Positions 1-44,198 of a stretch of DNA of 44,198 nt are shown one piece after another. This DNA comes from a virus. The notes beneath the pieces are model-generated. The model saw only the letters and a list, made by a program, of their open reading frames with translations. It was not told the origin of the DNA and did no database searches. The stretch's first letter is position 1. Each line of letters opens with the position of its first letter. The position numbers and the translations under genes are program-made. The stretch is from the IMG/VR virus record IMGVR_UViG_3300044998_000393, positions 1-44,198 of that record; one strand, given 5' to 3'.

Positions 1-157
1 CTCCTGCGTCGATGGACTGCCATCCGCTCCACTGAGGATGCGCACGGCGGCTGATGCCGGCGTAGGTCTGTCCGCCACGGTCTCCAGGCACAGTGTGCAG
101 CACGTAGCCGCCTTCGCGCCGGATCATGGCCTCGTAGGCCTGCGCGAAGTCAGCCAT
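1..157 (-). CDS. GH108-type N-acetylmuramidase endolysin (N-terminal part, runs off left edge)
   Basis: The 52 visible residues begin MADFAQAYEAMIRREGGY and continue with a DRGGQTYAGI segment. This is the usual N-terminus of glycoside hydrolase family 108 muramidases (TtsA/secretion-activator type), in which the glutamate of the EGGY motif (Glu15 here) is catalytic. The ATG at 157 overlaps the stop of the upstream small gene by 8 bases, so the two are translationally coupled. The enzyme would cut the glycan strands of peptidoglycan at host lysis. It lies immediately downstream of two membrane proteins, which makes a lysis cassette. The C-terminal peptidoglycan-binding part lies outside the window. 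Confidence 0.87.
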   Translation of the reverse strand, partial: MADFAQAYEAMIRREGGYVLHTVPGDRGGQTYAGISRRAHPQWSGWQSIDAG

Positions 158-380
158 GGCGTGCGTTCGGCCTGTTGCGGCCATCCTCGAGGCCAAGCTC
201 GTAGCCGTCGCGCCATGCAGCCCGCAGAGCCTCTGAAACACGGTCGATACGCACCAGATCGATCACATGGCCATGATGCTGCGCGGCGCACTCGACGGCA
301 CGCGTGCGGTCCAGGTGCACCGAGCAGTAGTGCCGGCTGCCAACGGCCAGCCAGGCAGATGGTCGAAGATCATGCGTCAT
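150..380 (-). CDS. Small phage protein, unknown function (76 aa)
   Basis: A short soluble protein with no recognised domain. Its C-terminal half is an amphipathic helix-like stretch (ALRAAWRDGYELGLEDGRN). The ATG at 380 is preceded by a GAGGG ribosome site on the minus strand, and the stop overlaps the endolysin start. Its position between a membrane protein and the endolysin suggests a lysis-cassette accessory, but nothing in the sequence identifies it as a spanin: no signal peptide, lipobox or membrane segment is visible. Confidence 0.6.
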   Translation of the reverse strand: MTHDLRPSAWLAVGSRHYCSVHLDRTRAVECAAQHHGHVIDLVRIDRVSEALRAAWRDGYELGLEDGRNRPNARHG

Positions 381-392
381 CGTCCGTGGCCC

Positions 393-701
393 TCATCGGG
401 TAATGCCAGGCGTCGTGTCCAGTTCACCAGGCTGCGTGGGTGGCACGCCACCGCTCCAGCGGCTGCGACCCATCCACAAAAAAGCCACGATGCCGGCCGA
501 GACGACCAGCAGGGTCAGCCACGCGGGCAGCAGGGCCTGCATGGCCAGCGCGGCCGCAGCCGCGTGCAGCGCGATGTACTGCCGGCGCATCTGCCTGGGT
601 GCGCTGGACGGACTCATGACGTTGAGCCGCGCCACGCACATCACCCACGCGGCCACGCCCAGCGCCGTCGAGAGCAGCACGACAGCGATCTCCCACGTCA
701 T
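393..701 (-). CDS. Small multi-pass membrane protein of the lysis cassette
   Basis: A 102-residue protein with an N-terminal hydrophobic helix (about 3-24) and a second long hydrophobic block (about 45-80, one or two helices), separated by an Arg-rich linker and ending in a polar Pro/Gly/Thr tail. The start at 701 is chosen because GGAGG lies just upstream and the ATG overlaps the TGA of the preceding holin-like gene by four bases; a longer reading upstream is Arg-rich and overlaps that gene. It could be a second holin or an antiholin. No family was recognised. Confidence 0.65.
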   Translation of the reverse strand: MTWEIAVVLLSTALGVAAWVMCVARLNVMSPSSAPRQMRRQYIALHAAAAALAMQALLPAWLTLLVVSAGIVAFLWMGRSRWSGGVPPTQPGELDTTPGITR

Positions 702-1093
702 GCGCCGCCTCCGTGCCTGTTGATGCGCTCGCGCACGTGGCCGGCCAGCCACTGGCCGATGCGCTGCCAGTCGTCGCCGATGGCGCCGATGGCAAAGGCA
801 ATGGGACCCATCAGCGTCACGGGCTCAAGCCCGAACGGCAGGTAGGCGGCCATCAGGCGCGAGACCATCCACGTCGCCATGACGGCCGTGCCGCAGATGC
901 GCGCGATGAAGAGGCTGGTTCCGTGCCACGGCCTGCGCTCGCCGCGCTCGAGCGCCCACCCGGCACCGATGGCTGCCGACAGCACGACCACGGCATACGG
1001 GCCGATCACCTCGGCCAGCGACGGACCGACAAAAGCCGTAAAGATGGAAACGGCAACCGCAACGGGATCGAGGTTGTTCACGGACACAGGCAT
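698..1093 (-). CDS. Putative phage holin
   Basis: A 131-residue protein with about three to four hydrophobic segments (near residues 10-28, 30-47, 60-80 and 85-105) and a basic C-terminus (RERINRHGGGA). Size, topology and position directly upstream of a second membrane protein and a muramidase fit a class I-type holin, which would permeabilise the inner membrane to time lysis. The ATG at 1093 lies five bases after the stop of the DUF2793 gene; upstream in-frame ATGs would run into that gene. The holin role is inferred from context and topology. Confidence 0.62.
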   Translation of the reverse strand: MPVSVNNLDPVAVAVSIFTAFVGPSLAEVIGPYAVVVLSAAIGAGWALERGERRPWHGTSLFIARICGTAVMATWMVSRLMAAYLPFGLEPVTLMGPIAFAIGAIGDDWQRIGQWLAGHVRERINRHGGGA

Positions 1094-1098
1094 GCAGG

Positions 1099-1449
1099 TC
1101 AGATGGAGATACCGGCGCTCCACCCTGTGGATCTGAAAACGGCCAGCTTGTCCTCGTCCTCGATGTAGGCGAGCCACCCGACCTGTGGCGCGTGGTACTC
1201 CCAGCTGCCGGCAATGCGCACGGCAATCTGGTTCGTCTTGCCGGCCCAGGCGCCGGTGGCGGCCGCCGGCACGATGTAGCGGTCGCCGTTGGCGGGACTG
1301 GCCGGCGGCGCGGTGAGGTCGCGGTCTTTCACTGACAGGCAGACAATGGCGCCCAGGCGCTTCAGGTTGGCGTCCATCTGCGTGTGCCAGCCTGATTCGC
1401 CAAGCGTCCAGCCGTAGGCAAGACCAAGATTCGGGTCAGTCAGCGGCAT
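1099..1449 (-). CDS. DUF2793 family tail-associated protein
   Basis: A 116-residue protein recognisable as DUF2793 by the order of its conserved blocks: a W/M-DANL start region, the DLTAPPASPANGDRYIV segment, a TGAWAGKTNQIAVR segment and a W-YIEDED C-terminal block. The family occurs at the distal end of phage and gene-transfer-agent tail modules, often alone or at the end of longer fibres. The start at 1449 overlaps the end of a tiny upstream frame. Its position downstream of the tail tip gene agrees with a virion-associated role; the biochemical function is unknown. Confidence 0.82.
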   Translation of the reverse strand: MPLTDPNLGLAYGWTLGESGWHTQMDANLKRLGAIVCLSVKDRDLTAPPASPANGDRYIVPAAATGAWAGKTNQIAVRIAGSWEYHAPQVGWLAYIEDEDKLAVFRSTGWSAGISI

Positions 1450-1520
1450 TGCCCATGATCGGGCTCAACCATCGTGCGCCGCGACATGAACGGGTTCAGC
1501 AGGCGCCACATGCCGGGCAT
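1440..1520 (-). CDS. Possible 26-aa peptide between tail tip and DUF2793 genes
   Basis: The 123-base space between the tail tip stop (1573) and the DUF2793 start (1449) holds a short frame beginning MPGMWRLLNPF and ending EPDHGQCR. Its TGA overlaps the ATG of the DUF2793 gene, the coupling pattern used by most genes in this operon. There is no clear Shine-Dalgarno sequence before either candidate ATG (1520 or 1511). It may be a real coupling peptide or simply spacer DNA. Confidence 0.3.
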   Translation of the reverse strand: MPGMWRLLNPFMSRRTMVEPDHGQCR

Positions 1521-1572
1521 GGCATCGATTCGGCATGCCCGGCGTCGCTGCGGGCGGTGCCGCCCAGGCCCG

Positions 1573-3765
1573 TCAGACGCCTCCCCAGTACTGCCCCCAG
1601 CGCAGCCCCCAGCCGGCGCGTTCGACGGTGCACGCATGTGCCTGCCAGCTCGCAAGACCGTCGCGCACGGATTCGACCTCGACGGTGACGCGGTCTCCTG
1701 CCGTGGCGGCATCGGTGGCTGCGGCGGCAACAGTCCATGTCCACGATGTGGCAGCAAGGCCCGTCTGTGTGCGCACCACGGTTCCATTGCGGTCGCGCAC
1801 GCGCACCGTGTAGGTGGTGCCAGGCTCCGGGCCGATGCTGGCGGCGCTTTGCGGAGTCAGGCTCACCGTCTGGCTCAGCCGGTCGCGGTGCGCCCATGTG
1901 ATGACAAGATCACCGCTCACCACCTGCGGGTAGGCGACGCCATTCATGCGCATGTCGCCTGGCGGGTAGGGTCTGTTCTGCCGGCGGTTCATCGCCAGCG
2001 AATCGGTTGGTGCCTCCGCCAGCGACAAGGTACCGCGCCCGGTGACGGTGAGCAGGCGCGCGTTGACGGTCTCGCCCGTGGCGTACTCGGTCGGATCGAC
2101 ACCCTGGAATCCGTCGGCAAACCAGATGCGGCTGCCGGCCGCATGCGCAGCGGGCACGGTGTCGAGCACGCCGCGGTTGATGGTGAGCGTTTTGGCGGTG
2201 GTGTTGATCGCCGTGATCGCGACGGCCTCGTCGTCGATGTAGGCATAGCTGCCCACGGCCACCAGGTCGATGTCCACCTCGCTGTGGTAGCTGATGGTGC
2301 TCGTGACAGCCTGACCGATGGAAGCCGCCAGCACCGCGTGCGGAGCGAACTCGCCCTGGCCGCGCGCCTCATAGGAAGTCGCCGAGCTGGTCTTGCTGTG
2401 CAGCTCGTAGTTGATCGCACCGGCCGCCGGGCGTCCTGCCAGCGTTTGCAGGAAGCAGTCGGTTGGGTCCAGATAGGCCAGGTCGGCGGCGCTCAGGCTG
2501 CGTGCGATGTCCCAGTACGGCGCCTCGATGAGCCGGCGCGGACTGGCCGCCGACGGCGCCGGCGTCGGATCGACCCACCCCGTGGGCGGCGGCGCCGTGT
2601 AGCTGGCCTGCGGCAACCCGAAGACGTCCTCAACGGCATCGATGCTGATCGCGCCATCGGTGAGCGTTCCGCCATCCACGGCGGCGATGCGCATGACGAT
2701 GCCACCGATGCCAAGCGGCGGCCACTCGAGCCTGAACACGTCGCCAGGCGCCAGGCTCCAGGCCTTGCGGTTGACCTTCAGGCGCACCTTGGCAAGCGGC
2801 GCTGACACGGAAGACAGATCGCGCATCGCCACCCTCGCTGCGAGTCCTGGCGATGTGATGCCGGGATAGCGCCGCGTCTGCGACACGACCGCGCCCTGCG
2901 CCTGGATGTTGGCCAGATCCTGCACCGTGACCGTGGCGTCCTTGAACGTCTCGCGGTCCGTGTAGACGACCACGATCTCGTTGACCGTCTCGCCCCAGGC
3001 TGCGCGCTGGAAGCTCTCGAGCTCGATCACGTTGTACGGATCGAGCACCGGCAGTGTGGCCACGCTGTAGTCGGCGCGCACCAGCCTGAGCACGAAGCGT
3101 CCGGTCGATGGCGATGTCGTCAGCACGCCGCCGATGTGGTCGAGCACCTCGCGGATGAACTGCTCGATCGTGCTTTGCTGCGTCCAGATGAGGTTGAGAC
3201 CGAATCCCTCGTCAGCGAGCGTGTCCGCTGCGGCCGTGAACGATGCGTCGTCGATGCTCGACGCAGGGTAGCCCATGCCCCAGCTCGAATTGGTCAGGCA
3301 CTCGTAGATGATGTGCGCAGGGTTCGCCGACGCGTCGCCCTCGCTTTCCATGATCTCGGCCTGACCTGGATACCAGCCGCGCCAGCAGCGCTTGAGCCGC
3401 ACTGCCCATGGCTTGACGTAGGGATTGTTGGAGGCGACGCACACCTGCCGCAGGATCAGCGACAGGACTCCCCGGTAGGCTGGCTGTGGCGTGCCGAGCC
3501 TGGCCTGCAGGTAGTCGTTGGGCGCCTGCGTGGCGCCGCCGAACGCAACGTCCACGGGGCCGTAGACGCCTCCCTCGCGCTTGTCGCCACCGAACAGCTG
3601 CGGCGCGTTGATGTCGATGCGGCCACTGGCGGTGATGCTGCCGGACCACGCCTGGCGATCGCCGACCTGGATCTCGGTCACCGCATCCACCGGGCCGTGG
3701 CACACGACCATGTGCATGCCAAGGTGGTAGCGGTATCCGACAGTCTGCTTACGGCTGCCGCCCAT
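1573..3765 (-). CDS. Phage tail tip / host-specificity type protein (COG4733-like)
   Basis: A 730-residue structural protein. The N-terminal part (VGYRYHLGMHMVVCHGPVD, then RVLSLILRQ-like and NPYVKPWAVRL blocks) matches large tail tip proteins of siphoviruses and gene transfer agents related to lambda J. A central region (about 190-380) resembles baseplate hub folds, and beta-rich fibronectin-like sequence follows (about 620-720: 'GDLVITWAHRDR', 'TWTVAAAAT'). The ATG at 3765 has an AGGAG site eight bases upstream; a longer frame to 3804 lacks one. It lies immediately downstream of the small conserved gene that usually precedes it. The role is tail tip assembly and probably receptor contact. 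Confidence 0.8.
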   Translation of the reverse strand: MGGSRKQTVGYRYHLGMHMVVCHGPVDAVTEIQVGDRQAWSGSITASGRIDINAPQLFGGDKREGGVYGPVDVAFGGATQAPNDYLQARLGTPQPAYRGVLSLILRQVCVASNNPYVKPWAVRLKRCWRGWYPGQAEIMESEGDASANPAHIIYECLTNSSWGMGYPASSIDDASFTAAADTLADEGFGLNLIWTQQSTIEQFIREVLDHIGGVLTTSPSTGRFVLRLVRADYSVATLPVLDPYNVIELESFQRAAWGETVNEIVVVYTDRETFKDATVTVQDLANIQAQGAVVSQTRRYPGITSPGLAARVAMRDLSSVSAPLAKVRLKVNRKAWSLAPGDVFRLEWPPLGIGGIVMRIAAVDGGTLTDGAISIDAVEDVFGLPQASYTAPPPTGWVDPTPAPSAASPRRLIEAPYWDIARSLSAADLAYLDPTDCFLQTLAGRPAAGAINYELHSKTSSATSYEARGQGEFAPHAVLAASIGQAVTSTISYHSEVDIDLVAVGSYAYIDDEAVAITAINTTAKTLTINRGVLDTVPAAHAAGSRIWFADGFQGVDPTEYATGETVNARLLTVTGRGTLSLAEAPTDSLAMNRRQNRPYPPGDMRMNGVAYPQVVSGDLVITWAHRDRLSQTVSLTPQSAASIGPEPGTTYTVRVRDRNGTVVRTQTGLAATSWTWTVAAAATDAATAGDRVTVEVESVRDGLASWQAHACTVERAGWGLRWGQYWGGV

Positions 3766-3976
3766 CCTGTTTCTCCTGCTGCGCGGCGCGGCGACGCGCG
3801 ACATCGACGACCGCCTGCGCCATGGCGTCGCCGGTGGCCAGCAGCTGCGCGGCCGGCAGTCCGGCGCTGATGAACGTCGCCCAGTCGAGCCCGTGGCGGG
3901 CGAACCACTGCCGCGCGCCGCGGTTGCAGTAGTCGAGCGCTCGCATGTCGGCGTGCGTGACGGTCACGTCGCTCAC
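3749..3976 (-). CDS. Small conserved tail-module protein (75 aa)
   Basis: Begins at a GTG (3976) overlapping the stop of the upstream gene. The sequence YCNRGARQWFARHGLDW followed by GLPAAQLLATGDAMA is a pattern I associate with small proteins just upstream of tail tip genes in Mu-headed siphoviruses of proteobacteria. No enzymatic motif is visible. Its position between the DUF2163 gene and the tail tip protein implies a tail assembly or baseplate accessory role. The stop overlaps the tail tip start by 17 bases. Confidence 0.75.
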   Translation of the reverse strand: MSDVTVTHADMRALDYCNRGARQWFARHGLDWATFISAGLPAAQLLATGDAMAQAVVDVARRRAAQQEKQDGRQP

Positions 3977-4206
3977 TTCTTGCCGCCCTTGGACTTGATC
4001 GGCGTGGTTCGCAGGTCGCCGTACCACACCACGTTCGGACTCTTGACGAGCACGGTGCCGAAGACAACCGGGATCGGACGCCCCTCCTCGGCCGTTGGCG
4101 CCTCGATGTCCTGCAACCCAGCCGGGCGCGGCTTCGGTGGCTTTGGTGCCAGCGCGTACTGGATCAGTGTCGTGACGATCCAGACGGCGATGTAGGTCCA
4201 CGGCAT
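3973..4206 (-). CDS. Small tail-module protein with N-terminal hydrophobic segment
   Basis: A 77-residue protein beginning MPWTYIAVWIVTTLIQYALAP, a single hydrophobic helix, followed by a Pro/Lys-rich stretch and a conserved-looking block GRPIPVVFGTVLVKSPNVVWYGDL. Such proteins sit between the DUF2163 baseplate protein and the tail tip protein in several siphovirus tail modules. Both junctions are tight: one base from the upstream stop and a four-base overlap downstream. Membrane insertion versus burial in the tail cannot be decided from sequence. Confidence 0.72.
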   Translation of the reverse strand: MPWTYIAVWIVTTLIQYALAPKPPKPRPAGLQDIEAPTAEEGRPIPVVFGTVLVKSPNVVWYGDLRTTPIKSKGGKK

Positions 4207-4207
4207 A

Positions 4208-5017
4208 TCAGTAGATCGGACTGGAGCCGAACGGGTTTTTGGATGGGATGAACGGGAAACCGCCGAAGTTGTCGGCGTTGGCGAACTTCGCAGCGCACGT
4301 GGCCAGGCTGTGGTCGCAGCCTGGATAGAGCATCACCGGGGCCCCAACGGCCAAGCCGGAAGGCGTGGACGCCAGCGTCACTGTGGCTCCGGCGTGCGCG
4401 GTGATCATCCGTTTTTCGGTGACGAGGCCGGCCGCCCACGTCGCGTAGCCCCCTGCAAAGTGCCCGTCGCTGAACGATGCCGCAGCCGCGACGCTGACCG
4501 TGTTCCCTGAAACCGCCAGGACAGATCCGGTGACCCTGTAAGCCACCGAGCTCACCTTGCAGTCGGTGCCGTAGAGCACGTGTGTGCAGGTGCGCTGGTA
4601 CATGCGCCGCAGCCCGGTGCGCTGCAGGCTCGTGTAGGCCGGCTCGCAGTTGAGCTCGACCTCCGAGCCGCGCCACTCGGCATTGAGCACGCGCCCCATC
4701 CACACGGCGAGCGTTTCGCTGTCGTCGCGGTGGCGCCGGTAGATCGTCAGCAGCGTGACCTCTGCCGGCGGCGCGACGATGAAAGCATGGGCCACCTCGG
4801 CGTCGCGCGGCAGCGTCACGCGCAGGCCGGCGCGCCCCAGCTCTGCGGTGCGCTCGAGGCTGCTGCGCCGCATCGGCACGGGAATGTATGTGGATCCAAT
4901 GTGCACCTGCGACTGCGCGGCGCTCGTGTATCTCCAGGCGGCAGTGCCGCGGCGGAACTCGTAGAGCTCGACCGGGCTGCCGGCATCGGTGGATCTTTCG
5001 CGTGCGTCCAGGCTCAC
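4208..5017 (-). CDS. DUF2163 / BR0599-family tail baseplate protein
   Basis: A 269-residue protein with the family signature at both ends: N-terminal ELYEFRRG and a Cys-containing C-terminal block where TCAAKFANADNFGGFPF is followed by IPSKNPF. A CTHVLYGTDCK segment precedes it (about 150). DUF2163 proteins (gene transfer agent Orf13 type) form the hub of siphovirus tail tips. The ATG at 5017 overlaps the previous stop by four bases (ATGA). The conserved cysteines could bind metal or form disulphides. Confidence 0.88.
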   Translation of the reverse strand: MSLDARERSTDAGSPVELYEFRRGTAAWRYTSAAQSQVHIGSTYIPVPMRRSSLERTAELGRAGLRVTLPRDAEVAHAFIVAPPAEVTLLTIYRRHRDDSETLAVWMGRVLNAEWRGSEVELNCEPAYTSLQRTGLRRMYQRTCTHVLYGTDCKVSSVAYRVTGSVLAVSGNTVSVAAAASFSDGHFAGGYATWAAGLVTEKRMITAHAGATVTLASTPSGLAVGAPVMLYPGCDHSLATCAAKFANADNFGGFPFIPSKNPFGSSPIY

Positions 5018-6705
5018 AGGTCGTCCCTCACACTGCGCAGGCCCAGCACCACCTCGGCGATCTCGTCGGTGTGGTGGGCGATCTCGACGGCGTCGGCATC
5101 CAGGCGCACGAGCCGCATGAAGCAGATCTGCCGCACGTCCTGCGGCAGCACCGTGGCGCCGAGCGCGCTCTCGAGACCGAGCTGCTCGGTGTCGTCGTTT
5201 ATCTCGTAGGCGCCGCTGATGCGCGCGAACAGGCGCTGCCCGCTGATGGTGGTGATCATGATGTCGCGCCGGCCGACTGCGGCCGGCACGGACACTGCAT
5301 AGCCGGTGTTCTCGACGGTGATCGAGGTGTCGGCGGCGCCGACTGCTGCGGCCAGACGCAAATCCGACTGTCCGCTTGGCATCCAGAATGGAGCCAGGCG
5401 TCCCGCACGCGCCGCGAGCCAGCGCCTGAACGCGACGACCGCCGCGCGCCCGTTGAGCAGCCAGCGATGGGTGCGGCGCACGCTGGCCACGCCGGACAGG
5501 TCATCGACCGCACGGCGACCCGTCAGATGGTCGATCTGGATCGTTTTGCGGATGTAGTCCACGTCCAGCGGCTCGGCCCAGTCGTTGGCATCAAGAAGCA
5601 CCGGGTATCCGCGGTACGTCGTGGCGGCCGCCGCAGGGTCGATCGGCCACTCGTCCTCGAAGTCGAATCCGACCGTCGCGTCGGCCAGTGCCGAAGCCTC
5701 GTGCGTGATGCGCAGGTCGTTGCGCAGTCTGGCCGGCATGGCAGGCACGATGCGTGTGCCGGCCGGCCACGCGCGCTGCAGCGGGGATTTGATCGTGACG
5801 CTGCTGGCGGTCAGTGACGCCACCTCGGCGAGCTCAAACTGCGCGCCCCGCACGAAGGCCACGAGCGCGTCGGCGGCAAAAGCCCGGTTTGTCGTGTCCA
5901 CGGTGACCGTGGTGGCGCCGGCGGCGATGGGCACGGACGAGATGGCGGCATCCGTCCAGACCGGAAGCGCGTACACGCGCGCCTGCCAGGCCAGCAGCAG
6001 GTTCTCCATCCTGACACGGTCGCGGTCGTTGCCGACGAGCAGCCGGTACTCCATGGCGCGGCGCGGCGCGGCCCGCAGACGCACGCGCTGTTCCACTCCG
6101 GCGTGCGACTCGAGCACATCGGTCAGCCACTCGAGCCGCTCGACGACAGGCTGCTCCCAGTTGGGCGGCACCGCCCATCCGATGATGCGCCGTCCCGTGA
6201 CGCGCAGCGCGCCGGTGCCGAGCACGAACAGGAAGGAGAATGTCGCATCGAATGCGGGCGGGCCGTCGGTCGTGACGGCCAGCTCATACTGCCTGGCCTC
6301 GCAGGCGCCGAACGTCGTCGGCTCTGGATAAGGCCCGTAGACGTAGATGCCGTCGCCGCCGGCGGCGTCGATCTGCGTGAGCGTGTTGGACTGCGGCCAG
6401 GCGTTCCAGACCTCGACATTGCGCGTCTGCTCGGAGGCGACACTTCCCAGCGCGAAGCTCGACGGCCGGATGTGGATGCGGAAGTAGAAGTCCTCGAAGT
6501 AGCTGGCCAGCGCGGCCCCCGCCTTGGCCTGTTTCGCAGGCACCGACACGTTCGGCTGGTAGGCGCAAGCGCCCGCCAGTGCCGCAGGTGCCATGCTCGC
6601 GGACCACGGGTAGATCGCCGCGACGGTGTCGCCGTCGCGGCTGAGGTTTTGATTCAGCGAGCCGGCCTGCGCAGCCGACAGCGTGACGCCGGTGAGCGTG
6701 GGCAT
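5014..6705 (-). CDS. Large virion protein of the tail tip (563 aa)
   Basis: A beta-rich 563-residue structural protein between two tail-fibre-like genes and the DUF2163 hub. It starts MPTLTGVTLSAAQ. Notable features are an early aromatic block (ASYFEDFYFRIHIRPS), a central RLEWLTDVLESHAGVEQRVRLR segment reminiscent of distal tail proteins, and repeated 'xxxTVTVDTTNRAF'/'TSITVENTGYAV' blocks that suggest duplicated beta domains. In this gene order it probably takes the distal tail or hub-adaptor position. No catalytic motif is visible. Confidence 0.72.
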   Translation of the reverse strand: MPTLTGVTLSAAQAGSLNQNLSRDGDTVAAIYPWSASMAPAALAGACAYQPNVSVPAKQAKAGAALASYFEDFYFRIHIRPSSFALGSVASEQTRNVEVWNAWPQSNTLTQIDAAGGDGIYVYGPYPEPTTFGACEARQYELAVTTDGPPAFDATFSFLFVLGTGALRVTGRRIIGWAVPPNWEQPVVERLEWLTDVLESHAGVEQRVRLRAAPRRAMEYRLLVGNDRDRVRMENLLLAWQARVYALPVWTDAAISSVPIAAGATTVTVDTTNRAFAADALVAFVRGAQFELAEVASLTASSVTIKSPLQRAWPAGTRIVPAMPARLRNDLRITHEASALADATVGFDFEDEWPIDPAAAATTYRGYPVLLDANDWAEPLDVDYIRKTIQIDHLTGRRAVDDLSGVASVRRTHRWLLNGRAAVVAFRRWLAARAGRLAPFWMPSGQSDLRLAAAVGAADTSITVENTGYAVSVPAAVGRRDIMITTISGQRLFARISGAYEINDDTEQLGLESALGATVLPQDVRQICFMRLVRLDADAVEIAHHTDEIAEVVLGLRSVRDDL

Positions 6706-6724
6706 GGGTGAGCCTTGCGTTGCG

Positions 6725-7657
6725 TCACGGGCCGTCGTAGCGCACGGCCATCGCGATGGTTCCAGAGTGGTTCGCGGTACTGGATGTCGATGCGTCGCGG
6801 CTTGCGGTGTTCTTTCTGTACACCGGTGCGACGAACCAGCGCTCGGGCCCGAGAGTGAGGATCTGACCGTCGTTGAGATTGTCGTTGCGCGTCATCCGCA
6901 GGTGCGAGAGCTCGGCAGCGTGCGACCACAAGCCAGATGGCTGTGCGGCCATGATGTGCATCCGCAGCAGCACCGCTTCGCCATTCCATGTGTTGGGTTG
7001 GGTGGCCAGCAGGGGCGCCACCGAAAAGGTGGCTCTGGCGTTGTCTGGATTGGCAGTGGATGAACCGATAGGGTTGCTCCACCAGCCGTACCCGTTAAAG
7101 TCAAGGTAGATAGAACTGTTCCTGACGCTTGCAGCATCGTTGGGCTGCCAGAACGGCGCGCCGGAGGTGTATCCGACGCCACTGCCAATGCTGCCGTTGA
7201 CGTGGATCGCGACTCCGCTGGACGTGTTGATGTCTGAAGGTGCGGTTCCCCATTGCCACAGACAGTTCCCGTTCACACCAAGGTTGACCGCCTGGCCGAT
7301 CGCCAGCCACTGCCACCAGCTGACCTGGTAGTTGACGGCGACGATGATGTCGTCCGGGGCCGTGTGGATGAAGATGTGGTAGGTCAGCGGGTAACTCAGC
7401 AGCGTGTTGCCAGCGGCTCCCAGCCGGTTCGTGATCCCGACCTGTTTGGAGGCTGGCGTGTTCAGCGTGCCACCGGAGTAACCAAGGGCGGCCTGTACCA
7501 GCAGGTTCAGGCCGCTGACCGTGAGCTTGCCGTAGATGACGCCCTTGTACAGCATGCTGTTCGTCGAGTCCCAAGTCCACCCGTTCGCGGTGGCTGCGGC
7601 GACGATCGCATCTCGAAGTTCGGTGGCCGAGTTCGCGGTGCCGGTGGCATATGGCAT
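6725..7657 (-). CDS. Virion structural protein, possible tail fibre/decoration (310 aa)
   Basis: Starts MPYATGTANSATELRDAIV with a TANGWTWD block near residue 30. The rest is rich in Gly, Ser, Asn, Trp and aromatic residues with a beta-sheet pattern (WWQWLAIGQAV, GYGWWSNPIG). The ATG at 7657 overlaps the TGA of the upstream gene (TGATG). It shares the small N-terminal helix plus beta-rich body plan with its upstream neighbour, so the two may be products of an old duplication, though identity is low. A virion surface role is inferred from composition and location. Confidence 0.68.
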   Translation of the reverse strand: MPYATGTANSATELRDAIVAAATANGWTWDSTNSMLYKGVIYGKLTVSGLNLLVQAALGYSGGTLNTPASKQVGITNRLGAAGNTLLSYPLTYHIFIHTAPDDIIVAVNYQVSWWQWLAIGQAVNLGVNGNCLWQWGTAPSDINTSSGVAIHVNGSIGSGVGYTSGAPFWQPNDAASVRNSSIYLDFNGYGWWSNPIGSSTANPDNARATFSVAPLLATQPNTWNGEAVLLRMHIMAAQPSGLWSHAAELSHLRMTRNDNLNDGQILTLGPERWFVAPVYRKNTASRDASTSSTANHSGTIAMAVRYDGP

Positions 7658-8487
7658 CAGGAAAGCTCCATCGCGATGTAGTCGCCGAACCCGGTGCGCG
7701 AGACATCCTGGATGACGACGTAGTTCTTGCCGCCGATCGTGAGCGTGTTCTCGACGACGTTGTTGAAGCCGGTGATGTGGTAAATGCCGTCGAGCACGCC
7801 GTAGATGTTGCCGCTGTCGTAGAGCATCACCGGATACAGCGCGTAGGTGCTCTCGGCGGGCCGCACGCTGTTGGCCATCGTGGTGCTCTGCCACGGCGTC
7901 GTGAACGGCGTTTTCCATGTGCCGTCGTTGAAGTGCATGCGCAGGTTGCTGCGGTTGCCTTTCCACGGCATCGAGTGCGTCGTCTCCGAGTAGCGGGTGG
8001 CCGAGGCGCTCGTGAGCATCCCGGCCGCAAACAGCGGCTGCGGGTACTGGCTGGGCGCGGCGAACGGGAAGAACTTGCCGATGCCGAATGACTCGTAGAC
8101 CGGCGTGCCGACTTTCATCGCCACATTCAGCCGCTGGCCGTTGACCGCGATCCAGTAGTCGATGCGGATGTTGTGCGCAGGCACACCCAGGATCGGCGAA
8201 ATGCCGGGCTGCGTCGCAAACGAGTTGCCTGCGACGAAGCCCTTCATCGTGGCCACGGCGAGGTTGTAGTAATCGAGGCTCGCGTCCTGGTAGCAGTACA
8301 CGCCGCAGAAGATCTGCTCGGTGCCTGACAGCCCGGGCGCCATCATGATCAGCTCGCGGTTGGCCACCGACGTGTCGTACCGCAGGATCGTCCAGCCCTC
8401 GGCCAGGCACACGTCGCGGATCTTCTCGAGCATCTTGTAGTGCGCGAGCATGTCCGTGTTGTCCACGAAGCCGACATAGGCTGTCAT
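7657..8487 (-). CDS. Virion structural protein (276 aa)
   Basis: Starts MTAYVGFVDNTDMLAHYKMLEKIRDV and is followed by an aromatic-rich beta region (IFCGVYCYQDASLDYYN; FFPFAAPSQYPQP). The C-terminal third has a possible receptor-type block (MPWKGNRSNLRMHFNDG). It lies between the tape measure gene and the 310-aa structural gene, coupled to the latter by a TGATG overlap. Proteins of this type in related gene orders are annotated only as virion structural proteins; a tail tip or fibre part is the most likely role. Confidence 0.68.
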   Translation of the reverse strand: MTAYVGFVDNTDMLAHYKMLEKIRDVCLAEGWTILRYDTSVANRELIMMAPGLSGTEQIFCGVYCYQDASLDYYNLAVATMKGFVAGNSFATQPGISPILGVPAHNIRIDYWIAVNGQRLNVAMKVGTPVYESFGIGKFFPFAAPSQYPQPLFAAGMLTSASATRYSETTHSMPWKGNRSNLRMHFNDGTWKTPFTTPWQSTTMANSVRPAESTYALYPVMLYDSGNIYGVLDGIYHITGFNNVVENTLTIGGKNYVVIQDVSRTGFGDYIAMELS

Positions 8488-8505
8488 GTCATTTCACCCA
8501 TTGAC

Positions 8506-11650
<3,145 letters not shown>

Positions 11651-11652
<2 letters not shown>

Positions 11653-11863
11653 GCTCGGCCTGCTCGGTCAGTTCGTCTGGTACGTGCTCGTGATGGCCGG
11701 TGCGGTGTTCGCCGTGCTGTTCCTGCCGGGGTGGTGGTGGGCCGTCATGGCGGCGGCGCTGGTGGCCGTGATCGCACTGTCGGTCGCCAGCGGCCTGGGC
11801 TCGCGTCGCGCAAAGCGCGCACTCGGCTGGCTGTTCTGGACGGACGAGCGCTTCACCCGCTGA
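11651..11863 (+). CDS. Antisense-oriented small two-helix membrane protein in the tail operon
   Basis: A 70-residue frame on the plus strand fills the 217-base gap between the tape measure start and the DUF2513 stop, both on the minus strand. It begins MLGLLGQFVWYVLVMAGAVF and has two hydrophobic helices (about 5-24 and 27-46) followed by a basic region (GSRRAKRALGW) and an acidic/aromatic tail. Third-codon positions are very G/C rich, as in real genes here. GAGG lies about 10 bases before the ATG. Its ATG is interleaved with the tape measure start codon. It may be a moron-type gene such as a superinfection-exclusion or holin-like protein; no family was recognised. Confidence 0.55.
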
Positions 11864-11869
11864 CCTCCT

Positions 11870-12223
11870 TCACCCACCCAACGCGGAGCGCGCCGCGGCG
11901 ATGATCGCGTCGAGCGATAGATCGACGGACCGCTCGGCAAGCCGCGCCTTGATCCGGCTCCATGCAGTGTCCGATCGCACGGCGGCGAGGAACTCGTGCC
12001 CGGCCCAGGTCAGCGTCACCCCGTAGCAGACAAATCCGGCGCGCGGAGCGTCGGCATTGCAATGGCCGGTGATGAGACCCGCCTGGATGAGCAGCCACAG
12101 GTGGTAATTCACCGCCTCGGCCGGCCATTGCGGGAAGCGGTCCGCGAACCAGCGCGATGACAGATCCCCTTCGGCCTCGATGCGCGTCAGGATCAGCCGG
12201 ATCAGATCCCATTCACGCTTCAC
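11870..12223 (-). CDS. DUF2513 family protein
   Basis: A 117-residue protein starting at a GTG, with sequence KREWDLIRLILTRIE, YHLWLLIQAGLITG and LTWAGHEFLAAVRSDTAW. These three blocks define DUF2513, a small winged-helix-like family common in phages and genomic islands. It sits between the tail chaperone and the tape measure gene, an interval normally without extra genes, so it is probably an acquired gene. The start overlaps the frameshifted chaperone stop. DNA binding is suggested by the fold prediction but is not shown by the sequence alone. Confidence 0.82.
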   Translation of the reverse strand: MKREWDLIRLILTRIEAEGDLSSRWFADRFPQWPAEAVNYHLWLLIQAGLITGHCNADAPRAGFVCYGVTLTWAGHEFLAAVRSDTAWSRIKARLAERSVDLSLDAIIAAARSALGG

Positions 12224-12760
12224 GCTGCATCTCCTTCACCCACTGCTTCCAGTCCTTCGCGGCGGCCTGCGCCGCCCGCGCGGCGACGGCCGCCTCGAGC
12301 AGCCTGTCGCGTGCAATGCGGGCGCACGCCGCCGAGAAGTCGCGGGCGAGCGGCCACGGCATGTCCATCACATCGGCGTAGGCGAATCCGGCTGCGACCA
12401 GTCTGGCGACCCACTCGTGCCACCAGAGGCGGTCGCTGCGGGCATCGCGGCGAGACGCTCGGCTGCCTGCGCGATCGCCGGCAGCACCCGGCGCACGAAA
12501 AAATCCGCGTTGACCTCCACCACCCGCGCGGCCAGATCCACCAGGACGTCGGCGTCCTGCTGCTCGAGCCAGGAGCGCTCGACACCCGCGCCGATGGCCG
12601 TGGCGGTGACGAGGGCATCGGCGTGGCGCGCCAGCGCCGCGAGGATGTCGCCTGCGGCCAGGTCGCGCGCGATGGGCTCGACGGCGGCCAGGAAAGCCGG
12701 CAGGTTCTTGACCTTGACCGGTCCGATGACGGTGGGCGCTGCGGCCGAGTGGTCTTGCAT
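12213..12760 (-). CDS. Tail assembly chaperone, -1 frameshift product (GT-like)
   Basis: If ribosomes slip back one base at the T-TTT-TTC heptamer, the reading continues for 94 more residues to a TGA at 12213-12215, giving a 182-residue protein. The extension is well formed: it contains RLWWHEWVARLVAAGF, then DMPWPLARDFSAACARIARD, then an Ala-rich helix and KDWKQWVKEMQREA. No ATG, GTG or TTG occurs in this frame between the slip site and the Trp-rich block, so independent initiation is unlikely. The product is the equivalent of lambda gpGT, whose T part binds tail tube subunits. The minus coordinates span both frames. Confidence 0.78.
12368..12760 (-). CDS. Tail assembly chaperone, short (zero-frame) product
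   Basis: A 130-residue protein starting MQDHSAAAPTVIG; the ATG at 12760 has GGAAGGA upstream. It is largely helical and acidic, lies between the tail tube gene and the tape measure gene, and contains a T-TTT-TTC slippery heptamer (12503 to 12497) in its zero frame at codons for Asp-Phe-Phe. The 42 residues after that point (ending ASGGTSGSPDWSQPDSPTPM) look low-complexity, while the -1 frame looks like a real protein. This is the lambda G-like member of the G/GT pair: it would coat the tape measure protein during tail assembly. Confidence 0.8.
   Translation of the reverse strand: MQDHSAAAPTVIGPVKVKNLPAFLAAVEPIARDLAAGDILAALARHADALVTATAIGAGVERSWLEQQDADVLVDLAARVVEVNADFFVRRVLPAIAQAAERLAAMPAATASGGTSGSPDWSQPDSPTPM
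12497..12503 (-). promoter_or_regulatory. Slippery heptamer for -1 programmed ribosomal frameshift
   Basis: Minus-strand T-TTT-TTC, in frame with GAT TTT TTC of the chaperone gene. It fits the X-XXY-YYZ rule, and the -1 frame is open from here to 12213. No obvious strong pseudoknot was worked out downstream. Confidence 0.75.
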
Positions 12761-12803
12761 GGTCGGTTGTCCTTCCGGCACCACGCCGGATCAGCGCCTT
12801 GCG

Positions 12804-13562
12804 TCAGGTGGATTGCAGGATGAGTCGGCCGAACTGGCCGAGGCTGCCGTCGGAGGGCTTGGTCACGTCGGCAAGCACGCGCCCGGACAGCTCGAAGCGC
12901 TGCAGTTCGTCAGAGATCAGCGACAGGTCCTTCGTCGGGTTGATCGCCACACGGTACAGATCGACGATCACCGGCTTGTTGCCATCGGCGGTGTTGATGC
13001 CGTCGAAGCGCAGCCACACCTCGGGCTGGGCGCTGCGGAACATCGCCGTCGTCTTGGCCGCGCCGTAGCTGTAGTCGACCTTGAACGGCTGCACGTAGGG
13101 GCCGCCGGTGGTGATGTCGTTGAACGTGATGGCGCCCTGCGCCGCATGCACCGTGTACTGGGCGCTGGGCAGCGTCTTGGGCGTGCCTGACGAGTCGGTC
13201 ACGACGACGCTGGAGACGAACTGGCGCGCCAGCAGTCGCGTCTCGCCGACGGCGATGCCAGAGGGCAGCGCCTCGGCGGTCACCGTGCCTGCGGTTACCG
13301 AGCTGGTCACACCGAACAGCGACAGCTCGAGGTTCTCGGCCGAGAGGTCTTCGAGCGTGCAGCTGAACTCGCCGTCCTTGCTCTTGATGAGCTGCAGGTC
13401 GGTCAGGCGCTGGCCCGAGTAGCTCTCCTTGTGCTCGATGGTCTCGACGCTCAGGCTGATCTTGAGGTCGGGCACGTTGCCCACCCAGCGAAGCGCCAGC
13501 GGGTTGCCGTTGTTGTCGCGCGCGGCCAGATAGACGCGGCCCTGGCCCGAAAAGTAGCTCAT
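12804..13562 (-). CDS. Major tail tube protein
   Basis: A 252-residue beta-rich protein, MSYFSGQGRVYLAARD at the N-terminus, with blocks typical of siphovirus tube proteins (KISLSVETIEHKESYSG, FSCTLEDLSAENLELSLFG) and an inserted Ig-like middle region (about 90-160). It lies upstream of the chaperone and tape measure genes and downstream of the tail terminator, the canonical tube position. Tube subunits polymerise as hexamer rings through which DNA passes. Confidence 0.86.
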   Translation of the reverse strand: MSYFSGQGRVYLAARDNNGNPLALRWVGNVPDLKISLSVETIEHKESYSGQRLTDLQLIKSKDGEFSCTLEDLSAENLELSLFGVTSSVTAGTVTAEALPSGIAVGETRLLARQFVSSVVVTDSSGTPKTLPSAQYTVHAAQGAITFNDITTGGPYVQPFKVDYSYGAAKTTAMFRSAQPEVWLRFDGINTADGNKPVIVDLYRVAINPTKDLSLISDELQRFELSGRVLADVTKPSDGSLGQFGRLILQST

Positions 13563-13565
13563 GGC

Positions 13566-13982
13566 TTACTCCTTCGTGAGTTGAACTTCGCACGTGAACC
13601 GCAGCGGCAGCAGCGCCGCTGGCGGCTCGAAATCCACGCCTTGCGCGCCGGCAAAGCGCAGCGGGCGCATGGCACCTGCCGGCTGCCAGCCGGCCAGCGC
13701 GCCAAAGGCGTCCTGCAGCATGTCCAGCGCGCCATGACGGGCGGCAGCACCATCCTGCGGGCGCATGGCATTGCGCGAGACGGCCACCACCAGCCAGCCC
13801 GCCTCGGCCACGGCGGCGTCGCGCGCCGACGCACCGTCCTTGACGGCGAGCCCGTCGAAGACCACGACGAACGCCGGCGCACGGACCTTTTCGAAATCGT
13901 CGGCGGACGTCGCCGCCAGCGCTTTCACGCCCGTGGTGGCCAGGCGGTCGACGATGGCAGTCTCGACGGCAGCCAGGCTCAC
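13566..13982 (-). CDS. Mu gp37-like (DUF1834) tail terminator/connector protein
   Basis: A 138-residue protein starting at GTG 13982, which overlaps the previous stop (GTGA). The sequence (AAVETAIVDRLATTGVKALA; 'PAFVVVFDGLAV'; 'GWLVVAVSRNAM'; C-terminal 'PLRFTCEVQLTKE') fits the DUF1834/gp37 family found between the virion morphogenesis protein and tail genes of Mu-like phages. By position it is the protein that closes the tail at the head-proximal end. Confidence 0.82.
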   Translation of the reverse strand: MSLAAVETAIVDRLATTGVKALAATSADDFEKVRAPAFVVVFDGLAVKDGASARDAAVAEAGWLVVAVSRNAMRPQDGAAARHGALDMLQDAFGALAGWQPAGAMRPLRFAGAQGVDFEPPAALLPLRFTCEVQLTKE

Positions 13983-14491
13983 AGGGCCTCCATGTGGCGG
14001 CGGATGATGTCCAGGATCTCGCTGCGGCCCTCTGCCGAGAGGCCCATGAACGGGCGCGCCGGGATGCGCGTCTTGCGCCCGCGGCCGGCCAGACCGCCGA
14101 AGTTGTGGATGGCAGCGATGCGGTCGCGCTTGCCGCCACCTGCCGATACCGTCGCGGTGCTGTCGGTGACGGACGCGACCCGCACGCTGTTGCGCAGCAG
14201 CCCGGTGTCCAGCAGTGGCTTCGCCCCCGTGGAGAACGTGCGCAGGGTCGCAGCGCGGCGCTTCTTGAGGCCGGACGGCGCGCTGCGGCGCGCGCGACCG
14301 ATGATCGCCGCAGCCGTCAGCGGGCGCCACCGCTGTCCGTCGGGCGTCGTGGACGAGTCGAACCGCTCCAGGATGTCGGAGCGGACGGCCTGGGCGATGG
14401 CGGCCATGGCCGGACGCAGGGATGCGGCACGGGCGGCCAGCCGCTGTAGCGCCTGCCGCACGTCCCGGTCGTCGTACTCGATGAGGATCAC
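13979..14491 (-). CDS. Phage virion morphogenesis protein (Mu gpG / P2 S-type tail completion)
   Basis: 170 residues, starting at GTG 14491 (MILIEYDDRDVRQALQRLA) with a four-base overlap to the upstream stop. It carries the family hallmark FDSSTTPDGQRWRPLTAAA (about 47-65) and a C-terminal IHNFGG plus IPARPFMGLS segment, as in the Phage_tail_S/virion morphogenesis family. These proteins act in head-tail joining. The order DUF1320, this gene, gp37 is exactly that of Mu-type connector modules. Confidence 0.88.
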   Translation of the reverse strand: MILIEYDDRDVRQALQRLAARAASLRPAMAAIAQAVRSDILERFDSSTTPDGQRWRPLTAAAIIGRARRSAPSGLKKRRAATLRTFSTGAKPLLDTGLLRNSVRVASVTDSTATVSAGGGKRDRIAAIHNFGGLAGRGRKTRIPARPFMGLSAEGRSEILDIIRRHMEAL

Positions 14492-14919
14492 GGCCCCATC
14501 CCCTGCAGGGCGGCATCCGTCATGACGCGCGCAGGGGCCCACCCTGCGGCCACGCCCACGGACCCGACCTGATCGCCACCGCCAAGCGCAAGGCGCAGGC
14601 GGCCAGACGCAATGTCGCGCAACGTGGCCACGGCCCGCAGGTAGGCCACCGTCACCGGGTGTTCTTCCGGCAGGTGACGCTGGTAGAGGTTGTAGCGGGC
14701 CACGTCACACACCAGGCGCTTGAGCAGCTCCGGCGCAGGATCTGGAAGCGGCAGCGCGGCAACCGACATGACGTAGCCCAGCACCTCGGCTTCCGCATCG
14801 GCCAGCGCGGCGCTGACGGCGCCGGCTGTCTCGGCCCCGTTGCCGTCAAGGTCTGCGAGCTGCGCGATGTCCTGCGCGGACAGGCGCATCTCGAACTGGG
14901 CGCGGCCAAGGATGGGCAT
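14488..14919 (-). CDS. DUF1320 head-tail connector protein (Mu gp36-like)
   Basis: 143 residues; start ATG at 14919 (MPILGRAQFEMRL) three bases past the upstream stop rather than the longer frame. Helical, with SAALADAEAEVLGYVMSVA (about 37-56) and ARYNLYQRHL followed by VTVAYLRAVATLRDIASGRLRL, the pattern of DUF1320/gp36. It forms the first connector ring below the portal in Mu-like virions. Confidence 0.87.
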   Translation of the reverse strand: MPILGRAQFEMRLSAQDIAQLADLDGNGAETAGAVSAALADAEAEVLGYVMSVAALPLPDPAPELLKRLVCDVARYNLYQRHLPEEHPVTVAYLRAVATLRDIASGRLRLALGGGDQVGSVGVAAGWAPARVMTDAALQGMGP

Positions 14920-14920
14920 G

Positions 14921-15142
14921 TCAGGCCTGCGCCTTGACGCGACGGCGCGCAGGCGCGGGCGGCACGTCAAGCATGCCGTCCAGCACCGGGTTGGACGTCA
15001 CGGCCGCCGGCGCCTTGTCCAGCGTCCGCGCCGCACCCGCATCCAGCAGCGGCGCGGCGGCGACATCGTCGAGGTCCACCTGCACTCCGGGGCTGAGCGC
15101 CTGTCTGCCCAGCGTGGCCTGTTGCAGCATGAGCAGCCGCAT
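14921..15142 (-). CDS. Small protein between capsid and connector genes (73 aa)
   Basis: A 73-residue protein MRLLMLQQATLGRQALSPGV..., with a DVAAAPLLDAGAARTLD block like the small 'gp35-type' proteins that lie between the capsid and gp36 genes of Mu-like phages; the C-terminus is basic (PAPARRRVKAQA). It begins seven bases after the capsid stop. Function unknown; possibly a head completion factor. Confidence 0.68.
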   Translation of the reverse strand: MRLLMLQQATLGRQALSPGVQVDLDDVAAAPLLDAGAARTLDKAPAAVTSNPVLDGMLDVPPAPARRRVKAQA

Positions 15143-15148
15143 GGCCTG

Positions 15149-16129
15149 TCAGTTGCTGGTGACGACCTTGACCAGCGCGGCCGGCTGGTGGCACAGCGGC
15201 AGGCTGTTGCTCTGCGTGTGCAGCGTGTAGCCGCGGTCGCCATCCTGCGCCCAGACCTTGGCGTAGATCGGCTGCGCCACGGTGTTGACGGTCTCGTTGA
15301 AGTCCGCCGGGGCGAAGTAGGTGGCGAACAGGTCGGTGGTGCCCACCGGGATCGCGTGGCCTTCGTTGGCGGCGATGAAGCGCTGGCCGTTGACGCTGGC
15401 GCGGTATTGCTCGAACACCACGCCGTAGACCTGGATCTGGTTCATGGCCGAGGCCATGAACTGCTGCGCCGTCGGGGTGTTCTTGATGTAGTCCACCACG
15501 GCCGGGTGCACCACGAGCTTGGCCCAGAACTCCGGCGAGACGAACACGTGCACGCCGGTCATCGTGTCGCCCATCAGGTTGTCTTCGATCTGGTTGACCA
15601 GCGCCTCGCACTTGGCGCGGATGTTGGTGGTGCCGGTGCCCAGCACGAAGTCCACCGACGCCTGCGTCACGCCGAAGTGCTGGTAGAGGTCATACAGCAC
15701 GGTGCCCGCGCCGTCGGTGACCACGCCCTTGATGGCGCCGAAGCGCTTCCACTCCAGCGTCTGGTCGTGCTTGACGCGCATGCGCTGCAGGCGGTAGGCG
15801 ATCTCGTCCTGCATCGTCGCCATGCCGTCTTCCTGGCCGAAGGCGCGGATGCCCATCACGTCCATCGGGTGCACAAAGTCCTCGTGCACCGTCTGCTTGA
15901 TGCGGAACGACAGCGTGCGCCGGGTCGAGGCGCTGGCCTTGGTGCCCTCGCCGCCCCACTCGTGATCGGGCAGCAGCGCCAGACCCGAGGAGCGCTCCTC
16001 GATGACCACGTCGCGGGTGGCCAGCGGACGGTTGCGGAAGATGCCCAGCTCGCCGATGCGGCCCCACTGGCGCGGCATCTTGTTGATGGCGACAGTCAGC
16101 TCGCCGATGGTGAAGTCGGTGATGTTCAT
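15149..16129 (-). CDS. Major capsid protein (lambda gpE family)
   Basis: 326 residues, beginning MNITDFTIGELTVAINKMP. Clear landmarks of the gpE-type capsid family are an N-terminal RPLATRDVVIEERSSGLALL, the EFVHPMD-like 'EDFVHPMDVMGIRAFG' segment and the terminal DGDRGYTLHTQSNSLPLCHQP. It is preceded by the decoration protein and the protease/scaffold gene, the expected order. It makes the HK97-fold shell. Confidence 0.93.
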   Translation of the reverse strand: MNITDFTIGELTVAINKMPRQWGRIGELGIFRNRPLATRDVVIEERSSGLALLPDHEWGGEGTKASASTRRTLSFRIKQTVHEDFVHPMDVMGIRAFGQEDGMATMQDEIAYRLQRMRVKHDQTLEWKRFGAIKGVVTDGAGTVLYDLYQHFGVTQASVDFVLGTGTTNIRAKCEALVNQIEDNLMGDTMTGVHVFVSPEFWAKLVVHPAVVDYIKNTPTAQQFMASAMNQIQVYGVVFEQYRASVNGQRFIAANEGHAIPVGTTDLFATYFAPADFNETVNTVAQPIYAKVWAQDGDRGYTLHTQSNSLPLCHQPAALVKVVTSN

Positions 16130-16160
16130 GTTGTGATCTCCCTGAGCGGCGCCTGTGTGC

Positions 16161-16532
16161 TTACACGGTCTTGCGGGCCAGGATGCCCAGCGCCTTCAGT
16201 TGCGCGATGGCGGCATCTTTCTGGGTGTTGGTCGGGCTGCCGGCCCAGACCAGGCTGTCGCGGTCGACCACGATGGCGTGGCGGGCGACGATCACGCCGG
16301 GCTTGTCGCCGCCGGTGGCGTCCACCGCGTCGAAGGCGATGCCGATGGCGTTTTGCGTGCCGTCGGAAGCGGCCGGGTTGAAGGCAGCCACCTTGCCGCT
16401 GGCGGTGATGCGGCCCACCACCTGGCCGGGCACAAGGTTCTGGCCGGATGCGACGGTCACATCCTCGCGGCTGTAGCCGTGCGGGGCCTCATATTTCAGA
16501 AAAGCCCCGATGGTCTTGGTCATGGTCGGCAT
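16161..16532 (-). CDS. Head decoration protein (lambda gpD family)
   Basis: About 123 residues. The ATG at 16532 is preferred over an in-frame GTG at 16538 because AGGAG lies seven bases before the ATG but only one before the GTG. Features of the gpD-type fold include LVPGQVVGRITASGKVAAFNPAASDGTQNAIGI and the following GVIVARHAIV block. It would trimerise on the expanded capsid and stabilise it. It sits between scaffold and capsid genes as in lambda. Confidence 0.9.
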   Translation of the reverse strand: MPTMTKTIGAFLKYEAPHGYSREDVTVASGQNLVPGQVVGRITASGKVAAFNPAASDGTQNAIGIAFDAVDATGGDKPGVIVARHAIVVDRDSLVWAGSPTNTQKDAAIAQLKALGILARKTV

Positions 16533-16545
16533 GGCCACACTCCTT

Positions 16546-16926
16546 TCAGACGTTGTTCAGCGTTTGGGCGCGGGTGCTGACGCGCTCGACGGCGGCCAGC
16601 AGCGCCTGCAGGCGGTCTTGCGGCTCGGGCTTGGCGGCGGCGCGGCTCATGGCCTGCGACGAGAACAGCGCCGGATTGGGCTGCGGACGGGAGGCCTTGG
16701 CCACGGCGCGCAGGTCGACGGCGAAGGCAGCAAACGCTGATTCGCTCATCTCCAGATACGGCTTGATCGCGTCGCCCTGCGGCGCGTCGCGGCCGATCTC
16801 ATCGAACAGGGCGGACAGCTGCTCGGCGCGCCGCTCCTGGCGCACGCGCTCGAGCTCCGCCTGCAGGTTCTTGACCTGCTCTTGCAGCCCTGCGATCAGG
16901 GCTTCGTCTTCGGCAGTGCGAGACAT
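16546..16926 (-). CDS. Nested scaffold protein from internal start
   Basis: Codon 190 of the protease gene is an ATG (MSRTAEDEALIAGLQ) with a perfect AGGAG nine bases upstream (16936-16940). Initiation here would yield a 126-residue scaffold identical to the C-terminus of the protease, as seen for Mu gpI/gpZ and lambda C/Nu3. The segment is strongly helical and starts exactly at the domain boundary. Confidence 0.68.
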   Translation of the reverse strand: MSRTAEDEALIAGLQEQVKNLQAELERVRQERRAEQLSALFDEIGRDAPQGDAIKPYLEMSESAFAAFAVDLRAVAKASRPQPNPALFSSQAMSRAAAKPEPQDRLQALLAAVERVSTRAQTLNNV

Positions 16927-17493
16927 GGTGGCTTGCTCCTTTGCGGGGCTGGGTTGAGAAACGGGGTCGAACGCGAAGCGCAGCGCGGCAGCAGACGTGG
17001 CAGGGTCCGCGCCTACCGGCACGAACGACACCTCGCGCACGCGCGGCTGCTCGAAAACGCCCGCCACGCGCACCTCGCGGCCGTTGACCATGAGCGGTTC
17101 CGAGACCTCGCGGAAGTTGGCGCTCATGCCCACCGACATCTGCAGCGGGAAGTCCGAGCGCAAGAGCGCCGCGATCTGGCGGCCGGCGTCGGTGGCGTCG
17201 ATAAGCTCGCCCTCGATGCGCAGGCCGGTTGCGCCGTCAGGCTGGCGGAAGCGGAAGATGCGCCCCTTGCCGGCGATGGCCTCGACGCTGGCCTGGTGGT
17301 CGACCAGCACAGGCAGTTCATCGCCGTCGGCGTTCTGCAGGCCGGACAGGTCGATCACCACGTCGCCGTGCCAGCCGTAGGCCGGCACCACGCCGCCGGA
17401 GTAGGCGATGCCCTCGAAGCGCAGCGCGCCGCCGTCCTGGTCCGCAGGGCGGACGGCAAAGGTCAGGGTGTGCAGGCGCTTGTGTGACTCCAT
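16546..17493 (-). CDS. Prohead protease-scaffold protein
   Basis: 315 residues. The N-terminal half (1-170) is a Mu gpI-type prohead protease: a beta-rich start, His66 in LVDHQAS, and a Ser-containing LQMSVGMSANFREVSEP block (about 118-134), followed by VREVSFVPVGADPATSAA. The C-terminal part (190-315) is a coiled-coil scaffold (LIAGLQEQVKNLQAELERVR). The protease removes scaffold and matures the prohead. A 7-bp hairpin lies directly before the start codon, and an internal ribosome site precedes codon 190. Confidence 0.86.
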   Translation of the reverse strand: MESHKRLHTLTFAVRPADQDGGALRFEGIAYSGGVVPAYGWHGDVVIDLSGLQNADGDELPVLVDHQASVEAIAGKGRIFRFRQPDGATGLRIEGELIDATDAGRQIAALLRSDFPLQMSVGMSANFREVSEPLMVNGREVRVAGVFEQPRVREVSFVPVGADPATSAAALRFAFDPVSQPSPAKEQATMSRTAEDEALIAGLQEQVKNLQAELERVRQERRAEQLSALFDEIGRDAPQGDAIKPYLEMSESAFAAFAVDLRAVAKASRPQPNPALFSSQAMSRAAAKPEPQDRLQALLAAVERVSTRAQTLNNV

Positions 17494-17513
17494 GCTCGCC
17501 GATGGTGGCGAGC
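17494..17513. other. Perfect 7-bp hairpin abutting the protease start codon
   Basis: GCTCGCC-GATGGT-GGCGAGC forms a 7-bp stem with a six-base loop directly upstream of the protease ATG, in the 95-base space after the Mu F-like gene. No U-tract follows, so it is more likely a translation control or RNA-processing structure than an intrinsic terminator. Confidence 0.4.
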
Positions 17514-17588
17514 GGGTCGCGGCGCGTCTGGGTGAACGGGTTCGTCGGCAGCGATCGCGTCGCGGCGCATCTGGCTTGCTGCCGCAGC

Positions 17589-18938
17589 TCAGCGCAATGC
17601 GTAGTCGCGCCCGTCCTGCAGCTTGGCGCCAAGCAGCAATTCACGTATACTGACGAAGCGCCCCGTGGTCGGCTGGGCTGTCTGAACCCCTTGTGGGGCG
17701 GAGTAGGACGGCAAGATCCCCGGCGGGGCGCTTTCTATTTGCACCGCCGCCAAGGCGTGTAACAGGCGAGGATCGCCATAGTCCTTGACCGTCAGCTGCA
17801 CACGGAACAGGCGGTCACCGATCATCAGCGCCGCCCACATCCTGAGCACGGCTACAACATCTGGGTTGCGGTGCCGCTCGTCCGCGTGCCGCTCGCCGAC
17901 GACCGCCGTCAGCGCCAGCTGCTCCAAAGCGGCCAACGCGCGCAGCTCATCGGCGCTCTGATCGGCGTTGTCGCCCATTTTCTGGCGCGAGTGCTTGTTG
18001 ATCCTGAGCAGCCAGCCCGTATCCTCGTTGGGCAGGCCGCTTTCAGCCTGTAACGCGCGCAAGCGCGCATCGGCAGCGCGCGCCAGTTGCATGTAGGTGA
18101 GGCCGGCCCCGAACTCGTTGCCTGTGATCTCGACCACCGGGACCACACCGATTTGCGCCAAGCCTGGCCGCTCACCCCAGAAATCCAGCGACTCCAGCCT
18201 TGGCTTGCGGACTTGCGCATTCAGGCCGGACAGCCAGCCGTAGGCCGGCGGCACGCATCCGACGGACGGGGCTTGACGCTTTCCGGCCAGGCTCTGCCGC
18301 TTGCAGACGGACAGCCTCTCATCGCGCAGCTTGTTGAGCCTTTCACCCCACCGCCTCGGATCGCCGCCCCATCCTTCATCCGGCACCGCCTCGGCGGGGA
18401 TCGATTGCGTCACGCCGCCGCGGCGCTGGGCTTCGCGGGCCGACACCGACCGCAAGCTGCATCTGCAGCGAAAGCCGCATGGCGGCGTCCAGCGCTTCCA
18501 CAGCGGATCGCCCACCGGCCTGATGACGCCATCCATCGCCAGGTGCGAAGGCCGGGTGCGGCTGTCGTTGATGGCGTCGTACATCAGGAACGGCAGGTCA
18601 TCCGATGCCTCATCAAAGCGCCGCCAGTGCCCGGCCATGTAGGCCGTCTGCACGGCGTTGCGGTAGATGGTCTCGAGCCGGTGGCGCGGCAGGCGCCAGT
18701 CCTGCCCGCCTGCCCAGCGCCGGAAGTCCTCGAACGTGCCGCCATCGGCCTGGAACCTCGCCAGCGCGTCGGCCACGGCCTGCACCTGATCCAGCCGCGC
18801 GAGACCCGAGGCGGTAAAGGCCAGCGCGCGCTTCTCTGCAGGAAGGCGGTAGAACTCCTCAGGCAGCATCACGCGCTGCGCGCGCGCCTGCGCCACCTGC
18901 GCGTCGAAGTCGGCGTCGAAGTCGACGGTTACCGCCAT
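17589..18938 (-). CDS. Mu F-like head morphogenesis protein with extra C-terminal domain
   Basis: 449 residues. The N-terminal 1-170 is a Mu gpF/SPP1 gp7-type minor head protein: LETIYRNAVQTAYMAGHW (about 88-105), the YDAINDSRTRPSHLAMDG block and CGFRCRCSLRS (about 153-163). Residues from about 250 on do not belong to that domain. The last 110 residues (RNPDVVAVLRMWAALMIGDR, then FRVQLTVKDYGDPRLLHAL) resemble the phage-associated BECR-type nuclease or LPD3 domains often fused to F-like proteins. The F domain acts inside the prohead. The fused domain could be an injected nuclease/toxin or a structural adaptor; that part is uncertain. Confidence 0.84.
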   Translation of the reverse strand: MAVTVDFDADFDAQVAQARAQRVMLPEEFYRLPAEKRALAFTASGLARLDQVQAVADALARFQADGGTFEDFRRWAGGQDWRLPRHRLETIYRNAVQTAYMAGHWRRFDEASDDLPFLMYDAINDSRTRPSHLAMDGVIRPVGDPLWKRWTPPCGFRCRCSLRSVSAREAQRRGGVTQSIPAEAVPDEGWGGDPRRWGERLNKLRDERLSVCKRQSLAGKRQAPSVGCVPPAYGWLSGLNAQVRKPRLESLDFWGERPGLAQIGVVPVVEITGNEFGAGLTYMQLARAADARLRALQAESGLPNEDTGWLLRINKHSRQKMGDNADQSADELRALAALEQLALTAVVGERHADERHRNPDVVAVLRMWAALMIGDRLFRVQLTVKDYGDPRLLHALAAVQIESAPPGILPSYSAPQGVQTAQPTTGRFVSIRELLLGAKLQDGRDYALR

Positions 18939-18986
18939 CTGCCCTGCAGGAAGAGGATCTTGAGGTCCCTCTTCATGCGTTCACAG

Positions 18987-19721
18987 TCAATCTTCTGGCA
19001 CCTGGGCGATCATGTAGATCGCAGGACAAGATCCGGTGCCTTCGGTCAGAGATGCGGGGGCCGTATTCGGCAACGTCGAGCCTGAGCCAGCCGCGTACAG
19101 GTAAGTCACGGCGTTCGTCGAGTTGTTCGCCCGCCCGAGAGACGGCTGCACCGATGCGACCGCCAGTGCGCGCAGCGTCGCTGCCGATGAGCAGATGAAG
19201 CTTGCCCAGTAGATGATTCCAGGACGGCACAAGTCTGGCAGAACCAGGGCACCATCCTTGTTGCCCGTCGTTCCGACATTGAGGCCGGTGGCAGAGGCCA
19301 GAAGAGCGCCCGGAGCGTCGTTCCCCGAGACGTTCGTGTTCTCATAGATGCCAACGGAAGCAGACCCCGCCGATGCCGTCGTGACAGCCAGCCTGAGGGA
19401 AAGGATTTGCAGAGTGCGCGGGACGACGAATGGGATGAAGTACTGACGCGACGCTGTCAGCGCCAATGTGGTCAACGCCGTCCCTCCGGCGTCTCCGATG
19501 ATGCGAGGACTCGACTGCCGGACGGGCCAGGCGATGGCCCCGGCGTGGTCGAAGCTCGCCTCTCCAAACCTCGGTACCCGCTCTACGCTGGTCGTCGACG
19601 TGGCGAAACAGAGCCTGTGCTGATCCAGTGCGATGAACAGTTCGCCAGGCAACACGAGACCGTCGTCTGCCGCAGACTGGATGTCGTAGGACTGACCGCG
19701 CTTGATCTGCAGCCGTGGCAT
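18987..19721 (-). CDS. Fibre-type protein with Mtd-like N-terminus (244 aa)
   Basis: Begins MPRLQIKRGQSYDIQSAADDGLVLPGELFIALDQHRLCF, the short 'IKRG ... GELF' motif that opens Mtd-like and many other fibre proteins. The remainder is Ser/Thr/Ala/Gly-rich beta sequence (VGIYENTNVSGNDAPGALLAS). It probably forms part of an adsorption or decoration structure. It is the last of four such genes lying between the portal and F-like genes, an unusual place for fibres. Start at 19721, two bases after the previous stop. Confidence 0.66.
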   Translation of the reverse strand: MPRLQIKRGQSYDIQSAADDGLVLPGELFIALDQHRLCFATSTTSVERVPRFGEASFDHAGAIAWPVRQSSPRIIGDAGGTALTTLALTASRQYFIPFVVPRTLQILSLRLAVTTASAGSASVGIYENTNVSGNDAPGALLASATGLNVGTTGNKDGALVLPDLCRPGIIYWASFICSSAATLRALAVASVQPSLGRANNSTNAVTYLYAAGSGSTLPNTAPASLTEGTGSCPAIYMIAQVPED

Positions 19722-19723
19722 CG

Positions 19724-20179
19724 TCAGAAAGTCCCGCAGTCGATGACGCCGACGTCGAGTGTGACGTAGCCGTTGCCGGAGGCCTTGGTCCAGCTCATCG
19801 TCGGACCCATGCGCAGCACGCCGTCGGTGCCGTCGGTGCCCCAGATGTAGCCTGCCGTGCCGCCGGAGACGACGGCCACCTTCTCGTCCGTGGTGCCGGC
19901 AGGGATGTTGAGCGCCGCCTTGAATGCGTCGAAGGTGATCTTCTTCTCCTTGACGCCTGCCGTCTCACTGGCGTCGTGCATCAGCACGAGGTCTGCTGCG
20001 CCGTCGACGGCAGGCATGGTGGCCAGGTCGTCGATAGGCGGAACGACCGGCTGTCGCGTCGTGGCGTCGGTGGCCACATGCAGCGTGGAGCGGTCGGTCG
20101 TGTAGAACTGCTCACCGGCGAGCATCGAGCCCGTCGGCAGGTTGGCCTTGAGGCCGCGTTTGATCTGGATGCGTGGCAT
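19724..20179 (-). CDS. Mtd-N-like fibre/adsorption protein (151 aa)
   Basis: Begins MPRIQIKRGLKANLPTGSMLAGEQFYTTDRSTLHVATD, closely matching the short N-terminal module of major-tropism-determinant-like fibre proteins. A helix follows (EKKITFDAFKAALNIPA), then a small beta tip ending VTLDVGVIDCGTF. The C-terminal IDCG-x-F is shared with the upstream 74-aa protein, suggesting a common attachment motif. AGGAG precedes the ATG by about eight bases. Confidence 0.7.
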   Translation of the reverse strand: MPRIQIKRGLKANLPTGSMLAGEQFYTTDRSTLHVATDATTRQPVVPPIDDLATMPAVDGAADLVLMHDASETAGVKEKKITFDAFKAALNIPAGTTDEKVAVVSGGTAGYIWGTDGTDGVLRMGPTMSWTKASGNGYVTLDVGVIDCGTF

Positions 20180-20204
20180 GTTGGGGCTCCTTTGGTGTGA
20201 TGGG

Positions 20205-20429
20205 TCAGAACTCGCCGCAGTCGATCCACTGCAGCTCGAGGTTGATACGCGCAGCGGCCTTGGCCTCTGGCGTATCGAACTCGGACAGCCGCTGCGAGAC
20301 GCGCAGCGCGTCCGTCGGCATCGGCCCTGGCGGGCCGACGAGGCCCGGCTGGCCGGCGCCCACGGTCACCGGCTGTTCGACCACCGTCACGAGGATGGAC
20401 GGCTCGTGCACGACGACGACGTCAGTCAC
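20205..20429 (-). CDS. Short collagen-motif protein ending IDCGEF
   Basis: A 74-residue protein from GTG 20429 (GGAGG nine bases upstream). It has a beta-rich start (VTVVEQPVTVGA), a very short collagen-like GLVGPPGP motif, a helix (EAKAAARINLELQ) and the tail WIDCGEF, which repeats the last residues of the next gene's product (VIDCGTF). Such proteins are linkers or chaperone-like parts of fibre assemblies. It is coupled to the previous gene by overlapping stop/start. Confidence 0.62.
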   Translation of the reverse strand: MTDVVVVHEPSILVTVVEQPVTVGAGQPGLVGPPGPMPTDALRVSQRLSEFDTPEAKAAARINLELQWIDCGEF

Positions 20430-20754
20430 GGCTCATGTCCTCCAGCACGACGAGGGTGGCCTGCTCATAGGTGGTGCGCACGCCGCTTGGGTACGTCACC
20501 TCGATGTCGAAGCGGTAGTTCGCAGGCGCCACCTCAGTGACCGCAGCCGGCATCACGAGGTCTATGCGCCCGGCCGCTGGCTGAAGCGTGAGTCGCCCAT
20601 CAGCGGTGGACGCTTCCATCACCTTGGCGCCAGCGGCGTCACGCACGTGCAGCCTGGCGGCGGCGCCGGTGAGGTCGACAGGGTTGCCGGCGCTGTCCTT
20701 GATGACCCAGGTGCGCTGCCATGTGTCTCCGCGATAGATCTTGATGGCTGCCAT
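20422..20754 (-). CDS. BppU-N-like baseplate/fibre protein (110 aa)
   Basis: Sequence AAIKIYRGDTWQRTWVIKDSAGNPVDLTGAAARLHVRD followed by a small beta domain (GRLTLQPAAGRIDLVMPAA; 'NYRFDIEVTYPSG') is the hallmark of the N-terminal domain of baseplate upper proteins (BppU type). The ATG at 20754 overlaps the portal stop. The protein is short enough to consist of that domain only. It would attach a fibre or receptor module to the virion. Confidence 0.74.
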   Translation of the reverse strand: MAAIKIYRGDTWQRTWVIKDSAGNPVDLTGAAARLHVRDAAGAKVMEASTADGRLTLQPAAGRIDLVMPAAVTEVAPANYRFDIEVTYPSGVRTTYEQATLVVLEDMSRD

Positions 20755-22268
20755 CACCGGCCCTCTCTTGACGCATCGCCGATAGCCTCGCGCCTGGCGG
20801 CGGCGTAGCCCATGATCTCGGCGGCGAACATCGCGCGCTCGAGCGTCTGGCGGAAGGTGCGGTCGTCGGCGTCGGCCAGCACCACCGCGAGCCGCTCCAT
20901 CAAGTCCTCTGGGTCGCGCGCCGCGCGGATGGCGCTGGCAATCGAGCCGGGCGCAATCGGCCCAGCGCCCAGGTTGGGCAGCGTGCGCTCGATCTCATCC
21001 TCGACGGCCTGCTGCGCTGCGGTGAAGCGGCGGCGGTCTGGCTTGGTGCTGTCTGACCGCTTGTCGGCCAGCGTGACGAGGCTGGCGGACATGCCAGCTG
21101 GCTGGGCGGCTCCAGTTCCGGCCATCGCGGTGGCATCGTCGGCTGGCTGCTCCTCGAAGTCGTCCGGCTCCAGGCCGTATTTCTCCTCCAGGTATGCGCG
21201 CGTGAAGCGCAGCATGCCGGCCTTGACCAGAATTTCGTCGCGCTCGGCGCGCTCGCGCTCCAGCCCGTGCGGGTCTTCCAGCACGACGCGCCCGCGCGGC
21301 AACCCGTTGACGTCGGCCAGCAGGTCGGCCACCTGCTGCAGCGCCTGGGTCACGAGCCGCACATCGGCGCGGCGCTTCTCGTCGCGCACGCGCTCGTGCA
21401 CCTCGCCCAGCGCCCGGTTGCCGCTGCCGCCGTCGGTGCCGCTGGTCAGCGTCTGGCCCAGGATCAGGCGCTGGATGCGGCGGCAGATGGCGGTTTCGAA
21501 CTCGGTGAACTTGTTGGGGCTGTTGCCGGGCTGGTCCAGCGCCTCGATGCTGTCGATGCTGTTGAGCACGACCACCGGCCCGCTGGATAGCGTGCGCAGC
21601 ATCTCCAGCAGTGGCTGCTTGTCGCCGTCGGTCTTGCCAACCATCAGCGGGATGGCCGCCTGCTCCAGGAACTTGGCCCACATGCGCCAGCCGTGGGTGC
21701 GGAAGAACCACGGCCAGTAGGCCTTGGCCAGCAGCGCCTCGCCGTGCGGCTTGCGCAGGCTCGGCTCGTGCACCGAGAGCACGAAGCCGCCGATGGCAGG
21801 CTTGTCCTCGTCGCGCCACAAAAGCGTGCCGTCGGGCTTGATCTTGAACCACTCGAACGGGCAGGCCAGCGTCTGCGCGATGCGGATGCGGCCGGCGTCT
21901 TCGGCAAGCACAACCTCCTGCACGGCGTAGCCGAAGAGCACGGCCTCCCACGCGGCGGCCAGGATCGCGTGCGCATGCGGCTCCAGCGCCTCGGTGAGGA
22001 ACGCGCGCGCGCGGCTTTGCGGGTGCTCCACGCGCCATGGCGTGTTGACGCAGGCATGGCGTCGCGTTTCGACGGCAGCGCTGATCTCGTCGTCGGCCAG
22101 CAGCGCGCGCAGCTTGGTGCGCTGGATGCCCAGCTGCTGCAGCAGGTCGTCGTAGTCGCCGCCGGCCAGCCAGCCGAAGCGCGCCAGCGCGCGCTCGATG
22201 GCGATGGAGGAACCGAAGGCCGGAAGTGCGTCGCCCCTGATGCGGTCAGGCAGAGCCATGCGCCGCAT
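20754..22268 (-). CDS. Portal protein (Mu gp29 / DUF935 family)
   Basis: About 504 residues from ATG 22268 (a second ATG at 22259 is equally possible; neither has a good ribosome site). Family landmarks are ALPDRIRGDALPAF near the start, HACVNTPWRVEHPQSRARAFL, the central 'WRMWAKFLEQAAIPLMVGK' and ILGQTLTSGTDGGSGNRALG, as in DUF935 portals. The dodecameric portal is the DNA gate of the capsid and docks the terminase. It lies downstream of the ParE-type toxin gene with a 71-base gap, unlike the tight coupling elsewhere, which suggests that the TA pair was inserted upstream. Confidence 0.92.
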   Translation of the reverse strand: MRRMALPDRIRGDALPAFGSSIAIERALARFGWLAGGDYDDLLQQLGIQRTKLRALLADDEISAAVETRRHACVNTPWRVEHPQSRARAFLTEALEPHAHAILAAAWEAVLFGYAVQEVVLAEDAGRIRIAQTLACPFEWFKIKPDGTLLWRDEDKPAIGGFVLSVHEPSLRKPHGEALLAKAYWPWFFRTHGWRMWAKFLEQAAIPLMVGKTDGDKQPLLEMLRTLSSGPVVVLNSIDSIEALDQPGNSPNKFTEFETAICRRIQRLILGQTLTSGTDGGSGNRALGEVHERVRDEKRRADVRLVTQALQQVADLLADVNGLPRGRVVLEDPHGLERERAERDEILVKAGMLRFTRAYLEEKYGLEPDDFEEQPADDATAMAGTGAAQPAGMSASLVTLADKRSDSTKPDRRRFTAAQQAVEDEIERTLPNLGAGPIAPGSIASAIRAARDPEDLMERLAVVLADADDRTFRQTLERAMFAAEIMGYAAARREAIGDASREGR

Positions 22269-22339
22269 GATGCGGCGGCGCGGGCGATCATGTCTGGCGG
22301 AACGGGTTCCTTGCGGGCGCGGCTGGGTGGCCCTTGGGC

Positions 22340-22624
22340 TTACCGCGCCTCCGGCGGCCACTGCCGGGCGGCGTGCAGCACGCGCAACACGCGCACCTGC
22401 TCGCCGGCGATGGAGTAGATCAGGATGTAGTTCGGGTGCGCCACCAGCTCGCGCGTGCCGGCGACGCGACCTGGGCGGCCCAAGCGCGGGTGATCGAGCA
22501 GGTGCGCGGCCTTTTCGGACAGCAGCTCGTCAATGGCCAAGGCGGCGGCTGGGTTGTCGGCTTCGATGTGGTCGTAGATGGCGGCGCGGTCCCGGATGGC
22601 CTCGGGCGTCCAGAGAAGCCCCAT
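22340..22624 (-). CDS. RelE/ParE-family toxin
   Basis: 94 residues, beginning MGLLWTPEAIRDRAAIYDHIEADNPAAALAI, then HPRLGRPGRVAGTRELVAHPNYILIY and the C-terminal VRVLRVLHAARQWP, a textbook RelE/ParE fold sequence with the ARQWP end typical of this subgroup. The ATG overlaps the antitoxin stop (TGATG). Targets in this family are either gyrase (ParE) or ribosome-bound mRNA (RelE), and the sequence does not settle which. It lies within the phage late operon between the R-M gene and the portal. Confidence 0.88.
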   Translation of the reverse strand: MGLLWTPEAIRDRAAIYDHIEADNPAAALAIDELLSEKAAHLLDHPRLGRPGRVAGTRELVAHPNYILIYSIAGEQVRVLRVLHAARQWPPEAR

Positions 22625-22914
22625 CACTCGGCGGCGGCCCCAATCAGGCGGCGGGTCGCGGCACGGCGGGCCGAGAACTGGGCTTCGACCTCGGCTGCGG
22701 GAATCAAACGCCCAGCCGCAGCCGAGTCCAGACCGGCCTGCACCTGGCGGCGAAACCAGGCGTCGTGCTCGGCGACCGCCTGCTGCTGGCGAACGAAGTC
22801 GCGCATGAAGTCGCGCAGCAACTGCGCGGCGTTGCGGTCGCGGCTCTTGGCGGCGGCGGAAAACGCCGCTTTCAGCGCCGCATCGACCCGGAAGGTGAAG
22901 GTCGTCTCGCTCAC
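22624..22914 (-). CDS. Ribbon-helix-helix antitoxin of the RelE/ParE pair
   Basis: 96 residues from a GTG at 22914 with AGGAGG six bases upstream. The N-terminal TTFTFRVDAALKAAFSAAAKS followed by an RDFMRDFV helix is a ribbon-helix-helix DNA-binding unit (CopG/RelB/DinJ-like), and the extended C-terminus (about 60-96) would wrap the toxin. Upstream lies a near-palindrome overlapping a possible -10, fitting autoregulation. Antitoxin first, toxin second, with overlapping codons, is the standard order. Confidence 0.84.
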   Translation of the reverse strand: MSETTFTFRVDAALKAAFSAAAKSRDRNAAQLLRDFMRDFVRQQQAVAEHDAWFRRQVQAGLDSAAAGRLIPAAEVEAQFSARRAATRRLIGAAAE

Positions 22915-22943
22915 GATGCGCCTCCTGATGTGTTACGCGGTCG

Positions 22944-22976
22944 GTGCATCGTAGCACGCCCATGAAGGCCTGGCCA
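22944..22976 (-). promoter_or_regulatory. Candidate promoter/operator of the RHH-ParE pair
   Basis: On the minus strand TGGCCA, 17 bases, then TACGAT lies about 33 bases before the antitoxin GTG. The -10 is inside an imperfect palindrome with GTGC/GCAC arms (22944-22957), a plausible site for RHH autorepression. The -35 is weak (4 of 6). Confidence 0.42.
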
Positions 22977-23009
22977 CGGGCTGGCCTGGTGGCGCCGGCC
23001 GCCTGTAGC

Positions 23010-25928
23010 TCAGCCCGCCTTGCCGCCGGCGCGCGCGCGGTTGAGCGCGAGCAGGCGCGCAAGGATCTCCTCGTCGGGCATCGTGAGCGTGTAGTCGGCC
23101 CAGCTGTAGGCGGCGGCCACGGCGGCATCGAGCGCCTGGTGCGCCTGCGCCAGCCACGCCGGGCGCTGGTTGTAGAGGGCGGTCAGCGTGCGGGCCTTGA
23201 GCTGCGCCTCGAAACCCGGCTTGGGCACGGGCCGGCTCGGGAAGCCGGCTTGCTCCTCCTCCGGCGTGCGCACCCACTCGACCCACTCCGGCGGGTTCAG
23301 CCACGCCTCGCGCAATTCGTTCAGGCGCTGCGCGGCGCGGGCGATGGCCTCGGCGTGGGCGCGCGCAGCAGGCGGCAGACCCGCGGGGATGCGCGCGCCG
23401 CCTTCCAGCGCCTCGGTGCGCTGGTGCGCGGTGTCGGCGGGGGTGAGGCCTTCCGGGAATGGGAAGGTCTCGAACGTGGTGGTGGGGGTGTAGCGGGGGT
23501 CGTTGCCAACCCCGAGCCAGGTGCAAAGCCGCAGCGACCACAGCTCGTGAAAGCGGCTGTGCAGGATGCCGAAGGTGGCGTCGTCGGCGCGGGCGATACC
23601 GACGACCGCGTCAGATGGCCAGCATATCGAAGGAAACCACACAAAAGTGCGGTGCTTGGCGACACGTGTTGTCGCGATGTAGCGCGGCAGGCTTGCGGTT
23701 GCGGCGCGCCAGTCTGTCCCGAGCCGGCCGTGCAACCACCAACGGCTGCGGCGTGATGCGTCGCGGTTGTTGTCCCGCACCGGCTTGACGTGCTGGCGCA
23801 CGTACTCGAACGGCAGTTCGTAGAGGCTCGCGTCGGCTTCGCTCCTCGCGGCGAAGTCCACCACCCAAAGGCCGCGGCTGCGTGCGGTGATGTCCTTGCC
23901 ATTGGTCAGCGGGCGCAGCACGTCGCTGTTGGGCCGTCCGTGCGGGTTGGGGGCAGCCAGCCATGCGCGCGCCACCTCGCCCTCGACTTCAAACGGCCCG
24001 ACCAGCACCGGCCCCTGAAAGGCAGCCCCCTTGTTTTCCGCCAGCGGCGCCGCCCGCGTCAGGTCCAACCCCGCCTCTTCCCCTTGCGCCGCGGTCAGGT
24101 CGGCATGAATCGCCGCCACCTCGCGCCCGTCGAGCCGCGCCGGTCCTTCGTGGCGACCGAAGCAGACGAGCGAGACGCGCACCGCCGCGCCGTCGTTGAA
24201 CCAGGGCTCGTCGCTCCAGGCCTCGAAGATCGGCAGGGCCTCGACGATGCGGTCCAGCACCCGCCGGTTGGCCCCGCCGCGAATGGAGTTGGTGGCCACC
24301 AGCCCCGCGCGCTGACTGGCGCTGGATTCGATGGCCGCACGCGCCTTCTCGAACCAGTAGGTCACCAGGTCCGCGCCGCCCGGCACGCGGCCTGCGTAAA
24401 TCTCTCGCAGCCGCTCGGTGTAGGCATCACCCAGTTCGGCGCGCATCTTCTTGTCGCCCAGAAACGGCGGGTTGCCGATGATGACGTCGGCCTCGGGCCA
24501 CTCGGCCTCGCCGCCGTCGGGGTTGAGCAGCGCGTCGCGGCATTCGATGTGCTCCAGCCGCGCCAGGATGGGGTCGCGGCGGATGGCGTAGCCGTGTTTG
24601 AGCATCCACTGGATTTCGCCGATCCAGACGGTCACACGCGCGAGTTCGGCGGCGTAGGGGTTGAGTTCGATGCCCAGCACGTTGGCGGGGTTCGTCTCGA
24701 TGCCAAGCTGGCGCTCAAGGCCCAGCGCCTCGGCATCCAGATTGGCGCGGTGCTCCATGTCCTTGAGCGCGCGCAGGGCCAGATACAGGAAGTTGCCCGA
24801 GCCGCAGGCCGGGTCGAGCACGCGAAAGCTCTTCAGCCGCTCCAGATAGCCGAGGAAGGCCGCCTGCGCGGCCTGGCGGGCGGTGTGCGAGCCCCTGCCG
24901 CCGGCGGCGTAGCGGGCCATCTCCCGCTCGATGACGGCGCGGGCGGCGGCCCATTCGCGGGAGAGCGGCTCGACGATGAGCGGGTCGATGAGCTTGCCGA
25001 TGGTGGCCGGGTCGGTGTAGTGCGCGCCCATCTGGCTGCGCTTGGCCGGGTCCAGCCCGCGCTCGAAGAGCGTGCCGAAGATGGAAGGCTCGATCTGCGA
25101 CCAGTCCATGCGCGCGGCCTCGCCCAGGATGGCGGCATCCTCGGCATTGAGCGGCAGCGGGGCAATCGTCTCGAACAGCCCGCCGTTGAACCAGGCAATG
25201 TCTTCAAGCAGGAAGTCGCCGCCCGAGCGCATGGCAGTGAACAGCTCGCCCAGGCGCGGCTGGAGCTTGTCGGGCGCAGCGGCGCTTTTGTCGAGGATGC
25301 GCTGAAACAGCCGCGCCGGCAAAAGGCCGACATCCTCGGCGAAGAGGCAAAAGAGGCACTGGATGAGAAAGTGCGCCACCACCTGCGGGTCGTGCCCGCG
25401 CGCGGTGAGCCTGCGCGCCAGCTCGGCAAAGCGCGCGGCGGCGGAGGCGGTGACGTCCTGCGTGGTGCGGGCAGGGCGGAAGCGCTCGGGCTCCACCCAG
25501 GCCCAGCGCAGGCGCTGGCGCGTTTGAGCATCGAGCAGGTCATCGAGCTCGAAGACGTGGCATTCGCTGGGCGCGCCGGTGAAGTGGGTGTGGATTTCGA
25601 TGCGCTGGCGGTCGCTGACGATGAGCAGCGGCGGGTTGTCAAGCGCGAGCGCATAGGTCATGAGCTGGCGCAGCGCGGCGGCCAGGTCGCGCCCTGGGGC
25701 CTTGTATTCCCAGGCGAAGCAGCCGCGCTTCCAGACGTCGGCCCAGCCGTTGAGGCCACCGGTCTTCTTCAGGCCGCGCTCGAAGCAATAGGCCTGGGGG
25801 TCAGCGGGCTCGGGCACGTCCAGCAGCCGGCACAGGTCGATGAAGTGCGCTTGCGCGCCGGCGCGCTCGGAGAGTGCATCGGCAGCCGCTCCGGCAGACC
25901 ATTTGGCGATGAAGGCTTGCGGGGTCAT
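23010..25928 (-). CDS. MmeI-like type IIL/IIG restriction-modification enzyme
   Basis: About 972 residues from ATG 25928. N-terminal nuclease: Asp64, nine residues, then Glu74-Tyr-Lys76 within ADVWKRGCFAWEYKAPG, the D-X9-EXK site of MmeI-type enzymes, apparently intact. A helical spacer follows (about 160-350), then a gamma-class adenine methyltransferase with motif I DPACGSGNF (about 372-380) and motif IV NPPF (486-489). A target recognition region (about 560-830) and a helical C-terminus end the protein. One chain would both cut and methylate adenine in its target. The start overlaps the stop of the Mor-like gene (ATGA), so it is expressed with the packaging genes. A methylase-only antirestriction role is possible. 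Confidence 0.9.
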   Translation of the reverse strand: MTPQAFIAKWSAGAAADALSERAGAQAHFIDLCRLLDVPEPADPQAYCFERGLKKTGGLNGWADVWKRGCFAWEYKAPGRDLAAALRQLMTYALALDNPPLLIVSDRQRIEIHTHFTGAPSECHVFELDDLLDAQTRQRLRWAWVEPERFRPARTTQDVTASAAARFAELARRLTARGHDPQVVAHFLIQCLFCLFAEDVGLLPARLFQRILDKSAAAPDKLQPRLGELFTAMRSGGDFLLEDIAWFNGGLFETIAPLPLNAEDAAILGEAARMDWSQIEPSIFGTLFERGLDPAKRSQMGAHYTDPATIGKLIDPLIVEPLSREWAAARAVIEREMARYAAGGRGSHTARQAAQAAFLGYLERLKSFRVLDPACGSGNFLYLALRALKDMEHRANLDAEALGLERQLGIETNPANVLGIELNPYAAELARVTVWIGEIQWMLKHGYAIRRDPILARLEHIECRDALLNPDGGEAEWPEADVIIGNPPFLGDKKMRAELGDAYTERLREIYAGRVPGGADLVTYWFEKARAAIESSASQRAGLVATNSIRGGANRRVLDRIVEALPIFEAWSDEPWFNDGAAVRVSLVCFGRHEGPARLDGREVAAIHADLTAAQGEEAGLDLTRAAPLAENKGAAFQGPVLVGPFEVEGEVARAWLAAPNPHGRPNSDVLRPLTNGKDITARSRGLWVVDFAARSEADASLYELPFEYVRQHVKPVRDNNRDASRRSRWWLHGRLGTDWRAATASLPRYIATTRVAKHRTFVWFPSICWPSDAVVGIARADDATFGILHSRFHELWSLRLCTWLGVGNDPRYTPTTTFETFPFPEGLTPADTAHQRTEALEGGARIPAGLPPAARAHAEAIARAAQRLNELREAWLNPPEWVEWVRTPEEEQAGFPSRPVPKPGFEAQLKARTLTALYNQRPAWLAQAHQALDAAVAAAYSWADYTLTMPDEEILARLLALNRARAGGKAG

Positions 25929-26434
25929 GACCCGAGGGTAGCAGCGCAGTCTGCTGCGCTTTCTTCCACCTGATGGCCACGCACTGCCCAAGCCGCATGG
26001 AGCACATCAGGCTCAGGCAGCAGGCTCATCTGACGCGGGTCCTCGGCGCGCCTGTCGGGTTTCACACGCCGCTCCATGAGCTTGCGCAGGCCGCGCTCGG
26101 TGTAGCGCACCTGGAAGGTGAGCGTGCGCGCGATCTGCAGGTAGGACATGCCATCGGCCAGCATGGTGGCCACACGCTGGCGAATGGCCTCGCGCTCGTC
26201 GGCGGCGTTGCGCGGGATGTAGAGCGTCTCGCCGCCGAAGGCTTCGCAGAACTCGCCGGCGTCGCGCTCGCCCAGCGTCTGCACCAGCCGCTGCCACCAC
26301 AGGCCGGCGCGGCCCTTGGGCACCTTGACGGGGCAGCCGCCCCAGGCCATGCACAGCTTGCGGGCCGCGTCGTCGCCGATGTACTCGGCCAGAAGCGTCA
26401 GGCCGGCGACACGGTCATGGCGCGTCGCCGGCAT
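25925..26434 (-). CDS. Mor/HTH-like protein following the large terminase
   Basis: 169 residues, starting MPATRHDRVAGLTLLAEYIG. The core GGETLYIPRNAADEREAIRQ followed by MSYLQIARTLTFQVRYTERGLRKLM (about 85-125) looks like the Mor/DNA-binding helix-turn-helix architecture ('LYIP', then a G-x-S-x-x-x-x-A helix-turn-helix). In Mu-like packaging modules a protein of this type often accompanies the terminase. Start and stop overlap its neighbours by three to four bases. It may be a transcription activator or a terminase accessory; the sequence alone does not decide. Confidence 0.68.
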   Translation of the reverse strand: MPATRHDRVAGLTLLAEYIGDDAARKLCMAWGGCPVKVPKGRAGLWWQRLVQTLGERDAGEFCEAFGGETLYIPRNAADEREAIRQRVATMLADGMSYLQIARTLTFQVRYTERGLRKLMERRVKPDRRAEDPRQMSLLPEPDVLHAAWAVRGHQVEESAADCAATLGS

Positions 26435-27648
26435 CAGAACACCCGCTGTCCGGCAGCGACGTAGCCGCCCTGCCCCATGCCCAGCGCGACCCAGGCGTAG
26501 GCCAGCGCGTCCACGCAGTCGTCGTGCTCGCCTTCCGGGAATGCCAGCAGCTCGTCGCGCGCCGCAGCCGGCACGCCAGCCGGATCGAGCCGCACCTGGT
26601 GCTGCTCGAAGCGCGTGAGAAGCGGCGCGAAGCGTGTGACCTTGTCGCGCTCTGGCCGGATGCCGCGCACCGGCAGCGTGGTGGTGCGCAGCAGCTCCTG
26701 CACCATCGCGGCCTGGTACTGCGTCTGCTCCACGGCGATGAGCCTGGGGCGGTGGCGCGCGGCGGCGGCCTTGATGCGCTGCTGCGCCTCGTGAAACTGC
26801 CAGCGCCCGCGCTCGACTTCCTTCACGTACACGGTGCCCGACTCCGCATCGCGCGCCACGGCAGCGATTGCCGTGAAGTCGCTGCCCTCCTTGCTGCTGA
26901 TGGCCAGGTCCACCCCCAGCGCCACCGGCAGGTGCGGCGGGCATGGGGCGTCGATCAGCATCTCGGAGCGGATCAGGTTGCCGCCGAAGGTGACGAACTG
27001 GGCCTCGTATTCCTGCGCGAAGACCAGCGCGGGGAGGATGGCGCGCATGTTCTCCACTTCCTCGGGCCGGATGTGCGGGTTGACCCAGGTCGGGAAGGTG
27101 AAGCTCTCCCAGTCCGGCAATCGCTTTGGGTTGGCCTGGTTGCCAAGCTGGTAGAGCGTGTGAAAGTAGTTCAGGCCCTTGGGCGTGCTGATGATGCGGG
27201 CTGCCCCAGAGTAGTCGGTGAGCGTGGGCAGGATGGCGCGCTCCCAGGCCTCCTGCAGGTAGCGGGCATGGGCGGCCTCGTCGATGACCACGCGGCTGTA
27301 CTTGCGGCCACGGCCCGCGCCGTCGTCCTGCAGCGTCCAGAAGTCGATCACGCCGCCGGTGACGAGCTCGATGCGGTTTTCGGTCTTGTTGGACTTGCGC
27401 GTGACCGGGCGCAGCGTGCGCTCGGCGTCTTTCCAGACCTCCAGCATCAGCTGGTAGGTCGGCGCGAAGAAGCCCACCGGGTAGCCCTCGATGGCGCTGC
27501 CGCCGGGGGCAAACAGCAGCCATTCCAGGCTGGAGAGCGTCTTGCCAAAGCGACGTCCGCAGTTGATGACCTTGAAGCGCGCGGCGCTGGCCTCGATGGC
27601 CTGCTGGCCGGGGTGAAGCTGCAGGGGCGGAATGACGATGCGTGTCAT
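26434..27648 (-). CDS. Terminase large subunit
   Basis: 404 residues from ATG 27648. ATPase: Walker A-type GRRFGKT (31-37), Walker B VIDEAAH (about 121-127), coupling segment ARIISTPKGLNYF (150-162). Nuclease: acidic residues in GVDLAISS (Asp247), IAVEQ (Glu307) and HDDCVDALAYA (Asp376-380). This is the DNA packaging motor and genome-end nuclease. Its start is separated from the small terminase stop by the antisense hicAB pair, where overlapping genes would be expected. Confidence 0.94.
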   Translation of the reverse strand: MTRIVIPPLQLHPGQQAIEASAARFKVINCGRRFGKTLSSLEWLLFAPGGSAIEGYPVGFFAPTYQLMLEVWKDAERTLRPVTRKSNKTENRIELVTGGVIDFWTLQDDGAGRGRKYSRVVIDEAAHARYLQEAWERAILPTLTDYSGAARIISTPKGLNYFHTLYQLGNQANPKRLPDWESFTFPTWVNPHIRPEEVENMRAILPALVFAQEYEAQFVTFGGNLIRSEMLIDAPCPPHLPVALGVDLAISSKEGSDFTAIAAVARDAESGTVYVKEVERGRWQFHEAQQRIKAAAARHRPRLIAVEQTQYQAAMVQELLRTTTLPVRGIRPERDKVTRFAPLLTRFEQHQVRLDPAGVPAAARDELLAFPEGEHDDCVDALAYAWVALGMGQGGYVAAGQRVF

Positions 27649-27662
27649 CGGTGGATATGGTG

Positions 27663-27695
27663 TTGATCGCCAGCACTCTGGTGGATACAATCCAC
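27663..27695 (+). promoter_or_regulatory. hicAB promoter with overlapping operator palindrome
   Basis: TTGATC (27663-27668), a 17-base spacer and TACAAT (27686-27691) form a strong sigma-70-type promoter. The -10 is inside a perfect inverted repeat GTGGAT-ACA-ATCCAC (27681-27695), the expected kind of HicB operator. The hicA ATG (27699) follows the -10 by only seven bases, so the transcript should be leaderless or nearly so. Confidence 0.78.
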
Positions 27696-27698
27696 ACC

Positions 27699-27893
27699 AT
27701 GAACAGCCGAGACCTGATCCGACTGCTCGAGGCGCACGGCTGGACGCTGCGCTCCGTCAAGGGCAGTCACCACATCTTTCGGCATGCGGAGCGCCCAGGT
27801 CACATCAGCGTCCCGCATCCGAAGAAGGACCTCGGCACAGGGCTGGTGCACAAGCTGCTCAAGCAAGCCGGCATACCTGATCCAAGGAGCTGA
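27699..27893 (+). CDS. hicA: HicA toxin (mRNA interferase)
   Basis: 64 residues, MNSRDLIRLLEAHGWTLRSVKGSHHIFRH followed by HISVPHPKKDLGTGLVHKLLKQAGI. This is the double-stranded-RNA-binding-like HicA fold with the catalytic His in GSHHIF (His24/25) and the characteristic PHPKKDL segment. It inhibits translation by cleaving mRNA. It lies on the plus strand, antisense to the packaging operon, and is followed after three bases by hicB. Toxin-first order is typical of HicAB. Confidence 0.93.
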   Translation: MNSRDLIRLLEAHGWTLRSVKGSHHIFRHAERPGHISVPHPKKDLGTGLVHKLLKQAGIPDPRS

Positions 27894-27896
27894 ACC

Positions 27897-28298
27897 ATGA
27901 AGTTCCCCATCGCGCTGGAACCAGGCACCGACACGACGGCATGGGGCGTGGTCGTGCCCGATCTGCCCGGGTGCTTCTCTGCAGGCGACACCGCCGAGCA
28001 GGCGTTTGCCAACGCCGTGGAGGCCATCGAGGCCCATCTGGAGCTGCTGGCCGAGGACGGCCTTGACATCCCGCTGCCGCGTCCGCTGGATCACTGGCAG
28101 GCCGATCCGCAGTTCGCCGGCTGGGTCTGGGGCCTGGTCGAAGTGGACACGTCGCGCTTCGAAGGCAAGGCCGAGAAGATCAACATCACCCTGCCCCGCC
28201 GGCTGCTGGCGCGTGTGGACGAATACGCCCGCACGCACGGCATGACGCGCTCGGGATTTCTGGCGCAGGCCGCCCAGCGGGCCATGCAGGCAGGCTGA
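27897..28298 (+). CDS. hicB: HicB antitoxin with C-terminal ribbon-helix-helix
   Basis: 133 residues. The N-terminal HicB fold (WGVVVPDLPGCFSAGDTAEQAF, then NAVEAIEAHLELLAEDG) is a partly degraded RNase H-like domain that binds HicA. The C-terminal KINITLPRRLLARVDEYARTHGMTRSGFLA is an RHH DNA-binding domain for autoregulation. CAAGGAGC before the ATG gives a ribosome site. Its 3' end stops 11 bases before the stop of terS on the other strand. Confidence 0.93.
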   Translation: MKFPIALEPGTDTTAWGVVVPDLPGCFSAGDTAEQAFANAVEAIEAHLELLAEDGLDIPLPRPLDHWQADPQFAGWVWGLVEVDTSRFEGKAEKINITLPRRLLARVDEYARTHGMTRSGFLAQAAQRAMQAG

Positions 28299-28309
28299 AC
28301 GCGGCCGCA

Positions 28310-28780
28310 TCACGCCCCAGCGCCGTAGCTGCGCACGATTTCGATGGTCGGGGCCTGGGCGGCCTCATCCAGGCCCCAGGCCCGGCGCTCGCCGTCGTGG
28401 CGGATGCGCAGCATCTCCGCCGTGATCTTGGCGAGCTTGCCGTCCTCGAAGTGCTCCGGCACCGCACCGAAGCGCGCGCGGTGCGCGTCCCAGTCCTGCT
28501 TGTGGCGCTCGACGACGGCGGCGGCGCGGTCGGCGGCGGCGTCGATGGCCTCGGCCTTCTTTTTCGGGTTGCAGGCTGCAACGACGCCTGCAATCTTCTC
28601 TGCAACTTTGCGCCGGATGGTTTGCGCGACGTCTACTCCGTCGCCCCAGCCTTCGGTCTTGGCGCGCTTCTGGATGGCCTGATGGCTGACGCCGAATCGT
28701 GCGGCAAGTTCAGGAAAACTCGCCCCCGCCTCGCGCTCGGCCCGGATCTGGGCCCATTGGTCTGCGGTCAGTCGCGGCAT
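28310..28780 (-). CDS. Terminase small subunit
   Basis: 156 residues from ATG 28780 with GGAGGG upstream. It starts MPRLTADQWAQIRAEREAGASFPELAARFGVSHQAIQKRAKTEGW, a helix-turn-helix for pac/cos recognition, followed by a long Ala-rich helical oligomerisation region (about 55-110) and a C-terminal tail. It would recruit the large subunit to the phage genome. Toxin-antitoxin pairs on the opposite strand flank it on both sides. An imperfect copy of its first codons persists beyond higBA (29442). Confidence 0.85.
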   Translation of the reverse strand: MPRLTADQWAQIRAEREAGASFPELAARFGVSHQAIQKRAKTEGWGDGVDVAQTIRRKVAEKIAGVVAACNPKKKAEAIDAAADRAAAVVERHKQDWDAHRARFGAVPEHFEDGKLAKITAEMLRIRHDGERRAWGLDEAAQAPTIEIVRSYGAGA

Positions 28781-28806
28781 GGCGTTGCCCTCCCCAGGAT
28801 GCACGC

Positions 28807-28835
28807 TTGACGATAATATCGTGACGCGATAATAT
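28807..28835 (+). promoter_or_regulatory. higBA promoter with repeated operator half-sites
   Basis: TTGACG (28807-28812), 17 bases, TAATAT (28830-28835), with the higB ATG at 28843, again nearly leaderless. GATAATAT occurs twice (28812-28819 and 28828-28835), covering the spacer and -10, and CGATAATATCG is a near-palindrome; this is a likely HigA operator. Confidence 0.76.
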
Positions 28836-28842
28836 TGAACCC

Positions 28843-29124
28843 ATGATCGCGTCGTTCCGCGACGAGGCCACCGAAGCCATCTGGCAAGGTCGCTTTACCC
28901 GCAAGCTGCCCAACCAGATCCAGGCCGTGGCGCGGCGCAAGCTGCGCATGCTGGATGCGGCGCAGTGCCTGGACGATCTGCGCATGCCGCCGAACAACCG
29001 GCTGGAGGCGCTGCGCGGCGACCGCGCCGGCCAGCACAGCATCCGCATCAACGACCAGTGGCGCATCTGCTTCGTGTGGGATGGCAGGAACGCGCAGGCG
29101 GTCGAGATCGTGGACTACCACTGA
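28843..29124 (+). CDS. higB: HigB toxin (RelE superfamily)
   Basis: 93 residues, MIASFRDEATEAIWQGRFTRKLP, then RKLRMLDAAQCLDDLRMPPNNRLEAL and HSIRINDQWRICFVWDG-x-x-x-x-x-VEIVDYH. This is the complete HigB pattern, including the RINDQWRICF block with catalytic basic residues and the terminal VDYH. It cleaves ribosome-bound mRNA. Located on the plus strand, divergent from terS (62 bases between start codons), followed by higA after nine bases. Confidence 0.94.
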   Translation: MIASFRDEATEAIWQGRFTRKLPNQIQAVARRKLRMLDAAQCLDDLRMPPNNRLEALRGDRAGQHSIRINDQWRICFVWDGRNAQAVEIVDYH

Positions 29125-29133
29125 GGAACGAGC

Positions 29134-29424
29134 ATGAAGACGCTGCCAAATATCCATCCCGGCGAAGTGCTGCGGGAAGAGTTCCTGATTCCGCTGGGCA
29201 TCAGCCAGTACCGGCTTGCCAAGGCCATTGGCGTGCCGCCCATGCGCATCAGCGAGATTTGCGCCGGCAAGCGCTCGATCACCGCCGACACCGCGCTGCG
29301 GCTGGCGCGCGCGCTGGGCACCACGCCGGGCTTCTGGCTGGCGCTGCAGGCCAGCCACGACACCGAGGCTGTGATGCGCGACCACGGCGAGGCCATCGAG
29401 CGCATCGCGCCGCTGGCGGCTTAA
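29134..29424 (+). CDS. higA: HigA antitoxin (XRE family)
   Basis: 96 residues, NIHPGEVLREEFLIPLGISQYRLAKAIGVPPMRISEICAGKRSITADTALRLARALGTTPGFWLALQ is unmistakably HigA: the HPGE-x-L start, an XRE helix-turn-helix (about 25-50) and the FWL-x-LQ dimer segment. It would bind the operator upstream of higB and neutralise HigB. 'GAGGAACGAGC' upstream supplies the ribosome site. Confidence 0.94.
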   Translation: MKTLPNIHPGEVLREEFLIPLGISQYRLAKAIGVPPMRISEICAGKRSITADTALRLARALGTTPGFWLALQASHDTEAVMRDHGEAIERIAPLAA

Positions 29425-29429
29425 GCGCG

Positions 29430-29510
29430 TCAGGCGCGGCATAGGCGCTCCTCCTCTTCGATGAGCCGCTGCAGGTAGTGAGCGGCCTTGCATCGCATCT
29501 TTCGGTTCAT
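29430..29510 (-). CDS. 26-aa basic peptide coupled to rusA
   Basis: A short frame MNRKMRCKAAHYLQRLIEEEERLCRA whose ATG overlaps the rusA stop (ATGA). It ends in an acidic, purine-rich run that doubles as a ribosome site (GAGGAGGAG) before a leftover ATG (29442) matching the terS start. In the ancestral order it would sit between rusA and terS. Coupling and the amphipathic sequence make it plausible despite its length. Confidence 0.5.
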   Translation of the reverse strand: MNRKMRCKAAHYLQRLIEEEERLCRA

Positions 29511-29854
29511 CCAGTCACCACCACTTGCACATAGCCTCCTGGCGGCTGAGCCCGCTCAATCGACAGGCTCCATCGGCTGTCATCAACTCCCAGCACCGAG
29601 GCCAGCCCATCCAGACCGGACTTCATCCGTGCGAGCAGGTTGTCCAGGTCGTAGTGCCGCCGGTCGGGCGGAACGAACGTCAGCGCCACATGCAGCCGAT
29701 CGGCCTCGATGCGCAGCGCGCCCTGCTCAAGCGCCTGCGCCCGGCATGCGCGCCGGTAGGTCCCTGCTGCTCGGGCTTTGGCGGCCCAGTGCAGGCGGCC
29801 GTTTGGGCTGAGGGCGGCCGGTGGCCATGGAAGGACGATGCGCAACGCCGTCAT
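29507..29854 (-). CDS. rusA: RusA-like Holliday junction resolvase
   Basis: 115 residues, MTALRIVLPWPPAALSPNGR at the N-terminus, and the catalytic block HYDLDNLLARMKSGLDGL with Asp69, Asp71 and Lys78, plus Asp91 in GVDDSRW. These correspond to the RusA active-site acidic residues and lysine. It resolves branched phage DNA before packaging. The start overlaps the helicase stop (ATGA). Confidence 0.92.
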   Translation of the reverse strand: MTALRIVLPWPPAALSPNGRLHWAAKARAAGTYRRACRAQALEQGALRIEADRLHVALTFVPPDRRHYDLDNLLARMKSGLDGLASVLGVDDSRWSLSIERAQPPGGYVQVVVTG

Positions 29855-31176
29855 GTCACGATCACGCAGTGTTTTGCCGCCCGGGTGATGGCCACGTAGA
29901 GCAGCCGCGACAGGTCTGCGCCGCCCATGCGGGCCTTGCTGGCCTCGCGCCAGTCCACCAGGACGGTGTCGAAGGTGCTGCCCTGCGCCTTGTGGATGGT
30001 CATGGCGTAGGCGTGGCGGATGTCTGGGAGCGCGGCCTTGAGCGCGTAGGCCGAGCGCGACCACCGGGTGGCCTCGAGGTCCATGCCGTCGGCCTTTGCC
30101 TTGCGAACGCGCGCGAAGCGTGCGGCGATCTCGGCCTGCACGGCGCCGGGCTGCACGGCCAGGGTGGCGCGGCCGGTCCAGCCGCCATCGGATCGCAGAT
30201 GGACCTCGCGGGCCTCGAATCCCTCGACCCGCACGGGATCTGCCACAGCCGACTCGACGGTCAGCAGCTGGCCGTTGGACACGCGCCCGCCGTAAGGCAA
30301 GTCGATGTCGCCGTCGGCGCAGATCAGCGGCTCGCCAGGCTCGAACGGCTGGCCGCCCGGGAACAGCCTGGCGTGCACGGCGGTGTTGTGGCGCACGGAT
30401 GCGGCGTTGGTGTAGGTCAGGACGCGCATGTCGTGGCCGTGGCGGCAGGCATCGGCTGCCCAGTCGGCGATCAGCGCGTCGTCGCCTGTGACGATCTGGC
30501 ACATGCGGTCGTCGCCGCGCTGCAGCATGGAGGCCAGCGCTGCGATGTCGGGTGGCTGATTGCGGCCGATGGCCTCGCGCAGCGCCTCGGACCAGCGCAG
30601 GATGGGGTTGTCCTGCGCCTGGCGCACGATGCGCTCGAGCCGGGCGTGCACCGGAACGTGCGGCCCGAAAGCGGGCGACAGGGCCGATGTGGCGTCGGTC
30701 GTGACGGGTGGCAGCTGCGCCGGGTCGCCGACGAACAGCAGGCTGGTGTGGTAGGTGCGGCTGGTGGCTATGGCTGGGGCGAACAGCCCGTCACCGAGCA
30801 TCGAGGCCTCGTCCACGATGACGGTGTCGTAATCGGCCAGCACGGGTGGCTTGCTGGGCACGAGCATGACGGTGCCGTCGGGCTGGCTGTCCACCCGCAG
30901 GCCCAGGGCGGCCTGGATGGTCTTGTAGTCCGGGCCGTCGCCGATCCTGCCTTGCAGGACGCCAAGCGCCTTGTGCGTGGGGGCGGTCACCAGCACATGG
31001 TGGCCGCTGGTCACCAGATCCTGCGCGATGGTGGCGGTCAGCGTGGTCTTTCCCGTGCCGGCATAGCCCTGCAGGGTGGCGACATGCCCCTGCCGGCCGG
31101 AGATGACTGGCATCAGCAGGTTGTAGCAGCGCTGCTGGTCTTGATTCAGTTGATCAAATTTCACAATCAACGCCAT
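29851..31176 (-). CDS. Dda-like SF1 helicase
   Basis: 441 residues. Motif I GYAGTGKTT (37-45), motif II VDEAS (121-125), motif III-like FVGDPAQLPPV, and a C-terminal 2A domain with YAMTIHKAQGSTFDTVLVDW and LLYVAITRA. This is the RecD/Dda-type 5'-3' helicase organisation, similar in size to T4 Dda (439 aa). It sits just downstream of the inverted-repeat array and primase gene and would work in phage DNA replication. An operator-like palindrome lies upstream of its start. Confidence 0.9.
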   Translation of the reverse strand: MALIVKFDQLNQDQQRCYNLLMPVISGRQGHVATLQGYAGTGKTTLTATIAQDLVTSGHHVLVTAPTHKALGVLQGRIGDGPDYKTIQAALGLRVDSQPDGTVMLVPSKPPVLADYDTVIVDEASMLGDGLFAPAIATSRTYHTSLLFVGDPAQLPPVTTDATSALSPAFGPHVPVHARLERIVRQAQDNPILRWSEALREAIGRNQPPDIAALASMLQRGDDRMCQIVTGDDALIADWAADACRHGHDMRVLTYTNAASVRHNTAVHARLFPGGQPFEPGEPLICADGDIDLPYGGRVSNGQLLTVESAVADPVRVEGFEAREVHLRSDGGWTGRATLAVQPGAVQAEIAARFARVRKAKADGMDLEATRWSRSAYALKAALPDIRHAYAMTIHKAQGSTFDTVLVDWREASKARMGGADLSRLLYVAITRAAKHCVIVT

Positions 31177-31211
31177 TCAGGCATTTATTGATGACAATTC
31201 TAATGGCAATG

Positions 31212-31230
31212 TTGCCTAATTTTTAGGCAA
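31212..31230. promoter_or_regulatory. Operator-like palindrome upstream of the helicase gene
   Basis: TTGCCTAATTTTTAGGCAA is a perfect 8-bp inverted repeat with a 3-base centre, 36 bases upstream of the helicase ATG. Its half-site TTGCCTA recurs at the repressor/cro and early promoter regions (36828, 36853, 39552), so it may be bound by the same regulator. Confidence 0.5.
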
Positions 31231-31525
31231 TCGCCGACAACGCCGACAACCGTGTCGGCGATTGCTTTTGCATTAAGTCGTTGATGCATAAAGGAAATTT
31301 GCAATCGCCGACATCGCCGACGCCGACCTATATAGAGGTTTCATTCCTTATATATAGAGTGGCGTCAGCGAACGTCGGCGTCGGCGATTGCCCAGAAATG
31401 TCTTTCTGAATCAAAGACTTAGGTGCTTCAGCAATCGCCGACACGCTGTCGGCGACTGTCGGCGATTGCTCGATTTTTTCCTTTGAAATCAAAGACTTGG
31501 CATCTACGCCGGCGTCGGCGATTGC
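31227..31525. repeat. Seven-copy GCAATCGCCGAC(A) inverted-repeat array (candidate replication origin)
   Basis: Copies at 31227-31239 (+), 31253-31265 (-), 31301-31313 (+), 31380-31391 (-), 31431-31443 (+), 31457-31469 (-) and 31514-31525 (-). Two pairs (31227-31265 and 31431-31469) are 39-base palindromic units with 13-base perfect arms and 13-base centres that themselves contain a further CGCCGACA. An AT-rich stretch with TATATAG motifs lies at 31327-31360. The array straddles the 3' end of the primase gene and the space before the helicase. TCAAAGACTT is also repeated (31411-31420, 31489-31498). Confidence 0.72.
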
Positions 31526-33820
31526 TCCCGGTGCCGGTTGCGTATCGACCATGCCGGCCAGCACGTAGCGGTGCCCGCGCACGCCCTTGCGGGCCGAAAT
31601 GACGGCCACGCCGTCATTGACGATGCGCTCGAGCAACTCGTCGCGCTTGTCGTCGGCAAGCTCGCGGAACATCCGCACGCCCTTGACCAGCTCGCGCTTG
31701 CTGGCCCCCGTGCAGCCGCAGTCGCGCAGGAAAGCCTCGACCTTGTGATAGGCCGACGGCCGCCCCGTCTCGCCGTCCTCCGCACCGCCACGGTCGCGGA
31801 AGACGTGCAGCGTGGCCTCCAGCGCCTGGCGCACGAAGACGCTGGCCCACTGCACCATCGGCCCGGTGACGACGGGGTCCTCCGGGTCGGCGGCAGCAGC
31901 CAGCGCCGTGCAGATGCGGGCCATGCTGCGCCGCGCACCGCCCGAAAGCATCCGCGCCAGCGGACCGCGCCTGGCATATTCGGCCGCCAGCGCCATCTGC
32001 GCCACCTGCAGGTCGCCGGTGACGCGCACGGTCCTGAGCGCCGGCACCACCACCGCCAGCCCGCCGAACAGCTGCTCTGTCGTCAGCGCCGTCTGCCCTG
32101 GGCCGAAACCTCGCAGGCGGCGCAGCGTCTCATGCACGGCCGCATCCAGCGGCTGCCCGCCATGACTGGGCCGGTCTGTCCAGCGGGCCGGGTCTTCGGC
32201 GCACACGAAGATCATGCTGTCCACCGCACCGCGGCTCAGTTCGCTGCGCCGCAGCGTCTGCTCCACCTGCGAGCCCGCAACCAGCGCCAGCATGTTGAGC
32301 GTCGGCCGCTGCAGGATCGGGCGCGGCCCCTCCTCCTCACTGCGGGCGCGGCCAAGGCCCACCTCCGCCCAGTTGTCCAGCGCAATGTGCGACGGGGCCG
32401 ACCAGATGCGGCCGTTGATGAGCGACATCGCATGCCCCAGCAGGCCGGACGGCTGGCGACGCGCAAAGTGCATCTGCTCGCCCCAGTCGTCGGCCAGGTA
32501 GTACAGCGCCGGCGACTGGTACAGCGACGAGAACAGCTGCTGCGGGCTCGAGATGCGCACCCCGCGCACCATCCCGGCAAGCCCGGCATGCAGCATCGCA
32601 TCCTCGGCGGCGCTGAACGCCGCACGGCCAAAGCTCGCGGCCGGCGCGATGATGCCCAGGTACAGCGACGCCGGGTCCCCGTGCTCGCTCAGGTAGCGCC
32701 GTGCGGCCGCCGCGCTCACGATGGACAGCGCCACCGCCTGCGACACCAGAGGATGCGACTGGTCCGACCGCGCCTCGATCCACGCCGCAAGCCGGTCCAC
32801 CACCTCCACGGGGCACGGCAAGACGGCATCCAGCTCTGCGGGGCGCGTCAGACCCTGTGACCCATCCTCGACAACCACGGCGGGCGCCGCCTGCCGCACG
32901 CTGGCCGGGTTGCGCCAGCCATGCTCGGCCGCAACGGCAAAGATGGCCTCATAGCTCACCTCCCCGCGCGGCCTGGCCGTGCGCCACACCCGCACCGAGT
33001 CCACGGGGTCGTACTTGACCGACTTGCGGCTCCACTCGTCCCACAGATCCCACCCCTGCTGGCCGCAGGGCCGCAGCGCCAGGCAGAACCGCACCCACAG
33101 GTCCCGGTCGTCCGACGGGATGGCCGCCAGCGCCGAGCGCAGGTCATCGACCACCGTCGGCCCGAGATACCGGGCCCCGGCCATGGCACCCGCATCGATG
33201 GCCGGTGCAGATGCCATCGACCGGATCCAGTCCGGCAGCGGGCTGGGCACCACGCCTTCGCGCGGATCGCTGCTGGCCTCCCAGCCGTAGCGCCTGCCGC
33301 TGACGTGCGTCGAAGGCTCGGCCATGATGTAGCCGTTGAGCTTGAGGTCCACGCCCGGACCGAGCCTGCCCGGCAGCGCCTGCACGACGCCGCCCAGCTG
33401 GAACAGTGCGTGCCAGCCACCGCCTCCGGTGAACTGGATCACATCCGACTGCAGGCTGCCGTACCGGGCCTCGAGCGCCTCCACCGTCTCCAGTCCGCCG
33501 TTGCGCGGATCCACGTCCACCGCGCACAGGCCGGATGCGGCCAGCGCGATGGCGATGTTGGCCTGCGGGTAGCGCGCCCACCAGGCGCGGATCACGGCCT
33601 CGTCGGCGGTGGCGTTGTTCTGGCCGGCCGGCACCAGCGCGCCGATCGGATGCTTGCCTGGGCTCTTGCAGCCCTCATGGCCGCAGGCACACTGCCACCG
33701 GCCCTCACGCTCCTCGGCCCACCAGCACGGAAAGACGTGCCAGCCCAGCCGCGCATAGGCCAGCGCGTGGCCCACGATGGCGCCCGCCTCGCGTTCGTCC
33801 ACGATGCGCAGCACCGTCAT
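31328..33820 (-). CDS. Primase-polymerase (PrimPol) with PriCT-2 and degenerate helicase domain
   Basis: 830 residues from ATG 33820 (GGGAGG upstream). Residues 15-200: bifunctional primase/polymerase domain with a Cys/His cluster (CACGHEGCKSPGKHP, 45-57), the catalytic-type DVD (102-104) and GGGGWHALF. Residues 223-302: PriCT-2 (LWVRFCLALRPCGQQGWDLWD). About 340-700: DUF3987-like ATPase region, but where a GxxGxGK P-loop is expected the sequence reads GIIAPAASFGRAAFS (389-403) with no lysine. The last 60 residues contain two copies of a KSLI-K-I-QSPT-AD motif encoded by the DNA repeat array. It primes phage replication; unwinding probably depends on the neighbouring Dda-like helicase. Confidence 0.86.
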   Translation of the reverse strand: MTVLRIVDEREAGAIVGHALAYARLGWHVFPCWWAEEREGRWQCACGHEGCKSPGKHPIGALVPAGQNNATADEAVIRAWWARYPQANIAIALAASGLCAVDVDPRNGGLETVEALEARYGSLQSDVIQFTGGGGWHALFQLGGVVQALPGRLGPGVDLKLNGYIMAEPSTHVSGRRYGWEASSDPREGVVPSPLPDWIRSMASAPAIDAGAMAGARYLGPTVVDDLRSALAAIPSDDRDLWVRFCLALRPCGQQGWDLWDEWSRKSVKYDPVDSVRVWRTARPRGEVSYEAIFAVAAEHGWRNPASVRQAAPAVVVEDGSQGLTRPAELDAVLPCPVEVVDRLAAWIEARSDQSHPLVSQAVALSIVSAAAARRYLSEHGDPASLYLGIIAPAASFGRAAFSAAEDAMLHAGLAGMVRGVRISSPQQLFSSLYQSPALYYLADDWGEQMHFARRQPSGLLGHAMSLINGRIWSAPSHIALDNWAEVGLGRARSEEEGPRPILQRPTLNMLALVAGSQVEQTLRRSELSRGAVDSMIFVCAEDPARWTDRPSHGGQPLDAAVHETLRRLRGFGPGQTALTTEQLFGGLAVVVPALRTVRVTGDLQVAQMALAAEYARRGPLARMLSGGARRSMARICTALAAAADPEDPVVTGPMVQWASVFVRQALEATLHVFRDRGGAEDGETGRPSAYHKVEAFLRDCGCTGASKRELVKGVRMFRELADDKRDELLERIVNDGVAVISARKGVRGHRYVLAGMVDTQPAPGAIADAGVDAKSLISKEKIEQSPTVADSVSAIAEAPKSLIQKDISGQSPTPTFADATLYIRNETSI

Positions 33821-34128
33821 TCGTCCTCCCACAGCCGCGCCGCCGCTTCCTGCGTGGCCAGCATGCGCAGCGCGGCCTGACGCATGAACTCCAGCGCCTG
33901 CGCATCCACGCGCACCTTGTCGGCAGACACGACCTTGAACCCCAGCTGGTACAGCAGCACCAGCGTGTCCTCGAGCTTCTCGGTCTTGATGCGGCTGACC
34001 GTGGCCTCGCTGGTGCCCAGCGCGTGCGCCAGCGAACGCTGCGTTCCAGGCCCTTGCAGCGCCTGCAAGACGCGCGCGTGCGCCTTGCGGGCCCTTTCAG
34101 ATGGCGACACCGACAATTCCATCGTCAT
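33817..34128 (-). CDS. CII-like transcriptional activator
   Basis: 103 residues. An N-terminal helix (SERARKAHARVLQALQ) is followed by a helix-turn-helix (TQRSLAHALGTSEATVSRIKTEKLED) and then TLVLLYQLGFKVV, the order and motif of lambda CII. The C-terminal tail is helical (ALEFMRQAALRMLA), where CII oligomerises and is proteolysed. The stop overlaps the primase start (ATGA). In lambda-like control it would favour lysogeny by activating repressor and integrase promoters; its binding sites were not identified. Confidence 0.83.
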   Translation of the reverse strand: MTMELSVSPSERARKAHARVLQALQGPGTQRSLAHALGTSEATVSRIKTEKLEDTLVLLYQLGFKVVSADKVRVDAQALEFMRQAALRMLATQEAAARLWEDE

Positions 34129-34150
34129 CGCCTAGCCGTGGAGGACGCCA

Positions 34151-34378
34151 ATGCAGATCCGCATGAGCCTGTACGCGCTGCGCCTCGAGTCAGGGCGCTG
34201 CGTGGTGTGCCTGGACATCGACGGCGTGACCGAGCCCGTGTGCATCGTCGATGAGCAGCGTGCCGCCGGTGCGGGCGTGGGCATCCGCGACGATCCGGTG
34301 CAGGCGCAGCGCATGGCCGAAGCGCTGGCGCGACGCGACGCGCAGGAGGCCATCGACGCGGCCAGGGGCCGGACATGA
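34151..34378 (+). CDS. Small plus-strand early-region protein (75 aa)
   Basis: MQIRMSLYALRLESGRCVVCLDIDGVTEPVCIVDEQRAAG... with a helical C-terminus. GGAGG lies seven bases before the ATG, and codon third positions are strongly G/C biased. It starts 22 bases from the CII start, divergently, and overlaps the next plus-strand frame by four bases (ATGA). No family recognised; the N-terminal half is beta-rich. Confidence 0.62.
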   Translation: MQIRMSLYALRLESGRCVVCLDIDGVTEPVCIVDEQRAAGAGVGIRDDPVQAQRMAEALARRDAQEAIDAARGRT

Positions 34379-34521
34379 GCACGGCGGCTCCTGATGCCGC
34401 TGGCGCTGGAAACGGCGGCCGTGCGCATCTCAGGCCGCCTCCTGCAGATGGCGGCCGCCCGCAGTCCCGGCACAACAATGGAAGCTCCACCAACCACTGC
34501 TCAGGAAAGGGGCAGCCATGA
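34375..34521 (+). CDS. 48-aa Gly/Pro/His-rich small ORF bridging two genes
   Basis: Reads MSTAAPDAAGAGNGGRAHLR and ends STNHCSGKGQP. Both its start and stop overlap neighbours through ATGA, giving a chain 34151 to 34994 of coupled plus-strand genes. Composition is low complexity and probably disordered. The overlaps are the main support; there is no recognised homology. Confidence 0.42.
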   Translation: MSTAAPDAAGAGNGGRAHLRPPPADGGRPQSRHNNGSSTNHCSGKGQP

Positions 34522-34994
34522 CCCTGTTTGACGCCTTCTCGGCGCTCAACGCGCTGATCGATACCGTGCGCGCGGCCTTCGCGGCGCGAGACCAGGTCAA
34601 GCTGAACGAAGCGCTCGCTGACATCCAGTCAAACCTCATTGCGGCCAATTCCGCAACCCTGCAAGCGATGCAGCGCACACTGGAGCTGGAACAAGCGCTC
34701 TCCGAAGCGCAGCGTGAAATCATGAAACTTCACGCAGCTCAGGAAGATGCGCAGCATTACGAGCTGCACGCGCTTCAATCCGGTGCGCTTGTTTACGCCT
34801 ACCGTCCACATGGCGACGGGGATCGAACACCGGCGCATTACCTGTGCCAGCCCTGCAAAGACCAGGGTGTAAAGAGCGTGCTTCGCCTGCATGCCGATGG
34901 GAGCGCGTCTTGTCCGCGCGAACCAGCGCACAACATTCACGGCCCAGGCGGGCCGGCGCTGGCGCACCCCGGCTTTTCCCCGCTGCGGCCATGA
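34518..34994 (+). CDS. Coiled-coil plus zinc-ribbon early protein (158 aa)
   Basis: N-terminal 85 residues form a long helix (NEALADIQSNLIAANSATLQAMQRTLELEQALSEAQ region). The C-terminal part has a CxxC (YLCQPCKDQG) and a later Cys/His segment (SCPREPAHNIH), the layout of a family of small phage/bacterial proteins with a helical rod and a C-terminal zinc ribbon. GGAAAGGGGCAGCC before the ATG supplies a ribosome site. Function unknown. It lies among the small genes between cII and cro but on the opposite strand. Confidence 0.7.
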   Translation: MTLFDAFSALNALIDTVRAAFAARDQVKLNEALADIQSNLIAANSATLQAMQRTLELEQALSEAQREIMKLHAAQEDAQHYELHALQSGALVYAYRPHGDGDRTPAHYLCQPCKDQGVKSVLRLHADGSASCPREPAHNIHGPGGPALAHPGFSPLRP

Positions 34995-35020
34995 CACGGC
35001 AGACCTTCTCGGCCAGGGAT

Positions 35021-35060
35021 TCACGCTGCCTCCTTCTGCGCGGCCACGTCGATGCAGGGC
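35021..35060. repeat. Copy (a) of the cro-3'-end repeat
   Basis: Diverged copy of the repeat at 36533-36570; GCCACGTCGATGCA is identical and the flanking GCCTCC is kept. On the minus strand it still reads PCIDVAAQKEAA-stop. It precedes the plus-strand gene at 35115 by about 55 bases. Confidence 0.6.
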
Positions 35061-35114
35061 GGGCCACAGCGCAGAATGAGGACACCCTTGTCCACATCAC
35101 ACATGGAGGCCGCC

Positions 35115-35360
35115 ATGGCGTGGATTCGAGTCGGCCGCTCAGGCATCGAAGCCATCCATCACGATCAAACCAGCCTGCGCCTGATCGTCCACTGGACGAA
35201 GAGCGGCTACTACGTCTTCGGCAACGTGCCGCAGATCGAAGCGCTCAACATGGCCGCGGCCCCCAACCCGTCGGCGTACTTCAGGAAACACATCGAACCG
35301 CACGCCGTCAAACTCCCGGATCAGCCAGCAGAGCAAGTCCTGCGGCTCGCCGGGCGATAG
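35115..35360 (+). CDS. Small plus-strand protein, KTSC-like (81 aa)
   Basis: MAWIRVGRSGIEAIHHDQTSLRLIVHWTKSGYYVFGNVPQIEALNMAAAPNPSAYFRK. The S/A-I-E-A-I-x-x-D-x-x-S-x-x-L-x-V-x-F/W pattern followed by Y-x-F-x-x-V-P and a SAYFRKHI block resembles the small KTSC-domain family. GGAGG stands before the ATG. The 3' end overlaps the convergent minus-strand gene by 53 bases. Function unknown; KTSC-like proteins are single-domain beta proteins. Confidence 0.66.
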   Translation: MAWIRVGRSGIEAIHHDQTSLRLIVHWTKSGYYVFGNVPQIEALNMAAAPNPSAYFRKHIEPHAVKLPDQPAEQVLRLAGR

Positions 35361-35571
35361 CGCCCAGCGAGTCCTCCGGCCCGCCAACAGGCAGGCAGCG
35401 CAGCGCATCAGGACACAGCGCTGCCAGAGCCTGCGCCAAATCCGCGTGCGCGCCGGAGAAGTCCAGCACGTCCGCCTCGCCGCTGTCATGCGTGAACGGC
35501 AACCCGTGGTGGACTTCCATCGCCTGCATGGCGCGCAGGATCGCCTGCGCGATCGGGTCATCAAAGCGCAT
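35308..35571 (-). CDS. Small minus-strand early protein (87 aa)
   Basis: MRFDDPIAQAILRAMQAMEVHHGLPFTHDSGEADVLDFSGAHADLAQALAALCPDALR... A compact helical protein with high G/C third positions. The start overlaps the end of an upstream minus-strand frame in repeat copy (b) that reads IDVAARAEAASETCNAL. It belongs to the early leftward operon between cro and cII. Its last 53 bases overlap the plus-strand gene at 35115. No family recognised. Confidence 0.6.
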   Translation of the reverse strand: MRFDDPIAQAILRAMQAMEVHHGLPFTHDSGEADVLDFSGAHADLAQALAALCPDALRCLPVGGPEDSLGAIARRAAGLALLADPGV

Positions 35572-35599
35572 TGCATGTCTCCGAAGCCGCTTCGGCGCG

Positions 35600-35616
35600 G
35601 GCCGCCACGTCGATGC
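35600..35616. repeat. Copy (b) of the cro-3'-end repeat
   Basis: GGCCGCCACGTCGATGC is identical to the core of the copy at 36533-36570; surrounding bases have diverged. Minus-strand reading: RIDVAARAEAA. It precedes the plus-strand gene at 35697 by about 80 bases. Confidence 0.6.
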
Positions 35617-35696
35617 GCTGGATTGCTGCGGCACGCCATGCGCAACCCATGCACTCCATAGAATCGGCCTGCAAAAGACGCGCCGAAGCAATCCGC

Positions 35697-35909
35697 ATGG
35701 GCAAGAAGCGCAAACTGCACCCGGCCATGGTCTTCACCGTTCAACTCCAGAGCGGCCACACAGGCGTGGCATTTGCCACGACAGACGGATGGCTGACGGT
35801 GCAATCCATCCACGGAACCAAGCGGGCGGCGATTCAAGCCACTCCTGTGGAAGCGCTGGCCAAAACGCTTCTTGCCGAGCTAGAAGCTCAAGCTCGCGCT
35901 CGTCGCTGA
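35697..35909 (+). CDS. Small plus-strand protein (70 aa)
   Basis: MGKKRKLHPAMVFTVQLQSGHTGVAFATTDGWLTVQSIHG... followed by a helix (PVEALAKTLLAELEAQARARR). Basic N-terminus, beta-rich middle, helical C-terminus; could bind nucleic acid but shows no known motif. A TAGAAT -10-like hexamer lies at 35659. It overlaps the convergent minus-strand gene over 176 bases, so one of the two may be shorter than drawn. Confidence 0.55.
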   Translation: MGKKRKLHPAMVFTVQLQSGHTGVAFATTDGWLTVQSIHGTKRAAIQATPVEALAKTLLAELEAQARARR

Positions 35910-36063
35910 AGAGCGCTCCGCACAGCGCCAGATACGCAGCCGCCAGCAGCTCGTCGTCGTGGGGTCGCGCGTCCTCAAGGCGGCGACGCTCGATGAGCGA
36001 GCGCACCGCAATGCGGGCCGCATTGGCGGCGCCGCGATCGAGCGAGACGGCGGTCGAGGCCAT
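35734..36063 (-). CDS. Small minus-strand early protein (109 aa)
   Basis: MASTAVSLDRGAANAARIAVRSLIERRRLEDARPHDDELLAAAYLALCGALFSDERELELLARQEAFWPALP... The first 65 residues look like a genuine helical protein; the last 40 lie antisense to the plus-strand gene at 35697 and are less convincing. The ATG at 36063 follows repeat copy (c), whose AGGGAGG supplies the ribosome site. A leading minus-strand frame ends there in PAWPCINVAAREAA. Confidence 0.52.
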   Translation of the reverse strand: MASTAVSLDRGAANAARIAVRSLIERRRLEDARPHDDELLAAAYLALCGALFSDERELELLARQEAFWPALPQEWLESPPAWFRGWIAPSAIRLSWQMPRLCGRSGVER

Positions 36064-36064
36064 T

Positions 36065-36102
36065 TCAGGCCGCCTCCCTGGCCGCCACGTTGATGCACGG
36101 CC
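36065..36102. repeat. Copy (c) of the cro-3'-end repeat
   Basis: 38 bases identical but for one position to 36533-36570. On the minus strand it reads SDPAWPCINVAAREAA-stop, nearly the C-terminus of the Cro-like protein, in a 36-codon frame (36065-36175) with no clear ribosome site. This is probably a remnant of a duplicated cro 3' end. Confidence 0.75.
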
Positions 36103-36188
36103 ACGCTGGATCGGACAGCGATGTGCGGCAAGCAAAGAGACGAAGGTCCGTAGACTGAGTGTGCCTCAGCGACATGTCAGGAGCCATC

Positions 36189-36413
36189 ATGGAAAGGCGG
36201 TTCCAGATCGCGATCGAGCGCGACGGAAGAACATGGGAAGGCGTGCGCGTCGTCATCGGCAAGCGCGTGCTCAGGCAGCGGGTGGAGAGTCCGTATGGCA
36301 GCAAGTCAGACTCCCACAGCTACAGCGGCAGCCGCATCGCCGCGATGGATGGCATCGCCAGGCTGCTGCTGCACGAGATCGTCGTCGCCTTCCAGCGCCA
36401 ACAGAAACCCTGA
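36189..36413 (+). CDS. Small plus-strand protein (74 aa)
   Basis: MERRFQIAIERDGRTWEGVRVVIGKRVLRQRVESPYGSKSDSHSYSG... then a helix (AAMDGIARLLLHEIVVAFQRQ). AGGAG lies seven bases before the ATG. Basic beta-rich N-terminus with a C-terminal helix, the same coarse plan as the plus-strand gene of the neighbouring unit. It overlaps the convergent minus-strand gene by 108 bases. No family recognised. Confidence 0.6.
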   Translation: MERRFQIAIERDGRTWEGVRVVIGKRVLRQRVESPYGSKSDSHSYSGSRIAAMDGIARLLLHEIVVAFQRQQKP

Positions 36414-36533
36414 CCATTGGGCAAACGCCTGATGGGCGCGCAACAGATCGGCGCTGGGCGATGCCAGCAGCTGCTCGCCGATCAGATGCAGCGCGATGGC
36501 CAGCTCGAGCTGGGAGACGGGCGGCAGCTCCAT
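36306..36533 (-). CDS. Small minus-strand early protein coupled to cro (75 aa)
   Basis: MELPPVSQLELAIALHLIGEQLLASPSADLLRAHQAFAQWSGFLLAL... Helical. The ATG at 36533 overlaps the Cro-like stop (TGATG), and the repeat encoding the end of Cro supplies AGGGAGG as ribosome site, so it is the second gene of the leftward operon. Its C-terminal third is antisense to the plus-strand gene at 36189. Function unknown. Confidence 0.58.
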   Translation of the reverse strand: MELPPVSQLELAIALHLIGEQLLASPSADLLRAHQAFAQWSGFLLALEGDDDLVQQQPGDAIHRGDAAAAVAVGV

Positions 36534-36570
36534 CAGGCCGCCTCCCTGGCCGCCACGTCGATGCACGGCC
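36533..36570. repeat. Copy (d) of the repeat, forming the 3' end of cro
   Basis: Reference copy of the repeat; core GGCCGCCACGTCGATGC. Minus-strand reading PCIDVAAREAA-stop, followed by the start of the next gene. Copies occur at 36065-36102 (37 of 38 identical), 35600-35616 and 35021-35060, with a 13-base fragment at 34430-34442. Confidence 0.78.
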
Positions 36571-36790
36571 GTCCATCGGGGTGCGGCCATGCCGGATCCG
36601 GCACCCGCACCCAGCGCACGTCCGGGCGCAGCTGCTCGCACGTCACCGCGCCGCCCGTGGCCTTCTCGATGGCGGGGCAGCGGTCGGGGGGTACGCGGTT
36701 GCGCCACCCGGTGACTGATGGCGGCTTGATGCCAAGCATTCGGGCCACTTTGGACGGCCCGCCAAGGCTCGTGATGACGTTTTGCACCAT
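36533..36790 (-). CDS. Cro-like regulator (YdaS/Cro-type helix-turn-helix)
   Basis: 85 residues from ATG 36790, MVQNVITSLGGPSKVARMLGIKPPSVTGWRNRVPPDRCPAIEKATGGAVTCEQLRPDVRW. The helix-turn-helix with GGPSKVARMLGIKPPSVTGWR and the P-x-x-x-C-P-x-I-E motif is the classic YdaS/Cro form. It is divergent from the repressor gene, with shared operators between them. It should repress the repressor promoter and early transcription. The C-terminal residues come from the repeat. Confidence 0.88.
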   Translation of the reverse strand: MVQNVITSLGGPSKVARMLGIKPPSVTGWRNRVPPDRCPAIEKATGGAVTCEQLRPDVRWVRVPDPAWPHPDGRPCIDVAAREAA

Positions 36791-36793
36791 CGC

Positions 36794-36823
36794 ATGATAG
36801 GTCGCACCTAACCATGCCGTCAA
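36794..36823 (-). promoter_or_regulatory. cro promoter with operator
   Basis: Minus-strand TTGACG (36823-36818), 18 bases, TATCAT (36799-36794). An operator TTAGGTGCGACCTA (36811-36798) fills the spacer and touches the -10. The cro ATG is only four bases past the -10, so the transcript is at best leaderless; a GTG follows as second codon. Confidence 0.68.
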
Positions 36824-36845
36824 GGCATTGCCTATTGAAGAATAA

Positions 36846-36859
36846 TTAGGATTGCCTAA
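36846..36859. promoter_or_regulatory. Operator-like palindrome at the repressor start codon
   Basis: TTAGGATTGCCTAA, whose last A is the first base of the repressor ATG. Another half-site TTGCCTA lies at 36828-36834. Binding here would block transcription or initiation of the repressor gene. Confidence 0.55.
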
Positions 36860-37338
36860 TGGCTCTTAGTGATCGGATACGAGCCGCTCTTGAAGCAGCC
36901 GGTCTAACGCAGGCCGAGTTAGCGCGGCGTATCGGCGTCTCGCAGCCAAGTGTCAACGACTGGCTGTCAGGCAAGACTCGGCGACTCAAGTACGAAACTG
37001 CAGTGAAAGCCGCCGCAGTCTTGCGCGTGCGCCCAGAATGGCTTGCTTGGGGAAGCGAGCCAATCCGAGACGGTCAATTGGCATCAAGCGCGCATGCGTC
37101 ACTTAATTCGATTGCCACACCTTCCCTTCCCGCCGCACTGCCCGTTGTGCTCGACGCCATCCGGTCGTGCCCGGACAGCCGCCGCGAGGAGCTGCGCTCG
37201 CTGCTGACGCTGCTGGTCGATCACGACGCGCCCGCCTACCGCCAGCGGCTGGCCGAGCTGCTGGGGGCGGCTGCGCCGGCGTTGCCGGTGGAGTCTCGAG
37301 ACTTCCAGCCGCCGGTGCCAGGAAAGACAAAGGTCTGA
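36859..37338 (+). CDS. XRE-family repressor (CI-like, no peptidase domain)
   Basis: 159 residues. The N-terminal HTH_XRE (LEAAGLTQAELARRIGVSQPSVNDWLSGKTRRL, about 10-42) is clear. The C-terminus is about 85 residues, rich in Pro/Ala and helices (RREELRSLLTLLVDHD), without the Ser/Lys autoprotease of LexA-type repressors, so induction must work differently. The ATG has no ribosome site and touches an operator, suggesting a leaderless mRNA. The stop overlaps the start of the HipA-like gene (TGATG), tying the repressor to that cassette. Confidence 0.83.
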   Translation: MALSDRIRAALEAAGLTQAELARRIGVSQPSVNDWLSGKTRRLKYETAVKAAAVLRVRPEWLAWGSEPIRDGQLASSAHASLNSIATPSLPAALPVVLDAIRSCPDSRREELRSLLTLLVDHDAPAYRQRLAELLGAAAPALPVESRDFQPPVPGKTKV

Positions 37339-38063
37339 TGCAGCAGACGCTGTTTGCGGTTCGTCTGGTGCAGGAAGACGCCGCCTGCGGCACGCGTGAC
37401 CTGCGCTGCACAGGAGTGGACGCCGCCGGCCAGCGTTACGCCCTGCGCACGACGGACGATCCACAGCCGCTGGCGCCGCTGACCGAATGGCTGTGCTACC
37501 ACCTGTGCCAGCGCTGCGGCATTTACCAGCCAGGCTTCGCCATCGTCGAACGCGTGGATGGCTCGCCGGCCTTTGGCTCGGTCTGGGTGGAAGACGCATG
37601 GCAGTACAGCCCCGCCGCGCACACGGTGCTGCAACTCGAGGGCTGGCTGCGCAGGACCGCCGATGACGCCAGCGCCATGTTCGCGCTGGACACCTTTCTG
37701 CCCAACGCCGACAGGCACCTGCGCAATGTGCTGTTCCGGCAGGTCGGGCCACGCACGCGCGCCATGGCGTTTGACTGGTCGGATGTGCGGCTCCCCCTGC
37801 AGACATGGCCATGGCCGCAAGACTGCAACAGCGCGCGTGTGTTGGCCTGGCTGCGCGACATCGGCGCCTGGCAGCCGGGCGCAGCACAAGCCGTCCTGCA
37901 GCGACTTGAAGCCATCTCCGCTGCCGATGTGACCGCCATCATGAATGCAGCCCCGCCGTCTTGGAGACATAATCAGGCCGTGGGCGCCACCACCGGCTGG
38001 TGGCATACGCACGCGCTTTCGCGCGTGGCCGAGACGGCTGCATTCCTTGGGCTGAAACCATGA
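37338..38063 (+). CDS. HipA-like kinase domain protein
   Basis: 241 residues. LFAVRLVQEDA opens a small N-terminal lobe. The catalytic-type loop FALDTFLPNADRHLRNVLF (Asp118, Asn123, Asp125-Arg-His, Asn130) and the following AFDWSDV (Asp146) match the HipA-like kinase family, in shortened form (HipA itself is about 440 residues). It is coupled upstream to an XRE protein, as HipA is to HipB, and downstream to a DUF3037-like protein, a frequent partner of short HipA-like kinases as far as I recall. It may phosphorylate a host factor as toxin or immunity effector. Confidence 0.76.
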   Translation: MQQTLFAVRLVQEDAACGTRDLRCTGVDAAGQRYALRTTDDPQPLAPLTEWLCYHLCQRCGIYQPGFAIVERVDGSPAFGSVWVEDAWQYSPAAHTVLQLEGWLRRTADDASAMFALDTFLPNADRHLRNVLFRQVGPRTRAMAFDWSDVRLPLQTWPWPQDCNSARVLAWLRDIGAWQPGAAQAVLQRLEAISAADVTAIMNAAPPSWRHNQAVGATTGWWHTHALSRVAETAAFLGLKP

Positions 38064-38890
38064 CCGACACGTTTCGGGCCGAGTACGTGGTGCTGTCGCA
38101 TCGCCCGTCCGTCAACCGCACCGAACACCTGCACTACGGCATCCTCACCCGCTCGCCGCATGGGTGGCGTGCGCACGTGGCGCACGACCTGCGCAAGCTG
38201 CGCGCGATCGACCCGCAGGCCAGCGCCGATGCGCTGCGCGATCTGGAAAGCCGCATTCCACAGCTGCTGCACGGCTGCCAGAGCTGGGAGCAGGCCAGGC
38301 TGGCGCTGCGCGCCTTCGGCATCCACGCCAGCGAAGGCAACCACGGCATGATCGCCTACGCCAGCGAGCAGGACTACCTGCGCGGCGTACAGGCGGCGCT
38401 GGCCAGCCAGGTGCTGCCGCCGGCACGCCAGCGTCCGCCGCGCGAGGCAACCTCGAGGCTGCACCTGGACCTCAAGCGGTCTTTCGCGGCGCGCGGCTGG
38501 ATGGGGCGTGACATCTGGGCGCACCAGATCGTGGAGCGCTATCAGCTGGCCGGGCAGATGGTCACTGCCGAGTTCGCGTTGCGCAACGGACGGCTGCACG
38601 TGCTGGAGACGGTGGACCTGCGCACCAGCAACCCCGCCGCCAAGCGTGCCGACGTGCGCGCCAAGGCGCTGGTGATGGACTACGCCGCAGACACAGAGCC
38701 GGATTCGGCCCGCTACGCCATCATCGCCGGCATCGACAGCCCCGTGGCCGCCGAAGCCAAAACGCTGCTGCAGCGCTACGCAACTCACGTGCTGGCGTGG
38801 GAAAGCCGCGCGGACATGGACGCACTGATGCAAGCGCTGGCCACCGCCACCGGCAAGCCTGACCTGCTGCCGCCGGCTACCCCAGCTTGA
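38060..38890 (+). CDS. DUF3037-like partner of the HipA-like kinase (276 aa)
   Basis: N-terminal region FRAEYVVLSHRPSVNRTEHLHYGILTRSP followed by VAHDLRKLRAIDP resembles DUF3037 (a beta strand with 'E-x-x-x-x-G-I/V' and a basic helix). The C-terminal 140 residues (LKRSFAARGWMGRDIWAHQIVERYQL; VTAEFALRNGRLHVLETVDLR) look like a second alpha/beta domain, perhaps nuclease-like, with no confirmed family. The start overlaps the kinase stop (ATGA), so the three genes form one operon. The family assignment is tentative. Confidence 0.55.
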   Translation: MTDTFRAEYVVLSHRPSVNRTEHLHYGILTRSPHGWRAHVAHDLRKLRAIDPQASADALRDLESRIPQLLHGCQSWEQARLALRAFGIHASEGNHGMIAYASEQDYLRGVQAALASQVLPPARQRPPREATSRLHLDLKRSFAARGWMGRDIWAHQIVERYQLAGQMVTAEFALRNGRLHVLETVDLRTSNPAAKRADVRAKALVMDYAADTEPDSARYAIIAGIDSPVAAEAKTLLQRYATHVLAWESRADMDALMQALATATGKPDLLPPATPA

Positions 38891-38943
38891 AGCAGCGCCA
38901 TCGGCCAGGCGCCGCAGATGCCGGCATGAACAGCACGGCGCCT

Positions 38944-39480
38944 TCAGGCTGCCACCGCAACCGCCGCCACGGACAGCACGGCGCCGGCGGCCAGCAGTGC
39001 CGCGCGCCAGCCGTAGGCCGCGACCCGATAGCGCACCCGCTCGGCCCTGCTGTCGCGTCCCTTGATCGCGAGCCGCCAGTCGGCGCTGGCGTGGTTCTCC
39101 GGGCATGAGGCCAGCAGCTCGCGCTGGCGCGCGAGCGCGTCGGCCAGCGGCATGGTGTGGCACTCGCGCATGAGGGCACGCAGGTCCAGCGCGTTGCGGT
39201 GCAGGCGCTCGGCGCGCGCGCCATGGTCGGCGGCCGATTCGACGAGCGACAGCGCCAGCGCCCCCAGACTGCACCACATGGCCAGCAGCGTGTAGGACGG
39301 CTGCGGCCTGAGCATGGCCGCCAGCGACCACATGGCCGCCGCCACCGACAGGGCCGCTGCGGCCCACAGCGACAGGCGCGACTGCGCCTGAAGGCGCTTC
39401 GCCGCGTTGAAGCGCGCTGCGCTCGTCTCCCACAGGTTCTTGTCCAGCGTCTCGTGGTTCACGAGGGCATTGTCTGGCAT
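38944..39480 (-). CDS. SLATT-domain membrane protein
   Basis: 178 residues from ATG 39480 (GGAG ten bases upstream). W-x-x-S-A-A-R-F-N-A-A-K-R-L (17-30), two transmembrane helices (about 37-57, 63-82), then ESAADHGARAERLHRNALDLRALMRECH, the conserved helical motif after the helices, identify the SLATT family. A third hydrophobic helix closes the C-terminus (158-178). SLATT proteins are predicted pore-forming effectors in CBASS-like and RT-associated defence. Here no nucleotide cyclase or RT is adjacent. It is convergent with the HipA-like operon and transcribed away from an operator-rich promoter region. Confidence 0.82.
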   Translation of the reverse strand: MPDNALVNHETLDKNLWETSAARFNAAKRLQAQSRLSLWAAAALSVAAAMWSLAAMLRPQPSYTLLAMWCSLGALALSLVESAADHGARAERLHRNALDLRALMRECHTMPLADALARQRELLASCPENHASADWRLAIKGRDSRAERVRYRVAAYGWRAALLAAGAVLSVAAVAVAA

Positions 39481-39544
39481 GGCTGGTCTCCGCGTGGTGT
39501 CGCCGCGACAGCGGCAAATGATCAGGGTTTCCACCAATCTTTAA

Positions 39545-39587
39545 TTAGGTGTTGCCTATAGACAAAAATTTAGGTGTCACCTATTAT
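39545..39587 (+). promoter_or_regulatory. Early rightward promoter with two operators
   Basis: TAGACA (39559-39564), 17 bases, TATTAT (39582-39587). Operators TTAGGTGTTGCCTA (39545-39558) and TTAGGTGTCACCTA (39570-39583) flank and overlap it; with the cro operator they give the consensus TTAGGTG-N3-CCTA. This should be the main repressor-controlled promoter for the plus-strand early genes and may also control the divergent SLATT gene. Confidence 0.8.
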
Positions 39588-39621
39588 CCCGCCATCGCGC
39601 CGCTCAGACAAGGAGCATCCG

Positions 39622-39897
39622 ATGGCCGCACAGCAAGCCAAGATCGCCAGCCGCCAAGACCCGATCCCGGGCCTCGAGGTGACCGAGCTGCCAGCGCACG
39701 TGCCGCAGGTGCTCGCGCTGGACGCGCCAACCACCAGGCGCTACCCGCGAACGCTGGTGGAAGCCTTCCCGCAAGACGGATGGGCGTGGCTGGAGGTCTA
39801 CCGCCGCCCGCTGGCCGAGCGCATCGCCGACGCGCTGCTGGCCATCGTCATCGGCGTGGCGATGGCGGCCGCGCTTGTCCACTGGTGGAGCGCGTGA
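39622..39897 (+). CDS. First early rightward gene, single-helix membrane protein (91 aa)
   Basis: MAAQQAKIASRQDPIPGLEVTELPAHVPQVLALDAPTTRRYPRTLVEAFP... with one C-terminal transmembrane helix (about 68-88, RIADALLAIVIGVAMAAALV). AAGGAG stands before the ATG. It is 35 bases from the -10 of the repressor-controlled promoter. The T-x-R-x-Y-P-R-T-L-x-E-A-F motif is common to small phage early membrane proteins of betaproteobacteria. Role unknown, possibly superinfection exclusion. Confidence 0.7.
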   Translation: MAAQQAKIASRQDPIPGLEVTELPAHVPQVLALDAPTTRRYPRTLVEAFPQDGWAWLEVYRRPLAERIADALLAIVIGVAMAAALVHWWSA

Positions 39898-40247
39898 TGG
39901 ACGGCCACGACGTCATCGACAAACGCGTCGAGGCGGCCCTGCGCTTCGAGGACAGTCACGGGCCGTATGCGCAGGCTGAAGCCGGCCGCGACGCAGGTGC
40001 CATGAGCACCGCATGCGACCGCGCCGGCATCTGCCAGTCCCGAAGACCGGCGTGCCCAGGCTGCTGCTGGGAAGAAGCCATTCACGGCGGGCTGAGCGAC
40101 GCCGACAGCGACATCGCCATCGAAGACACGCACGCGCGCCCATACGGCTGGCGCGACGCCCTCAGCGACGATCTGATCACCGCCGCCGCGCTCGTGGCGC
40201 TGGCGGCCGTCATCGGCTTGGTGGCCGGTTATCTCACCACGGTATGA
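39897..40247 (+). CDS. Early membrane protein with Cys cluster (116 aa)
   Basis: MDGHDVIDKRVEAALRFEDSHGPYAQAEAGRDAG followed by a Cys-rich motif (ACDRAGICQSRRPACPGCCWEEA, about 39-60) and a C-terminal transmembrane helix (ITAAALVALAAVIGLVAGYL). The C-x6-C-x6-C-x2-CC arrangement suggests metal binding. The start overlaps the preceding stop (TGATG). No family recognised. Confidence 0.66.
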   Translation: MDGHDVIDKRVEAALRFEDSHGPYAQAEAGRDAGAMSTACDRAGICQSRRPACPGCCWEEAIHGGLSDADSDIAIEDTHARPYGWRDALSDDLITAAALVALAAVIGLVAGYLTTV

Positions 40248-40471
40248 ACATGCACCACACCATGCGCATCAGCTCCCCATGGGAGCACCAGCAGGCCGTC
40301 GAAGTCGATGGCTTCGTGCCGCAGCCCAACCACCCCGAGCTGCATGCGCGCGCAGCGCTGAGCCTGCGCGCCGGCGCCTTCGAGCTGCTGCTGCGGCCCA
40401 ACGCCGAAGAGCTGCGCGCGCTGGCGCAGCTGGCCACCACGCTGGCTGGCGCGCTGAGCAGGCAGGCATGA
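40244..40471 (+). CDS. Small early protein (75 aa)
   Basis: MNMHHTMRISSPWEHQQAVEVDGFVPQPNHPELHARAALSLRAGAFELLLRPNAEELRALAQLATTLAGALSRQA. The ATG overlaps the previous stop (ATGA). A beta-hairpin-like N-terminus is followed by a helix (PNAEELRALAQLATTLAGAL). Function unknown; it is one of a chain of coupled early genes. Confidence 0.64.
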   Translation: MNMHHTMRISSPWEHQQAVEVDGFVPQPNHPELHARAALSLRAGAFELLLRPNAEELRALAQLATTLAGALSRQA

Positions 40472-40548
40472 ACACAGCAGACGTGAACGGCCCACTGGCC
40501 GGGTATCTGGCGTGGTGCATCTCAGAAAACGCGGCCACCAGCAGCTAG
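40468..40548 (+). CDS. Possible 26-aa peptide containing GPLAGY
   Basis: MNTADVNGPLAGYLAWCISENAATSS, coupled to the previous gene by ATGA. The DNA encoding GPLAGY (40489-40506) recurs at 41074-41091 with one mismatch, in a second frame reading VTGPLAGYSAG-stop. Conservation of the peptide in two places supports translation, but length and lack of family keep this tentative. Confidence 0.4.
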   Translation: MNTADVNGPLAGYLAWCISENAATSS

Positions 40549-40794
40549 AGATGGTGACGCATGAGAACGTCTGAATTCATTCAACTGCGCCTGCGCCTGT
40601 TCAAGCTGCTGCTCGAGAGACTGTTTTTGCGCGCGCAGCTGGTTGTTCTCCTGCTCAAGCTGCGCTACGCGGCGGCGAAGGTCGCAGACGTGCGCCCAGT
40701 GGCGAGGGACGTAAACGAGCACAGCTGTCCCAATGCCAAGAGCCGCCGAGGCGATCGCGGCAATGGCGGACCAGTCACTCAGGATGGAGGACAT
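40522..40794 (-). CDS. Antisense Rz-like membrane-anchored coiled-coil protein (90 aa)
   Basis: MSSILSDWSAIAAIASAALGIGTAVLVYV forms an N-terminal transmembrane segment, followed by a clear heptad coiled coil (LRRRVAQLEQENNQLRAQ onward, about 39-75) and a short polar tail. It is on the minus strand inside the plus-strand early operon, overlapping start-to-start with the next plus-strand gene by 11 bases. The layout is that of an inner-membrane spanin-like or exclusion protein, but its place far from the lysis genes argues against a spanin. Confidence 0.66.
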   Translation of the reverse strand: MSSILSDWSAIAAIASAALGIGTAVLVYVPRHWAHVCDLRRRVAQLEQENNQLRAQKQSLEQQLEQAQAQLNEFRRSHASPSLAAGGRVF

Positions 40795-41062
40795 CGTGTT
40801 TGAAACCTTTGTTCCGGATTATCTGCTGCACGCAATGCAGGCTGCCAGCAGCGTTGTGCTGATTGTCGCCTTCGCCGGATGGGTGGTTTTTGGAGTGACG
40901 CAGTTCTTCGGGTTTCTCGAATCGGTGTTTGTTGCTTGTCGTGGACTTCGAGACAACCAGCGATTGCCCATGGATGACGTGGCCGACAGAGGCCACGCTG
41001 TTTGGCCCGCCAGAGATGGCGAAGGAGATTGCGGATCGCCGCAACAGCGCCTGTTGCACTGA
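40784..41062 (+). CDS. Small membrane protein (92 aa), C-terminal frame uncertain
   Basis: MEDIVFETFVPDYLLHAMQAASSVVLIVAFAGWVVFGVTQFFGFLESVF has one strong transmembrane helix (about 20-45). From about 40930 on, another plus frame (VVDFETTSDCPW, then ATLFGPPEMAKEIADRRNS) shows better third-position G/C bias. Either the true C-terminus lies in that frame through a past frameshift, or two short genes overlap here. The start codon is interleaved with the divergent coiled-coil gene. Confidence 0.5.
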   Translation: MEDIVFETFVPDYLLHAMQAASSVVLIVAFAGWVVFGVTQFFGFLESVFVACRGLRDNQRLPMDDVADRGHAVWPARDGEGDCGSPQQRLLH

Positions 41063-41073
41063 CAGCCGTCACC

Positions 41074-41109
41074 GGCCCGCTGGCCGGGTATTCCGCGGGC
41101 TGAGCCCGC
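41074..41109 (+). repeat. Second GPLAGY-coding repeat followed by a GC hairpin
   Basis: GGCCCGCTGGCCGGGTAT at 41074-41091 repeats 40489-40506 (17 of 18). Directly after it GCGGGC-TGA-GCCCGC (41095-41109) forms a 6-bp stem. There is no T-tract, so it is not a classical terminator; it may slow transcription or separate messages upstream of the recombination genes. Confidence 0.45.
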
Positions 41110-41129
41110 CCAACGCAAGGAGAGCAGCC

Positions 41130-41549
41130 ATGGCAGCACTGCCACAACCCATCACCACCACAGACCCGCTGGCCGAGGCCGTCGAGACACTCGTCGCGGC
41201 CAGGCGTGACGAAGAGATCGCCAAACGGCGCCGCATCGATGCCGAGGAGCGCGTGATCGCGCTGGCCGCCTTCCAAAAGGAAGAAGGCAGCCAGACCATC
41301 GACGCTGCAGGCTACAAGGTGACGCTGACCGCGAAGCTGATCTACGCCTGCGACGATCCGCGCGCGCTGGCCGAGGCCTGCGCCGCCGCCGGCGTGGGCC
41401 CGACGATGATCCCGGTCAAGACCGTGGTCGAGCTCGACGCCACCGGCGCAAAGTGGCTGCGCGCGAACGAGCCCGACTTCTGGGCGTCGGTGCTGGCCAG
41501 GCACATCACCGTCAAGCCGGCCAAAGTGGCCGTGAGCGTGAAGGTCTGA
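41130..41549 (+). CDS. Early recombination-operon protein of unknown function (139 aa)
   Basis: MAALPQPITTTDPLAEAVETLVAARRDEEIAKRRRIDAEERVIAL... then GSQTIDAAGYKVTLTAKLIYACDDP and a C-terminal ELDATGAKWLRANEPDFWASVLARHITVKPAKVAVSV. AAGGAGAG stands before the ATG. It precedes the Sak4-like ATPase by four bases. Proteins of this shape (helix plus small beta domain) commonly open Sak4/DUF669 recombination modules, so a role with them is inferred. Confidence 0.74.
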   Translation: MAALPQPITTTDPLAEAVETLVAARRDEEIAKRRRIDAEERVIALAAFQKEEGSQTIDAAGYKVTLTAKLIYACDDPRALAEACAAAGVGPTMIPVKTVVELDATGAKWLRANEPDFWASVLARHITVKPAKVAVSVKV

Positions 41550-41553
41550 AGCC

Positions 41554-42300
41554 ATGGCCATCAAGCTCACCACCACCGCGCAGGCCGCACGCGACAGCGG
41601 CCTGAAGCTGCTCGTGCACGGCCCGGCCGGAGCGGGCAAGACGACGCTGTGCGCCACCACCGGCGAGCCCACCGTGATCATCAGCGCCGAGGCCGGCCTG
41701 CTCTCACTTCGCGGGCATGACATTCCGGTGATCGAGGTCGGTTCGATCGAGGACGTGCACGAGGCCTATCGCTTCGTGTCCGAGTCCGCCGACGCGCGCG
41801 ATTTCCGCTGGGTGTGCCTGGACTCGATCAGCGAGATCGCCGAGGTCGTGCTTGCGCGCGAGAAGGCTGGCTCGAAGGACCCGCGCATGGCTTACGGGGC
41901 GCTGGCAGACCAGATGGGGCAGCTCATCCGCGCGTTCCGCGATCTGCCGGGCCGCAACGTCTACATGTCGTGCAAGCAGTCGCGCGAGAAGGACGAAGCC
42001 AGCGGCGCGATGCTCTATACGCCGAGCCTGCCGGGCCGCATGCTCGGCCAGGGCATCGCCTACTTCTTCGACTTCGTGTTCGCGCTGCGCGTGGAGCGCG
42101 ACCCGGAAGGCAACGTCACCCGCTGGCTGCAGACCGGCCGCGACTTCACGCACGAGGCCAAGGACCGCTCGGGCGCACTCGCCATGTTCGAGCCGCCGAA
42201 CCTCGCCGCCATCGCCAGCAAGGTGCGCGCCTCGATGGCTCAGGCCGCACATCCCCATGCCGACGCCGCCCCGGCCCCTGTGGCGGCCATGACCCACTGA
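41554..42300 (+). CDS. Sak4-like AAA/RecA-type ATPase (AAA_24), phage recombinase
   Basis: 248 residues. Walker A HGPAGAGKTTL (22-32), a Walker B-type WVCLDSISEI (about 85-94), sensor region LPGRNVYMSCKQSREKDE and LPGRMLGQGIAYFFDFVFAL. This is the phage AAA_24/Sak4 family, a minimal Rad51/RecA-like ATPase that promotes single-strand annealing with an SSB partner. It is followed by a DUF669 protein and a nuclease, the usual partners. Confidence 0.86.
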   Translation: MAIKLTTTAQAARDSGLKLLVHGPAGAGKTTLCATTGEPTVIISAEAGLLSLRGHDIPVIEVGSIEDVHEAYRFVSESADARDFRWVCLDSISEIAEVVLAREKAGSKDPRMAYGALADQMGQLIRAFRDLPGRNVYMSCKQSREKDEASGAMLYTPSLPGRMLGQGIAYFFDFVFALRVERDPEGNVTRWLQTGRDFTHEAKDRSGALAMFEPPNLAAIASKVRASMAQAAHPHADAAPAPVAAMTH

Positions 42301-42313
42301 AAGGAGGCCGATC

Positions 42314-42817
42314 ATGGCCCAGTTTGCATTCGACGCGACGCAGGTCGCCCCGCAGGAATCGCTCTCGCCCATCCCGGCTGGCGTCTACGTCGCCCACATC
42401 ATCGACTCGGAGGTCCGCCCGCTCAAAAGCGGCATGGGCCAGGCGCTGGCCATGACCTTCGAGGTGCTCGACGGACCCTACCGCGGGCGCAAGGTGTTCA
42501 CGCAGCTCAACGTCCAGCACCGCGGCAGCGCCGAGGCCGAGCGCATCGCGCAGGCGCAGCTGTCGGCCCTGTGCCACGCCACCGGCGTGCTCAAGCTCAC
42601 CGACAGCGTGCAGCTGCACATGAAGCCGGTGCGCATCCGCGTGAAGGTGCGCAAGGACGAGACGGGGCAGTACGGCGACCGCAACGAGGTCACCGGCTAC
42701 GAGGCGGCTGCAGGCGTGACGCTGCCGCCGGCTGCAGCGTCAGCGCCGTTCGCACCGGCGGCTCAGCCCGCGCCTGCTGCGGCCCAGACTCCGCCATGGG
42801 CCAAGCGGGCAGCGTGA
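42314..42817 (+). CDS. DUF669 single-strand-binding-like protein
   Basis: 167 residues. ESLSPIPAGVYVAHIIDSEVRPLKSGMGQALAMTFEVLDGPYRGRKVFTQLNVQH is the DUF669 hallmark, a beta-barrel proposed to be SSB-like. The C-terminus is a disordered Ala/Pro tail ending TPPWAKRAA, like the flexible tails by which SSBs bind partners. AAAGGAGG before the ATG predicts high expression. It functions with the Sak4-like ATPase. Confidence 0.88.
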   Translation: MAQFAFDATQVAPQESLSPIPAGVYVAHIIDSEVRPLKSGMGQALAMTFEVLDGPYRGRKVFTQLNVQHRGSAEAERIAQAQLSALCHATGVLKLTDSVQLHMKPVRIRVKVRKDETGQYGDRNEVTGYEAAAGVTLPPAAASAPFAPAAQPAPAAAQTPPWAKRAA

Positions 42818-42821
42818 GGTC

Positions 42822-43367
42822 ATGGACGACTTTGACCGCTTCATGCGAAAGGTCGATCTGTCAACGGCCAGCGGGTGCTGGCTGTGGACTGGCGCCACGA
42901 GGCCCGGCGGCTACGGCAACTTTTACCTTGCTGGACGTGTGGTTGGCGCGCACCGGGCCGCGTGGATGCTGATGCGCGGCGAGGTTCCCCCCGGAATGCA
43001 GGTGTGCCATCACTGCGATGTGCCGGGCTGCGTGAACCCGAACCACCTGTTCATCGGGACGCAGAAGGACAACATGCGCGATATGGACGCCAAAGGACGC
43101 CGCGTCGTAGCCGACCATGTTGGCCCTGGAAACCCGATGTACGGTCGCCGGCACTCAGCGGCGTCGCGAGCGCGGCAGGCTGCGGCAAAACACGGCAGGT
43201 ACGTCGGTTCGGCGCACCCGCGGGCCACGGTGGACGAGGCACGCGTCATGCAAATCCGCGCGCTGCGCGCTGGCGGCGCGACAGCCAAGGCCATTGCTGC
43301 GCAACTGGGCGTGAGCTTCCACGTCGTGCGCAACGTCATCGGTGGCAAGAGCTGGAGGCACGTTTGA
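42822..43367 (+). CDS. HNH endonuclease with C-terminal helix-turn-helix (homing type)
   Basis: 181 residues. GAHRAAWMLMRGEVPPGMQVCHHCDVPGCVNPNHLFIGTQKDNMRDM (43-88) is an HNH_3-type nuclease with His63/His64, Asn72/Asn74 and His75. The middle (NPMYGRRHSAASRARQAAAKHG) is basic. The end (VMQIRALRAGGATAKAIAAQLGVSFHVVRNVIGGKSW) is a DNA-binding helix-turn-helix. This two-part plan is that of free-standing phage homing endonucleases. It is inserted between the DUF669 and nuclease genes and overlaps the latter's start (TGATG). Confidence 0.88.
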   Translation: MDDFDRFMRKVDLSTASGCWLWTGATRPGGYGNFYLAGRVVGAHRAAWMLMRGEVPPGMQVCHHCDVPGCVNPNHLFIGTQKDNMRDMDAKGRRVVADHVGPGNPMYGRRHSAASRARQAAAKHGRYVGSAHPRATVDEARVMQIRALRAGGATAKAIAAQLGVSFHVVRNVIGGKSWRHV

Positions 43368-44198
43368 TGGCCGCGATCCCCGAGCCGCTGCATGCCACAA
43401 GTGCCGCGATCTACGCGCTGCACGCCGCACGCATGGCCACCGAAGATTCGAGAGGCTACCTTGGCTGGTCGAATCTTGGCAGCCCGTGCGAGCGCGCCTT
43501 GTGGCTTGGCTTTCGCTGGGCTGCCAAGGAAAACTTCGACGGTCGCATGGCACGCCTTTTTGAAACCGGCCATCGCGAGGAAGCGAGAGTGATCGATGAG
43601 CTGCGTGCAATCGGCTGCAAGGTGTGGGACCGCGACGAGTTCGGTCGCCAGTTCGGCGTTTCGGCGCACGGCGGACACCTGCGAGGCCATGCTGACGCCG
43701 TTGTTCTCGGCCTGCCTGAAGCGCCAGAGACACCTCACCTTGTTGACGTGAAGACGATCAACGCGAAGAAGTTTGAAGAGCTGCTGAAGAAGGGCCTGCG
43801 TGAGCTGTTCCCAAGGTATTGGGCGCAGGGACAAGGCTACATGGGTGGGCTTTCTCTGGAGCGGGCGTTCTTCATCTTCGTCTGCAAGGACGACGACCGC
43901 ATCCATTGCGAGCGCTTCTACTTTGACCCAGTGGAGTATCAGCGTCTGCTGGCGCGTGCAGAGCGCATCATCACAGCTCCCGAGCCGCCGCCGCGCATCA
44001 GCTCAGACCCGGCGTGGTGGCAGTGCAAGACCTGCGCCATGCACCCGCTGTGCCACGGCGACAAGGCGCCAGAGGTCAACTGCCGCACCTGCGCGCACAG
44101 CACGCCCGAGGTGGACGGCGACGCCCGCTGGTCATGCGCACATCACCGGCGCGACCTGACGATCGAGCAGCAGCGCACCGGCTGCGCCGGGCACCGCT
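43367..44198 (+). CDS. PD-(D/E)XK nuclease, Cas4/YqaJ-like (runs off right edge)
   Basis: 277 residues visible. An early Cys (Cys41 in SPCERALWLGF), Asp110 in GHADAVV, and Asp127-x-Lys129 in LVDVKT form a PD-(D/E)XK site, followed by a QGQGYMGG motif (155-161). A Cys triplet C-x2-C-x5-C (220, 223, 229) with Cys41 would make a Cas4/AddB-like iron-sulphur staple. A second Cys set (239, 242, 257, 273) looks like a zinc knuckle. The enzyme would resect DNA ends for Sak4-type annealing. The end lies outside the window. Confidence 0.84.
   Translation, partial: MAAIPEPLHATSAAIYALHAARMATEDSRGYLGWSNLGSPCERALWLGFRWAAKENFDGRMARLFETGHREEARVIDELRAIGCKVWDRDEFGRQFGVSAHGGHLRGHADAVVLGLPEAPETPHLVDVKTINAKKFEELLKKGLRELFPRYWAQGQGYMGGLSLERAFFIFVCKDDDRIHCERFYFDPVEYQRLLARAERIITAPEPPPRISSDPAWWQCKTCAMHPLCHGDKAPEVNCRTCAHSTPEVDGDARWSCAHHRRDLTIEQQRTGCAGHR

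Follow-up and report, generated by a model that had tools for sequence, protein, structure and literature searches.

A probable array of convergent gene cassettes behind cro in a temperate phage, bounded by two short linkers

Several described systems set short repeated sequences beside small viral genes. In T4-like phages, a repeated expression motif, PeSL, flanks small accessory genes and, by the title of the work, mediates modular shuffling (Comeau, Arbiol and Krisch 2014; cited in PMC5931544), as the linkers described here appear to do. As far as that source describes PeSL, a single motif stands at all borders of single-gene modules in T4-like phages. The present locus instead has two unlike linkers, one of which is the 3′ coding end of cro, carries a convergent pair rather than a single gene, and belongs to temperate phages. 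The early promoter and stem-loop of PeSL borders may have counterparts in a promoter-like element and an inverted repeat, seen in relatives and in one clear case in the window. In cluster K mycobacteriophages, the SAS/ESAS are likewise short repeats that stand where genes begin; in about half of them, inverted repeats and a spacer precede the start codon (PMC3203893; PMC12699233). They are single-sided start elements that occur genome-wide and are conserved with gene families, whereas here the leader stays conserved in front of changing genes, in units stacked one after another behind cro. The 13-bp GGGATAGGAGCCC repeat of SAS/ESAS was not found by the start codons of our locus, where the leader differs (GGAGGGCGCCCATG).

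In lambdoid phages, mosaic exchange proceeds via short or diverged homology at module borders, as it seems to do here; such relaxed homologous recombination has been documented for these phages (PMC2327257; PMC3945230). Unlike the borders of lambdoid mosaics, those of the present locus are duplicated in series, yielding an array with a variable number of cassettes. The morons of temperate phages are small accessory genes with their own control signals amid phage genes (PMC7067206). At the present locus, presence and absence among relatives was seen, the leader is promoter-like, and no terminator was found at the cassette borders. In contrast to morons, each antisense gene here is paired with a sense gene and has a standard leader common across phages. 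Finally, archaeal viruses have one conserved control sequence before many different small viral genes (PMC11065993), but these early regulatory sequences belong to another domain, lack paired genes and a cro-tail linker, and precede anti-defence genes. The literature searched contained no description of facing pairs stacked with a cro-tail linker on one side and a portable leader on the other. Ordinary mosaicism accounts for the chemistry; the anatomy appears to be a variant of linker-mediated phage gene shuffling.

The window, that is, the whole 44,198-nt stretch analysed, comes from IMGVR_UViG_3300044998_000393, a temperate phage of siphovirus type whose genes include those for tape measure, portal, tail, primase and helicase. 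Its cro encodes a YdaS/Cro regulator: the product clears the curated HMM cut-offs of YdaS_toxin (75.5 bits vs 30) and P22_Cro (46.1 vs 30.2), and the gene is divergent from a repressor-like gene (Table 1). The region behind cro is very probably a cassette array at a recombination site, grown and reshuffled through two short linkers. Each unit would comprise a cro-tail linker (the cro end with a ribosome site), a sense gene, a convergent antisense gene and the leader of the antisense gene as the other linker. Elsewhere in the window, positions 40779-43906 hold several long minus-strand ORFs, none with a PHROG match.

Table 1. Positions of the regulators, cro-tail copies and cassette genes in the window.
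Feature	Positions	Strand	Remarks
Repressor-like gene	36859-37338	plus	divergent from cro
cro, YdaS/Cro-like regulator	36823-36533	minus	PF15943 E 2.9e-21; P22_Cro PF14549 4e-12
R1, genuine cro 3′ end	36604-36533	minus	ends ...VPDPAWPHPDGRPCIDVAAREAA-stop
senA, cassette A sense gene	36533-36306	minus	start overlaps cro stop (TGATG); ORF, codon score 25.8; no family
antA, cassette A convergent antisense gene	36189-36413	plus	codon score 22.5; no family
R2, cro-tail copy	36112-36065	minus	SDPAWPCINVAAREAA-stop; 37/38 bases as R1
Cassette B sense gene	36063-35734	minus	ORF, weak codon score 12.9
antB, cassette B convergent antisense gene	35697-35909	plus	codon score 7.3; leader 35617-35696
R3, cro-tail copy	35620-35587	minus	QRIDVAARAEAAS... 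(IDVAARAEAA); exact 17-mer in common with R1
senC, cassette C sense gene	35571-35308	minus	codon score 15.2
Cassette C convergent antisense gene, KTSC domain	35115-35360	plus	PF13619 E 5.5e-9
R4, full-variant cro-tail copy	35066-35021	minus	PPCIDVAAQKEAA-stop
Cassette D sense ORF, doubtful	35024-34629	minus	start overlaps R4 stop (GTGA); ORF only, weak codon score
Cassette D antisense gene, coiled coil and HYLCQPC motif	34518-34994	plus	phrog_1244 E 1.4e-25
R5, degenerate, deleted cro-tail copy	34460-34430	minus	GGR..HLQEAA-stop; weak; adjoins antE
antE, far-end landmark of the array	34151-34378	plus	45% identical to L004 6995-6765

When the cro tail was compared with its own downstream DNA, the best score was 71, the 95th percentile of shuffles being 28. 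Individual copies were scored against the phage's own cro tail and against the 99th percentile of their own shuffles, giving 71 against 22 for R2, 34 against 23 for R3 and 43 against 21 for R4; R5 is weak, at 26 against 22. Relative to R1, R2 is without a stretch that lies between two GGCCG words. Of the other copies, R3 and R5 are short or degraded, and in R3 the usual stop is absent, the frame continuing to ...ETCNAL-stop. The best resemblance of R2 is to its own cro, while R4 is closer to the tail of another phage, L058 (51), than to its own (43). The cro tail is also kept in L004, L032 and L098-L119. Part of this sameness may reflect protein constraint, as the tail is conserved as a peptide too.

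A preliminary description of this DNA had reported the cro 3′ end in four places, spaced about 470-580 bases apart. All four (R1-R4) are present, R2-R4 with scores above those of shuffles, and their spacings of 468, ~470 and ~570 bp agree with that account; a further ~590 bp leads to R5, which it had not listed, so that the array runs on to ~34430 rather than being confined to 34995-36790. One plus-strand and one minus-strand small gene per interval had been proposed, which is correct for intervals 1-3; in the fourth, the plus-strand gene is certain and the minus-strand one doubtful. Every repeat had been credited with a ready stop, ribosome site and coupling, a statement from which R3, with no clean stop, must be excepted. 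That the repeats copy the phage's own cro end fits R2 but not two copies in relatives, L117 R3 and L110 R2, which are closer to foreign tails.

In the facing pairs A, B and C, the 3′ ends of the two genes overlap by 108, 176 and 53 bp, respectively. Codon scores, which are poor at telling strands apart, favour most cassette ORFs and pair B least. PADLOC and Pfam searches of the cassette proteins returned no function besides KTSC, and an Rfam search of the window gave no match. The antisense gene of cassette D has a homologue in a similar site in L058. Its family, phrog_1244 (coiled coil and HYLCQPC ribbon), is also present in DMS3/D3112-like phages, and the family alignment has a final conserved cysteine that is missing from the window copy. 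Past R5, antE is followed by a CII-like gene.

The second linker is the leader of the antisense gene, which in phages L120-L161 precedes ~16 distinct small proteins (near-identical pairs merged). Mean identity among 19 such leaders was 77%, with the gene side reaching 54% and shuffled leaders 51%, and 6 of the 171 pairs of proteins behind them were similar. The leader (75 bp) reads GGGCGCCC-TGCC...TACGCT...GGAGGGCGCCCATG. Its anatomy is that of an inverted repeat terminating at the start codon, with a promoter-like, TANNNT-like element in the loop; the arms differ in sequence in L067/L076/L078, L004 and L058. An inverted repeat in every antisense leader was ruled out: of 36 leaders, only 10, some of them related to one another, had 10 or more pairs at the start codon, against 53 of 2160 random positions. 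In the window, the antB leader has TAGAAT within a 12-pair inverted repeat that ends 3 nt before the ATG, and none of 60 random positions was equally good. The antisense leaders of the window are mutually unlike, this one alone having a clear inverted repeat, and the evidence for the second linker therefore comes from relatives. Folding of the window leaders gave no significant structure. The leader is a putative promoter: RNA begun in the loop would have a free ribosome site, and read-through RNA would hide it. The phrog_1244 leaders at L067 4977, L076 4989 and L078 4971 have near-perfect 14-16 bp inverted repeats up to the start codon, with a TANNNT element in the loop. Two related phages (L008 1341 and L009 1261) have the antisense leader in common, as well as cro and the first sense gene, and differ in their antisense genes, a swap confined to the antisense half.

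Relatives for border mapping were gathered by scans with the cro alignment and with the antisense leader. Cassettes have been gained and swapped at the linkers and reused at different positions. Beyond the site, L155 and L150 are 95% identical; at the site, L155 has one additional 480-bp unit. Its layout comprises the cro tail (stop 7292), pair 1, a leader (7610), a second tail (stop 7772), pair 2 and a second leader (8108), after which L155 rejoins L150. The second cro tail is 91% identical to the first over 82 bp and the second leader 96% identical to the first over 75 bp, with different genes between these linkers. In the alignment with L150, the cro 3′ region is 91% identical up to the cro stop; different genes come next, then the leader at 97.6%, and identity resumes at 92-95% after the second tail and leader found in L155 only. 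In a further case, L110 1583-2104 aligns with L098 4891-5408 (73%), and a second alignment joins L110 990-1114 to L098 4852-4976 (81%); L110 therefore carries one cassette more than L098, with cro 3′ ends as its bounds. An orphan 3′ third of cro (1566-1693, MAIDLSRTDIRWHRVPDPAWPHPAGRPLIDVSA...) forms the additional border, and the cassette after it is the one directly behind cro in L098 (antisense protein 69% identical).

Swaps were also seen. Different cassettes lie between a common cro tail and leader in L148/L141 and in L134/L159; homology breaks off no more than ~10 bp from the cro stop and is regained 0-9 bp into the antisense gene, although the border distances for L134 lack the cro stop as a reference because the script did not locate it. 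Indels in the cro tail made an ungapped border profile unusable there, and an automatic all-against-all ORF comparison was set aside, over-extended antisense ORFs and shadow frames having confused it. One convergent pair occupies position 1 in L155 and position 3 in L110 (0/1000 shuffles as good for both genes) and, more weakly, position 2 in L117 (antisense 0/1000, sense 3/1000). No relative close enough to the window to reveal the window's own insertions directly was found. The suggestion that the array grows by recombination at short homologies gains support from the gains and swaps in these relatives, the gains lying exactly at the repeats in L155 vs L150 and L110 vs L098. That suggestion had named a single repeat as the junction, which fits the cro tail but leaves out the antisense leader.

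The tails themselves bear on the source of the cassettes. L117 R3 scored 73 to the L098 cro tail but 40 to that of its own phage; for L110 R2 the scores were 60 to a foreign cro tail and 35 to its own. Such values are consistent with acquisition from other phages. Growth by the joining of arrays of different phages at like tails, one route being an unequal crossover within a tail, would also fit. R2 and the L155 copy are most like their own cro, so that joining of close relatives or copying within a phage also occurs.

An array of this kind could also arise by tandem duplication, one ancestral unit being copied inside the phage and its gene contents then diverging past recognition. The fairly constant unit length (~470-590 bp), the near identity of R2 to its own R1 and the close likeness of the L155 linkers to each other would all follow. 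However, no similarity was detected between genes of neighbouring units, against an identity of 91-96% between the linkers: shuffles were as good in 930 of 1000 trials for the L155 sense genes and in 465 of 1000 for senA/senC. Moreover, certain tails are closer to those of other phages than to that of their own phage, and the same cassettes occur in other phages. We therefore regard tandem duplication as improbable. Slightly less probable still is site-specific or enzyme-driven capture, integron-like or transposon-like, with the tail or leader as the recognised site. The tail copies are of unequal length, contain internal deletions and comprise up to 82 bp of coding sequence; the borders, sharp and repeated as such capture would predict, are homology blocks of variable length that wander by up to ~10 bp. 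The leader is a conserved inverted repeat, as a recognised site might be, but its arms change sequence between phages, and a partial scan of the ORFs around the array revealed no recombinase or integrase.

It is very improbable that the repeats are merely a common form of coupled stop and ribosome site in GC-rich genes, with no evolutionary role. The sequence GGAGGCGGCCTGATG does encode EAA-stop and make a good ribosome site, a constraint that by itself makes such ends alike, and the copies in L058 and L029, which score at or near chance level, were set aside. This account is nevertheless already contradicted by the long copies, namely R2 and R4 of the window and those of L117, L110 and L155, which reach far upstream of any ribosome site (IDVAA, DPAWPHP; RTDIRWHRVPDPAWPHPAGRPLIDV in L110) with best scores of 51-115 against ~24-30 for shuffles.

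For the favoured reading, exchange at the two linkers, we propose the following mechanism. As the two genes of a unit face each other, their 5′ signals lie at its outer edges. These edges are the conserved parts and so would act as homology for exchange, the middle being free to change. Two phages could recombine at linkers of the same type, or a single phage at unequal copies of its own, and the coding part would thereby be swapped, added or removed with the expression signals intact at both ends. The cro-tail linker would supply the stop and start coupling; sense genes would ride the early (cro) transcript and antisense genes would bring their own promoter-like leader. The exchange is probably the work of ordinary homologous or homeologous recombination. 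RecT was present in one of seven related records, several of them fragments, and the enzyme may therefore differ or be the host's. Because pairs are swapped or added exactly between two short common sequences, the site acts like a plug-in socket for small accessory genes. A broader reading, possible but less likely than not, is that the two-linker platform is general in phages of Burkholderiales-type hosts, where incoming pairs would be captured, stacked, exchanged and expressed at once in both directions, the stock being largely counter-defence or host take-over genes.

The facing-pair design would explain how coding parts are exchanged while both sets of start signals are kept. As cassette number and identity vary between phages otherwise 95% identical, phage mosaicism becomes testable at one spot. 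The two searchable linker sequences provide an address for the bulk discovery of small phage genes, the leader with its ~16 proteins being a ready handle for mining; such searches parallel the use of conserved regulatory sequences for anti-defence genes in archaeal viruses.

A DNA search of 50,697 phage records with the window region gave no match, protein searches with antA found nothing in phages or in viral contigs, and the L098 leader was not found in phages. The strict leader pattern was absent from 399 genomes of the order and the cro-tail pattern occurred in 1 of 401 genomes of the family, a Tepidimonas; most examples thus come from metagenomic phages, isolate support for the array being provided by Tepidimonas type strains. 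The Tepidimonas prophages L004 and L005 are the nearest anatomical relatives. Their cro tail is 93% identical over 55 nt, while the DNA-binding part of their cro differs from that of the window. The order in them is cro, one facing pair, a degenerate tail copy (RPCMATEAA-stop) and a homologue of antE. Between the cro and antE landmarks, the window has four intervals and L004 one cassette, and R5 adjoins antE just as the degenerate copy in L004 adjoins the antE homologue. In L032 (2286-2420), the cro tail and the start of the L004 sense gene are followed by a deletion that joins straight to a Rha-like gene, a loss of the array that is not at a repeat. In L117 (6448-6711), a cro-tail peptide (PCIDVAAPVAEGGERAAA-stop) forms an in-frame extension at the end of another small gene.
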